Source: an uncultured Desulfobacteraceae bacterium
Lineage (GTDB): Bacteria > Desulfobacterota > Desulfobacteria > Desulfobacterales > Desulfatirhabdiaceae
Direction of reading: 5' to 3'
NCBI GenBank assembly: GCA_903953895.1
Contig: CAJBLH010000049.1
Span: 1 to 51,609 of the forward strand
Length of the DNA: 51,609 nucleotides
Shown: piece after piece, positions 1 to 51,609 of the stretch
Numbering within the stretch: the stretch's first letter is position 1
Layout: every line of letters starts with the position of its first letter
Notes under the pieces: generated by a model
The model's input: the letters and a program-made list of their open reading frames with translations, nothing else
What the model was told of the DNA's origin: nothing
Database searches by the model: none
Made by a program: the position numbers and the translations under genes

Positions 1-1316
1 GACTCTTCTACGCGCAGTTTGGGCATGCCGGTTTCAATGGCCTTGGCCATGCCACCCAGTTTCTGAACTTCATCGATGATCTTGCGGGCCTCTCGGATAA
101 TGCCGTCGGTCAGAGCCTCGACATAATAAGAGCCTCCCAGCGGATCCACGACATGACAGATCTCGGATTCTTCCTGAACGATGATCTGGGTGTTTCGGGC
201 GATCCGAGCGGAAAAATTGGTGGGAAGCCCCACGGCCTCGTCGAAAGAATTGGTGTGCAGGGACTGGGTGCCGCCCAACGCTGCGGACATGCACTCGAGG
301 GTGGTACGGATAATGTTGTTGTACGGATCCTGCTGGGTCAGACTCCAGCCCGAGGTCTGGCAATGGGTCCTCAGCATGAGGGACTGGACGTTTTTGGGAT
401 TGAACGGTTTGATCAGTTCATGCCATAAAAATCTGGCCGCTCTCAGCATGGCGATATCCATGAAAAAATTCATGCCGATGCCAAAGAAAAAAGACAGTCT
501 CGGGGCGAAGGTATCGATGTCCATGCCGGTCGCCAGGGCCGCCTTGACATATTCCAGCCCGTCGGCCAGAGTAAACGCGGTCTGCAGCACCGAGTTGGCG
601 CCGGCTTCCATCATGTGATATCCGCTGATGCTGACGGTATTGTACTTGGGCATATGCTTGGAGCAGTAGCCGATAATATCCGATACGATCCGCATGGAAG
701 GGGTTGGCGGATAAATATAGGTGTTACGGGTCAGATACTCTTTTAAAATATCGTTCTGGATCGTTCCGGTCAGTTTTTCCTGGGAGACACCCTGTTCTTC
801 AGCCGCTACGATATAGCCGGCCAGGATCGGCAGTACCGCTCCATTCATGGTCATGGAAACGGACATTTCATCTAAGGGGATTTGATCGAAGAGAATTTTC
901 ATGTCTTCGATAGAATCCACGGCAACGCCTGCTTTTCCGATATCGCCGACAACCCGGGGATGGTCCGAGTCATATCCTCTGTGGGTCGCTAAATCGAAGG
1001 CTACGGAGAGGCCTTTTTGGCCGGCTGCCAGGTTTTTCCGATAAAACTCATTGGATTCCCTGGCGGTGGAAAATCCGGCATACTGGCGAATGGTCCAGGG
1101 CCTTCCGGCGTACATGGTGGACATGGGACCCCGAATAAACGGGGCAAGCCCCGGAAGGGTATTGACGTGTTCCATTCCTTCAATATCTTCGGCTGTATAA
1201 AGCGGTTTGATCTGTATCCCCTCGGGGGTCATCCAGTTCAGGGTATCCGGTGATTTCCCTTTCAGTTGTTTGGTGGCAAGGTCGATCCATTTTTGTTTTT
1301 GCGGATGATCCGACAT
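1..1316 (-). CDS. Methylmalonyl-CoA mutase-type acyl-CoA mutase, large chain (N-terminal 438 residues; cut by window edge)
   Basis: This is a coenzyme-B12-dependent mutase that interconverts branched and linear acyl-CoA thioesters, classically (R)-methylmalonyl-CoA and succinyl-CoA in the cytoplasm. Reading minus from ATG 1316 gives an open frame that runs off the left edge. Residues 70-85 contain the family stretch [14 protein letters not shown] with the catalytic Tyr (Y79). Further on are [26 protein letters not shown], the TIQNDILKE stretch, the SISGYHM motif with its active-site His, and [17 protein letters not shown]. The N-terminus matches full-length MutB-type proteins of about 700 residues, so the B12-binding domain should lie outside the window. 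The epimerase lies 86 bases upstream. Oddity: the usual RGPYxTMY motif reads RGPMSTMY, so the substrate could be another alkylmalonyl-type CoA ester. The mutase family is certain; the exact substrate is not. Confidence 0.93.
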
Positions 1317-1402
1317 GGTGTACTCCTTTGATAACCGATATGATGTTGCTGATAAATGAAAATGAAAAGATATCGTAAAAATTCAGGTTTGGGCTGATAG
1401 GA

Positions 1403-1810
1403 TCAACTGTCTCGCTGACACAGCTCAACCAGAATGCCGCCGGTGGCCTTGGGATGGAGAAAAGCGATTTTTGCCCCGCCAGCGCCGATTCTGGGTTTTT
1501 GATCGATGAGCTGGATACCCTTGGCTTTCAATTCTTCCAGAGCCGCATCGATGTTTTCAACCCGGAAGGCCACATGCTGAATGCCTTCTCCGCGTTTTTC
1601 GATATATTTGGCAACGGGGCCGTCCGGAGACGTGGACTCGAGCAGTTCAACTTCGCTTCCACCGACGGGAAAAAACGCCGTGGTCACTTTTTGTTCCTGA
1701 ACCGTTTCAGCACCGGCAAACGATAAGCCCAATACATCCGTCCAGAAGTTTTTGCGTTCATCGATACTGTTGACGGCAATTCCAAGATGGTCGATTTTAA
1801 GAATGTTCAT
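1403..1810 (-). CDS. mce: Methylmalonyl-CoA epimerase
   Basis: This 135-residue cytoplasmic metalloenzyme of the vicinal-oxygen-chelate (VOC) superfamily converts (S)- to (R)-methylmalonyl-CoA for the mutase. The start reads MNILKIDHLGIAVNSIDE, giving the metal-binding His in DHLGIAV. The second half has GIQHVAFRVENIDAALEELKAKG with the second metal His, and FLHPKATGGILVELCQ with the terminal metal Glu. Length and motif order are normal for the family. It lies upstream of the mutase in the same direction and is probably co-transcribed with it. The upstream gap to the TetR gene holds a perfect 18-base palindrome and a motif also found in front of the TetR gene, which suggests TetR control. Confidence 0.93.
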   Translation of the reverse strand: MNILKIDHLGIAVNSIDERKNFWTDVLGLSFAGAETVQEQKVTTAFFPVGGSEVELLESTSPDGPVAKYIEKRGEGIQHVAFRVENIDAALEELKAKGIQLIDQKPRIGAGGAKIAFLHPKATGGILVELCQRDS

Positions 1811-1844
1811 GAGTTGCTCCCTGGCTGTCGAAAAGTTCCTGGTT

Positions 1845-1872
1845 TATAAGTGATGCATATCGATCGATATGC
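1845..1872. promoter_or_regulatory. Candidate TetR operator upstream of mce
   Basis: Positions 1855-1872 read GCATATCGATCGATATGC, a perfect 18-base palindrome. It overlaps the 14-base sequence TATAAGTGATGCAT at 1845-1858, which recurs exactly at 2631-2644 in front of the TetR gene. A TATAAT on the minus strand at 1888-1883 could be a -10 box just upstream, so a bound repressor would sit at the start of transcription. The sequence match is seen directly; the operator role is inferred. Confidence 0.5.
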
Positions 1873-1893
1873 CAACAGATATATTATACGTTA

Positions 1894-2514
1894 TCACGGC
1901 ACGGTGATGGCCCGCCACACCATTTCAAACAATACATTGGCCTGAGAAATCAAGCTTTCCTTCTGGCCGCGCGACACCCACATAAAAAAAGTTCGCTGAA
2001 CGAACCCCATCATGAAATCCATCAACACACCGGCGCGGACATTGGGATTCAATATCCCTTCCTTCTGTCCCTGGCTCAAGACTTCAAGAAAGAGATTCAT
2101 CATTTTCTTTTGTTGAAAGGTTTTATCCGCCATCCATGTTTTCATGGGAAGCGTCATAAACAATATCTTCGCCAAACTTTGATTTTTTTCATAATAATCA
2201 AGTTGTAGCCAGAAAACCTTTCTGAGTTTTTCCTTCAAGTCTTCGATGCCTTGAAGGTGATCGATGATGCGGTCTGTCAGCTTTCCCAGCCACACATCCA
2301 CAACGGCAAACACCAGCCCTTCCTTGCTGCCGTAATAGCCGTAAATGGTGCTGAAACTCACCCCCGCTTTTTTAGCCACGGTACGGATGTTAGCCTGATG
2401 AAAATCTGATTCGGAAAAAATTTCCAGAACCGCTGCTTCAAGTCGTTTCTGGATTTCAGGCTTAAAAACCTTGTTACCCTCTAATCCATTCTTGTCATCG
2501 TTAGCCAAAATCAT
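1894..2514 (-). CDS. TetR/AcrR family transcriptional regulator
   Basis: This is a DNA-binding repressor of about 206 residues. The N-terminal helix-turn-helix is clear: EIFSESDFHQANIRTVAKKAGVS followed by FSTIYGYYGSKEGL, the TetR signature. The C-terminal all-helical half, rich in Met and Phe, would form the ligand pocket and dimer face. The ATG at 2514 is used here; a GTG four codons upstream (2526) is possible, and neither has a strong Shine-Dalgarno. It sits directly upstream of mce and the mutase on the same strand. The shared 14-base motif in both upstream regions suggests that it controls itself and the acyl-CoA mutase pathway. The ligand may be an acyl-CoA, as in FadR/PsrA-like TetR proteins, but that is inference. 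Confidence 0.88.
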   Translation of the reverse strand: MILANDDKNGLEGNKVFKPEIQKRLEAAVLEIFSESDFHQANIRTVAKKAGVSFSTIYGYYGSKEGLVFAVVDVWLGKLTDRIIDHLQGIEDLKEKLRKVFWLQLDYYEKNQSLAKILFMTLPMKTWMADKTFQQKKMMNLFLEVLSQGQKEGILNPNVRAGVLMDFMMGFVQRTFFMWVSRGQKESLISQANVLFEMVWRAITVP

Positions 2515-2630
2515 TCCATTCAACACTTTGAAATCGTAATAATTTAATGATTTATCTTGATATTTGAATCTTGTAATCTCATCAGCTAAAAATAACGTTC
2601 TGTTGTTTTATTTTTTATAACTTACTGATA

Positions 2631-2644
2631 TATAAGTGATGCAT
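2631..2644. promoter_or_regulatory. Second copy of the TATAAGTGATGCAT motif, upstream of the TetR gene
   Basis: This is an exact 14-base match to 1845-1858. It lies in the AT-rich gap 2527-2815 upstream of the TetR start, inside a looser inverted repeat (ACTTA at 2621 to TAAGT at 2634). It is a candidate autoregulatory site. The rest of this gap shows no gene. Confidence 0.45.
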
Positions 2645-2723
2645 TAAATAATTCAAATAAAAAAATATTAAAATCGAAACATTGTTACTATTTTAAAATG
2701 AATGGATTTATTCTGTCAAGTAG

Positions 2724-2743
2724 AAAAAACAGGCCAAAGGCCG
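2724..2743 (-). terminator. Weak terminator after the aminotransferase
   Basis: Read on the minus strand, a short GGCC-TTT-GGCC hairpin is followed by TGTTTTTT. It lies downstream of the aminotransferase stop at 2816, at the end of the queA-tgt run. The stem is only 4-5 base pairs, so this is tentative. Confidence 0.35.
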
Positions 2744-2815
2744 ATGGATCAGAAAAACCAATCCGATTCAGACTTCTGCCTATTTGATTTAAGGCATATA
2801 TAGACATCCAGATCG

Positions 2816-4000
2816 CTATGATTTATAACTATCCATCACCCGCTTGAAGCCCGGCAATGACTTGATAATGGTTTCATCCGATACGCAGAATGCAATTCTG
2901 AAATGCCCGGGTCCGCCGAAACCGCTTCCGGGAACCACCAGAATCAACTCTTTTTGCAGGGCTCGGACAAATTCGACATCATCGGCAATGGGGGTGCGCG
3001 GAAAAAGATAAAATGTGCCCGGCGGTTTGACGAACACATAGCCGCTTTCTGAAAGGCCGTTGCAGAGCAGTTCGCGTTTTCTGGCATAAGCGGCGATGTC
3101 CACACTGGCTCCCTGCATTCTGGCAATGACACGCTGCATGAGGGCCGGGGCATTGACAAAACCCAATATCCGGTTGGTCAAGGCCATGGCGGCCAGAAGC
3201 TGATCCTTATAAGTCGCTGAAGGGTTGACGGCGATAAATCCGATCCGCTCTCCGGGAATCGAGATGTCCTTGGAATAGGAAGTGGTCATGATACTGTCGG
3301 GATAACAGGCAAAAACGCTGGGAACCGTGACCCCGTCATAGACGACTTTTCGATACGGCTCATCCGACATCAGGTAAATGGTGCGGCCATACGATTTTCC
3401 TTTTTCCGTCAGCAGGTTCCCCAGTGCCGACAGGCTCTCGCCCGAATAAATCTGCCCGGTCGGGTTGTTGGGAGAATTGATCAGAACCGCCTTGGTTTTC
3501 GGCGTGATGGCATGCGAAATGGCCGCGATATCGAGGGTAAAATCAGGGTGTGTCGGAACCGTTTTTAAAACACCGCCATGATTGCCGACATAGAACCCAT
3601 ATTCCACAAAATGGGGGGTTGGCGTCAGAATCTCATCGCCGGGATCGAGAAGCGCTTTTAAAATGACATTCAGTCCCCCTGCAGCGCCGCAGGTCATGAT
3701 GATTTCGGCGGCTGAAATCGACATGTCCTGCTCTGAACACAAATAATCCGCCACTGCTTTGCGGACTTCCGGATAACCGGTATTGGCCATATAAGCGTGA
3801 CATCCGGGGGTTTCCTGGTCCAGCAGGGTTTTCAGGATGGTTTTGAATGCCTCGGGCGGGTCCAGGTTCGGATTTCCCAGGCTGAAATCATATACATTTC
3901 CGGCACCGTGAATGGCCTTCAGCCGGGCGCCTTCTTCGAACATTTTGCGGATCCATGAGGATTTGGATAAAATAACATCAATATGCTTGGCTATCGTCAT
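2816..4000 (-). CDS. Pyridoxal-phosphate-dependent aminotransferase, class I (fold type I)
   Basis: This 394-residue cytoplasmic aminotransferase resembles aspartate/aromatic aminotransferases. Family marks in order are: YDFSLGNPNLDPPEAF near residue 40; TCGAAGGLNVILKALLDPGDEI for phosphate-side binding; the SPNNPTGQIYS motif; MSDEPYRKVVYDG with the PLP-ring Asp and Tyr; and TTSYSKDISIPGERIGF with the Schiff-base Lys. The C-terminal part has GTFYLFP and GHFRIAFCVS with the substrate-carboxylate Arg. It lies 15 bases after tgt and is the last gene of the run. The amino acid substrate cannot be read from sequence. Confidence 0.9.
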   Translation of the reverse strand: MTIAKHIDVILSKSSWIRKMFEEGARLKAIHGAGNVYDFSLGNPNLDPPEAFKTILKTLLDQETPGCHAYMANTGYPEVRKAVADYLCSEQDMSISAAEIIMTCGAAGGLNVILKALLDPGDEILTPTPHFVEYGFYVGNHGGVLKTVPTHPDFTLDIAAISHAITPKTKAVLINSPNNPTGQIYSGESLSALGNLLTEKGKSYGRTIYLMSDEPYRKVVYDGVTVPSVFACYPDSIMTTSYSKDISIPGERIGFIAVNPSATYKDQLLAAMALTNRILGFVNAPALMQRVIARMQGASVDIAAYARKRELLCNGLSESGYVFVKPPGTFYLFPRTPIADDVEFVRALQKELILVVPGSGFGGPGHFRIAFCVSDETIIKSLPGFKRVMDSYKS

Positions 4001-4015
4001 GATCGGGTTCCTTGT

Positions 4016-6204
<2,189 letters not shown>

Positions 6205-6208
6205 CGGA

Positions 6209-6394
6209 CTATCGTTTTCCCAGATACACCATAAACAGGCCCATCAGCATAAGTACCAGTCCGAAACGCCGGAGCCAGCCATCCGGCATTTCCAGAATCT
6301 TGGAAACCCATGATTTCATGCGCTCGGGAAAAGCAAAATACGGAAGTCCTTCGATAATCATGACCATACCCAGTACACAGAGAAAAAAATCCAT
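6209..6394 (-). CDS. Small membrane protein, DUF2065 (YjeT-like)
   Basis: This is a 61-residue protein with two hydrophobic helices, FFLCVLGMVMIIEGLPYFAF (about 3-22) and FGLVLMLMGLFMVYLG (about 45-60), joined by the family segment PERMKSWVSKILEMPDGWLRRFG. It matches DUF2065 inner-membrane proteins in length and pattern. No biochemical role is established for the family. It sits between the response regulator (19 bases upstream) and queA (four bases downstream), so it is probably co-transcribed. Confidence 0.8.
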   Translation of the reverse strand: MDFFLCVLGMVMIIEGLPYFAFPERMKSWVSKILEMPDGWLRRFGLVLMLMGLFMVYLGKR

Positions 6395-6413
6395 CAGCGC
6401 CTTTTTTGATCAA

Positions 6414-7733
6414 TCAATCTATGGACATCAGAAATGTTCTCAGATTCCGCCTGCGACTGTCGAGACCAATTTTTTTGCGAATCCGGTCCCGGTGAGACTC
6501 AATGGTTCTTCGGGAAAGCCCCATCAGTTCGGCGATTTCTTTTGAGGTAATCCCCATCCTGACCAGCTTGGCAATCTGCAGCTCGGACTTGGTCAGCTTA
6601 AAATGCCGGGAAGTCAATTTCGGGGAAAACGGCGAAATGATATCTTTGACATTGGATTCAAGAATCGTCAGATATATTCCCTGTTTTTCATCCATTTCCG
6701 ATTCTCTGAGTTTTTTGATGTAAGGCGTGATCATTTCCTTGACATTGAACAGCACTTTCTCTTCCATTTCCATCCTGTCCGAATCCCGCTTTTTCAACAG
6801 GGACTTCAGCGCGGTGTTCACTTCCTTCAGATTCTGAGCCTTGATTTTCAATTCGGCTTCCCGGTCTTTCAGCGACTTGATCAGTTGATTTCTTTTGGTG
6901 ATATCGCTGAAAAAAGAAAACAGAAACGTGTGATCACCCATCTCCAGAAAATTGGTGTTGAATTCCAGCGACAATACATTCCCTTCCTTGTGCAGCAGCC
7001 GGGCCTCATAATGGTAGGCGCCTTGTCGAACCGCTTTTCGAATATGGGCTGAAAGCCCGCGATGATCTTTCGGTTCAAAATCATAAATGGACTTTGCAGG
7101 AAGTTCTTCGGGCAGATACCCTAGGATTGACGCCGCCGATAAATTCGCTTCTTGAATGACGCCTTCGGAATCGGTGATCCAAAACCCTTCCATGGCGGTT
7201 TGTATAATCATTTCATTTCGTTGGGTCTGGTCGTGCAGGGCCGCTTCGGTCTTTTTATGTTCCTGGATTTCCTCAAAGAGATTGAAATTGGATTCGGTAA
7301 GTTCCGCCGTGCGCATTCGGACGCGATCCTCCAGCGTTTGATTGGTTTCTTTGAGAAGTTTATCCAGTTCATTTTTATGCAGCGCCACTTCAATGGCGGA
7401 TTTCATCTGACTTTCATCGAAAGGCTTCAGGATATATCCCAGCGGGTCGGACAGCTTTGCCCGGGAAATATGGGCTTCATCTGAATGCGCCGTGAGAAAA
7501 ATTACCGGGATGTCTAGTTCCTCGCGGATTTTTTCTGCTGCGGCAATGCCATCCATTGGTCCGGGCATGACAATATCCATGATGATTAAATCCGGCTTCA
7601 ACGTTCTGGCCTGGTCAATCGCTTCTTCGGCGGAACTGGCGATATCGGGCACATCATATCCAAAGGAAATCAGAATATCCTGCAACCGAGTGGCAATAAT
7701 GACTTCATCATCTACGGGTAAAATTCTTTTCAT
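6414..7733 (-). CDS. Response regulator with receiver, PAS and LuxR-type DNA-binding domains
   Basis: This is a 439-residue cytoplasmic signalling protein. The receiver (about 1-120) has acidic VDDE, the phospho-acceptor Asp in LIIMDIVMPGP, the switch Thr in VIFLTAHSD and the Lys in YILKPFD. A coiled coil (about 125-175) leads to a PAS domain (about 175-290: IIQTAMEGFWITDSEGVIQEAN and the DITKRNQL end). A second coiled coil then leads to a LuxR/GerE helix-turn-helix at about 370-435 (LTKSELQIAKLVRMGITSKEIAELMGLSR followed by RTIESHRDRIRKKIGL). Coupling receiver, PAS and output in one chain suggests it integrates a second signal after phosphorylation. No histidine kinase is adjacent. Targets are unknown. 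Confidence 0.9.
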   Translation of the reverse strand: MKRILPVDDEVIIATRLQDILISFGYDVPDIASSAEEAIDQARTLKPDLIIMDIVMPGPMDGIAAAEKIREELDIPVIFLTAHSDEAHISRAKLSDPLGYILKPFDESQMKSAIEVALHKNELDKLLKETNQTLEDRVRMRTAELTESNFNLFEEIQEHKKTEAALHDQTQRNEMIIQTAMEGFWITDSEGVIQEANLSAASILGYLPEELPAKSIYDFEPKDHRGLSAHIRKAVRQGAYHYEARLLHKEGNVLSLEFNTNFLEMGDHTFLFSFFSDITKRNQLIKSLKDREAELKIKAQNLKEVNTALKSLLKKRDSDRMEMEEKVLFNVKEMITPYIKKLRESEMDEKQGIYLTILESNVKDIISPFSPKLTSRHFKLTKSELQIAKLVRMGITSKEIAELMGLSRRTIESHRDRIRKKIGLDSRRRNLRTFLMSID

Positions 7734-7765
7734 GGCGACTCAATTACGAACCAAAATAGTGGTTA

Positions 7766-8587
7766 TTAAGAATTAACAGCGAAATCTGTTTGAATCACAT
7801 CCAGCAGTTCTTTTCCAATCGCAATGCCCAAATCGATAAATTCAGGGCCATATGCCTTACCCGTATGGGTGCGGAATGTCTGTCTGATTTTTAAAAGCCC
7901 TTCCATTGCTCCGGGATAGCGACTGAGAAATTCCGACAGCGGCAGGTTGAAAAAAGACACCATATCCCAGACTGTATGCGAAAAATTGTCGGGCCCCCAT
8001 CTGAACTTATCGGCATCATAGAGGCAATCGGCGATCAGCGCGCCCTCGCGTGTGTTGATGTTGATGCGGGGTTGAAACGCTTCATGATTGCGAATGGCCA
8101 GACAAATGTCTTCGATTTCATCCGGAGCATAGGGATAGGATCGCAGCGTTCTGCGCGCATACTCCGCCCCTTCGGCGGCATGATGCTTCATTTTCCGCTT
8201 GATATCATGAAGCAGTCCCGCACTCTGCACAATAATGACCCGCTGCTCCGTATACGCATGTGAATAGCCGAAACGTCGGCCTTCTATCAGCATCAAAACG
8301 CCGGCGTCAACCGTTACCTTGACGGCGTGGTCGAGTCCGTGCCCAAAATCGTCTTCCAAATGCTCGGAGACAAAAGCATACAGGTTTCTTAGGACGGGGT
8401 TCGTGTGAAAATAATTTCTCGATATTTCAAGTAGCGGAGAAAAATCTCTGTAAAAAGCCGGCTGTGGTAACCGTGACACAATCTGACAAGCCCGCTGACG
8501 CATCCTGGCATAAACGGGGGGCATAGCTTTGGGAATTTTTTCAATCAGAATCATGGCAGATAGGAAACGGAACAAAGCATCGATCAT
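7766..8587 (-). CDS. HD-domain phosphohydrolase-like protein
   Basis: This 273-residue protein has an HD-superfamily metal site in its middle: HGLDHAVKVTVDAG (first His), SAGLLHDIKRKMKHH (the His-Asp pair plus further His), IRNHEAFQP, and YDADKFRW (the distal Asp). HD proteins hydrolyse nucleotide or other phosphate esters, and the substrate here cannot be read. The first 100 and last 60 residues show no domain I recognise. Its start overlaps the stop of the upstream exported protein by one base (ATGA), implying coupling. It lies 32 bases before the response regulator. Confidence 0.8.
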   Translation of the reverse strand: MIDALFRFLSAMILIEKIPKAMPPVYARMRQRACQIVSRLPQPAFYRDFSPLLEISRNYFHTNPVLRNLYAFVSEHLEDDFGHGLDHAVKVTVDAGVLMLIEGRRFGYSHAYTEQRVIIVQSAGLLHDIKRKMKHHAAEGAEYARRTLRSYPYAPDEIEDICLAIRNHEAFQPRININTREGALIADCLYDADKFRWGPDNFSHTVWDMVSFFNLPLSEFLSRYPGAMEGLLKIRQTFRTHTGKAYGPEFIDLGIAIGKELLDVIQTDFAVNS

Positions 8588-9081
8588 CAGCTTTCAGATA
8601 CTGAAAAAAAACCTTCACAGACTTTCCACTTGCCGCCTTCCTTGATTACGTTGACAGTTTGATCCAGTGTCTTGGTTTTTCCGATACAGAACAGCTTTCC
8701 CACATAGGCGAACAGTGGATTGATCCCTTTTTTCATGTCTGCGGTAATGCGAATTTCAGCACTGTTGGAATTCGATTTAATTGTATGTGTTTTAACGTTG
8801 AAAAGCGTGCTCTTCATGTAACTGACGGGATATCCCTGTTCCATGGCCATCGCTGCAGTGTTTTGCAGATAAGAGATCACCGCATTGTTTTCGTCATCCA
8901 GCGCCAGTTCGTCGCAGAGTCGGGTTACCATTGCCGAATCGAGCTGGTAATACATTTTTGCAAACGCGACGGCTGCCTTGCCGGGCGTATCCCGCATATC
9001 GGCAAAAACAAAAATGATCTGCAAGAAAAACGATAGAAGAAATACCGTGATGAATACCGGGCGTTTGGTGTCCTGATTCAT
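8587..9081 (-). CDS. Exported protein of unknown function (possible NTF2-like fold)
   Basis: This 164-residue protein has a hydrophobic N-terminal segment (about residues 8-28, VFITVFLLSFFLQIIFVFAD) that looks like a signal peptide or anchor, so the rest should be periplasmic. The C-terminal half ends DQTVNVIKEGGKWKVCEGFF, a pattern common in NTF2-like/DUF4878-type lipoproteins, but this is only a resemblance. The ATG at 9081 is preferred over the TTG five codons upstream because GGAG/AAGGA lies just before it. It heads the minus-strand run that continues to the aminotransferase. Confidence 0.65.
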   Translation of the reverse strand: MNQDTKRPVFITVFLLSFFLQIIFVFADMRDTPGKAAVAFAKMYYQLDSAMVTRLCDELALDDENNAVISYLQNTAAMAMEQGYPVSYMKSTLFNVKTHTIKSNSNSAEIRITADMKKGINPLFAYVGKLFCIGKTKTLDQTVNVIKEGGKWKVCEGFFSVSES

Positions 9082-9275
9082 GAATCCTTGCTCCAACTGG
9101 TGATTCTATAAATAAATGATTTGACAAAAACGATCAACATTATATGTTGAATGGTATTGTGGCTGATCATCCCCATGCCGATCAACCTGACGATAACAAT
9201 CGCATTCTGATAGCATGGAATGTGCGCCGAAACAAGATATTTTCAATTACCGCCGATCCTGGAAAAATTCTGCGT

Positions 9276-10208
9276 ATGGAGCCCATGAAACATTACCGGC
9301 AACATTTTATCCGCCGGAATCTGATGCTGAGAGCCGACATCCTTCGAGCGATTCGTTTATTTTTCGTTCAAAATGATTATCTTGAGGTTGAAACCCCGAT
9401 CCGGATTCCAGCGCCGGCGCCCGAAACCCATATCGACGCCCAGGAAGCCGATGGGTGGTTTCTGCAAACATCTCCGGAACTTTGCATGAAACGGCTTCTT
9501 GCCGCAGGATTTCCACGGATATTTCAAATCTGCCGCTGTTTCCGCAAACAGGAAAGGGGCCGAAATCACTTGCCGGAGTTCACCCTTCTGGAGTGGTACA
9601 CCGCCGGTCATACCTATCTGAAAATGATGATCCAGTGCGAAAATTTGATTCAATTTGTCGCTGCAACCGTAGGTCATCCTACTTTCATCATGTATCGCAA
9701 CTGTCGGATATCGCTGTCTTCGCCCTGGGATCGCATGACTGTAAGCGAAGCTTTTGACCGGTACGCGCAAACTTCAATGATAGATGCTCTGGCGCAGGAT
9801 CGCTTTGATGAAATCATGGCGACACAAATTGAACCCTTTCTCGGAAATGATCGCCCGCTGTTTATCCATGATTACCCGGCTTCCTGCAGCGCCCTGGCCA
9901 GGTTGAAACCGGACAACCCATCGGTTGCCGAACGTTTCGAGCTTTATGTCGCTGGTCTGGAGCTGTGCAATGCTTTTACTGAATTGACCGACCCCATTGA
10001 ACAACGAAGCCGTTTTGAAGCAGAGCAACGGCTTCGCAGGCATGCCGGAAAACAGGTGTACCCCCTGCCGGAAAGTTTTCTGACCGCCTTGAACGATATG
10101 CCCTTATCTTCCGGAAATGCGATGGGTGTGGACCGGCTCATTCTTCTTTTGACTGATGCAAATTCAATTGACGATGTGGTCTCATTTATTCCCGAGGAGT
10201 TGGAATGA
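9276..10208 (+). CDS. epmA: EF-P lysine ligase-like protein (EpmA/PoxA/GenX, class II LysRS paralogue)
   Basis: EpmA attaches beta-lysine to a conserved Lys of elongation factor P, which relieves polyproline stalling. The protein has the class II synthetase catalytic core without an anticodon-binding domain: motif 1 region YLEVETPIRIPAPAPETHI, motif 2 FQICRCFRKQERGRNHLPEFTLLEWY, and motif 3 GNAMGVDRLILLLT. The open frame extends up to 9144, but family alignment begins near MKHYRQHFIRR, so ATG 9276 (or 9285) is preferred; neither has a clear Shine-Dalgarno. At about 310 residues it is normal for EpmA. Neither efp nor the aminomutase epmB is present in the window. The gene diverges from the minus-strand run. 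Confidence 0.85.
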   Translation: MEPMKHYRQHFIRRNLMLRADILRAIRLFFVQNDYLEVETPIRIPAPAPETHIDAQEADGWFLQTSPELCMKRLLAAGFPRIFQICRCFRKQERGRNHLPEFTLLEWYTAGHTYLKMMIQCENLIQFVAATVGHPTFIMYRNCRISLSSPWDRMTVSEAFDRYAQTSMIDALAQDRFDEIMATQIEPFLGNDRPLFIHDYPASCSALARLKPDNPSVAERFELYVAGLELCNAFTELTDPIEQRSRFEAEQRLRRHAGKQVYPLPESFLTALNDMPLSSGNAMGVDRLILLLTDANSIDDVVSFIPEELE

Positions 10209-10324
10209 TCCGGAACAGCGAATGAGCATAATCAGGAAACAATCTGAATCCACAAGACCATCAGAATCGCATCACATCGTCATAACATAATGCCGGAAGC
10301 CCGATTTACGATTCCTGATTATTA

Positions 10325-10353
10325 TTGACAAATATCTTCCCTGTGGTTAATTT
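10325..10353 (+). promoter_or_regulatory. Sigma-70-type promoter for the HesB-like selenoprotein
   Basis: TTGACA at 10325-10330 is followed, after 17 bases, by TAATTT at 10348-10353. The predicted 5' leader then carries a 7-bp hairpin (CATACTG at 10362-10368, CAGTATG at 10375-10381). The remainder of the gap 10209-10436 shows nothing else. Confidence 0.55.
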
Positions 10354-10436
10354 CAGACATACATACTGATACAACAGTATGCCCGGTCCGCTTTTTTTTA
10401 AGTGAACTTTATTTGTTATATCTACAGGAGGGTGTC

Positions 10437-10754
10437 ATGATCGAGGTTACCCCTTCAGCTACGGAACAGATAGCTGAATATTTTAAAGGCAAGGAAGTCT
10501 CTCCCATCCGGATTTTTTTAAACGAAGGCGGATGAGGCGGGCCGAGTATGGCTATGGCTCTGGATGAGTCAAAAGAAACAGACGATATTTTTGAAATCGA
10601 TGGGTTTAAATATGTCGTGGATAAGGAATTCATGGTAAAGGCCAAGCCTATCAAGGTGGATTTTCTGGTCAGCGGTTTCAAAGTGGATTGCGGCATCGAT
10701 TTTACTTCCGGCTGCTCCAGTTGCGGGACCACCGGTTCCTGCTGTTCGACTTAA
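10437..10754 (+). CDS. HesB/IscA-like selenoprotein with in-frame UGA (Sec33)
   Basis: ATG 10437 follows a strong Shine-Dalgarno (AGGAGGGTGTC). Translation gives a 105-residue HesB/IscA-like protein only if TGA at 10533-10535 is read as selenocysteine: residues 28-38 become LNEGG-Sec-GGPSM. Frame and composition continue unbroken to TAA 10752-10754. The conserved GG-U-GGPSMAMALDE context and the Cys-rich tail (CSSCGTTGSCCST) match a HesB-like selenoprotein family known from deltaproteobacteria. Its role is unproven; A-type scaffold or redox functions are plausible. A standard gene caller would split this gene or keep only a 68-residue tail from ATG 10548. A convergent stem-loop separates it from the permease gene. 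Confidence 0.9.
10536..10565 (+). promoter_or_regulatory. Candidate bacterial SECIS element
   Basis: Immediately after the UGA the message can pair GGGCC (10539-10543) with GGCTC (10556-10560), and AG with CT inside, leaving a UAUGG loop about 12-16 bases downstream. Bacterial SECIS hairpins lie just 3' of the UGA within the coding region, so placement fits. The fold was judged by eye and the exact pairing is uncertain. Confidence 0.45.
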
Positions 10755-10785
10755 TTGCGCATCTCAGCCGGATTTTTGAATAATA

Positions 10786-10829
10786 AGGGCGGATTGGTTT
10801 GAAGTCTCAATCTTTAACCGGTCCGCCCT
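10786..10829. terminator. Bidirectional stem-loop between convergent genes
   Basis: AGGGCGGA (10786-10793) pairs with TCCGCCCT (10822-10829), and GGTT pairs with AACC inside, making a long GC-rich hairpin between the selenoprotein gene and the converging permease gene. There is no strong T-run, so it may act as a weak terminator or as 3'-end protection. Confidence 0.55.
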
Positions 10830-10887
10830 GTATTTGTTCCCGCAGGGTTTCACGTTCCTTTAAATTCTACCACGCAATTTCTTCGGC

Positions 10888-11685
10888 TCAGTAAAGACCG
10901 ATCAGCATGCGAGTGGCTACCAACAAAAGCAGACCTGCAAACAACTTCTTCAGATTATTCACCGGAAGACTGTGGGCCAGGCGGACCCCGAGTGGAGCTG
11001 TCAGCACACTGGCGCCGATGATTCCGGCCAAGGCAGGCAGATAGACAAAGCCCAGAGAGTAAGCGGGCAGGTTATCGGCGGAAAGGCCGTTGAACACATA
11101 CCCGGCCGTTCCGGCCACCGCAATCGGAAAACCAATGGCTGCCGATGTTCCGATAGCCTCGTGCAACGGAATATTACACCACACCATAAAGGGCACCGAA
11201 AGTGTACCACCACCGATTCCCACCAGGCTAGACACGCCACCAATGATATTTCCCACGCCGAACATGCCGACGGCGCCCGGCAGCGGCCGACCGGGTTTGG
11301 GCTTTCGGCCCGACAGCATTTGAACAGCCACATAATAAAGAAACAACACGAAAAAACCTTTCAGAAAACGGGTTGAAAGGCTTGCGGCCACAGTTGCACC
11401 CAGAAACGTTCCAACCAAAATGCCGATGACAATGCGCTTGACCACCAGCCACCTTACAGCCCCCCGGCGATGGTGAGACCAGAAACTGGAAACAGCCGTG
11501 AACATGATGCTGGCCATCGAAGTGCCCAGAGCCAGATGCATCATCGCCTGTTCTGATACACCCTGGCGGGTAAAACAGAACACCAGCATCGGAACGATCA
11601 CCAGCCCGCCGCCGATTCCCAAAAGGCCGGCCAGAACGCCGGCGACACCTCCAACCAGGCCATACATCACAAAAACTGAGGACAT
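10888..11685 (-). CDS. TauE/SafE family sulfite/organosulfonate exporter-like permease
   Basis: This 265-residue inner-membrane protein has about eight hydrophobic helices. It carries the duplicated TauE/SafE glycine motifs GGVAGVLAGLLGIGGGLVIVP (about 12-32) and GGVSSLVGIGGGTLSVPFM (about 152-170), and both halves end in Pro-rich turns. Members export sulfite, sulfoacetate or other anions, or have unknown substrates. In a sulfur-metabolising anaerobe, export of a sulfur anion is plausible but not shown. It is transcribed alone, divergently from the TRAP transporter operon. Confidence 0.85.
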   Translation of the reverse strand: MSSVFVMYGLVGGVAGVLAGLLGIGGGLVIVPMLVFCFTRQGVSEQAMMHLALGTSMASIMFTAVSSFWSHHRRGAVRWLVVKRIVIGILVGTFLGATVAASLSTRFLKGFFVLFLYYVAVQMLSGRKPKPGRPLPGAVGMFGVGNIIGGVSSLVGIGGGTLSVPFMVWCNIPLHEAIGTSAAIGFPIAVAGTAGYVFNGLSADNLPAYSLGFVYLPALAGIIGASVLTAPLGVRLAHSLPVNNLKKLFAGLLLLVATRMLIGLY

Positions 11686-11726
11686 TTCGTTTTCCTTTAT
11701 CTGTCTTCGGGTATTTCTCTAAGCAA

Positions 11727-11761
11727 AACTTGCATCAATACATTGATAATGGTTGCAAGTT
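11727..11761. promoter_or_regulatory. Nested inverted repeat upstream of the TauE-like gene
   Basis: The outer arms are AACTTGCA (11727-11734) and TGCAAGTT (11754-11761). An inner perfect repeat, ATCAAT-AC-ATTGAT (11734-11747), sits inside. It lies 42-76 bases upstream of the permease start in the divergent gap. It could be an operator or leader hairpin. No coding region is supported in 11686-12140. Confidence 0.4.
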
Positions 11762-11980
11762 CAGATAGTTAACTGAAAATAATCATTTTTATTTTTAATT
11801 GCGCCTCTCCGAACACGGGGGTATGGTATTCAATACTTATCGAAATATCAACTGTGAAAGGCTGGATATTTCAATACAAAAATTGCTTCCGACGTGTTCC
11901 ATGCCCGTCCATACCGTCAATTTCTGGAAATACATACCTGGCGAGCCTCTCACAAGAGAAGTGGGCCGGGCAGTTTCCAA

Positions 11981-12040
11981 TTGACAAGCCGACGGCATTT
12001 GACTATGAAACAGCCGACGGTTTCATGTGACTTCATCACA
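11981..12040 (+). promoter_or_regulatory. dctP promoter with overlapping palindromic operators
   Basis: TTGACA (11981-11986), a 17-base spacer and TATGAA (12004-12009) form a good sigma-70 promoter. ATGAAAC (12005-12011) and GTTTCAT (12020-12026) form an inverted repeat over the -10 and start region. TGTGA-CTTCA-TCACA (12026-12040) follows directly; it resembles a CRP/FNR-family site but its spacer is five bases rather than six. Confidence 0.5.
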
Positions 12041-12140
12041 CGCAGTTGCCCCATTAACCTGCGGTTTTTTGTATAGGAGCCAGATGGTTTTTTATCGATT
12101 TGGCAATCAGGAACCCGCTTCATGCAGGAGGAAAGTTCAG

Positions 12141-13166
12141 ATGAGAAATGCAAAATGGATATTTATGACGCTGGCGGCGGCACTCATGGGCGGTTTCTTT
12201 TTTTACAGCCCAGGAATTATTCAGGCTGCTGATCCGATCAAGCTCAACTACTCGATTTTTTTCCCCGCTCCGCATAAAAATACAATTCTTGCAACCCAAT
12301 GGGCTCAGGAAATTGAAAAGCGGACCAACGGTGCAGTAAAAATCACCATTTTTCCGGGTGGCACGTTGACGCCTGCCGATAAATGCTACGATGGTGTGGT
12401 CAACGGCCTTTCCGACATCGGTATGTCAGTTCTGGGGTATACCCGCGGCCGATTTCCGCTCTCCGAGGTCATCGATCTACCGCTGGGCTACAAGAAAGGT
12501 CTGGCAGCCACCCAGCTCATTAATTTATACTACCAGAAATTCAAGCCCAAAGAACTGGACGATGTGAAGGTGTTATACCTGCATGCGCACGGCCCCGGGA
12601 TCCTGCACACAAAAAAGCCAGTCACCAATCTTGAAGAGCTGAAAGGCATGAAAATCGCCTGCCACGGCTTGAGCGCCAAGGTGGTGGCTGCACTGGGTGC
12701 AACGCCTGTGGCCATGTCGATGCCCGAAAGATATGATGCTCAGCAAAAAGGTGTGGCCGAAGGCGGGCTAAACCCGATCGAATCTCTCAAGGGATGGAAG
12801 CTTGCGGAAGTGATCAAATCCACCACCGAAAACTTTGGATCGGCCTATTCCACGGGTTTTTTCGTGGTCATGAACCAGGACAAGTGGGCGTCTCTACCGC
12901 CGGAAACGCAAAAAATATTCGATCAGGTCAGCCAGGAATGGATTCAAAAAACCGGCGGTGGCTGGGATGAAATTGACAGGGAAGGCCGGGATTTCACCCT
13001 GTCCAAGGGAAATCAGATCATTGCGCTCAGCAAAGAAGAGGATGCAAAATGGGCCAGAATGGTTCAGCCCATACTGGATGAATACGTCGCCAACATGAAG
13101 GCCAAGAACCTTCCGGGGCAGGAAGTCCTCACGTTTTGCCAGGAAGAATTGAAAAAATTACAGTAA
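12141..13166 (+). CDS. TRAP transporter solute-binding protein, DctP family
   Basis: This 341-residue periplasmic receptor for a tripartite ATP-independent transporter starts at ATG 12141 behind AGGAGG. An upstream in-frame ATG (12027) lacks such a site and would hide the signal peptide. Residues 1-30 are a Sec signal peptide (RNAKWIFMTLAAALMGG through IIQAAD). The mature part has DctP landmarks: EKRTNGAVKITIFPGGTLT, DIGMSVLGYTRGRFPLSE, LEELKGMKIACHG, ALGATPVAM and VAEGGLNPIESLKGWKL. The Arg that usually follows GMKI and clamps the ligand carboxylate is Ala here, so the ligand may be unusual. It is followed by dctQ and dctM genes. Confidence 0.9.
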   Translation: MRNAKWIFMTLAAALMGGFFFYSPGIIQAADPIKLNYSIFFPAPHKNTILATQWAQEIEKRTNGAVKITIFPGGTLTPADKCYDGVVNGLSDIGMSVLGYTRGRFPLSEVIDLPLGYKKGLAATQLINLYYQKFKPKELDDVKVLYLHAHGPGILHTKKPVTNLEELKGMKIACHGLSAKVVAALGATPVAMSMPERYDAQQKGVAEGGLNPIESLKGWKLAEVIKSTTENFGSAYSTGFFVVMNQDKWASLPPETQKIFDQVSQEWIQKTGGGWDEIDREGRDFTLSKGNQIIALSKEEDAKWARMVQPILDEYVANMKAKNLPGQEVLTFCQEELKKLQ

Positions 13167-13230
13167 TTGCCATCCGGGGAAGGGCGATGTCCTTCTTTTT
13201 TATCGGAGTTGCATCAAAGAGGAGGCGTCG

Positions 13231-13716
13231 TTGCAGGTATTTCTCAATTTAACCCGCCAGATGAGCCGCAGTATCAATGTTGTTGCCGGAGTCGCCATGA
13301 CATTTATCATGCTGATTACGGTACTCGATGTCATTCTGAGGTGGTTCCGAATGCCGATCACGGGAACTTATGAACTCGTGGCGTTTTCAGGCGCCGTTGT
13401 CGTCGGTTTTGCCCTCCCCCTGACATCATTCATGCGCGGACATATTTATGTCGATTTTCTTATTATGAAGCTGCCCCTCCGTGCCCGAACATTCTGCAAT
13501 GGTCTGACCCGCTGCCTGGGGATCATCCTGTTTTGTCTCATCGGGTGGAACCTGTTCAAGGTGGGAATGAGCCTGCAAAAATCCGGCGAGGTCTCGATGA
13601 CCCTCAAGCTGCCGTTCTATCCTGTCGCCTACGGTGTCGCCTTCTGCTGCTTCATTCAGTGCCTGGTGCTGGTGGCCGATCTCATCAAGATATCCCAGGG
13701 AGTATATGATGAATGA
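13231..13716 (+). CDS. TRAP transporter small membrane subunit, DctQ family
   Basis: This 161-residue inner-membrane protein has four hydrophobic helices, the normal DctQ topology. It carries the family region LDVILRWFRMPITGTYELVAFSGAVVVGFALP with conserved Arg and Glu. It starts at TTG 13231, seven bases after GAGGAGG; no ATG is equally placed. It partners DctM to form the ion-driven transport unit fed by the upstream DctP receptor. The dctM start overlaps its end. Confidence 0.88.
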   Translation: MQVFLNLTRQMSRSINVVAGVAMTFIMLITVLDVILRWFRMPITGTYELVAFSGAVVVGFALPLTSFMRGHIYVDFLIMKLPLRARTFCNGLTRCLGIILFCLIGWNLFKVGMSLQKSGEVSMTLKLPFYPVAYGVAFCCFIQCLVLVADLIKISQGVYDE

Positions 13717-15010
13717 AGTAGCCATCGGCATCACAGGTCTTGCAGTTGTTCTGCTGCTCTTTCTTACCGGCATAGAACTGGCGTTTGCGATGTCGCTGGT
13801 CGGCTTTGTCGGGTTCAGCGTCATCGTCTCTTGGAAGGCCGGACTCAACCTTTTGGCCAAGGATTTCTTCGATGTTCTTTCCTCCTATGGATTTACCGTT
13901 ATCCCGCTTTTTGTTCTGATGGGACAGATCGCTTTCAACGCGGGCATCGCCAAACGCCTGTATGCTGCCGCCTATAAATTCGTCGGCCATATCCCCGGCG
14001 GGCTGGCCATGGCCACCGTGGTCGGCGCCACTGCTTTCAAGGCGATCTGCGGATCTTCCCCTGCCACAGCAGCCACCTTCGCCAGCGTGGCCGTTCCCGA
14101 AATGGACGCCTACAACTACGATAAGAAACTGTCGACCGGAATCGTTGCCACCGTGGGAACGCTGGGGGTGTTGATCCCGCCGAGCGTCACCCTGATCGTC
14201 TTTGGCATCATCACCGAGCAATCCATCGGAAAGCTTTTTCTGGCCGGTCTGGTGCCGGGGCTGATGGTCGCCATGTTTTTTATCGTCATCATCTACGTCT
14301 GGTGCAAAATCAACCCCGCCCTCGGGCCCAAGGGAGAACGTTCGACCTGGTCAGAACGCTTCAAGTCTCTGCCCGAGGTACTCTGGATCCTTGTCATCTT
14401 CCTGATGGTCATCGGCGGGATGATGCAGGGCTTTTTCACGCCGACCGAGGCGGGCAGCGTGGGGACGTTCTGTGTGCTGGTACTGTCGATCGCCAAGCGC
14501 GACCTTAACTTCAGGGGCTATATCAAATCCGTGGCGGAATCGCTGCGAACAGCCTGCATGGTGCTGATGCTGATTGCCGGATCGGTCATTCTCGGTCACT
14601 TTCTGGCTGTCACCAAGATTCCCATGATCGCCGCGGACTGGGTGGCGGCGCTTCCCTTCAACCGCTACATCATCATGGTCATCATCTCGCTGATCTATCT
14701 GATCGGAGGCTCTTTCATCGACGATCTGGCCTTCATGGTGCTGGCAACCCCCATTTTTTACCCGGTGATCGTCAAGCTGGGATTCGATCCGATCTGGTTC
14801 GGCATGATCATCTCGCTGACGGTCATGGTCGGCGTGGTCATACCGCCCGTCGCCATCAATGTTTTTGTGGTCAAGAACATCACCAAGGTGCCGTTCAATA
14901 TCATCTACAGCGGCGTCTACCCGTTTTTGCTCAGTCTGCTGTTCTGCGCCATGCTGCTGTTTTTGTTCCCGAGCCTGTGTACGTTTCTGCCGAACGCACT
15001 CATGCGCTGA
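13709..15010 (+). CDS. TRAP transporter large membrane subunit, DctM family
   Basis: This 433-residue permease couples solute uptake to an ion gradient. It has about 12 hydrophobic segments and the DctM marks FVLMGQIAFNAGIAKRLYAAAYKFVGHIPGGLAMATVVGATAFKAICGSSPATAATF (read as adjoining segments), IVATVGTLGVLIPPSVTLIVFGI, FTPTEAGSVGTF and GVVIPPVAINVFVVKNIT. ATG 13709 is chosen because AGGGAG at 13697-13702 gives a normal spacing; ATG 13706 is the alternative. The frame overlaps the dctQ stop by eight bases, indicating coupling. Confidence 0.92.
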   Translation: MNEVAIGITGLAVVLLLFLTGIELAFAMSLVGFVGFSVIVSWKAGLNLLAKDFFDVLSSYGFTVIPLFVLMGQIAFNAGIAKRLYAAAYKFVGHIPGGLAMATVVGATAFKAICGSSPATAATFASVAVPEMDAYNYDKKLSTGIVATVGTLGVLIPPSVTLIVFGIITEQSIGKLFLAGLVPGLMVAMFFIVIIYVWCKINPALGPKGERSTWSERFKSLPEVLWILVIFLMVIGGMMQGFFTPTEAGSVGTFCVLVLSIAKRDLNFRGYIKSVAESLRTACMVLMLIAGSVILGHFLAVTKIPMIAADWVAALPFNRYIIMVIISLIYLIGGSFIDDLAFMVLATPIFYPVIVKLGFDPIWFGMIISLTVMVGVVIPPVAINVFVVKNITKVPFNIIYSGVYPFLLSLLFCAMLLFLFPSLCTFLPNALMR

Positions 15011-15070
15011 AAGCTTGTCAAAAAAACAAACGAATAGGGGGGATGCAAATGATGGTGAAAGGAGTTGTAT

Positions 15071-15271
15071 ATGAACATCTCTGAAGTTATTTGTAAGGAA
15101 TCAAGTCACCTGCCTGTTTCATTGGCTAATGAAGTACTTGATTTTATTCAGTTTATCAAGATAAAGCACAAACTGCAAGATTCATACATCGCAAATTTAA
15201 AAGCTGCACAGGACCCTGTTATGAATCATTTATGGGGCAATGATGGGGATGAGGTGTGGAATGTCATGTAG
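15071..15271 (+). CDS. Small antitoxin-like protein (DUF2281-like)
   Basis: This is a 66-residue protein from ATG 15071, six bases after GGAG. The sequence ISEVICKESSHLPVSLANEVLDFIQFIKIKHK resembles DUF2281-type antitoxins that neutralise MazF/PemK or VapC toxins. The last codons overlap the start of a truncated MazF-like frame at 15261, the usual coupled antitoxin-toxin layout. With a truncated partner this module is probably no longer functional. Confidence 0.55.
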   Translation: MNISEVICKESSHLPVSLANEVLDFIQFIKIKHKLQDSYIANLKAAQDPVMNHLWGNDGDEVWNVM

Positions 15272-15407
15272 CCCTGGGGAAATTGTTGCCATACCATTTC
15301 CTTATTCTGATATGGAAACCAGGAAGAGAAGGCCGGTTCTGGTGATCACACACCCTGATAATTATCGTGATTTCATTGGATTAGCGGTTACATCTTTTTT
15401 GTGGTAA
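15261..15407 (+). pseudogene. Truncated MazF/PemK-like toxin
   Basis: From ATG 15261 (inside the antitoxin end) the frame encodes 48 residues beginning MSCSPGEIVAIPFPYSDMET, then RPVLVITHPDNYRDFIGLAVTS, then ends FLW-stop. The conserved MazF N-terminal half (the G-E-I-V-x-I-P-F-P-Y-S-D and R-P-V-L-V motifs) is clear. Intact MazF proteins are about 105-115 residues, so the C-terminal half is gone and no other frame continues it. This looks like a deletion remnant of an mRNA interferase. Confidence 0.7.
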
Positions 15408-15454
15408 AGCAAGTTTTGTGTGAGAATCTTGGATGTCATGGAAAAGGATAGAAT

Positions 15455-15943
15455 ATGGCCGATTCGATACTGAAAGGCAAACACATTCTGGCAGTGGACG
15501 ACGAGCCGGATGTTCTGGAAACATTCCGGGAAATGGTACTGATCGATGTTCCCGACTGCCACATAGACGAAGCACGCACCTATGAAACTGCCCTGGATTT
15601 GATCCAGACCCGTACCTACGACCTTGTTGTGCTTGACATCATGGGCGTGCGGGGGTTCGATCTGCTGGAGGCGGCCGTTCAGCGCAAATTCAAGGTGGCC
15701 ATGCTTACCGCCAACGCCATGAACCCGGAATCTCTGATGCAATCCTACGCCATGAAAGCGCATGCTTTTCTGCCGAAAGAAAAGCTGGCGGAAATTGTTC
15801 CTTTTCTGGAAGATGTTCTCACTTACGATTATGCAACCGGCTGGAAACGCCTGCTTAAAAAACTCCATCCTTTTTTTAACGACCGCTTTGTATCCGACTG
15901 GGAGAAAAAAACCGGAATGGAATGGCGGGAGTGGGCCAAATAA
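15455..15943 (+). CDS. Stand-alone response regulator receiver protein
   Basis: This 162-residue protein has a receiver domain at about 8-125: acidic AVDDEPDVLE, the phospho-acceptor Asp in DLVVLDIMGVRG, the Thr in VAMLTANAM and the Lys in AFLPKEKL. The remaining ~40 residues (WKRLLKKLHPFFNDRFVSDWEKKTG) are a short basic and aromatic tail, not a known output domain. It would act through protein contact. No kinase is adjacent. It lies between the decayed toxin pair and the hydrogenase cluster, on the opposite strand from the cluster. Confidence 0.88.
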   Translation: MADSILKGKHILAVDDEPDVLETFREMVLIDVPDCHIDEARTYETALDLIQTRTYDLVVLDIMGVRGFDLLEAAVQRKFKVAMLTANAMNPESLMQSYAMKAHAFLPKEKLAEIVPFLEDVLTYDYATGWKRLLKKLHPFFNDRFVSDWEKKTGMEWREWAK

Positions 15944-15987
15944 AGCGGTATGGCGAACACAACCCGCCCTGACGGATGATCATGGAC

Positions 15988-16092
15988 ATAGACATTCAGA
16001 AAAATAATTTTGCTGCATTATTGGTCGGGAATGGCCGAAAAGGGTATATTCCATCGCTGCTGCCTTGCGAAATAAATTTTCTGAAAGTCTAT
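15988..16092. repeat. MITE-like palindromic element, copy 1
   Basis: This ~100-bp element has imperfect terminal inverted repeats of about 22 bases: the left end carries TTCAGAAAAATAATTTTGC and the right end GCGAAATAAATTTTCTGAA. A core GGTCGGGAATGGCCGAAAAG is shared with copy 2 at 31125-31224, in the same orientation. The two copies differ at roughly a dozen positions and one indel. It begins five bases after the echF stop, so in the message it could also serve as the operon's terminal hairpin. No transposase is encoded. Confidence 0.8.
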
Positions 16093-16097
16093 ATTCT

Positions 16098-16481
16098 TCA
16101 TTCCTGAGGCACATCCGCCGGTTCATGAGACTTCACTTCTTTTTTGATGATCTCTCCTTGCAGGACGATCATGGTTTTCTCTCGAACCGGCTTGCGGTAA
16201 TCGTTTTTCTGGTGAAGGCTGCCGGACAGACAGGATTCGGCGCAGACACCGCAATACACGCAGGCAAACGGATTGCAGGTCCATGTAGCTGATTTTTTGT
16301 CCACCGTAATACATTGAGACGGACATTTGACGGCACAGACCCCACAGAAGGTGCAAATTTGGATGTCGTTGACAATCTCGCCCCGGGCATTTTCAAAAGG
16401 GGGTCTTACCACCGTGGGATAGCGACGGGTGGCGGGGGGGTTCAATAAATTCCGCATGATGGTAGGTGTCATCGTGAACAT
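16098..16481 (-). CDS. echF: Ech-type hydrogenase ferredoxin-like subunit EchF
   Basis: This is a 127-residue iron-sulfur subunit of a group 4 membrane-bound [NiFe]-hydrogenase. It has two [4Fe-4S] motifs: CTFCGVCAVKCP (residues 43-54) and CVYCGVCAESC (74-84, lacking the usual Pro). It passes electrons from reduced ferredoxin to EchC. Start ATG 16481 has GGAGG eight bases upstream. It is the last gene of the cluster, 17 bases after echE, and a palindromic repeat follows its stop. The tail (about 100-127) has no recognised motif. Confidence 0.87.
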   Translation of the reverse strand: MFTMTPTIMRNLLNPPATRRYPTVVRPPFENARGEIVNDIQICTFCGVCAVKCPSQCITVDKKSATWTCNPFACVYCGVCAESCLSGSLHQKNDYRKPVREKTMIVLQGEIIKKEVKSHEPADVPQE

Positions 16482-16498
16482 GGCATTTTCCTCCCTTT

Positions 16499-17575
16499 TC
16501 ATCTTTCTGTACAACTGATACAGGGATCGATGGACAGAACGATCACCGGCACATCCGAAAGCCACATTCCGGGCAGCATGGCCAGCAGCGCCGGCACATT
16601 GGCGAATGTCGGTGTCCGGACCCGCACACGTTCCAGATTTTTCTTGCCGTTCGCCTTGATATAGTAGAACACCTCGCCCCGCGGTTGCTCGACCCGGGAA
16701 ACGACCTCGCCTTCGGGTCTGCCCTTGACTTTGACGGCCAGTTCCCCGTCCGGCATTTTGGCAATGGCTTGCCGGATCAGATCGATGCTTTGAAAAATTT
16801 CGCGAAAACGGACCTTGCACCGGGCATAGCAGTCTCCGTCCGTTTCCACCACCGGCGCAAAATCGATTTCGTTGAATGCCGCATACCCAAGCATCCGTGA
16901 ATCCTGCGCAATGCCGCTGGCACGCAGAACCGGGCCGACCAGTCCGAGCTCATACGCCTGTTGTCGGGTCAGCACCCCTTTTCCGACGGTCCGTTTCTTT
17001 ACGGTGTAATCGGTCATGATGGTGGTTTCCAGCCGCAACGTCTCTTTCTCGACATCTTTCAATTCCGATAAAATCCAGTGAATCTGTTCCGCATTCAGGT
17101 CTTTTCTGACGCCGCCAATCACATTGACGGAGATGACAACCCGGTTGCCGGTGGTGGCTTCGTCGATATCGAGAATTTTCTCCCGGATCTTCCAGCATTG
17201 CATGAACAGACTCTCGAATCCAAAACTGTCGGCAAACAGGCCCATCCACAGCAGATGGCTGTGGATGCGATGCAGTTCGGACCAGATGACCCGCAGAAAC
17301 CTGGCCCGCGGCGGCACATCGATGCCCATCATCTCTTCAAGGCCCTGACAGTAGCACATGGCGTGGATCATTGAACAGATACCGCAGATCCGCTCCACCA
17401 CATAGATCATCTGCTGAAAATCCCGGATTTCCGCCAGTTTCTCGAGCCCCCGATGCACATACCCGAAGGCGGGAATGGCCTCGGTAATGACTTCGTCCTG
17501 CAATGTCAGTTGCAGATGCACCGGTTCCGGCAGTACCGGATGCTGGGGGCCAAAAGGGATGATCGTTTTTGTCAT
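16499..17575 (-). CDS. echE: Ech-type [NiFe]-hydrogenase catalytic subunit EchE
   Basis: This 358-residue subunit is related to NuoD but keeps the nickel ligands: CGIC at 64-67 and DPCISC at 350-355. It is therefore a genuine hydrogenase rather than a complex I subunit. It evolves or oxidises H2 at the cytoplasmic face of the membrane. The chain ends three residues after the last Cys (CTER), so there is no C-terminal peptide to be cleaved, as in some other group 4 enzymes. It overlaps echD by four bases. Confidence 0.93.
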   Translation of the reverse strand: MTKTIIPFGPQHPVLPEPVHLQLTLQDEVITEAIPAFGYVHRGLEKLAEIRDFQQMIYVVERICGICSMIHAMCYCQGLEEMMGIDVPPRARFLRVIWSELHRIHSHLLWMGLFADSFGFESLFMQCWKIREKILDIDEATTGNRVVISVNVIGGVRKDLNAEQIHWILSELKDVEKETLRLETTIMTDYTVKKRTVGKGVLTRQQAYELGLVGPVLRASGIAQDSRMLGYAAFNEIDFAPVVETDGDCYARCKVRFREIFQSIDLIRQAIAKMPDGELAVKVKGRPEGEVVSRVEQPRGEVFYYIKANGKKNLERVRVRTPTFANVPALLAMLPGMWLSDVPVIVLSIDPCISCTER

Positions 17576-17970
17576 GATGGATTCTCCCCGGGTGTGTTCA
17601 GTGTAGCGCTGGTTTTAAGTACCACGTATTTACAGAAAGGCGCCGCCTTGACATCTTCGGCCAGATACAGGGTTCGGTCATAGTCGATGGCCAGCCCCTG
17701 AAATCGGATGCCGAACAAGTCCTGAATCTCGTTTTCAACCAGAAATGCGGCAAAATAGACCGGTGAAATGCTGGGGATGGGGGTATCCTTGAGAACGGTC
17801 ATTCGCAGGTGTTTCATCTGATAATCCCTGTCGAAATGATACAGGACATCCACCCGGGTTTCGTCTAGCTCAACACAGGTCAACGTGACAAACCTGTACC
17901 CTTCCACTTTTATTTTCGCGGTTTCTCCCACGATATTCTCCGGGCAGACCGGAATATCCGATACTATCAT
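17572..17970 (-). CDS. echD: Ech-type hydrogenase subunit EchD (NuoC-like)
   Basis: This subunit of about 132 residues corresponds to the 30-kDa NuoC chain. It contains the family segment FAAFLVENEIQDLFGIRFQGLAIDYDRTLYL. EchD-type proteins are short and hold the peripheral arm together. ATG 17970 sits only three bases after GGAGG; an upstream ATG (17988) lies at the edge of a perfect inverted repeat and has no Shine-Dalgarno, so the start is uncertain. It overlaps echE by four bases. Confidence 0.8.
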   Translation of the reverse strand: MIVSDIPVCPENIVGETAKIKVEGYRFVTLTCVELDETRVDVLYHFDRDYQMKHLRMTVLKDTPIPSISPVYFAAFLVENEIQDLFGIRFQGLAIDYDRTLYLAEDVKAAPFCKYVVLKTSATLNTPGENPS

Positions 17971-17987
17971 AGTCCTCCGTTGCACCA

Positions 17988-18012
17988 TTCACCGTTTACC
18001 GTAAACGGTGAA
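17988..18012. repeat. Perfect inverted repeat between echC and echD
   Basis: TTCACCGTTTAC (17988-17999) and GTAAACGGTGAA (18001-18012) form a 25-base perfect palindrome around a single central base. In the message it would fold just upstream of the echD Shine-Dalgarno. It could modulate echD translation or mRNA processing, or be a dispersed repeat. No T-run follows, so it is unlikely to be a terminator. Confidence 0.75.
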
Positions 18013-18019
18013 CAATTCA

Positions 18020-18466
18020 TCAAGAATGCATGGCGCTGGCTTTTTGACGGAATTTTTCAAGCCCCAGAACCACGCCGTCAATTATCGCTTCCGGCTTGGC
18101 GGGGCATCCCGGCACATAGACATCCACCGGAATGACCTTGTCCACGCCGCCGACCACATTATAAGCTTCCCGGAAAACACCGCCGGTCAGGCCGCAAGCC
18201 CCAAGAGCCACCACCACCTTCGGTTCCGGAATCTGATCGTACAGATTGCGCAGCACCTGCTTGTTCCGGTGATTGACCGTACCGGTCACCAGAAAGATAT
18301 CCGCATGCATCGGATTGCCGGTGTTGATGATACCGAACCGTTCCAGGTCATAGACCGGTGTCAGACAGGCCAGCACTTCGATATCACAGCCGTTGCAACT
18401 GCCGCAATCGAAATGCAGAACCCAGGGTGACAGCATCCGGGCCTTGGTGAGGATTTTTTCGAACAT
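18020..18466 (-). CDS. echC: Ech-type [NiFe]-hydrogenase small subunit EchC (NuoB-like)
   Basis: This 148-residue subunit carries the proximal [4Fe-4S] cluster. The ligands are visible as CGSCNGCDIE (about 22-31), the Cys of VALGACGLTGG, and the Cys of YVPGCPAKPEAI. It relays electrons between the EchF clusters and the nickel site of EchE. The length is typical of EchC. It follows echB by 13 bases. Confidence 0.92.
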   Translation of the reverse strand: MFEKILTKARMLSPWVLHFDCGSCNGCDIEVLACLTPVYDLERFGIINTGNPMHADIFLVTGTVNHRNKQVLRNLYDQIPEPKVVVALGACGLTGGVFREAYNVVGGVDKVIPVDVYVPGCPAKPEAIIDGVVLGLEKFRQKASAMHS

Positions 18467-18479
18467 ATGGCAAAGCCCC

Positions 18480-19334
18480 CTATCTTACATACAACCAGAC
18501 AAGATTGACCAGAGAAAGTGTGATGCCCATGGCCCAGCCGTATCCGAGCATCCACCGCCAGTTCATACGGGCGGAAACGTTATCGATCCAGATTTCCACA
18601 AAATAGGTGATTCCCACCAGAAGAATTGCCCCCAGCGGGTTCGTTGTCCAAAAAAGGGAACAAAACCCCAGAACCAGAACGGTTTCATACCAGTGGGCGA
18701 TTTCAGTGAGCGCCAGAATCGGTCCGGAATAATCCGTGAGCAGTCCCTTGACGAGTTCCTGATGCGCATGGTGCGAGGTGGACAGATCGAAAGGGGATTT
18801 TCGGAGTTTGATGGTCAGCACAAAATTCAGCACCAGAAACAGAAACGGGAGTTTCAGCAGCAGGGGTTGTTTCAGCGCATAAACGGCTTCGATTTTAAAG
18901 CTGCCGGTATGCAGATAAATGCCGACAGCGATAAAAATCAAAAGCGGTTCATAGCAAAGAATCTGCAGGAGTTCTCGGTGCGCGCCGGCCTGACTGTACG
19001 GCGATGTGGAGGAAAAGGCGCCGACCACCAGAAAAACCGCACCCACGGCCTGAATGAAGAGAATCAGAAGCAGGTCGGAGCGGAGAAAAAACAGAACCAG
19101 CGATATGGATGCCGCCGTCAGATAGGCATTGGCGCAGAACGCCTGCCAGACATTAACCACCTGCTTTTCTTTTCCAAAAAGCTTGATCACATCATAAAAC
19201 GGCTGCAGCAACGGCGGGCCGATGCGGGACTGAAAGCGTGCGGTAAGAATCCTGTCGAAACCGGCGATCAAACCGCCGAGAAGGGGGCCGGCAACCAGTC
19301 CGGCAACAATCATCATAAGGACATGGCCTGTCAT
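18480..19334 (-). CDS. echB: Ech-type hydrogenase membrane subunit EchB (NuoH-like)
   Basis: This 284-residue polytopic membrane protein, homologous to NuoH/HycD, anchors the catalytic arm and forms part of the ion path. It shows GLIAGFDRILTARFQSRIGPPLLQPFYDVIKLF, the conserved NuoH-like cytoplasmic loop, and RKSPFDLSTSHHAHQELVKGL with its conserved acidic residues. The start at ATG 19334 overlaps the echA stop by four bases; the open frame extends further upstream but without family similarity. Confidence 0.92.
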   Translation of the reverse strand: MTGHVLMMIVAGLVAGPLLGGLIAGFDRILTARFQSRIGPPLLQPFYDVIKLFGKEKQVVNVWQAFCANAYLTAASISLVLFFLRSDLLLILFIQAVGAVFLVVGAFSSTSPYSQAGAHRELLQILCYEPLLIFIAVGIYLHTGSFKIEAVYALKQPLLLKLPFLFLVLNFVLTIKLRKSPFDLSTSHHAHQELVKGLLTDYSGPILALTEIAHWYETVLVLGFCSLFWTTNPLGAILLVGITYFVEIWIDNVSARMNWRWMLGYGWAMGITLSLVNLVWLYVR

Positions 19335-21238
19335 AGCGCACCTCCCACGATCAGGGTCAACAGCATGCCGGCAGCCAGGTTGATCCAGACCGTCAGCTTC
19401 CTTTCGCCGAAAATATTCGACAGGTAGTAATTTCCCGCCTCTGCTTTGATCAGTTTGTTCATGGGTCCGAGAAAGACTCTGGGCTCGGCGGTGTGAATGC
19501 CGCTGAGATAAGGCGGGCAGATACGTGCCTGGGTGGCGCCCCGGACGGCCCAGATCGATTGCAGAAAGCCAAGAACGGCGATCAGGCAAAGGGGCAGTAC
19601 GGCAAAAACGCCATACGCATTTTCCAGAATACCGTTTTTAAGAGAATAAGGCGGCGCATAATTCAGGTTCATCGCGGCAGTGAACAGCCCTCTGTATATC
19701 CAGGGAACGGCGATACTGAGAATCCCGGCCCCCGTACAAAGCGACAGCAATGCCCCCCACGTCAGCGCCGGCTGCTTCTCGAGATGGAATATCCCGGCAA
19801 ACGGATCACTCATCAGCGTTCCGGCCCACCGGGCCCAGTACATGGCTGTCAGGGCGCTGCCGACAGCCGCCAGAATGATGACGAAAATATTTCCGGCGGC
19901 TGCCTCCATGGCCATCCACTTACCAAGAAGCAGGCCGAAAGGAGGCATGATCATCATCACGACCCCCATCACCGTGATGAGCGCCGTCAAAGGCATTTTG
20001 GCATACAGACCGCGCATGTCTTCGATATCACGGCTTTCGATATGCTGCTCGATCGTACCCACACACAGAAAGAGCATGGCCTTGATGACGGCATGGAAAA
20101 TGATGAGCAGGACAGCGGCGGTCATGGACTCCGGTGTATTGAGGCCGGCACAGGCGAAAATGAGACCGAGATTGCTGATGGTGGAATAGGCCAGCACTTT
20201 TTTGCCGTTGCTCTGACCAAGCGCCAGTGCGGCTCCGGCCAGAAACGTGAATGCACCGAAAATAGCGATGCAGGGGCTCAAGAAACTTCCCTGCATGGCC
20301 GGCGCCAGTCGGAGTGCCAGATAGACACCGACCTTGACCATGGTGCTGGAATGGAGCAGGGCCGAGACCGGTGTTGGGGCGACCATGGCCCCTACCAGCC
20401 AGCTCTGCATGGGAAACTGGGCGGATTTGACGAAACAGGCGAAACACAGCAGCGACAGAGACAGAAAAGAAAGTCCGGCGCCGGCGGGTGTGCGGATGAC
20501 CTGCTGCATGTCGATACTCCCAATGTTGCGGTAGATCATGATCAGCGACACGATAAACGCCAGACAGCCGATACTGTTCATCCACAATGCCCGGACGGAA
20601 TTCCGGACGGCGATCTCGGTTCCATCGTGGCCGATGAGCAGAAATGAGCAGAGGGTGGTGGCTTCGAAAAAGAAGTGAATGACGGTCATATCGTTGGAAA
20701 GCACCAAACCGTTCATAACCCCGAGAAAAAACAGCATGACGAAGAAAAACCGAGGCTGCCGGCTGGTTGCCGGATGCAGGTGTTCTTCGTGGTTTTTCAT
20801 GTAGGGAATAGCCTGAAAGCAGATGATTGACCCGACGATGGATATGATCAGCACCATGATGAGCGATAGGTTATCGCAGTAAAAAGCCTGAGTGGTCGGA
20901 TGGTCCGCGATCATGAACACTTCAAACCAGATGACAAGGATAATCTGCAAGGCGGCGGGGATGATGACAAGAATACTGCGATGTTTGATTCCGTAATACA
21001 GGATGGCAAACATCAGGATGAAATCCGGAATCTGAATGAGGCCATGGACATCGAGGCCGAAAACGGTTTCCGGAGAAAACGTGAAGGGAACATACGAGAT
21101 CAGAAGCAGTGAGCAAGTGATCAGAATACATCCGGTTGACAGGACAATGAATGACCGGACCGGGGCGGAGCGGATTGCATAGCAGCTCAGCGCACCCAGA
21201 AAAGGCAGGAGTATCAGCATGAAAGTAATCGTTTGCAT
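19331..21238 (-). CDS. echA: Ech-type hydrogenase antiporter-like subunit EchA (NuoL/NuoM-like)
   Basis: This 635-residue membrane protein of the Mrp antiporter/NuoL family provides the ion-translocating module. It has more than 14 hydrophobic helices. Family marks are [25 protein letters not shown] (helix-5 Glu), [56 protein letters not shown] (in overlapping segments, with the conserved Lys and His), and [13 protein letters not shown]. The length matches EchA. It starts 32 bases after the hdrA stop, linking the Hdr and Ech halves of the cluster. Confidence 0.92.
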   Translation of the reverse strand: [635 protein letters not shown]

Positions 21239-21270
21239 GGCGTTTTCATCCTCGTTGTCTGTGGGTCAGG

Positions 21271-24200
21271 TCAAAATTTTCGCTCATCGAAAAGGGCATC
21301 GATACCGGCAATCAACTGGTCGTCGGTCCAGTGCTTGAGCGCAATGGCTCCGGCCGGACATTCCGAAACACAGATACCGCACCCCATGCAGGCCGATGGC
21401 GGAATCTCCGACACGCCGTCCGGATTGATCCGCGGCGCACTGAAAGGGCATATCCGGACACAGATGAGACATGCGGCGCATTTATCCGCATCGACTTGCG
21501 CAACGGCCGCAGATGTTGTCATGATTTCTTTGCACAGGATTTTGACGGCCTGTTGCCCCGCACTTTTGGCCATGGTAATGGATTCTTCGATAAACCTGGG
21601 GCTGTGCGCCAAACCGGCCAGAAAAATGCCGGAAGTTGCAAATTCCACGGGCCTTAATTTGACATGGGCCTCCAGAAAAAATCCCTCATCGGTTGTCGGA
21701 AGCTTCAGGAGATGGGCGATCTGCTTGGTCCCTTCATCCGGCCGAATACCGGCACTCAACACCACGATATCGGGTTCGACCCGAAAATCCTGGTGAGAGC
21801 TTCTGTCCGTGAAATCGACGGTCAACGTGCCGTTTGCATCAAACACCTGCGGTTTTTCATCCGGATGATATCGGAAAAAAAGCGCACCCTGCTGTCTGGA
21901 TTCAGCATAATAGAGTTCTTTGAATCCAAACGTTCGGACGTCCCGGTATAACACGACAACTTTGGCCTCGGGATTCATTTTTTTGAGCTGGATACTGTTT
22001 TTGACGGCTGCGGCGCAACACACGCGGCTGCAGTAAGAAAAACCAGGTTCACGTGATCCGACGCACTGGATCATGACGATACGGTTCAGCCGTTTTGCCC
22101 AGGACGGATCATCGATCATCCGTTTTGAAAATGCGACTTGCGTCAGTATTCGATCATCTTTTCCATAACGATATTCCACAGGTTCATAAGGCCGACCGCC
22201 TGTGGCGACAATAACTGCTCCATACTGAATCGAAACGGGCCCATCTTGTGTTTCGATGGTTCCCTGAAATGCGCCGCAATGTCCGCTATGGGATACCAGC
22301 CTGCTGTTTAAATGAACCGAAATATTGGCATGATGGGTGACACGTTCCGTCAGGTATCGAATCGACCTTGCCGGAGAATTTCCTTCGAGCGTCAGGCTCA
22401 GATTTCTGGCAAAACCACCCAAACTGTCATTTTTTTCAACCAGATAGACTTTGAATCCCTGGTCTGCAATGGTCAGCGCAGCACTCAGCCCGGCAATGCC
22501 TCCTCCGATCACCAGACCCTCGTTTACAACCCGATAGGATTTATCATACAGCGGCTCCAGTCGCCTGGCCCGGCCCACACCGGCATGTATCAGTTCCATG
22601 GCTTTCTGTGTGGCTTTATCCGGCTCATTGCCATGTACCCAGGAACACTGGTTCCGGATATTGGTCAGCTCGAACAGGTAAGGATTCAGGCCGGCATCCT
22701 TCAGTGTATTCTGAAACAGGGACTCATGCGTTTTGGGCGAGCAGGCGGCCACCACGACCCGGTTCAGGCGGTGTGTTTTGATCAATTCGACGATTTTCGA
22801 CTGGGTTTCCGTGGAACAGGTAAACATGAAGTCGCTGGCAACAACCACGTTCGGCAATTTTTTGACATCCGCCAGAACCTTTTGGATGTTCACGACACCG
22901 GCGATATTGGTTCCGCAGTGGCAGACCAGAACGCCCATCCGGGGCTCGGCATCGATGGGATATTCATCGGGTCGTTTTTCAACGGTAATCTCGGTATTTC
23001 TGGCAGAACCGATGAAAATGGATGCTTCGGCTGCGGCCGCTCCCGCCTGAATGATGGTTTCGGGAATGTCTTTGGGTGTTTCGATGCCTCCGCACGCGAA
23101 AATACCGGGCCGGGATGTCGTCATGGGTTCATCGAAATCGGCGGACAGATACCCGTATGGATTGGTTGTCAGCCCCACCTGTCGGGCAAGTTCGGTAAAC
23201 GCCTGCGACGGTTTGAAGCCGCTCGAAAGCACAACCAGTTCGTATTCTTCTTCAATTTTTCGATTTAAATGATGATCGAAAGTTTCGATGATCAGATTCT
23301 CGTTTTCAGGGTTCAAATAAATCTGGGAAATCATGGATCGCCGGAATTGCACGCCGTGTCGATTGCGGGCACGATCGACATAGTCGTCGAATCCTTTGCC
23401 ATGGGCCCGAATGTCCATAAAATAAATTGTCGCCTGCGTATCGGGTTCATGGTCGCGCGTCAGTACCGCCTGCTTGACGGCGTGCATGCAGCAGACCGAA
23501 GAACAGAACGGTCGGTTTCGGGCCGCATCCCGAGACAGGACACATTGAATCCAGGCGATTTTTTCGGGTACCTTGCCGTCGGAGGGGCGCAGCAGATGAC
23601 CGGCATACGGGCCTGTTGCGGACAGCATCCGTTCAAATTGCAGAGACGTTACCACATTCCGATATCTTCCGTAACCGAACTCGCCTTCCGTTGCTGTCAA
23701 CGCCAATTCAAAACCCGTTGAAATCACGACTGCACCGGCCATGAGGGTCAGAATTTCCGGTTTTTGATCGTAATCCACGGCGCCGGCCGGACAGATTTTC
23801 CTGCAGATTCCGCATTTGCCCCGGGTCAATTTCAGGCAATGTTCGGCATCCAGGGCGTATTTCAAGGGAACCGCCTGGGGAAAGGTCAGAAATGCGGCTT
23901 TCCGTGTTCCCAGTTCACCATTGAACGGATCAGGAACTTTTTGGGGACATTTCTCAGCACATTTGCCGCAGGCGATGCATTTTTCTTCGTTGATATAACG
24001 GGGCTGTTTTTCAATCGTAGCGGTAAACCGCCCGGGGCTTCCGTTCAAGTCGATCATTCGGCTGAGGGGCAGAATTTTGATATTTACATGGCCGGCGGCC
24101 TGTACCAGTTTTGGAGAAAACATGCAGGTCGAGCAGTCATTGGTTGGAAACGTCTTATCCAGACCCGCCATGATACCGCCGAGAGAATGTGTTTGTTCGA

Positions 24201-24312
24201 CCAGATAGACAAAAAAGCCCGTATCCGCCAGATCGATGGCGCACTGAATACCTGCAATACCGCCACCGACGACGATGACCTTTCCAATCGGATTTTTAAA
24301 ATTTGATTCCAT
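21271..24312 (-). CDS. hdrA: Double-length HdrA: flavin/iron-sulfur electron-bifurcating subunit
   Basis: The 1013-residue protein holds two HdrA-like flavin modules. Module 1 (1-440): GGGIAGIQCAIDLAD (16-30), the CSTC pair at 60-63, an inserted ferredoxin with CIACGKCAEKCP (112-123) and CGICRKIC (167-174), and CSSVCC (270-275). Module 2 (about 455-930): the HdrA N-terminal cluster region (C464, C466, C499, C524, C556), then GGGIAGLSAALTIAD (603-617) and CSRVCC (761-766). The C-terminus adds two [4Fe-4S] motifs, CAACLICVRICP (945-956) and CMGCGICVSECP (975-986). HdrA binds the FAD at which electron bifurcation occurs; two flavin sites in one chain are unusual. No Shine-Dalgarno is visible before ATG 24312, which is 114 bases after the hdrB stop. 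Confidence 0.9.
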   Translation of the reverse strand: MESNFKNPIGKVIVVGGGIAGIQCAIDLADTGFFVYLVEQTHSLGGIMAGLDKTFPTNDCSTCMFSPKLVQAAGHVNIKILPLSRMIDLNGSPGRFTATIEKQPRYINEEKCIACGKCAEKCPQKVPDPFNGELGTRKAAFLTFPQAVPLKYALDAEHCLKLTRGKCGICRKICPAGAVDYDQKPEILTLMAGAVVISTGFELALTATEGEFGYGRYRNVVTSLQFERMLSATGPYAGHLLRPSDGKVPEKIAWIQCVLSRDAARNRPFCSSVCCMHAVKQAVLTRDHEPDTQATIYFMDIRAHGKGFDDYVDRARNRHGVQFRRSMISQIYLNPENENLIIETFDHHLNRKIEEEYELVVLSSGFKPSQAFTELARQVGLTTNPYGYLSADFDEPMTTSRPGIFACGGIETPKDIPETIIQAGAAAAEASIFIGSARNTEITVEKRPDEYPIDAEPRMGVLVCHCGTNIAGVVNIQKVLADVKKLPNVVVASDFMFTCSTETQSKIVELIKTHRLNRVVVAACSPKTHESLFQNTLKDAGLNPYLFELTNIRNQCSWVHGNEPDKATQKAMELIHAGVGRARRLEPLYDKSYRVVNEGLVIGGGIAGLSAALTIADQGFKVYLVEKNDSLGGFARNLSLTLEGNSPARSIRYLTERVTHHANISVHLNSRLVSHSGHCGAFQGTIETQDGPVSIQYGAVIVATGGRPYEPVEYRYGKDDRILTQVAFSKRMIDDPSWAKRLNRIVMIQCVGSREPGFSYCSRVCCAAAVKNSIQLKKMNPEAKVVVLYRDVRTFGFKELYYAESRQQGALFFRYHPDEKPQVFDANGTLTVDFTDRSSHQDFRVEPDIVVLSAGIRPDEGTKQIAHLLKLPTTDEGFFLEAHVKLRPVEFATSGIFLAGLAHSPRFIEESITMAKSAGQQAVKILCKEIMTTSAAVAQVDADKCAACLICVRICPFSAPRINPDGVSEIPPSACMGCGICVSECPAGAIALKHWTDDQLIAGIDALFDERKF

Positions 24313-24426
24313 AATGATTATACTAAACTTTCATGAATAAACCGGCAACCCCACGCATGAAAATGACATTCACCCGCAGTAACCTGATCACCGATTACTT
24401 TCTGCGTTTCGGAGTCAGAAATATTT

Positions 24427-25263
24427 TCACAGAAAATGTTTTGCCCGTAACAGCGGAACAGGATCCGTGAAATGCATTTTAAACCACTGCGGATCAGTAA
24501 TCTTGTTGAATCCCAAGCGCAGCAGCTCCGTAAAATAAAATACAGGAATACGTTTTTCGGGCCGATCTTTCTGTAGGATATCCAGATTGGACTGACACAG
24601 GGGACATGAAACCACAATGGCCTGGGCTCCGGCCTGCCCGGCTTTTTCCAGGATCCTTCCGGCCAGCGATTCGCCGATCTGCCTGCGGGCAATGCCGATA
24701 CTGGCGCCGCAACACGTTGATTTATAGGACCAGTCGATCACCTCGGCGCCGACTGCTGTGGCGATGCGATCCAGCGTCTGGGGATTTTCATAATCCGTAT
24801 ACCCGGTGATCTTCGGCGGACGAACCATCTGGCAGCCGTAGTAGCAGACCACTTTCAGCCCGACTAACGGTTTCACCACCCGTTCTTTGATCGATGCAAT
24901 CATCCGGGGCTCTGCAAAAAAACGTGTCATATCATGGACCTGAATATCTCCTGTTACCGACCAGGGGATATCGAACAGTTTTTTCTGGATCATCTGCTGT
25001 GAAAACCGCAGTCGGTTGAAGCACATGGCGCATGGCGAGACGATATCCCGCCCCATTTTCTCCGCAGCCGCCAGATTCCTGGCCGGAAGAAGTACCGACA
25101 TCGATTGGCTGAGACTGTGAGCGGCCGTGGCCCCGCAGCAGGTCCAGTCCGCAATTTCCACCAGATCGATTTCCAGTTCCGTGAAAACAGCGGAAATAGA
25201 CCGAGCATAATCATTGGCCATGCCTTCGAGGGAACAGCCTGGATAAAAAGACAGTTTCATCAA
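24427..25263 (-). CDS. hdrB: Heterodisulfide reductase-like subunit B
   Basis: This 278-residue protein has the two CCG domains that bind the noncubane [4Fe-4S] clusters where disulfides are reduced. CCG copy 1 includes GCSLEG near the start and DWTCCGATAAHS (about 40-51); copy 2 includes CYYGCQ and STCCGASIGIA, followed by CPLCQSNLDIL. All Cys are present, so the site looks active. In methanogens it reduces CoM-S-S-CoB; in a sulfate reducer a DsrC-type or other thiol disulfide is the likely partner, by inference. It overlaps hdrC by four bases. Confidence 0.93.
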   Translation of the reverse strand: MMKLSFYPGCSLEGMANDYARSISAVFTELEIDLVEIADWTCCGATAAHSLSQSMSVLLPARNLAAAEKMGRDIVSPCAMCFNRLRFSQQMIQKKLFDIPWSVTGDIQVHDMTRFFAEPRMIASIKERVVKPLVGLKVVCYYGCQMVRPPKITGYTDYENPQTLDRIATAVGAEVIDWSYKSTCCGASIGIARRQIGESLAGRILEKAGQAGAQAIVVSCPLCQSNLDILQKDRPEKRIPVFYFTELLRLGFNKITDPQWFKMHFTDPVPLLRAKHFL

Positions 25264-25901
25264 TCCATTTCTCCAGAAATCCGGTGATGGGCTTTTTGCA
25301 GTTCCTTGATCGCCCTGGATCGAGGTGTAAGCAGTTTGAGCCTTCCCTTCCGCAGCAACGACATCCCCACAAGAATTTCATCTTTTAAAGAGCCATCTTT
25401 CATTTTTTCTTTGAGAATATTCAGTTTCGAATAATAGGCGCTCATCAACCGAATTTCATTGACGCGACCGGATGTTCTCAGCACATCGAGAAATGTCTGG
25501 TGAAATACGGCCAGACTTTCATATTCGGGAGCGACAGACGATTGCGCCGCAATATTTCGCAGATGATTGATGGTTTCCGCCACATCCACTTCATTGGGGC
25601 AATATGTCGTACACATTTCACAGGACAGGCACACCCAGATCGTAGCGGATTTCAGCAGCTCCTCGCGCCACCCCAACTGAATGTAGCGCATGACCTGGTG
25701 CGGCTTGATATCCATATAGTGGCTGACCGGGCAGGCATTGGTGCAGCGTTCGCATTGATAACAAGCTGAAATGTTGACACCGGCCTCTCCCTGGATTCTG
25801 TTCAGAAAAAAATCCCCCCGGTCTCCGATCCGTTTTCGTTCTTTAGCGGGTTGGCGTGCCGGTTGTCCTGCCGATGCTTCCGGGTGATGGTGATGTTCCA
25901 T
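25260..25901 (-). CDS. hdrC: Heterodisulfide reductase-like subunit C
   Basis: This 213-residue electron carrier links HdrA to HdrB. Its two [4Fe-4S] motifs are CYQCERCTNACPV (about 47-59) and CLSCEMCTTYCPN (about 89-101). The C-terminal part is helical, as in other HdrC proteins. The N-terminus reads MEHHHHPEAS and is followed by a basic stretch, so it has a natural His cluster. The hdrB start overlaps its stop. It follows the maturation protease by 35 bases. Confidence 0.92.
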   Translation of the reverse strand: MEHHHHPEASAGQPARQPAKERKRIGDRGDFFLNRIQGEAGVNISACYQCERCTNACPVSHYMDIKPHQVMRYIQLGWREELLKSATIWVCLSCEMCTTYCPNEVDVAETINHLRNIAAQSSVAPEYESLAVFHQTFLDVLRTSGRVNEIRLMSAYYSKLNILKEKMKDGSLKDEILVGMSLLRKGRLKLLTPRSRAIKELQKAHHRISGEMD

Positions 25902-25936
25902 TATCCCATTGTCTCCTGTGTACTGATGAATGGTAT

Positions 25937-26389
25937 TTAAAGCATTTTACGGCTGACATGCTCGGCGATCTGTCGGACGATCCCATCCTGCAGACATGCC
26001 ATCTGCGGAGACAGACTTTCTCCGAAAAGGCATTCTGTAACGATTGCCACGCCATAGATACCTACAACCTCCGGAACCGCAATCCCCACATCCTTTCCCA
26101 ATTGAAGTATCTCGAAAAAATGCATCCCGTGGGATGAAAACAGGTGAATGGCTTCTTCCGCAGCCGCCAGTTTCACCACCGTACCCGGTGGATACCGCCG
26201 GTTCTGAATGGCGTCGATCACAAAAACCCGGTCGTAACCCGTTACGATATCCAGGAGATCGAGGCCGATCAGGGCACAAGTACGCACATCCGTGTCTGCA
26301 AAAATTCCATCGAGTGCTTGGGCCACATGCAATCCGACCCCGTCATCGGAGAGAATGGGATTTCCCATACCCAGGATTAATGTCTTCAT
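25937..26389 (-). CDS. [NiFe]-hydrogenase maturation endopeptidase
   Basis: This 150-residue HyaD/HycI-family protease clips the C-terminal peptide of a [NiFe]-hydrogenase large subunit after nickel insertion. It begins MKTLILGMGNPILSDDGVGLHV, with the nickel-sensing Asp in SDDGVG, then DLLDIVTGYDRVFVIDAIQ with the second acidic site, and SSHGMHFFEIL with the His. ATG 26389 is one base beyond the mvhA stop. Its likely client is MvhA, which carries a 26-residue tail after DPCLSCATH; EchE has none. Confidence 0.92.
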   Translation of the reverse strand: MKTLILGMGNPILSDDGVGLHVAQALDGIFADTDVRTCALIGLDLLDIVTGYDRVFVIDAIQNRRYPPGTVVKLAAAEEAIHLFSSHGMHFFEILQLGKDVGIAVPEVVGIYGVAIVTECLFGESLSPQMACLQDGIVRQIAEHVSRKML

Positions 26390-26390
26390 G

Positions 26391-27857
26391 TTACGATCTC
26401 CGGACTGTCCGGACCACCCGGCCTCCGGTATCACGGATATTCACCAAGAGCGGCATCTGCCCGGGCAGAGCGTGTGTGGCGCAGGACAAGCAGGGATCAT
26501 AGGCGCGAAACGCCATTTCGACCCGGTTCAGCAGCCCCTCCCTGACTTCTCCCCCCTTGATGAACTCTTTGGCCGCCTTTTTGACCGACAGCGAGATGGG
26601 GGCCGCATTGTTCTGCGTGGCCACGATGAGATTGATTTTTGTCAACAGCCCGCGGTCATCTGTCTCGTAATGGTGGAAGAGCGTTCCGCGGGGGGCTTCC
26701 ACACAGCCGATGCCGACGCGTTTCAGGCGCAGGTTCATATTGCGGATGTCCTTACTGGTCAAAAGCGGATCGCTTGCGATTATTTGATTGTGTTCCGCGG
26801 CCTGGAGGGCGCAGATCAGCCGAGCCCAGTGCATGGCCAGGGTGTGGTGCGCCGGCTTGCCGCCCAGGACGTCGAACATTTGCGCGTACTCCATCTGGGC
26901 CAGCGGGGTTGCCATGCCGTCTGCAACATTCAACCTGGCCAGCGGAGCCACCCGATAGAGCGAAGTTTCCGGTCCCTCTACCAGTCCTTTCCAGCCGATG
27001 TGTTTGAGAAAATTCATCTTGATATACGTCCAGGGCTCGACCCACTCGCCGATATGATCCACATAATCCTTCGGATCGAACCGAAACAACGCTTTGCCGT
27101 TGGAATCGATAACCTTGACGGTGCCGTCGTAAAAGCTGACCCGGTCGTTTTCATCCACCAGAGACATGTAACAGGTCTTCAACTGGTAGGCATCGCTTTG
27201 AAGGAGATCGAGATTTTTCTTGTTGCGCAGCACCACCTCTTTATAAATATCCATTGCAGAGCGTGCAAATGCGACGGAGTCATCGGCGATTTCCTTGATT
27301 CGCCGGCGCTCATCGGCCGTGATGCCCCGGGAGACACCTCCCGGTAAACCGCCTTCGGGGTGAGGCGGCTTGCTGAAAACCAACCGGATGATTTCCCGAT
27401 TTTTCTTTCGGATATCGATGACCCTGGCGCCGATTTCTTTCCCCAACTTGCGGATGACGCCAAGGATATTGCGTTCAGCCGGGTCCGCATCCGGCCCGAC
27501 CACAAAATCCGGGGCAGCCAGAAAAAAGAAATGGACATAATGGTCTTCGATATAAAAGGCATTGAATTCTAGCTGCCGGATCAGCCTGGCCGTGGGTGTC
27601 GGCGCCACATCGTAGAGATCGTCCAGCGCCTTGGTGGCGGCCATATGGTGAGCCGACGGACATATGCCGCAGATATTGGGAGCGATCCGTGTCATCTCCT
27701 CGGCAGGACGGCCCAGACAAAACCGCTCGAAACCCCTCAGTTCCGATACCTGCCAGAAGGCGTCCGCCACATCCCCTTGATCGTTTAGAAATATTTCGAT
27801 CTTGCCGTGGCCTTCCAGTCGGGTAATGGGATCGATGGTAAGAGTCTTTCCCGTCAT
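26391..27857 (-). CDS. mvhA: F420-non-reducing-type [NiFe]-hydrogenase large subunit MvhA (group 3)
   Basis: This 488-residue cytoplasmic catalytic subunit oxidises H2. The first nickel motif is APNICGICPSAHH (CGIC at 63-66) and the second is DPCLSCATH (454-462). TLTIDPITRLEGHGKIE near the start is the usual N-terminal signature. The 26 residues after His462 would be removed by the protease encoded just downstream. It overlaps mvhG by four bases. Group 3c (Mvh/Vhu-type) assignment rests on sequence look and on the adjacent mvhD and hdr genes. Confidence 0.94.
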   Translation of the reverse strand: MTGKTLTIDPITRLEGHGKIEIFLNDQGDVADAFWQVSELRGFERFCLGRPAEEMTRIAPNICGICPSAHHMAATKALDDLYDVAPTPTARLIRQLEFNAFYIEDHYVHFFFLAAPDFVVGPDADPAERNILGVIRKLGKEIGARVIDIRKKNREIIRLVFSKPPHPEGGLPGGVSRGITADERRRIKEIADDSVAFARSAMDIYKEVVLRNKKNLDLLQSDAYQLKTCYMSLVDENDRVSFYDGTVKVIDSNGKALFRFDPKDYVDHIGEWVEPWTYIKMNFLKHIGWKGLVEGPETSLYRVAPLARLNVADGMATPLAQMEYAQMFDVLGGKPAHHTLAMHWARLICALQAAEHNQIIASDPLLTSKDIRNMNLRLKRVGIGCVEAPRGTLFHHYETDDRGLLTKINLIVATQNNAAPISLSVKKAAKEFIKGGEVREGLLNRVEMAFRAYDPCLSCATHALPGQMPLLVNIRDTGGRVVRTVRRS

Positions 27858-28843
27858 GATCCTTCCTCCGTGACCTTTTTGGCACTTCTTCTGCCCAGAA
27901 TGGATGAAGGCTGCGTGAAACGGTACAGGTAGCCGACCGGATCATCGAAGGAATCGATGGCCTCCTTGATTTCATCATCCCGTTCGACAACCAGCAGAGA
28001 GGCGAGTGTAGACAGAAATTTGGGCTCCGATCCCACAACCCCCGGCAAGGGTCCGAAACAGCCCCGACAGGGGACATTGATCCGGATGCAGGTCTCTCCG
28101 CACCCGTTACGTGTCGCAGGCCCCATGCAGATGATTCCGGCCGCCAGGAAACACGCGTCCGGATCTGCCTCCACCTCATGAATACGATTGAAGGATCTGA
28201 TTTCCATGCGGTTTGGTTTTCGCTGGTTGCGGGGGCAGGTATCGCAGAGAGCTTTTCGGGGCGCCAGGGTGGAGCCTTTTGGCGGAAGATCGCCAGCGAG
28301 CACGGCATTGATGGCATTGACGATCAATTCGGGCGGCGGCGGGCATCCGGGCAGGTAGTAATCCACATCGATGGCCTGATCCAGCGTGAAAACATGTTCA
28401 AAAAAATGTGGAAGTGTCAGTTTGCCACCGTTTCGAACCGTCTCCGGCTGCGGGAAATTTCCGTCCGGATTGACCACGGTTGGCGCATCCCGGTAGACCC
28501 AGTTGAAAATGTCGTCTTTGCTATGGAAGTTGGCCAGGCCGGGGGTGCCGCCAAAGCAGGCGCAGGCACCCATGGCCATCACCACCTGGGATTTTTTTCG
28601 CAGCAGTTCCGCCATTTCCTGGTGGTCGGAGTTTCTAATGGAGCCGGAAAGAATACTGAGCGCAATCTCAGCATCCGGCATCTGCTGAATACTTCTGTAC
28701 TTGAAATCCATAGCCAGCGGCCACAAAACGATATCGACGGCATCGGCCACCTGCAGAATCACCTCGTTCAGGTCGACAATGGATGCATCGCACCCCCCGC
28801 AAGCCCCGAGCCAGCAAATCGCAACCTTCAGTTTTTCCGCCAT
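27854..28843 (-). CDS. mvhG: Hydrogenase small subunit MvhG (group 3)
   Basis: This 329-residue iron-sulfur subunit carries electrons from the nickel site towards MvhD/HdrA. It starts MAEKLKVAICWLGACGGCDAS with the proximal-cluster Cys (10, 15, 18), followed by GACACFGGTPGL and DYYLPGCPPPPELIV. The second half has CDTCPRNQR, AGIICMGPATRNGCGETC and NVPCRGCFGP for the two further clusters. No Tat signal is present, so it is cytoplasmic. It overlaps mvhA by four bases and follows mvhD by 19. Confidence 0.93.
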   Translation of the reverse strand: MAEKLKVAICWLGACGGCDASIVDLNEVILQVADAVDIVLWPLAMDFKYRSIQQMPDAEIALSILSGSIRNSDHQEMAELLRKKSQVVMAMGACACFGGTPGLANFHSKDDIFNWVYRDAPTVVNPDGNFPQPETVRNGGKLTLPHFFEHVFTLDQAIDVDYYLPGCPPPPELIVNAINAVLAGDLPPKGSTLAPRKALCDTCPRNQRKPNRMEIRSFNRIHEVEADPDACFLAAGIICMGPATRNGCGETCIRINVPCRGCFGPLPGVVGSEPKFLSTLASLLVVERDDEIKEAIDSFDDPVGYLYRFTQPSSILGRRSAKKVTEEGS

Positions 28844-28862
28844 ATGGCATTCTCCATCTGCC

Positions 28863-29258
28863 CTAAACCTGTTTCACCGGGCCCAGTCCGGACAGGTGAT
28901 GTTGCATCTGAGCGATCAACTGCGGGATTTTTCTGCCTTCCGGATCAATGTCCAGTTCCATGGTCAATCGTTCCGGCTCAATCCCGAAGGCATCCAGGAC
29001 TTTGTGAATCAAGAATACTTTTTTTCGGGTCTGATAATTGCCGTCCTGGAAATGGCAGTGTCCTTCGGAACACCCGAGGATCATCACCCCGTCGGCTCCT
29101 GCCCTGAAGGCTTTCAGGATATGGCTGGTATCGATTTTGCCGCTGCATACCACCGGTATCCAGTTCAGAATAGTGGGGCCGATGGTTTCCGCATCGCTCA
29201 GATATCCCCACCCGAAATTGCAGGAAAAGCAGACGATTTTGGGATTATAAGTTTCCAT
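28863..29258 (-). CDS. mvhD: MvhD-like [2Fe-2S] linker subunit
   Basis: This 131-residue protein connects the hydrogenase to HdrA. The Cys ligands are visible: CFSC (10-13), VVCSGKID (C38), and LGCSEGHCHFQDGNY (C63 and C68). Length and pattern match free-standing MvhD. Some relatives use selenocysteine in this family, but here all positions are Cys. It lies 15 bases after the GltD-like gene and 19 before mvhG. Confidence 0.92.
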   Translation of the reverse strand: METYNPKIVCFSCNFGWGYLSDAETIGPTILNWIPVVCSGKIDTSHILKAFRAGADGVMILGCSEGHCHFQDGNYQTRKKVFLIHKVLDAFGIEPERLTMELDIDPEGRKIPQLIAQMQHHLSGLGPVKQV

Positions 29259-29273
29259 GCCCGGTCTCCTTTG

Positions 29274-31070
29274 TCATTGCGCCAGCGCGGCGTAGACCGT
29301 CTCGATGCGTTGCTCCATCGAGTCCCCCACCATCCGTCGGGCGTTGGAAGGACAGGCGACCACACACAGGCCGCAGGATTTGCATTTGAAGCTGTCCGTC
29401 GCAGACACCCGCTTGTTCTCGAAGTCTTTGGACTGCGCTGCACCATAATAACACATCGATACACAGATTCCGCAACCGCAGCAGCGCTCGGAATTGACTT
29501 CGACGCCAGACAGGCTTTTCTGTATCCCAACGGAAATACAGGCCTTGCAGGAAATGCAAGGCCCGCAGGTCAGGCAGCGCTTGGCCTCGTCAATGGCCTC
29601 GGGTAGGGTGAAACCCCTTTCGAACAACCGGAAGTGCATCCGCTTTTCCGGCGGTATCCAGAGAACTTCGGGTTCAGACTGGTAATGACGCCGGCGGGGA
29701 ATATCCTGGGACTCGAAGAGGCGGCTGCGCCCCTCCCGCAGGCTCAGTTCGCGTAGGTATCGTGCGATGGACTCGGCAGCCGTCAGGCCGTCTTTCATGG
29801 CATCCACCATGAATCCGATCCGGCGCACATCCCCGCCGATGAAAATCCATTCCTTATTTGAATTCTGCAGGGTGAGCGGATCGACGACAAGTTGCCCCCG
29901 CTCGTTCAGAAGGCCGTCGGTCTGCAAAGAGAGAATATCCGGCCCCTGTCCCACAGTAATAATGAGAACATCCCCTTCCAGGGTCAGAATATCGGCCATG
30001 TCAAATTGCGGGTTGAACCCTCTGGCATCGTAGACACTCAGGCAGCGCGGACATTCAACTTTCTGCATCCGTTCGCCCGTACCGATGATCCGGCTGACGC
30101 CACGGGAATAAATGATCCGGATTCCCTCCTCCCAGGCCCCGCGGATCTCTTCCCAATCCGCCGGAACGCGATCTCTGGAACTGCGGTCTTCGCACTCGAG
30201 GCAGACCATGGTGGTTTCTCCGGCCAGCCTGCGCGCAGTTCGGGCCACATCGAAGGCCACATTTCCGCCTCCGATGACCAGAACTTTCTTCCCACGGAAA
30301 TAATTAGGTTTGATGTAGCCGTGGCTGACTTCATAAAGAAACGTATGGCCGTACATGACCCCGGACAGATCCTGACCCGCTACCTCTTTTCCGCCGAAAT
30401 TCAGGGTTCGCGGAGCAGGCGTTCCCTGGGCCAGAAAGACTGCATGATAGCCGTCGTTGCGCAGCTTTTCGACGGTCCACTTGCCTTCGCCGATCCGGGT
30501 GTTGTATTTGACATCGACGCCCACCAGCCTGACGAGGTTTTCCAGGGTTGCTGCCAGCACCTTTTCCGGCAGCCGATAACGCGGAATCAGCCACAGAGCC
30601 CCGCCCAATCGGTCAGAAGCTTCGAAGATCGTCACCCGGTATCCGCGCTTGCTCAGATCGAAAGCACACATCAGACCGGCCGGCCCGCCGCCCACAATGG
30701 CCACGTTTTCCCGGTTTTTGACAAGCGGGTATTCGTCGCGTTTTTCCATCTGGTAGATATAGGTATCGGCAATGAAGCGTTTGAGAAGCCGCCGCCGGAT
30801 AGCGCCGCCCTTGGATTGGTAGTTGCACTCCAGCTCGCAGATACCGCAGACATAGCCGCAAACAGGGAAGAAGGGATTCTTTTCGTAGAGGTAGTCGCCG
30901 ATCTGAACGATACCTTCTGTTGCCGCCTTGGGATCTTCGGGAAGCAGGGAGATGAGGACATTGGTTCGCTGGATGTCCTCGTTGATGGGACACCGCACCT
31001 GACACGGCGGGAGAAACTGTTTGACTGCGGGTTCAACCCCGGCCCATCCTGTGCTGATCGTTCTCCACAT
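29274..31070 (-). CDS. GltD-like FAD/iron-sulfur NAD(P)-dependent oxidoreductase with C-terminal ferredoxin domains
   Basis: This 598-residue protein has a GltD/NfnB-type layout. An N-terminal [4Fe-4S] domain has CQVRCPINEDI and CGYVCGICELECN. An FAD fold follows with GGGPAGLMCAFDLSKRG (about 129-145), then an NAD(P) fold with VIGGGNVAFDVARTARRL. The C-terminal ferredoxin part has CLTCGPCISCKAC, CCGCGICVSMC and CKSCGLCVVACP. It could move electrons between NAD(P)H and ferredoxin or the Hdr complex. It is the first gene of the cluster and starts at ATG 31070 behind GAGGGG. No glutamate synthase large subunit is nearby, so amino acid synthesis is unlikely. Confidence 0.9.
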   Translation of the reverse strand: MWRTISTGWAGVEPAVKQFLPPCQVRCPINEDIQRTNVLISLLPEDPKAATEGIVQIGDYLYEKNPFFPVCGYVCGICELECNYQSKGGAIRRRLLKRFIADTYIYQMEKRDEYPLVKNRENVAIVGGGPAGLMCAFDLSKRGYRVTIFEASDRLGGALWLIPRYRLPEKVLAATLENLVRLVGVDVKYNTRIGEGKWTVEKLRNDGYHAVFLAQGTPAPRTLNFGGKEVAGQDLSGVMYGHTFLYEVSHGYIKPNYFRGKKVLVIGGGNVAFDVARTARRLAGETTMVCLECEDRSSRDRVPADWEEIRGAWEEGIRIIYSRGVSRIIGTGERMQKVECPRCLSVYDARGFNPQFDMADILTLEGDVLIITVGQGPDILSLQTDGLLNERGQLVVDPLTLQNSNKEWIFIGGDVRRIGFMVDAMKDGLTAAESIARYLRELSLREGRSRLFESQDIPRRRHYQSEPEVLWIPPEKRMHFRLFERGFTLPEAIDEAKRCLTCGPCISCKACISVGIQKSLSGVEVNSERCCGCGICVSMCYYGAAQSKDFENKRVSATDSFKCKSCGLCVVACPSNARRMVGDSMEQRIETVYAALAQ

Positions 31071-31124
31071 GATCGCCCCTCACTTTCTGGCACTATATTC
31101 TTCACATGACATGCTTAGAACCAC

Positions 31125-31224
31125 AGACTTTCAGAAAAATAATTTCGCTGCGTTATCGGTCGGGAATGGCCGAAAAGGCCTATTCTCTCCCTGCTGCCTT
31201 GCGAAATGAATTTTCTGAAAGTCT
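31125..31224. repeat. MITE-like palindromic element, copy 2
   Basis: This 100-bp element has terminal inverted repeats (left AGACTTTCAGAAAAATAATT, right TGAATTTTCTGAAAGTCT) and an inner GGCCGAAAAGGCC hairpin. It is very similar to copy 1 (15988-16092) and in the same orientation. It lies 55 bases upstream of the first gene of the hydrogenase cluster, so it would be in the 5' leader or promoter region. Confidence 0.8.
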
Positions 31225-31227
31225 ATA

Positions 31228-32005
31228 CGTTTCAACGGGCAGCCAGCATCGATGCGTCGTATGCTTGAAGATTGGCGTTTCGAGTTTCCCTTTACGGAAC
31301 ACGTAGAGATAATCCCGGAATATCTATAAAATCCTTTCCACTACAAATGAGTAAAGCTAAACTGTGTTGTATCGGCTGGCTGGCGAGCCACAGACCCTTG
31401 ACCCGGTGTCGATGCTGGAGTCTCAATGTCTTGTATCTGGGCGGCGAGGCTGCCGAAAATTTCGCCGGTAGTTTCATCAATGCACAGTGACCTGAAGCGT
31501 CATCGACCCCATTCTCGATAATTTATTAGAGACATATAATCAAACAAATCCTCTGTCAAGAACAAAAGCCAGTGACATGCTTTCGGCAGCCGGAGCCGGT
31601 TTGTTAATGGATTCCAGTATGAGTGACGTAGGATTCATGTCAACTGACGCATCTGTTCGGCAACCATAAATCGATGATCCATTTTTACTCCCTTGTGACT
31701 TTTTACAGGAATGGATATACTTGGGCTTTCGGAAAATAATTCTCTGTAAATTAGCTTTTTGGCATTTCCAGCAAAATGAATGGTAGGTGATCGGCATGCG
31801 GAATCAACCGGTGTAAAAATCATTGTCGAGGAGGGTCACAACCTTCAGTGCTGTCAAGTACGGATCAATTATGATCTGCTCTGGGATCCCATGGAGTTTT
31901 TCAGGACGGTAAAACCAACTTTCTTATGGTGTGCTCCACGCTCAGCCGTGCATGAGGTGTGTCGGGAGGGGGATTGGTCCAAGCGATGAAGGTCCGGTCA
32001 GTTGT
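31228..32005. other. Gene-poor scar between the hydrogenase cluster and the cell-wall genes
   Basis: About 0.8 kb carries no open frame with recognisable similarity on either strand, and its composition varies along its length. Together with the ATPase remnant that follows, it looks like the residue of decayed or excised accessory DNA. The promoter of the minus-strand hydrogenase cluster should lie in or near its left part, but I cannot place it. Confidence 0.5.
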
Positions 32006-32152
32006 CTGAAGCATTATTGCTTACCGCCGCTGGAGCGGTTCGATCTGGATGAAATCCTGAATCTGATCGCTTCTGAAAAATATTTCCTGTTGCATGCACC
32101 CCGTCAGACCGGAAAGACCAGCAGCCTTCTGGCGTTGATGGCATATCTGATC
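32006..32152 (+). pseudogene. Remnant of an AAA-ATPase-like (P-loop) protein
   Basis: The translated segment HYCLPPLERFDLDEILNLIA followed by EKYFLLHAPRQTGKTSSLLALMAYL is the N-terminal P-loop region of a large family of mobile, AAA-ATPase/PD-(D/E)XK-type proteins of about 400-550 residues. There is no proper start, and similarity stops after about 48 residues, so only a fragment remains. Confidence 0.65.
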
Positions 32153-32259
32153 TTGAATACGTGGGTGTGTCTCACTACGGATGATCGCCAGGTTTTCGAT
32201 GCGTTCCTCGTAAAGTGGGGACGCTCTTTATATCTTCCAATCGGAATAAATCCGGGAAC

Positions 32260-33180
32260 ATGACAACCAATATCGAAAAACGGATTCCCTTGGGCTTGAA
32301 GCCGGGCGACTGCATCGGCATCGTTGCGCCGGCCAGCCCCTTTGAAGAATCGGATTTTTTCAGCGGCATTCAGATACTGGAGAACATGGGATTTAGGGTG
32401 ACTTTTCCAGAAGGGATATTTACAAGATCCGGGTATCTTGCCGGATCGGATGTGGATCGAGCCGCCCAGGTGAACGCGGCTTTTGCAGACACTGCCGTTC
32501 AGGCGATTGTTTGCGCAAGAGGCGGCTATGGATCCATGCAGATACTGCCGTATCTTGATTACGCGGACATCCGCAGACATCCCAAATTGCTGATGGGATT
32601 CAGCGACATTACAGCACTTTTATGTGCGTTGTACCAGCGCTCCGGCCTGGTTTCCTGTCACGGGCCTGTCATAACCACCTTAAATAGAGTTGGTTTAAAA
32701 ACACTAGAATCTGTATTTAATGTATTGACAACAACCGGCCTGTCTGCCATCACGCTGAGAAATGGAATCGTTCTGAGTCCGGGAAAGGCGTCCGGCCCGG
32801 TCATCTGCGGAAACCTGACGACATTGTGCCATTTAGTGGGAACTCCATTTCAGCCGAATATGCATGCGCATATTCTGATCATCGAAGATCAAGGTGAAAA
32901 ACCGTATCGAATCGATCGTATGCTCACCCAGATGAAACTTGCCGGGGTTTTCAACGGGCTTCTGGGCCTAGGGATCGGCGCATTTGAAAATTGCGGGGAA
33001 ATGGATGAAGTGTTTACAATCATTGCCCGCATATTCAACCCGATGCATATTCCCATTCTTGCCGGATTTGAAATCGGTCATGGTGCAGACAACATTGCTG
33101 TTCCCTTTGGCTGTGAAGCGGTATTAGATGCGGATCACCTAATGTTGACGAATTGCTTCACTTCAGGATTGCGACCATGA
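32260..33180 (+). CDS. LD-carboxypeptidase (muramoyltetrapeptide carboxypeptidase, peptidase S66)
   Basis: This is a 306-residue LdcA-family enzyme. It removes the terminal D-Ala from murein tetrapeptides during wall recycling. It has LKPGDCIGIVAPASPFEE, AIVCARGGYGSMQILPYLDY, the nucleophile in GFSDITALLCAL, the Glu in LIIEDQGEKPYRIDRMLTQ, and the His in FEIGHGADN, so the Ser-Glu-His triad is complete. ATG 32260 is chosen by family alignment; the frame is open further upstream into the scar. It overlaps the next gene by four bases. Confidence 0.9.
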   Translation: MTTNIEKRIPLGLKPGDCIGIVAPASPFEESDFFSGIQILENMGFRVTFPEGIFTRSGYLAGSDVDRAAQVNAAFADTAVQAIVCARGGYGSMQILPYLDYADIRRHPKLLMGFSDITALLCALYQRSGLVSCHGPVITTLNRVGLKTLESVFNVLTTTGLSAITLRNGIVLSPGKASGPVICGNLTTLCHLVGTPFQPNMHAHILIIEDQGEKPYRIDRMLTQMKLAGVFNGLLGLGIGAFENCGEMDEVFTIIARIFNPMHIPILAGFEIGHGADNIAVPFGCEAVLDADHLMLTNCFTSGLRP

Positions 33181-34253
33181 TGCATGTAGACCGACTGATG
33201 CATCAGGCACTGTCGGATCGGGTTTTCCCCGGAGGGGTTCTTCTGGTTTCAAGAGATAACCAGATCGAATTTTTTGAGGCTTATGGCTGTACCGATCTAT
33301 TTTCCGGTGCTTTGGCAGCCAGAGACACTGTTTATGATCTTGCATCCTTGACCAAGCCACTGGCGACAACGCTGGCAGTGATGCAGCTCATACAGGAATC
33401 CAGACTGAGCCTGGATCAGCCGGTTGTATCCATTTTGCCCTGTTTCCTGGATCCTCTGATGTCTCGGGTAACCATTCGTCATCTTTTAGCGCATAGTTCA
33501 GGGATTGCCGATTATCACCCCTATTACGTGAATTTGCGACAAATTCCAGTGAAAGAGCGGAAAGAACGATTAGAGAAAATGTTGATTGCGGAACGCTTGG
33601 TCGGTTTTCCGGGAAAGCAGGTGATTTACAGTGACATTGGGTTCATGATGTTGCGATGGATTATTGAAACGGTATCCGGACAACGCCTGGATCATTTTCT
33701 GTCCGAATTTCTATACCATCCACTTGGATTGCAACGAATTTATTTTATGGATTTGAAGCGGCAAACAAGTCATGAAGATATTGCAGCCACGGAACTTTGT
33801 ATGTGGCGGCATTCCCTGATCAAGGGAAAGGTCCACGATGACAATGCCTTTGTCATGGGCGGTATCGATGGACATGCCGGACTTTTTGGATCCGCCGCTG
33901 ATATTGCATGTCTGATTTCGGTTTTGATGTCGGACTATCGGAAACAATCCCGGGGGGCTTTTTTCGACTCAAAGCTGATTCAGGTTTTTTGGTCCAGGCA
34001 GATGCCATCCGGAAGGGCTCTGGGGTTCGACATGCCATCAACCGATATCGCGAGTAGCGGCCGTTTTTTTTCATATAACAGTATAGGTCATTTGGGATTT
34101 ACCGGAACTTCATTTTGGATTGATCCGGAGAAGTCAATCTTCATAATTTTATTGACCAACCGAGTTCATCCTTCCCGCTATAATACCGGAATTCGACAGT
34201 TCAGACCCCGTATTCATGATGCGATCATGGCCAGGATGGGTTTATCTCACTGA
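33177..34253 (+). CDS. Serine hydrolase of the beta-lactamase (class C)/penicillin-binding family
   Basis: This 358-residue protein has the serine beta-lactamase-like active site: SxxK in LASLTKPLATT (about residues 62-72), the Tyr of YSDIGFMMLRW, and a HxG-type motif in HLGFTGTSFW. RHLLAHSSGIADYHPYY is typical of the family. Members include D-peptidases, esterases and amidases. No signal peptide is visible, so it may act on recycled peptides in the cytoplasm. ATG 33177 overlaps the LD-carboxypeptidase stop, so the two are coupled. Confidence 0.85.
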   Translation: MMHVDRLMHQALSDRVFPGGVLLVSRDNQIEFFEAYGCTDLFSGALAARDTVYDLASLTKPLATTLAVMQLIQESRLSLDQPVVSILPCFLDPLMSRVTIRHLLAHSSGIADYHPYYVNLRQIPVKERKERLEKMLIAERLVGFPGKQVIYSDIGFMMLRWIIETVSGQRLDHFLSEFLYHPLGLQRIYFMDLKRQTSHEDIAATELCMWRHSLIKGKVHDDNAFVMGGIDGHAGLFGSAADIACLISVLMSDYRKQSRGAFFDSKLIQVFWSRQMPSGRALGFDMPSTDIASSGRFFSYNSIGHLGFTGTSFWIDPEKSIFIILLTNRVHPSRYNTGIRQFRPRIHDAIMARMGLSH

Positions 34254-34453
34254 AATATCAGGTAAGTTTTTGAAATTCCAAAGATTGATACAATCATTTT
34301 ATTTAATTTTCCCTTGAGAATGACTGGTTTTTCTGATAGTCTCCAAGATTTAATTTGATAGAAAATCATTTGTAACGACCATCTGATTTAAACTCGTCTG
34401 ATTTCCCATTTTTTTCCAGAAACAACTGGAGCTATTTAACACGCTGTAAATGA

Positions 34454-35500
<1,047 letters not shown>

Positions 35501-35504
35501 CTTT

Positions 35505-36335
35505 ATGTTTTCAAAAAAAATGCTGGTTATGGCTGGAATATTTGCTTTTGTTGTCATCAATATCATCTTGCTCTTTATTTCAGCCAGATATGTCGGTTCA
35601 TCATCGGCATCCAGGCACTTGGGGATGGGGATAGTCTTACCACTTCAAAAAGCTGTAACCGTGTCCATCCGCTCGATCCGGTCAATGTGGTCGCATTATT
35701 TTTTTCTGATTGCCACGGAAAAAGAAAATGACATGCTGAAAAAAATGTTGGCCAAGACCATTTATGACGTTAATCTGTGCAAGGAAACAGAGCTTTCCAA
35801 TGAACGGTTCCGCAAACTTCTTGATTTTAAGAACGCCAGCGGACTGAAATCAATTCCTGCCGAAGTGATTGGCAAGGATCCTTCCCAGTGGTATAAAATG
35901 CTGGTCATCGATAAGGGTACCTCCGAAGGAGTCATCAAGGGCCTTCCGGTAGTCGTTCCGGAAGGAATCGTGGGTCAGGTGATCGATGCCTCCGATCATC
36001 ATGCAAAAGTACTTCTGATCATCGATTCAAACAGTGCTGTGGATGCACTCGTTCAACAGACCCGGGCCATTGGAATCGTTAAAGGTGACTCGGAAAATCG
36101 TTGTCTGCTGAATTATGTTTCCCGAAAAGAAACTGTCAATATTGGAGATTCCGTGGTGACATCCGGACTGGATGGCGTTTTTACCAAAGGATTTTTAATC
36201 GGAAAGGTGACGGATATTATTCTGAACAAGTCCGGGATATTTCAGGAAATTGAGGTTTCACCATTCGTTGATTTCGATAAAATCGAGGAAGTTCTGATTG
36301 TTTTCAGCCCCTCATCCCAGAGCAAATATCGCTGA
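35505..36335 (+). CDS. mreC: Rod-shape-determining protein MreC
   Basis: This 276-residue bitopic membrane protein has one N-terminal transmembrane helix (about 7-25), a coiled coil (about 65-110) and a periplasmic beta-rich domain. Typical stretches are EVIGKDPSQWYKMLVIDKGTSEG, VVPEGIVGQVIDAS, and GDSVVTSGLDGVFTKGFLIGKV. It couples MreB to the PBP2-RodA synthase. It begins four bases after the mreB stop. Confidence 0.95.
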   Translation: MFSKKMLVMAGIFAFVVINIILLFISARYVGSSSASRHLGMGIVLPLQKAVTVSIRSIRSMWSHYFFLIATEKENDMLKKMLAKTIYDVNLCKETELSNERFRKLLDFKNASGLKSIPAEVIGKDPSQWYKMLVIDKGTSEGVIKGLPVVVPEGIVGQVIDASDHHAKVLLIIDSNSAVDALVQQTRAIGIVKGDSENRCLLNYVSRKETVNIGDSVVTSGLDGVFTKGFLIGKVTDIILNKSGIFQEIEVSPFVDFDKIEEVLIVFSPSSQSKYR

Positions 36336-36398
36336 TAAAGAGTACATCAAAAGGCTTTTTATGAGCGACTTCAACGCACTCTATTTATTGAGCTTTTT

Positions 36399-36911
36399 AT
36401 GAATTCCATCATGCGAATCGGACTGATTCTGTTATTGGTCGTTTTTCAGACAACGATTTATTATGCTATTCCATCCCTGAATCATTTCGTCGATCTTCTG
36501 ATCACGTATGTCATTTATGCCGGGCTTTTTCTGCCGGTACATGAGAGCATCATGCTGATCATTGTTCTGGGAGCGCTGATGGACAGTATCACTGTAGGGC
36601 CTTTTGGGCTGTACTTGTCGATATATTTCTGGATAATTGTCGGATTGAGGCCGTTTGTCACGCTGCTGAATTTAGAAAATGCTCACACCTTACGGTTGCT
36701 GCTTGTAATCGCCATCGTTTTCGAGAATCTGATGCTGTTCCTGGGGACGGTCGCACTGAAGCAGGTAGTTGTATTCTCATCAGAATCCTTTCGGGAAATG
36801 GTTTATCAACTGGGATGGACACTGATACTTGGCCCATTTTTCGTCAAACTTCTGAATGTCATGGATCACCATTTAAAAGTTATGCGCAATCGAAATAATT
36901 TCTCATCATGA
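36399..36911 (+). CDS. mreD: Rod-shape-determining protein MreD
   Basis: This is a 170-residue inner-membrane protein with about five hydrophobic helices and the weakly conserved MreD pattern (LGALMDSITVGPFGLYLSIY). It is assigned by position between mreC and the PBP2 gene, by length and by topology. Its stop overlaps the mrdA start by four bases. Confidence 0.88.
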   Translation: MNSIMRIGLILLLVVFQTTIYYAIPSLNHFVDLLITYVIYAGLFLPVHESIMLIIVLGALMDSITVGPFGLYLSIYFWIIVGLRPFVTLLNLENAHTLRLLLVIAIVFENLMLFLGTVALKQVVVFSSESFREMVYQLGWTLILGPFFVKLLNVMDHHLKVMRNRNNFSS

Positions 36912-38755
36912 CAGAGGCTCCTTCCCAGAACTCTTTTCTCAAGATACAAACTCCGGACAGCGATTGGTATAAACGCCGAATTATCGGGCTGTTTTGCTTT
37001 GTGTTACCCGGCTTCACTTTTTTATTGCTGCGGCTTTTTTATCTTCAGATTATTGATGGAGAAAACTTCAGAAGGCTTTCTGAAAACAACTGTATCCGTC
37101 TTCAAAGTATTGATCCGCCCAGAGGATTGATTTTTGATCGAAATGGTCAGCTCCTGGTGGACAACCGCCCATCATATGATTTAAGTATCGTGGTTAAAGA
37201 CGCCAGACCGCTGGAAGGAACGCTTCAGCATTTGTCACAATATACACGCATTCCTCTGGAATTGTTGCGGGAGGGAATAGATAAAAGTCTGAATCAACCG
37301 TCGTTCAAGCCGGTATTGTTGAAACAGGATATAGGAAGGGATGTTCTGGCGGCCCTCGAAGTAAAACGCTTTGATTTGCCCGGGATCGTTGTGGATGTGC
37401 GTCTGCGAAGACTTTATGTGAAAAGTCTGAGCGCGGCCCACATCCTCGGCTATGTCGGTGAGATCAGCGCTGACGAATTAAAATCCGTAAAATATTCCGG
37501 ATATAAGCGGGGGGAGCTGATCGGAAAAAGCGGGGTTGAAAAATCATTTGATAATTACTTGCGGGGAGAACGGGGGGGGCGCCAGATCGAGGTAAATGTG
37601 ACAGGGCAACTTGTCCGGGTGCTGAAAACAGTCGATGCCGTGCCTGGAAACAATATTTATTTATCCTTTGACCAAAGAATACAGAAAAAAGCTGAAGACT
37701 TGCTGTTGGGCGTTATCGGCTCGGCAGTGGCGATGGATCCAACGACGGGATTCATTCTGGCGATGGCCAGCAGTCCTTCTTATGATCCAAACATGTTTGT
37801 GGATGGTTTTAGCTATGATCAGTGGGAATCCCTCGTTAAAAACCCTTCTCATCCGCTGCAGAACAAAGCCATTCAGGCCGAATATCCACCAGCGTCCACA
37901 TATAAAATCATCACAGCAATGGCAGGCCTGGAAGAAGGCGTGATTGATGAGAAGACAACACTGTTTTGTCCGGGGGGGTATAAATTTGCAGATCGGGAAT
38001 ACCGGTGCTGGAAAAAAGGCGGACATGGCACGATTGCTATTGGAAGGGCCATTGCAGAATCCTGCGATGTATTCTTTTACCAGGTTGGACTCCGACTGGG
38101 AGTCGATAGACTGGCGACATATGCAAAAGCCGCCGGACTTGGGGCTTTGACGGGGATTCAGCTTGAACAGGAGTCTGGCGGCCTGATTCCAACATCTGTA
38201 TGGAAAAAACGCAGATTGGGAGTTGCTTGGCAGGGAGGAGAAACCCTGTCGGTGTCGATTGGTCAGGGATATAATCTGGCAACGCCTCTGCAACTGGCGA
38301 CCATGATTTCAAGTATCGCCAATGGTGGTACTCGGGTACTGCCGCTGATCGTCATGAAAATACAAAATGCGTCAGGTGAAACCATCATGGAATATCAACC
38401 TCAAATCAAGGGCTACCTTCCCGTCAGCACGAAAAATTTGGATATCATCAAAAAAGGGCTTTGGGAAGTAGTCAACGGAAAAAGCGGAACCGCACGCATC
38501 GCCCATATTGATGGAATCGATGTCAGCGGTAAAACCGGAACCGCACAGGTTTTCAGTCGAAAAGCAGATTCAGAAAATGAAGCAAGGCGTGCGCAGCATT
38601 TGAAGTCGCACGCCTGGTTTGTGGCATATGCTCCCTCGGAGAATCCGAAAATTGCGGTTTCCGTTCTGGTCGAACACGGCGAACACGGCGGCAGCGCAGC
38701 TGGACCTATCGCCAGTGAATTGATCCGCGAGTATTTTACTGAAAAAGCCAAGTGA
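36908..38755 (+). CDS. mrdA: Penicillin-binding protein 2 (peptidoglycan DD-transpeptidase)
   Basis: This 615-residue transpeptidase cross-links peptidoglycan during elongation. It has a short cytoplasmic N-terminus and one membrane helix (about 27-48), then the dimerisation domain RGLIFDRNGQLLVDNRPSYDL and GKSGVEKSFDNYLRG. The transpeptidase motifs are SxxK in YPPASTYKIITAM, the SxD in AESCDVFFYQ, and KTG in VSGKTGTAQVF. It overlaps mreD and precedes rodA, the usual pairing. Confidence 0.97.
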   Translation: MTEAPSQNSFLKIQTPDSDWYKRRIIGLFCFVLPGFTFLLLRLFYLQIIDGENFRRLSENNCIRLQSIDPPRGLIFDRNGQLLVDNRPSYDLSIVVKDARPLEGTLQHLSQYTRIPLELLREGIDKSLNQPSFKPVLLKQDIGRDVLAALEVKRFDLPGIVVDVRLRRLYVKSLSAAHILGYVGEISADELKSVKYSGYKRGELIGKSGVEKSFDNYLRGERGGRQIEVNVTGQLVRVLKTVDAVPGNNIYLSFDQRIQKKAEDLLLGVIGSAVAMDPTTGFILAMASSPSYDPNMFVDGFSYDQWESLVKNPSHPLQNKAIQAEYPPASTYKIITAMAGLEEGVIDEKTTLFCPGGYKFADREYRCWKKGGHGTIAIGRAIAESCDVFFYQVGLRLGVDRLATYAKAAGLGALTGIQLEQESGGLIPTSVWKKRRLGVAWQGGETLSVSIGQGYNLATPLQLATMISSIANGGTRVLPLIVMKIQNASGETIMEYQPQIKGYLPVSTKNLDIIKKGLWEVVNGKSGTARIAHIDGIDVSGKTGTAQVFSRKADSENEARRAQHLKSHAWFVAYAPSENPKIAVSVLVEHGEHGGSAAGPIASELIREYFTEKAK

Positions 38756-38818
38756 ACATTTTTCTTGTATGCAACCATTCGTGAATTGAAAACCAACGTC
38801 ACAGGATAAGAGGGACTC

Positions 38819-39919
38819 ATGTTTGACCGCCGACTGGTGCAGAATTTTGATTGGACATTGCTGATCATCGCGTTGCTACTGGCAGCATTCGGTCTGACAA
38901 CCCTTTACAGTGCGGCAAGGGCAGGGTTCGACACCACACAGGCGTTTTATTTCAAACAGCTCATGTGGTATGGCGTAGGACTGCTGATTATGATCGCATC
39001 CTTTCTTGTCAGCTACAAAAGATTTGATCAATATGCCTACTCAGCTTATGCCATATGCGTTTTCCTGCTGGTAGCTGTGCTTTTGGTCGGAAAACTGGTT
39101 GCAGGATCTAAACGGTGGTTGGTTTTTGGTCCAATCTCCCTTCAGCCATCTGAACTGGCAAAAGTAGCGGTAATTCTCGTACTTGCACGATATTATTCAA
39201 GAACAGCCAGCATTAAAGGAATGCGCCTTCGAGACCTTGTAATCCCAGTGCTGCTGATCGCTGTTCCAGTTGCGCTCATCGTCAAACAGCCAGATCTGGG
39301 CACGGCAATGATGATTCTATTGATTGCTGCGAGCCTGACAGTGTTTGTCAAGATCGAGAAACGGGCAATGATTGCCATTGGTTCATTTGGAACCGTGACG
39401 ATTCCGATGATCTGGCTACTTCTGAAAGGATATCAGAAACAGCGAATCTTGACTTTTTTGGAACCAGATCGGGACCCGTTGGGTGCTGGATATCACATCA
39501 TTCAATCTAAAATCGCCATAGGCGCAGGGATGTTGTCAGGGAAAGGATTTTTGAAGGGAACACAGAATGCACTGTCATTTCTGCCTGAGCATCAAACGGA
39601 TTTTATTTTTTCTGTGCTGGCGGAAGACTGGGGCTTTATTGGATCCGCGACACTATTATTTCTGTTTTTAATGCTGATTGTCTGGAGTCTGAACATTGCT
39701 CATGGATGCAGGGATGCTTTCGGTGCGCTTTTGGCCATAGGTGTCACTGCGTTAATCGGCTGGGAGGTTTTTATAAACGTGGGAATGGTTATGGGATTGA
39801 TGCCGGTGGTTGGCATACCTCTGCCTTTTGTGAGCTATGGCGGCTCCGCCATCCTCAGCATGATGCTGTGCATGGGGATACTCATGAATATCAGCATGCG
39901 TAAATACCTGATCGAATGA
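38819..39919 (+). CDS. mrdB: RodA peptidoglycan polymerase (SEDS family)
   Basis: This is a 366-residue SEDS glycosyltransferase with about ten transmembrane helices, partner of PBP2. It has SLQPSELAKVAVILVLARYY, KQPDLGTAMMILLIA with the catalytic-region Asp, FLPEHQTDFIFSVLAEDWGF, and PVVGIPLPFVSYGGSAILS. It is the last gene of the mre/mrd operon, 63 bases after mrdA. Confidence 0.97.
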   Translation: MFDRRLVQNFDWTLLIIALLLAAFGLTTLYSAARAGFDTTQAFYFKQLMWYGVGLLIMIASFLVSYKRFDQYAYSAYAICVFLLVAVLLVGKLVAGSKRWLVFGPISLQPSELAKVAVILVLARYYSRTASIKGMRLRDLVIPVLLIAVPVALIVKQPDLGTAMMILLIAASLTVFVKIEKRAMIAIGSFGTVTIPMIWLLLKGYQKQRILTFLEPDRDPLGAGYHIIQSKIAIGAGMLSGKGFLKGTQNALSFLPEHQTDFIFSVLAEDWGFIGSATLLFLFLMLIVWSLNIAHGCRDAFGALLAIGVTALIGWEVFINVGMVMGLMPVVGIPLPFVSYGGSAILSMMLCMGILMNISMRKYLIE

Positions 39920-40073
39920 TCTTCCCGCAAAGCCATTGATTGTCTTAACTGAAAGTCCGCTCAGACAAAATCCCAAATCCGAGGAATCTGTGGATTGAAA
40001 ACTAACGAAATCCAATTGACGAATCGGAAAATTGCATACGAATAACCAAAGATTTAAAAAATCAAAAAAACTT

Positions 40074-40102
40074 TTGACAACACGTTCTGGCAGATGTTAT
40101 AG
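40074..40102 (+). promoter_or_regulatory. Promoter of the ATP synthase operon
   Basis: TTGACA (40074-40079), a 17-base spacer and TTATAG (40097-40102) give a near-consensus sigma-70 promoter, 86 bases upstream of the first atp start codon. The rest of the gap 39920-40187 shows no gene. Confidence 0.65.
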
Positions 40103-40187
40103 ACCCCAAGTCCAAAAGAAAATAATCAAAGTTAATTATTTATCGCTGTTTTAAAACTGAAATTCAATAAAAATGGAGGGCACACGT

Positions 40188-40613
40188 ATGATTAATGTTG
40201 ATGGGTCGGTTTTTATCCAGATCGCCAATTTTATTTTTTTGATTTGGGTAATGAACATGATTTTGTATAAACCCATACGTAAGGCGCTTCTTCAGCGAAA
40301 AGAAAAAGTGTCGGATTTGGAACAGAGAATTGCAGATTTTAGCGCCCAGGCGCAGGAAAAGGAAGATGCGCTTGCTTTCGGAATCAAAGAGGCAAGGGCT
40401 AATGGGTTAAAAGAAAAGCAGGCATTGATCCAATCCGGCTCTGAAGAAGAAAAAATCGTCATTGAAAGCATAAATAAGAAAGCTCAGGCAGCACTTGTAG
40501 AATCACGCGAAAAAATCGCTAAAGACGCCGAATCCGTTCGGATTTCCCTTCAGAAAGAACTCGATACATTTGTCAATGCAATAGGTCAAAAAATATTGGG
40601 GAGGGCTGTTTAA
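40188..40613 (+). CDS. atpF': ATP synthase subunit b' (peripheral stalk)
   Basis: This 141-residue protein has one N-terminal membrane helix (about 8-28, IQIANFIFLIWVMNMILYKP) and a long charged helix. It forms a heterodimeric stalk with the following b subunit. ATG 40188 follows GGAGGG by eight bases; an in-frame ATG at 40173 contains that Shine-Dalgarno and is less likely. It overlaps the next gene by one base. Two different b genes in tandem are usual in deltaproteobacteria. Confidence 0.9.
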   Translation: MINVDGSVFIQIANFIFLIWVMNMILYKPIRKALLQRKEKVSDLEQRIADFSAQAQEKEDALAFGIKEARANGLKEKQALIQSGSEEEKIVIESINKKAQAALVESREKIAKDAESVRISLQKELDTFVNAIGQKILGRAV

Positions 40614-41221
40614 TGAAAATTCCGTTTAGGAAGAGAGGGCGGCGGCTAAGTCTGCTGCTGGCAATGCTGGTGATTCTATGGAGCGGTTTGGCGATGGCTG
40701 CATCCGGCGGAGGTCAAGAAGGCGGGCACGGCGAAGTCAAGACAAAAGGATGGCTTGCAACCGATACATACCGGGTTCTGAATTTTGCAGTGCTGGCTGC
40801 TGCTCTCGTATTTCTGTTGCGCAAGCCGCTCTCGCAGGCCCTTGATTCCCGAATCAAGGGAATTCAGGCGCAGCTTAATGATCTGGAAGCTAAAAAGGCC
40901 GAGGCTGAAAGAGTCCTTTCAGAGTATAATGCCAAGATTACCCGGTTGAGTCAGGAGTCTGAAACCATTGTGGCGGAGTATATCCGTCAGGGCAATGAAG
41001 CCAAGGCCAGAATTCTCAAGGAAGCCGAGGTGTCGGCGTTCAAACTGGAAGAACAGGCCAGGCGTAATATTGAGAATGAATTTGTACTGGCCAAGCAAAG
41101 CCTTGAGCGAGATATTTTTGAAAAAGCAATGGTCAAGGCTGAAGAAATTATTAAAAAGAATATTACCATAGATGACCAGAACCGATTGGTGGATGAATAT
41201 CTCGACAAGGTGGTGGCATAG
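40613..41221 (+). CDS. atpF: ATP synthase subunit b (peripheral stalk)
   Basis: This 202-residue protein has an extra hydrophobic N-terminus (about 12-30, LSLLLAMLVILWSGLAMA) resembling a signal peptide, then a membrane segment near 58-70 (LNFAVLAAALVFLLRKPL) and a long coiled coil. It links F1 to Fo. It ends one base into the delta gene. Length is longer than the ~156 residues of E. coli b because of the N-terminal extension, as in relatives with paired b/b' genes. Confidence 0.92.
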   Translation: MKIPFRKRGRRLSLLLAMLVILWSGLAMAASGGGQEGGHGEVKTKGWLATDTYRVLNFAVLAAALVFLLRKPLSQALDSRIKGIQAQLNDLEAKKAEAERVLSEYNAKITRLSQESETIVAEYIRQGNEAKARILKEAEVSAFKLEEQARRNIENEFVLAKQSLERDIFEKAMVKAEEIIKKNITIDDQNRLVDEYLDKVVA

Positions 41222-41772
41222 TGAAAAATCAATCAATTGCAAGGCGATATGCCAAGGCGCTTCTGATGATCGGCAAGACCGATGGCAAAGCCGATAAATA
41301 TAAAGAGGAATTGAACGGATTTGCCGGCTTGATAGCTGCAGAAGCGTTACTGGATCAGGTCATCAGCAATCCTCTGTACAATGCGGTGGAACGGAAAAAA
41401 GTTCTATCGGCACTCATCGATAAATTAAATCTGTCCAAGGTCATGGCATCCTTTCTGAAACTTCTTTTTGACAAGGGAAGGTTCGTTTTTTTGGGCGCAA
41501 TTAATGAATTTTATCAGAAGCTGGCGGATGATCTCAAGGGTGTAGCTCGTGCAAGTCTGGTTTCGGCCAATGAGCTTTCATCCGAAACTGTCGAAAAGAT
41601 TCGCAAGGCATTGTCGAAGAAAACTGGAAAGGACATTGTCCTGGATATCAAAACAGACCCGGCGCTCATCGGCGGGGTGGTTACCAAAATTGGGGATCTT
41701 GTTTTGGATGGCAGCATCAAAACACAATTACTCAACATGAGAGAATCTTTAAAAAGGGGTGAGAGCGTATAA
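41221..41772 (+). CDS. atpH: ATP synthase subunit delta
   Basis: This is a 183-residue stalk protein connecting b subunits to the top of F1. It begins with GTG 41221 overlapping the previous stop. The N-terminal helical domain starts [14 protein letters not shown], and the C-terminal part has the family mark [25 protein letters not shown]. It overlaps atpA by one base. Confidence 0.95.
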
Positions 41773-43289
41773 TGGAATTAAAAGCTGAAGAAATTAGTCA
41801 GATCATCAAAGATCAAATCAAGGATTACGACAAAAAGGTCGAACTCAGTGAAACAGGGATCGTTTTGTCGGTTGGCGATGGTATTGCCAGAGTCTACGGC
41901 CTTGAGAAAGCAATGGCCCTTGAACTGGTGGAATTCCCCGGCGGAATTCTCGGACTGGTGTTAAACCTTGAAGAAGACAACGTGGGTATCGCTATTATGG
42001 GATCCGATGTTCACATCAAGGAAGGGGATATTGTCAAACGAACCGGCCGAATTGCACAGGTGCCTGTCGGCGAACCGGTACTAGGCCGCGTGGTTTCTGC
42101 AGTGGGCGAACCCCTTGACGGAAAAGGCCCCATTAACGCCAAGGAATTCCGTCGTGTTGAAATGGTCGCACCCGGTGTTATCGCCAGAAAAAGCGTTCAT
42201 GAACCCATGGTTACTGGCCTTAAGGCCATTGACGCCATGACGCCTGTAGGAAGAGGGCAGCGCGAGCTGATCATCGGGGACCGCCAGATCGGAAAGACAG
42301 CTATTGCAATAGATGCCATTCTAAGTCAGAAAGGGCAGGACGTTTTTTGCGTATATGTCGCTTGTGGTCAGAAAAAATCCACGGTGGCCCAGGTGGTTGC
42401 CATTCTGGAAAAACATGGCGCAATGGCCTATACAACCGTTGTCGCCGCATGTGCCAGCGATCCGGCAACACTACAGTATGTAGCACCCTATGCGGGTTGT
42501 GCGATGGCGGAATATTTCAGGGATTCCAAACGGCATTCCCTTATCATCTACGATGATCTTTCCAAACAGGCCGCCGCCTACCGCCAGGTGTCATTGCTGC
42601 TCAGGCGCCCCCCGGGACGTGAAGCATATCCCGGCGATATTTTTTACAATCATTCCCGCCTGCTGGAACGTTCCGCCAAATTGAACGATGAACTCGGCGC
42701 TGGATCTCTTACAGCACTTCCCATTATTGAAACTCAGGCAGGCGACGTTTCTGCGTACATTCCCACAAACGTTATTTCCATTACTGACGGTCAGATTTAC
42801 CTGGAGCCCAAACTTTTTTTTGCAGGCGTCAGACCAGCCATTAATGTCGGGCTTTCCGTGTCCCGTGTTGGGGGTGCGGCTCAAACCAAAGGGATGAAGC
42901 AAGTTGCCGGAACTCTACGTCTTGATTTGGCCCAGTACAGGGAACTAGAAGCTTTTGCCGCATTCGGCAGCGACTTGGATAAGTCCACCCAGAATCAGCT
43001 GACCCGCGGGGCACGCCTTGTTGAGATTCTCAAACAACCACAGTACAAACCCCTTCCCATGGAAAAGCAGGTGACGATCCTGTTTGCTGGTACACGCGGT
43101 TTTCTCGACAAATATCCCATAGATGTTCTGGCTAAATATGAGGCGGGTCTTTATACTTTCATCGAAGAACGTCATTCCACGATTTTTACGGAGCTGGCTG
43201 ATAAAAAAGTCATTACCGAAGATATCGACAAAATGCTCCGGGCCGCCTTGAGTGAATACGATGAAGAATTTAAAGATACAATTAAATGA
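41772..43289 (+). CDS. atpA: ATP synthase subunit alpha
   Basis: This 505-residue noncatalytic nucleotide-binding F1 subunit has the P-loop [13 protein letters not shown] (about 169-181), the stretch [33 protein letters not shown] (in two adjoining segments), and [30 protein letters not shown] with the arginine finger. The length is standard. Confidence 0.98.
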
Positions 43290-43338
43290 TGCTTGATAAT
43301 ATTAACATCTATGGTGTCTTTATTAAGGACGATTTGAT

Positions 43339-44232
43339 ATGGCAAGATTAAAAGACGTTCAAAATAAAATAAGCGCGGTGAAAAAAACCAAACAAATTAC
43401 AAAAGCCATGAATATGGTAGCAGCTTCCAGACTGCGCGGCGCGCAACAAAACATGGATGCTTTTCGTCCTTATGCGAATAAATTCGCTGAAGTTTTGACC
43501 AGCCTAGCGGAAAAAGCAGGGGAGGGCGCAAGCCCATTGCTGATACCTCGTGAAGAAGTAAAAAAAATTCATGTTGTCCTGTGTACATCGGACAGAGGGT
43601 TGTGCGGCGGGTTTAATGCCAATTTGGTCACCAAAGCCGAGAAATTTGCAAAGGAAATGTCTGAAAAAGGGAAGGAAATATCCTTTTCGAATTTTGGCAA
43701 AAAAGGCCGTGATTGGTCGCGAAAAGCTAAAATGCCCATAGTCAGTGAACATCTTGGGATTATTGGAACAACTATCGGTTTTAATCATGCTTCAAGTGCA
43801 GGACGTAAGCTGGTTGATCAATTCCTGATTGGTGAGTATGATGAGGTTTACGTTATTTATTCAGAGTTCAGGACCATGGCCAAGCAGGTGCCTTTAGTTG
43901 AGAAAATATTGCCCATAACCCCCTTTGAATCCGAAGAAAGCCCGGTTGCAGACAAAGATCAGCCGTATCAGGCCGAGCATATCTGCGAACCATCGCCAGC
44001 GGGCCTGCTGGGCGAATTGTTGCCAATGAATGTATTTGTTCAATTGCATAGGGCATTTTTAGAAACATCTACCAGCGAACATGCTGCCCGAATGATGGCA
44101 ATGGAAAATGCCACTACAGCCTGCAATGACATGATCGGAAGTCTGACACTTGCTTATAACAAAGCCAGACAGGCGGCGATTACTGCAGATCTGATGGATA
44201 TTGTCGGTGGTGCAGAAGCGCTTAAAGGTTAA
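43339..44232 (+). CDS. atpG: ATP synthase subunit gamma
   Basis: This 297-residue rotor shaft of F1 has the N-terminal helix KDVQNKISAVKKTKQITKAMNMVAASRLR and the C-terminal helix ENATTACNDMIGSLTLAYNKARQAAITADLMDIVGGAEAL (both conserved), with the Rossmann-like middle CTSDRGLCGGFNANL. The length is typical. Confidence 0.97.
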   Translation: MARLKDVQNKISAVKKTKQITKAMNMVAASRLRGAQQNMDAFRPYANKFAEVLTSLAEKAGEGASPLLIPREEVKKIHVVLCTSDRGLCGGFNANLVTKAEKFAKEMSEKGKEISFSNFGKKGRDWSRKAKMPIVSEHLGIIGTTIGFNHASSAGRKLVDQFLIGEYDEVYVIYSEFRTMAKQVPLVEKILPITPFESEESPVADKDQPYQAEHICEPSPAGLLGELLPMNVFVQLHRAFLETSTSEHAARMMAMENATTACNDMIGSLTLAYNKARQAAITADLMDIVGGAEALKG

Positions 44233-45690
<1,458 letters not shown>

Positions 45691-45711
45691 ATACAGGTTG
45701 AGGGCAAATGA

Positions 45712-46125
45712 ATGGCTGGAAATATAAAACTTGAGGTTGTTACACCAGAGAAATCTGTTGTCAGCGAAGAAGCACAAATCGTAATAGCTCCAGGAACTCT
45801 TGGAGAATTCGGTGTGCTTATAGGCCATACACCATTTTTAACAACACTTAAACTTGGCATTATACGTTATAAGGATGCCCATGGGATTGAGCGGTTTGTT
45901 TTTATCAGCGGCGGATTTGCTGAAGCGCTTCCCAACAAGGTGACAGTCTTGGCTCAGTCGGCTGAAAGAAGACGTGATATTGATATAGAACGTGCTAAAT
46001 CAGCCTACGAGCGAGCCAAGAGCCGAGTTGAAGCTAAACCGAAAGAAGATATTGACTTTGTCAGAGCAAAGGCCGCTTTAGACAGGGCGCTGAATCGATT
46101 AAAACTGGCTGAAACTCGTAAATAG
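45712..46125 (+). CDS. atpC: ATP synthase subunit epsilon
   Basis: This 137-residue F1 subunit has the N-terminal beta-sandwich (KLEVVTPEKSVVSEEAQIVIAPGTLGEFGVLIGHTPF in adjoining segments) and the C-terminal helical hairpin (RRRDIDIERAKSAYERAKSR). It regulates ATP hydrolysis. It ends the operon. Subunits a and c are not in the window. Confidence 0.95.
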   Translation: MAGNIKLEVVTPEKSVVSEEAQIVIAPGTLGEFGVLIGHTPFLTTLKLGIIRYKDAHGIERFVFISGGFAEALPNKVTVLAQSAERRRDIDIERAKSAYERAKSRVEAKPKEDIDFVRAKAALDRALNRLKLAETRK

Positions 46126-46150
46126 TCAATATTTAGGGTTTTATTATAAC

Positions 46151-46188
46151 AAAAAAGCAGGCAATCTTGATGGTGCCTGCTTTTTTTA
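46151..46188 (+). terminator. Rho-independent terminator of the ATP synthase operon
   Basis: AGCAGGCA (46156-46163) pairs with TGCCTGCT (46174-46181), and flanking A-runs pair with the following run of seven Ts, a strong intrinsic terminator 25 bases after the atpC stop. The symmetry allows some bidirectional activity. The gap continues to 46372 without a gene. Confidence 0.9.
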
Positions 46189-46372
46189 TTCTTGATTAAT
46201 TAAATGAAAATGATAACTTTCATGTGTCAATGTGCCGCCGTTCCAGGTATGGGGTTCGGCAGTCATTGTTGAGCTGATTGGTTGTTCTGAAATTACAAAA
46301 CTTCAGCCGTGAATGATGTGCGTGTCGGTAGTGATGTTTTGATTGTGTCACTTATCAACATAAGGATGCCTA

Positions 46373-47155
46373 ATGGATATGGATTCACAAAATGTGGCGT
46401 TTATTGTATTAGCTGCAGGCCTTGGAAAAAGGATGAAGTCTGATATGGCCAAGGTGCTTCACGAAGTACTCGGAAAACCAATGGTCCATTACGTTGTTGA
46501 AACAGCTAAAAAGTTTGACGGCAGTAGTGTGTTTGTGATTATTGGTTATCAGTCTGAAAAAGTCCGATCATCAGTAGATAAAAGTTTTGATGTTCAGTAT
46601 GTATATCAGGAAAAGCAGTTGGGCACCGGCCATGCTGTGTTATGTGCGCTTCCATATTTGAGTGCAAAAATTAAGCATGTTGTCATATTGTGTGGCGATA
46701 CTCCGTTGATATCTCAATCTACTATTAAATTGCTACTCAATAACCATCTTATTTCACGGAATGACCTGACTGTACTAGCCGTTGAAGTTGAGAATCCTAC
46801 TGGCTATGGACGCATTCTGTTTTCACAGAAACTACAGATTAAAGCGATTATTGAAGAGGCCGATGCATCCGAGTCGCAGCGAAATATAAAAATTGTAAAT
46901 ACCGGTATCTATTGTGTTGAGAGAAACTTTTTAGAAGATGCTATTGGGTTGCTGACCAATAATAATGCTCAGCAGGAAATGTACCTGACAGATATTGTTG
47001 AAATAGGTTTTAGAAATAATAAAGCGATTTCCGCTGTTATCTGCGATGACCCTGATGAGATGATGGGTGTCAATACATGTGCTGATTTGCTGATCGCTGA
47101 AAGGCAGATGCAACTGAAATTATCAAAAAATCTTGACATTCCCATCTCTCCATGA
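46373..47155 (+). CDS. GlmU-like nucleotidyltransferase lacking the acetyltransferase domain
   Basis: This 260-residue protein matches the N-terminal uridylyltransferase half of GlmU: VAFIVLAAGLGKRMKSDMAKVLHEVLGKPM, GTGHAVLCALPYL, ILCGDTPLI, VENPTGYGRI, the IIEEADAS stretch, IVNTGIYC and EMYLTDIV. It would make UDP-GlcNAc from GlcNAc-1-phosphate and UTP. The left-handed beta-helix acetyltransferase domain of the usual ~450-residue GlmU is absent, and the coding region simply ends. A separate acetyltransferase would be needed. The following genes are for cell division. Confidence 0.88.
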   Translation: MDMDSQNVAFIVLAAGLGKRMKSDMAKVLHEVLGKPMVHYVVETAKKFDGSSVFVIIGYQSEKVRSSVDKSFDVQYVYQEKQLGTGHAVLCALPYLSAKIKHVVILCGDTPLISQSTIKLLLNNHLISRNDLTVLAVEVENPTGYGRILFSQKLQIKAIIEEADASESQRNIKIVNTGIYCVERNFLEDAIGLLTNNNAQQEMYLTDIVEIGFRNNKAISAVICDDPDEMMGVNTCADLLIAERQMQLKLSKNLDIPISP

Positions 47156-47179
47156 CTATATAACCGAGAGGGTGAAAAA

Positions 47180-47440
47180 GTGGAAAATGAAGTGCTGTTA
47201 ATGCAGCAATTTGAAGAAATAGAGATGAAGGTAGAACGCTTGATCGCGATCTGTAGTTCTCTTGATATTGCAAATAAGAAATTAAAGAATATTGTCACTA
47301 ACATGGAGATAGAACTTCAGGAGAAGTCGTTGGCGATTCAGAATTTATCAGAAGAGAGAAGCATGATCCGATCAAAAATTGATACACTTTTGGTGAAGCT
47401 AGAAAATATTGTTGATCAGGATGAGAACTCATTACAGTGA
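47180..47440 (+). CDS. Small coiled-coil protein, ZapB-like
   Basis: This is an 86-residue protein starting at GTG 47180 behind GAGAGGG. It is almost entirely a predicted coiled coil (heptad pattern through about residues 8-80) with no Cys or membrane segment. It is 28 bases upstream of zapA. ZapB-like coiled-coil partners are often encoded with ZapA, so a Z-ring-associated role is inferred from position and shape only. Confidence 0.65.
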   Translation: MENEVLLMQQFEEIEMKVERLIAICSSLDIANKKLKNIVTNMEIELQEKSLAIQNLSEERSMIRSKIDTLLVKLENIVDQDENSLQ

Positions 47441-47468
47441 ACAGGTAGCGAAAGGAAAATAATTTTCT

Positions 47469-47771
47469 TTGGAAGATTATCTTACGATCACTTTATATGG
47501 TCAAACGTATACTTTCAAATTCGAGTCAGATAATCTGAACGGGGCGGATGTCGTTGACTTACTGCTCAGTGAAATCGATAAGGTGGAGTCTCAATATGTA
47601 CAGTCCATTCAAGTTAATAAATTTGTCATACTGATATTAGCTGCACTCAATATCACTCTTGAGAAAATTGTTCTAAAAAACAATTATCAGCATCAGATGG
47701 CAAGACTCTGTGACAGATCAACCATACTGATCCATCGATTGGATGAATTTATTATTCCACTTTCTGAGTAG
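47469..47771 (+). CDS. zapA: Cell division protein ZapA
   Basis: This is a 100-residue FtsZ-binding protein. The N-terminal beta part EDYLTITLYGQTYTFKFESD and the following helices (NKFVILILAALNITLEKIV) match ZapA. The start is TTG 47469. The upstream site is weak (AAAGGAAAATAA), so the start is probable rather than certain. A 6S RNA candidate follows, the conserved arrangement seen in many proteobacteria. Confidence 0.85.
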   Translation: MEDYLTITLYGQTYTFKFESDNLNGADVVDLLLSEIDKVESQYVQSIQVNKFVILILAALNITLEKIVLKNNYQHQMARLCDRSTILIHRLDEFIIPLSE

Positions 47772-47833
47772 TTACTGATCGAAGTCCTCTCTTCTTTGCT
47801 GTTTGATGAAAACTTTCCTGTCTGCTGAGTTGT

Positions 47834-47839
47834 TATAAT
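47834..47839 (+). promoter_or_regulatory. -10 box upstream of the 6S RNA candidate
   Basis: A consensus TATAAT lies about 40 bases before the predicted 5' stem of the 6S RNA. The -35 region at 47811-47816 is weak. The first transcribed base would be near 47846, or processing could trim the 5' end. Confidence 0.45.
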
Positions 47840-47875
47840 TTATTGTCACTAACGATAGTGCTGTTTATGTGTAGT

Positions 47876-48050
47876 GCCCCTGCCGTGTTCGTTATTGGAA
47901 GATGATCTTTGTCCCAACATTTAATAAAAAGGGACCTTTACTGATTTTGGTGAGCATGTTCTGATTGTACTGAAAAGCCTAAAAAGATCACAGGGATCCC
48001 AAATTCCGAGTTTGGCTCAAAGGCCTTACAAAACGGCACAAAGGTGGGGG
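47876..48050 (+). ncRNA. ssrS: 6S RNA candidate (SsrS)
   Basis: 6S RNA binds sigma-70 RNA polymerase and mimics an open promoter. Here the 5' stem CCCC-TGCCGT (47877-47886) can pair with ACGGCA (48033-48038) and GGGG (48046-48049). The apical region has TTTTGGTGAGCATGTTCTG followed by GAAAAGCCTAAAA, close to the conserved 6S segment GGTGAGCATG...AGAAGCC. An unpaired central bubble (around 47919-47930 and 47981-47992) fits the consensus fold. The position between zapA and rny supports this. Ends are estimates. Confidence 0.75.
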
Positions 48051-48338
48051 TTTACACATATTTTCTTTATAAGTCTATTGAATTTCTGGCTGCCATCAAT
48101 AGCCTTGCAGTCTCTCTTTAAATCTTCAGATACTTTCCCTGTTTTCCTCTTATTCAAATATTATCTATTAAATCAAGCTGTTGTACCTGGTCTTATATCA
48201 CTTAAGACTAAACTCCTTGTTTTTAATAAATGATATACAGCTACGACCGATCTGAATAATATGAGAAATGATATTTGTCAATCTGATTTATTACAAAGAG
48301 AATGCTAATATTTCTGCGAACTCTTTAGGAGATAGTGA
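48051..48338. other. AT-rich gap between the 6S RNA candidate and rny
   Basis: I see no gene or clear RNA here. The Shine-Dalgarno of rny (TTTAGGAGATAG) is at its end, and the rny promoter should lie within it. Confidence 0.6.
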
Positions 48339-49901
48339 ATGAATGAATCTAGTTTTATTTTATGCGTAGTCTTTTTTCTCGCTGGTTTTCTTGCTGCTAC
48401 TTGGCTCAAGATCAAAAGTCTTAAAGAGAAAATCATCCGTGCTGAGGTTGATGCCAGGCGTATTCTGGAGGATGCTAAACATCGTTCAGAAACAATGACT
48501 AAAGAGGCTCAACTGGAAGCAAAAGACGTAATATTTAAAATGAAGAGTGACTTTGATATTGAAACAAAAGAAACCCGTGCTGAAGCGAAGAAAAAAGAGA
48601 GATGGTTGATACAAAAAGAAGAGAATATCGATCGAAAAATTGAGCAATCTGATCGTAGAGACTTGGAGATATCAAAGAAAGAAAAAATTTTGCTTGACAG
48701 GGAAGAACAGATTGAAAAAAGAGACGGTGAATGTAAAGAGCTAATAGAGGAACAAAAACGGCAGTTGGAAAAGATATCATGTATGTCTTCCGAACAGGCG
48801 AAGGAATTGCTGATTCGTGCCATGGAGAACGAGGCGAGGTATGAAGGTGCAAAGCTCATTAAAAGAATTGAATCAGAAACCATAGAAGAAGCTGAAAAAA
48901 AAGCTAAAAAAATCTTATCTACCGCAATTCAGCGATTTTCTGGTGAATTTGTCTCTGAAAGAACTGTGTCTGTTGTTCAGCTTCCTGGGGATGAAATGAA
49001 GGGGCGAATAATCGGGAGAGAAGGTCGGAACATTCGAGCTCTTGAGGCAGCAACTGGAATTGATTTGATTATTGATGATACGCCTGAAGCAGTCATTCTG
49101 TCTGGATTTAATCCGGTTCGCCGAGAAGTCGCACGACTGTCGTTACTTAGATTGATATCTGATGGAAGAATTCATCCGGCGAGAATTGAAGATGTTGTAA
49201 AAAAAGTATCTTTGGAAGTTGATGTGACTATCAAGGAGGCAGGTGAGCAGGCAGCCTTTGATCTCGGCGTGCATGGAATTCACCCCGATTTGATAAAGCA
49301 TATAGGTAGCCTTAAATTTAGAACCAGTTATGCGCAGAATGTTTTGCAGCACTCCGTAGAGGTTGGTTTTCTGTGTGGCATTATGGCGTCTGAGTTGGGA
49401 TTGAATTCAAAGTTAGCCCGAAGAATGGGGCTTTTACATGATCTGGGGAAAGCGATTGACCATGAAGTGGAAGGACCACATGCACTGATCGGTTCAAAAC
49501 TTGCTAAAAAATATGGGGAATCACCGAAAGTTGTTCATGCAATCGCTGCACACCATGAAGATGTACCACCCAGTACTGTTTATGCTTTTCTGGTTCAAGC
49601 TGCAGATGGACTTTCCGGTGCCAGGCCCGGCGCTCGAAAAGAACTTTTGGAAAATTATGTAAAACGTCTAGAAGAGCTTGAAAACATAGCTAATTCTTTT
49701 AGAGGTGTCTCAAATTCATATGCTATACAGGCTGGCAGGGAGCTGCGTGTGATTGTTGAAAGTGAGGTGATTACCGATGAAGATGCGATATTATTGAGCA
49801 GAGACATAGTTAAAAAAATTGAAGAAATGCTCACATTTCCGGGCCAGATCAAAGTTACTGTGATTCGAGAGACCCGGGCCGTGGAATTTGCAAATAAATA
49901 G
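48339..49901 (+). CDS. rny: Ribonuclease Y
   Basis: This 520-residue membrane-anchored endoribonuclease starts mRNA decay. It has one N-terminal transmembrane helix (about 5-23), a long coiled coil (about 25-165), a KH domain (DEMKGRIIGREGRNIRALEAATGIDLIIDDTP, adjoining segments at about 218-250), and an HD domain with GLLHDLGKAIDHEVEGPHAL and AHHED. Length and order are standard for RNase Y. Confidence 0.97.
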   Translation: MNESSFILCVVFFLAGFLAATWLKIKSLKEKIIRAEVDARRILEDAKHRSETMTKEAQLEAKDVIFKMKSDFDIETKETRAEAKKKERWLIQKEENIDRKIEQSDRRDLEISKKEKILLDREEQIEKRDGECKELIEEQKRQLEKISCMSSEQAKELLIRAMENEARYEGAKLIKRIESETIEEAEKKAKKILSTAIQRFSGEFVSERTVSVVQLPGDEMKGRIIGREGRNIRALEAATGIDLIIDDTPEAVILSGFNPVRREVARLSLLRLISDGRIHPARIEDVVKKVSLEVDVTIKEAGEQAAFDLGVHGIHPDLIKHIGSLKFRTSYAQNVLQHSVEVGFLCGIMASELGLNSKLARRMGLLHDLGKAIDHEVEGPHALIGSKLAKKYGESPKVVHAIAAHHEDVPPSTVYAFLVQAADGLSGARPGARKELLENYVKRLEELENIANSFRGVSNSYAIQAGRELRVIVESEVITDEDAILLSRDIVKKIEEMLTFPGQIKVTVIRETRAVEFANK

Positions 49902-49913
49902 GATATGTTGTTT

Positions 49914-51203
49914 ATGAAAAATGCACTGGATGTTCTAAGAGAGCGTGGATTTGTTGACCAGACGACACATGATGCAGAGCTTCAAGATTATTTACAACAA
50001 TCTGAAATTAAATGTTATATCGGCTTTGACCCTACAGCGGCAAGCCTTCATGTCGGCAGTTTGATTCCCATCATGGCTCTTGCCAATATGCAGAGATGTG
50101 GGCATAAGCCGATCGCGCTAGTCGGGGGTGGTACTGGCCTTGTCGGTGATCCCAGCGGAAAGACCGAGACCCGCAAGTTGCTTGCCAAGGAACAGGTTGA
50201 TGAAAATGTGATAGGAATCCAGAAGCAGTTGGCGCAATTTCTTGATTTTAATGCCGAGAAAGCGATTCTCGTTAATAATGCCGACTGGCTGACAAACCTA
50301 AAATACATTCCATTTCTAAGGGATATCGGTAAACACTTTTCCGTCAACCGAATGATTAAAACTGAAAGCTATCGAATGCGCCTTGAGGCTGAAGACGGAC
50401 TGAATTTTATTGAATTTAATTATATGCTACTGCAAGCGTATGATTTTTTGGAGTTATTTGACCGAGTTGGCTGCAGGCTTCAAATGGGAGGCAGTGACCA
50501 GTGGGGAAATATTGTCGCTGGTATTGAATTGATTCGACGTATGCGAAAGCAATCTTCTTATGGGATTACCTTTCCATTGATTACCACAAGTACAGGTGCT
50601 AAAATGGGGAAAACAGCCAAAGGCGCGGTTTGGCTGGATCCCGTAAAAACAACCCCATATGATTATTATCAGTTTTGGGTCAATACCGATGATGGTGATG
50701 TAATGCGCTTTCTATCTCTATTTACCTTTTTACCGCTGGAAGAGATTCAACTGTCTGCACGGTTAAAAGATGCGGATCTGAACTTTGCAAAGTCGATACT
50801 CGCATTTGAAGCCACATCGTTGGCACATGGAACGGAAGAGGGCATCAAAGCGTATCGTGCGTCTGCAAGCGTATTCGGTGATAGAAGGATTCCTGATGAT
50901 ATATTGCCTACCAGTGAAATTCCCAGGCAAGACAGACAATTTGATGACCAATCCATGCCGCATTCGTTCCTGTCGATTCTCGAGTTGCGAAATGGGATAT
51001 CGATATTTAAATTAATCCAAGGTGTTGGCCTGACAGCGTCCGGGGGTTCAGCCAGACGGCTAGTGGAACAGGGCGGTGCTTATATAAACGGCAAACGGAT
51101 TGAGGACTTGAATTACCAGGTAACAGATAAGGATGTCATCAACGATGAGATTATGCTGAGTTCTGGAAAAAAAAGGTTTCATAAAATTAAAATCATCAGC
51201 TAA
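49914..51203 (+). CDS. tyrS: Tyrosyl-tRNA synthetase
   Basis: This 429-residue class I synthetase charges tRNA-Tyr. The signature sites are GFDPTAASLHVGSLIP (HIGH-like, HVGS), GGSDQWGNIVAGIELIRR, and KMGKTAKGAVWLD (KMSKS-like). A C-terminal S4 RNA-binding domain has LTASGGSARRLVEQGGAYINGKRI. ATG 49914 is preferred over ATG 49905 because AGGA at 49900-49903 then has a workable spacing. It begins 12 bases after rny. Confidence 0.97.
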   Translation: MKNALDVLRERGFVDQTTHDAELQDYLQQSEIKCYIGFDPTAASLHVGSLIPIMALANMQRCGHKPIALVGGGTGLVGDPSGKTETRKLLAKEQVDENVIGIQKQLAQFLDFNAEKAILVNNADWLTNLKYIPFLRDIGKHFSVNRMIKTESYRMRLEAEDGLNFIEFNYMLLQAYDFLELFDRVGCRLQMGGSDQWGNIVAGIELIRRMRKQSSYGITFPLITTSTGAKMGKTAKGAVWLDPVKTTPYDYYQFWVNTDDGDVMRFLSLFTFLPLEEIQLSARLKDADLNFAKSILAFEATSLAHGTEEGIKAYRASASVFGDRRIPDDILPTSEIPRQDRQFDDQSMPHSFLSILELRNGISIFKLIQGVGLTASGGSARRLVEQGGAYINGKRIEDLNYQVTDKDVINDEIMLSSGKKRFHKIKIIS

Positions 51204-51284
51204 TATGTCAGGATTCTCTCGATATCCGGGGGCGATATGAGAGATATGAAAAATTTTCAAGTCATTAAATCAAAATATTATTTC

Positions 51285-51313
51285 TTGACAATATATAAAA
51301 AAAAACTTAGATT
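51285..51313 (+). promoter_or_regulatory. rRNA operon promoter (P1 candidate)
   Basis: TTGACA (51285-51290), a 17-base AT-rich spacer and TAGATT (51308-51313) precede the 16S gene. A second TTGACA at 51358-51363 could belong to a tandem promoter, although its -10 box is unclear. Confidence 0.55.
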
Positions 51314-51478
51314 AAAAAAATCTGGTGCAAAGATATTTTGTTTTAGAAATATTTACCTTGACAAGAGATGTCTTTTGTAGCATCATACAAAGATGATTTA
51401 CGCGCTCAACTAAATAGTTTGGTTGTTGAAATCGTGAAGAGTGTAGGCGGGCATCTCAAAATACAAAATTAGCAGATT

Positions 51479-51558
51479 TGATCTTTGAAAACTAGATAGT
51501 GACAGCTTGTGAGTTTAAGGAACCCGGTTAATAAATAGGGTGTCAGCGAGAGCTGGCA
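51479..51558 (+). promoter_or_regulatory. 16S rRNA leader: boxA-like site and hairpin
   Basis: TGATCTTTGAAAACT (from 51479) resembles the boxA antitermination sequence found in rRNA leaders. A hairpin with TGTCAGC (51541-51547) and GCTGGCA (51552-51558) closes on a GAGA tetraloop just before the rRNA. Confidence 0.55.
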
Positions 51559-51569
51559 TTTATAAAGTT

Positions 51570-51609
51570 TAATTGGAGAGTTTGATCCTGGCTCAGAATG
51601 AACGCTGGC
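51570..51609 (+). rRNA. 16S ribosomal RNA, 5' end (cut by window edge)
   Basis: The sequence AGAGTTTGATCCTGGCTCAG (51576-51595) is the universal bacterial 16S 5' segment. By alignment with E. coli, base 1 falls near 51570. Only the first 40 bases are present, so no taxonomic placement is possible from it. Confidence 0.97.

Follow-up and report, generated by a model that had tools for sequence, protein, structure and literature searches.

The locus described here raises two questions: whether a TGA codon within a gene of the IscA/HesB family is decoded as selenocysteine (Sec), and what a protein with Sec at that position would do. The window, the whole stretch of DNA that was analysed, comprises 51,609 nucleotides (contig CAJBLH010000049.1) from an uncultured Desulfobacteraceae bacterium, a host related to sulfate reducers. 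A first-pass annotation, made from the nucleotide letters alone, had proposed a HesB-like selenoprotein at this place. The following features are discussed.

10437–10754, + strand: predicted Sec-containing gene of the IscA/HesB family, 105 codons and a TAA stop (translation with TGA read as U; NF038090, 110.9 bits; PF01521, 26.7 bits)
10533–10535, + strand: TGA codon for Sec33, flanked as GG-U-GGP; in a profile alignment with 1nwb, 1s98 and 1r94 it falls on the first cluster-ligand Cys of IscA
10556–10570, + strand: bacterial SECIS-like hairpin with comparative support; arms GGCUC (10556–10560) and GAGUC (10566–10570), apical loop UGGAU (10561–10565)
10713–10748, + strand: C-terminal Cys-rich tail, residues 93–104, CSSCGTTGSCCS (at least three tail Cys in 125/125 homologues; pLDDT below 50 for residues 93–105)
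10426–10432, + strand: Shine-Dalgarno sequence AGGAGGG (from the sequence; AGGAGG also in L028–L032)
10325–10353, + strand: probable promoter, TTGACA (10325–10330), 17-nt spacer and TAATTT (10348–10353), from an alignment of six sequences

The frame starts at ATG 10437, has TGA 10533–10535 as codon 33 and ends at TAA 10752–10754; translation of the coding part (10437–10751) gives a product of 105 residues with a single in-frame TGA. Under translation table 11, one + strand ORF of at least 60 amino acids is listed here, 10548–10754 (68 amino acids, from an internal ATG), and a caller unaware of Sec would therefore drop the N-terminus including Sec. Truncation by automated callers had been predicted in the first-pass annotation. 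The prediction is qualified by the existence of the curated model NF038090: since it models exactly this subfamily, the NCBI pipeline at least has the means to give the gene its name. That coding sequence lies on both sides of the TGA is borne out by the 105-codon frame and by constraint past the TGA. Over codons 34–88, dN/dS of the window gene is 0.015/0.51 against L026 and 0.047/0.70 against L019, and the ratio ranges from about 0.03 to 0.09 in comparisons with L026, L019 and L021; dS is saturated for more distant copies. These values indicate that selection acts downstream of the TGA.

In homologues, the same codon is either TGA or Cys. Among 49 loci found by protein search it is TGA in 45 and Cys in four, the latter being copies in close relatives. 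When added genomes of the phylum are combined with the protein-search loci, 125 distinct homologous proteins are obtained, 93 with Sec (TGA) and 32 with Cys; this 93:32 is not a frequency, because searches favour strong matches and the regions were partly picked for Cys copies. L025 and L027 (43 and 41 bits) were left out of the 125. Exchange of UGA and Cys among homologues, which serves as a criterion for bacterial selenoproteins, is thus found in this family. The motif U[GAS]GP occurs in 93/93 Sec proteins. The alignment with relatives and Cys homologues keeps the position as Sec or Cys, and conservation continues downstream, which is not the picture of an ordinary stop with nothing conserved behind it.

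A selenoprotein implies selA, selB, selC and selD elsewhere in the genome, and the genome of the window (G000) has all of them above their cut-offs: selA at 597 bits (cut-off 268), selB at 382 bits (cut-off 242), tRNA-Sec (selC) at 75.5 (gathering score 47) and two selD genes at 363 and 358 bits (cut-off 125). The sel set is therefore complete. Each selD gene itself has one in-frame TGA near the N-terminus, in the contexts TCGUAAK and GAGUASK; the two lie at G000:C153:24984–25907 (L010) and G000:C184:13088–14011 (L011), and a partial selD match is found about 10 kb from the second (G000:C184:23581–23730). With the sel genes and the Sec/Cys conservation, both the observation in the first-pass annotation and its interpretation as a selenoprotein are upheld.

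A bacterial SECIS is described as a stem-loop just 3' of the UGA whose small apical loop includes a guanosine (excerpt of PMC1088965). The window hairpin agrees with this excerpted description: its loop is UGGAU and starts after 25 nt from the UGA, and the pairing is kept in Sec genes. Counted with one fixed offset across rows, the full set of five pairs forms in 89/93 Sec genes, the remaining four having four pairs each, as against the full set in 1/32 Cys genes; shifting the register by −2, −1, +1, +2 or +3 codons gave zero five-pair cases. The hairpin codons mostly spell M/L-A-L-D-E-P/S, with arms GGCUC and GAGYC enclosing UGGAY. Codon choice within the hairpin is nearly fixed. The Ala codon is GCT in 87/88 Sec genes versus 3/20 Cys genes (at other positions, these Sec genes use GCT for 104 of 569 Ala codons), the Leu codon is CTG in 93/93 Sec genes, and the Glu codon is GAG in 89/93. 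Since Cys genes also lean to GAG (16/21), the Glu codon taken alone says little. All four GAA codons stand opposite GTT (Val), which is a double compensatory change; the compensatory arms are GGUUC/GAACC in four genes, UGCUC/GAGCA in one and GACUC/GAGUU in one. Folding energy by itself was not significant (48 nt, z −1.47; 18 of 200 shuffled sequences reach an equally good fold) and was rejected as proof of a SECIS, 48 of the 576 synonymous spellings of MALDES would allow full pairing, and Rfam gave no relevant match, one irrelevant match lying below its gathering score. The possible SECIS that had been noticed directly 3' of the TGA thus gains its support from the comparison of Sec and Cys genes, and not from folding energy or Rfam. 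The comparison strongly suggests that the hairpin is a SECIS in all but experiment.

Were the TGA a true stop, either translation from ATG 10548 would give the functional product, of 68 residues, or the gene would be in decay. The table 11 ORF at 10548–10754 is what such a reading can draw on. However, codons 1–32 are kept in frame, dN is low on either side of the TGA, TGA and Cys alternate at one codon in 125 proteins, the hairpin codons are near-fixed in TGA genes, and the sel set is complete. Termination at codon 33 is already contradicted by these data and is extremely improbable. Almost certainly, SelB and tRNA-Sec decode UGA 33 as Sec under the direction of the hairpin at 10556–10570.

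The product matches NF038090 (IscA_HesB_Se) at 110.9 bits (cut-off 85) over model positions 1–101 of 101, and this model matches 40/40 members of alignment A1 at E 0.001. It shares with NF038090 the full-length match and the selenium of the model name, and differs in nothing of substance; by profile score, the gene is an ordinary member of a family already known. The label of HesB-like selenoprotein holds in this form, although the product falls short of TIGR01911 (HesB_rel_seleno), the HesB-like model cited in reviews, scoring 33.9 bits against a cut-off of 66.35 with a match that stops at residue 65. HesB-like selenoproteins in the sense of TIGR01911 share Sec at the HesB cysteine and the motif UxGP (excerpt of PMC13188914), and the HesB family has been reported to fail to cluster as one family (excerpt of PMC1914089). 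IscA, SufA and ErpA, covered by TIGR00049, have in common with the window family the fold, the position of the first ligand residue and a Cys-containing tail, whereas the window family has Sec for Cys and at least three tail Cys, rarely as CGC, and the window protein misses the TIGR00049 cut-off (41.3 bits versus 58.8). PF01521 is matched at 26.7 bits (cut-off 26.3; model positions 3–87 of 110). By these scores the gene is a relative of the canonical A-type carriers but lies outside them, and the same holds for the older model of HesB-like selenoproteins. Among named relatives, the nearest that turned up belong to MAGs labelled uncultured Desulfobacteraceae and Deltaproteobacteria, with protein identity of 97–98%. 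The family is also present in a cultured relative, Desulfosarcina cetonica (L049).

A strong Shine-Dalgarno sequence and a promoter had been assigned to the start of the gene. AGGAGGG stands, and so does the −35 element TTGACA, invariant in 6/6 aligned sequences (window and L028–L032); the −10 element TAATTT is weak, being matched in 3/6, and a consensus promoter scanner did not list the TTGACA/TAATTT promoter. Between promoter and start, at about 10361–10381, there is a perfect 7-bp inverted repeat, CATACTG/CAGTATG with a 6-nt spacer, which was considered as an operator. It is intact in the window alone (1/6 sequences); the core TACTG-6-CAGTA is kept in L029 and L030 and absent from L028, L031 and L032. 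Another inverted repeat, GGGCGGA...TCCGCCC, was found by eye at 10787–10828 between two convergent genes; it has no T-run, and a terminator scan did not list it.

The gene neighbourhood gave no useful pointer to function. ORFs surrounding the window gene and the 49 loci, 50 places in all, fell into 212 clusters. The commonest neighbours, present at 16 loci at most, are housekeeping genes and vary from lineage to lineage: NDK, a macro-domain protein, a SpoU-type methylase, a Zn_ribbon_8 protein and an enoyl-CoA hydratase. No Fe–S assembly gene recurs consistently beside the family gene across these places. A TauE-type exporter lies near the gene on the opposite strand in 3/50 (window, L029 and L031). 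Farther along the window, four ORFs scanned with Pfam on the − strand (19331–31070) include redox genes, with a proton antiporter-type subunit, a 1012-residue Fer4/FAD protein, another FAD oxidoreductase and a nickel-dependent hydrogenase match to the first 79 profile positions.

The AlphaFold2 model (pLDDT 82.7; residues 93–105 under 50) has as its best PDB match in Foldseek 1x0g, an IscA with a [2Fe-2S] cluster (E 4e-7), and in VIA-align 1s98, E. coli IscA (Z 12.3, 91 aligned residues, 2.9 Å). The window protein is thus predicted to have the IscA fold. Sec33 aligns with the GCSG cysteine of IscA. In T. elongatus IscA, three cysteines (C37, C101 and C103) are cluster ligands (excerpt of PMC8593673), and the window protein differs from it in having Sec at the first position, equivalent to C37. 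The tail, with at least three Cys in 125/125 homologues, has one more than the two tail ligands of IscA. The tails are Gly/Ser/Cys-rich, with 3–5 Cys where residue 33 is Sec and as many as 7 where it is Cys, and mostly CxxC-like; the CGC of IscA occurs in 6/93 Sec tails, and the model does not predict the tail geometry.

PF01521 proved too insensitive as a genome-wide probe (0/8 genomes at E 0.001, the window gene also missed), and the searches relied on TIGR00049, which recovers the window gene. On G000 it gave exactly one match, the window gene, which is its own positive control. A TIGR00049 member over the cut-off was found in two of 47 distinct genomes (G095 and G362), 43 of the 47 having been picked for carrying the NF038090 family. 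Weak extra matches of 24–36 bits, outside the over-cut-off family loci, occur in G002, G193, G043, G022, G215 and G394, and four family-less genomes (G013, G020, G023 and G035) gave zero matches. Control genomes had a match in 8/14, all over the cut-off. Per these searches, the window protein appears to be the only one of the A-type fold in its genome. A-type carriers, which canonically consist of a single complete PF01521 domain, have been reported absent from many Delta-Proteobacteria (excerpt of PMC2682760). The survey may have missed the gene, because it is interrupted by UGA, divergent and barely over the PF01521 cut-off. A protein of this type as sole A-type carrier was not found in titles and abstract openings of the open-licence literature.

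The Sec position, the hairpin, the sel genes, the fold and the lack of a canonical relative in the searches are supported by computation. On the mechanism proposed here, Sec33 would replace the first cluster-ligand cysteine of A-type carriers, would bind an Fe–S cluster or iron together with at least two Cys of the flexible tail, and the bound cluster or iron would be handed to target proteins. A cluster site could be completed by one Sec with three Cys, within a monomer or across a dimer. To our knowledge, no Fe–S cluster has a natural Sec ligand. Cluster binding, the selenolate ligand and transfer to targets are steps that we infer; that the protein binds a cluster or iron, passes it on and replaces the canonical carrier not found in the genome is about an even bet. 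As a whole, a Sec-decoded carrier of the IscA/HesB fold is the best explanation, with a probability of roughly 55%.

Several observations speak against a carrier. No operon link to Fe–S genes was seen at the 50 places, the tail is CxxC-like rather than CGC, and 175 of the 395 genomes in the phylum sample gave no match to the family, so that the function would be dispensable or otherwise met in many of them. In addition, a disruption mutant of a HesB-like selenoprotein in Methanococcus maripaludis still fixes nitrogen, which argues against an essential carrier role there (excerpt of PMC11097638). Instead of holding a cluster, Sec33 might form a selenenylsulfide with a tail Cys and reduce peroxide, disulfide or polysulfide. 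Redox roles are assumed for most selenoproteins that are still uncharacterised (excerpt of PMC13188914), and the flexible tail, with at least three cysteines throughout the family, could give the resolving thiol; yet the motif is U[GAS]GP in all Sec proteins, not UxxC, and the fold matches IscA, which leaves such a redox protein a doubtful candidate. Sec33 and the Cys tail might also handle selenium, sulfur or metal ions other than in Fe–S form, by carriage of persulfide or selenide or by sensing or storage of metal. The richness of the tails in Gly, Ser and Cys fits this, and DsrR of Allochromatium vinosum is among the fold matches, but the sole sulfur-related neighbour noted is the TauE-type exporter, and this function is improbable.

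The carrier proposed here has Cys counterparts, which share the profile family and the tail (L016–L018, L023 and L033; the tandem partners L107–L116 and others) but have Cys at position 33 and, in 31 of 32, fewer than five hairpin pairs. An unrooted tree of the 125 proteins, built after masking residue 33 and with few columns for its number of rows, requires at least 13 switches between Sec and Cys, 12 of which are forced by well-supported branches. The direction of change on this tree is inferential, and Sec is presumably ancestral because the hairpin is shared. The Cys copies of the closest relatives (L016–L018, L023 and L033) are placed among Sec sequences and keep the loop UGGAU, with 3/5 pairs in four copies and 1/5 in L018. 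An earlier count gives two Sec-to-Cys events in HesB-like proteins, with remnant SECIS-like structures (excerpt of PMC1794560).

Tandem pairs of family genes, on the same strand and 64–702 nt apart, occur in 16 of 39 fetched regions with a hit, nine of the 16 having been fetched because two hits were already known there. Each of the 16 pairs consists of one Sec and one Cys gene, the Sec gene coming first in 12 and the Cys gene in four. No such tandem HesB pairs were found in titles and abstract openings of the open-licence literature. In family f49 (L101, L105, L106, L115, L116 and L132–L135), the twins cluster by lineage and not by residue, and three sets are seen in which Cys twins join the Sec twins beside which they lie; either the twins arose repeatedly or gene conversion has acted on them. 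Sec and Cys copies can also be unlinked, for example in G003 and G005, two genomes from the same genus as the window. The Cys paralogues are best read as copies switched from Sec to Cys, probably serving as a back-up when selenium is short.

In G213, the single family match is a Cys copy (L130, 3072–3383) with 5/5 hairpin pairs intact and the loop UAGAU instead of UGGAU. This genome gave no match to selA, which is present in the other 37 of 38 genomes, and its best selB match is partial, 186 bits and under the cut-off (360–393 in six others). Its best tRNA-Sec match, 47.6 bits against a gathering score of 47 (73.5–77.9 in six other genomes), is not decisive, and the argument for loss therefore rests on selA and selB. 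Sec decoding seems to have been lost in G213, and the pattern is what such a loss should leave. G235 and G275 also have a lone Cys copy and yet carry selA, so that the Cys-only state needs no loss of decoding.

The window gene itself is an ordinary member, and it is the comparison that makes this uncharacterised selenoprotein family testable, the sole-carrier and Sec/Cys-twin patterns adding moderately to what membership alone would offer. Possible, though less likely than not, is a further reading, in which the A-type Fe–S carrier is a selenoprotein in much of the phylum, perhaps overlooked in the survey (excerpt of PMC2682760), with a selenolate ligand and with repeated Cys twins. If true, this would give a natural example in which a genetically encoded selenolate ligates a transferable Fe–S cluster, and the repeatedly evolved Cys twins would be a back-up for selenium shortage or a heteromer partner. 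The genome of the window, in which one protein of the A-type fold was found, with Sec at the cluster-ligand position, offers a test case; since it is apparently the sole protein of its type there, its job is easier to test. Relatives supply adjoining natural Sec/Cys twins, and G213, seemingly without Sec decoding, has Cys in the only copy found. A small soluble protein could thus answer why an anaerobe pays for selenium at this position and whether a selenolate can serve a cluster carrier.
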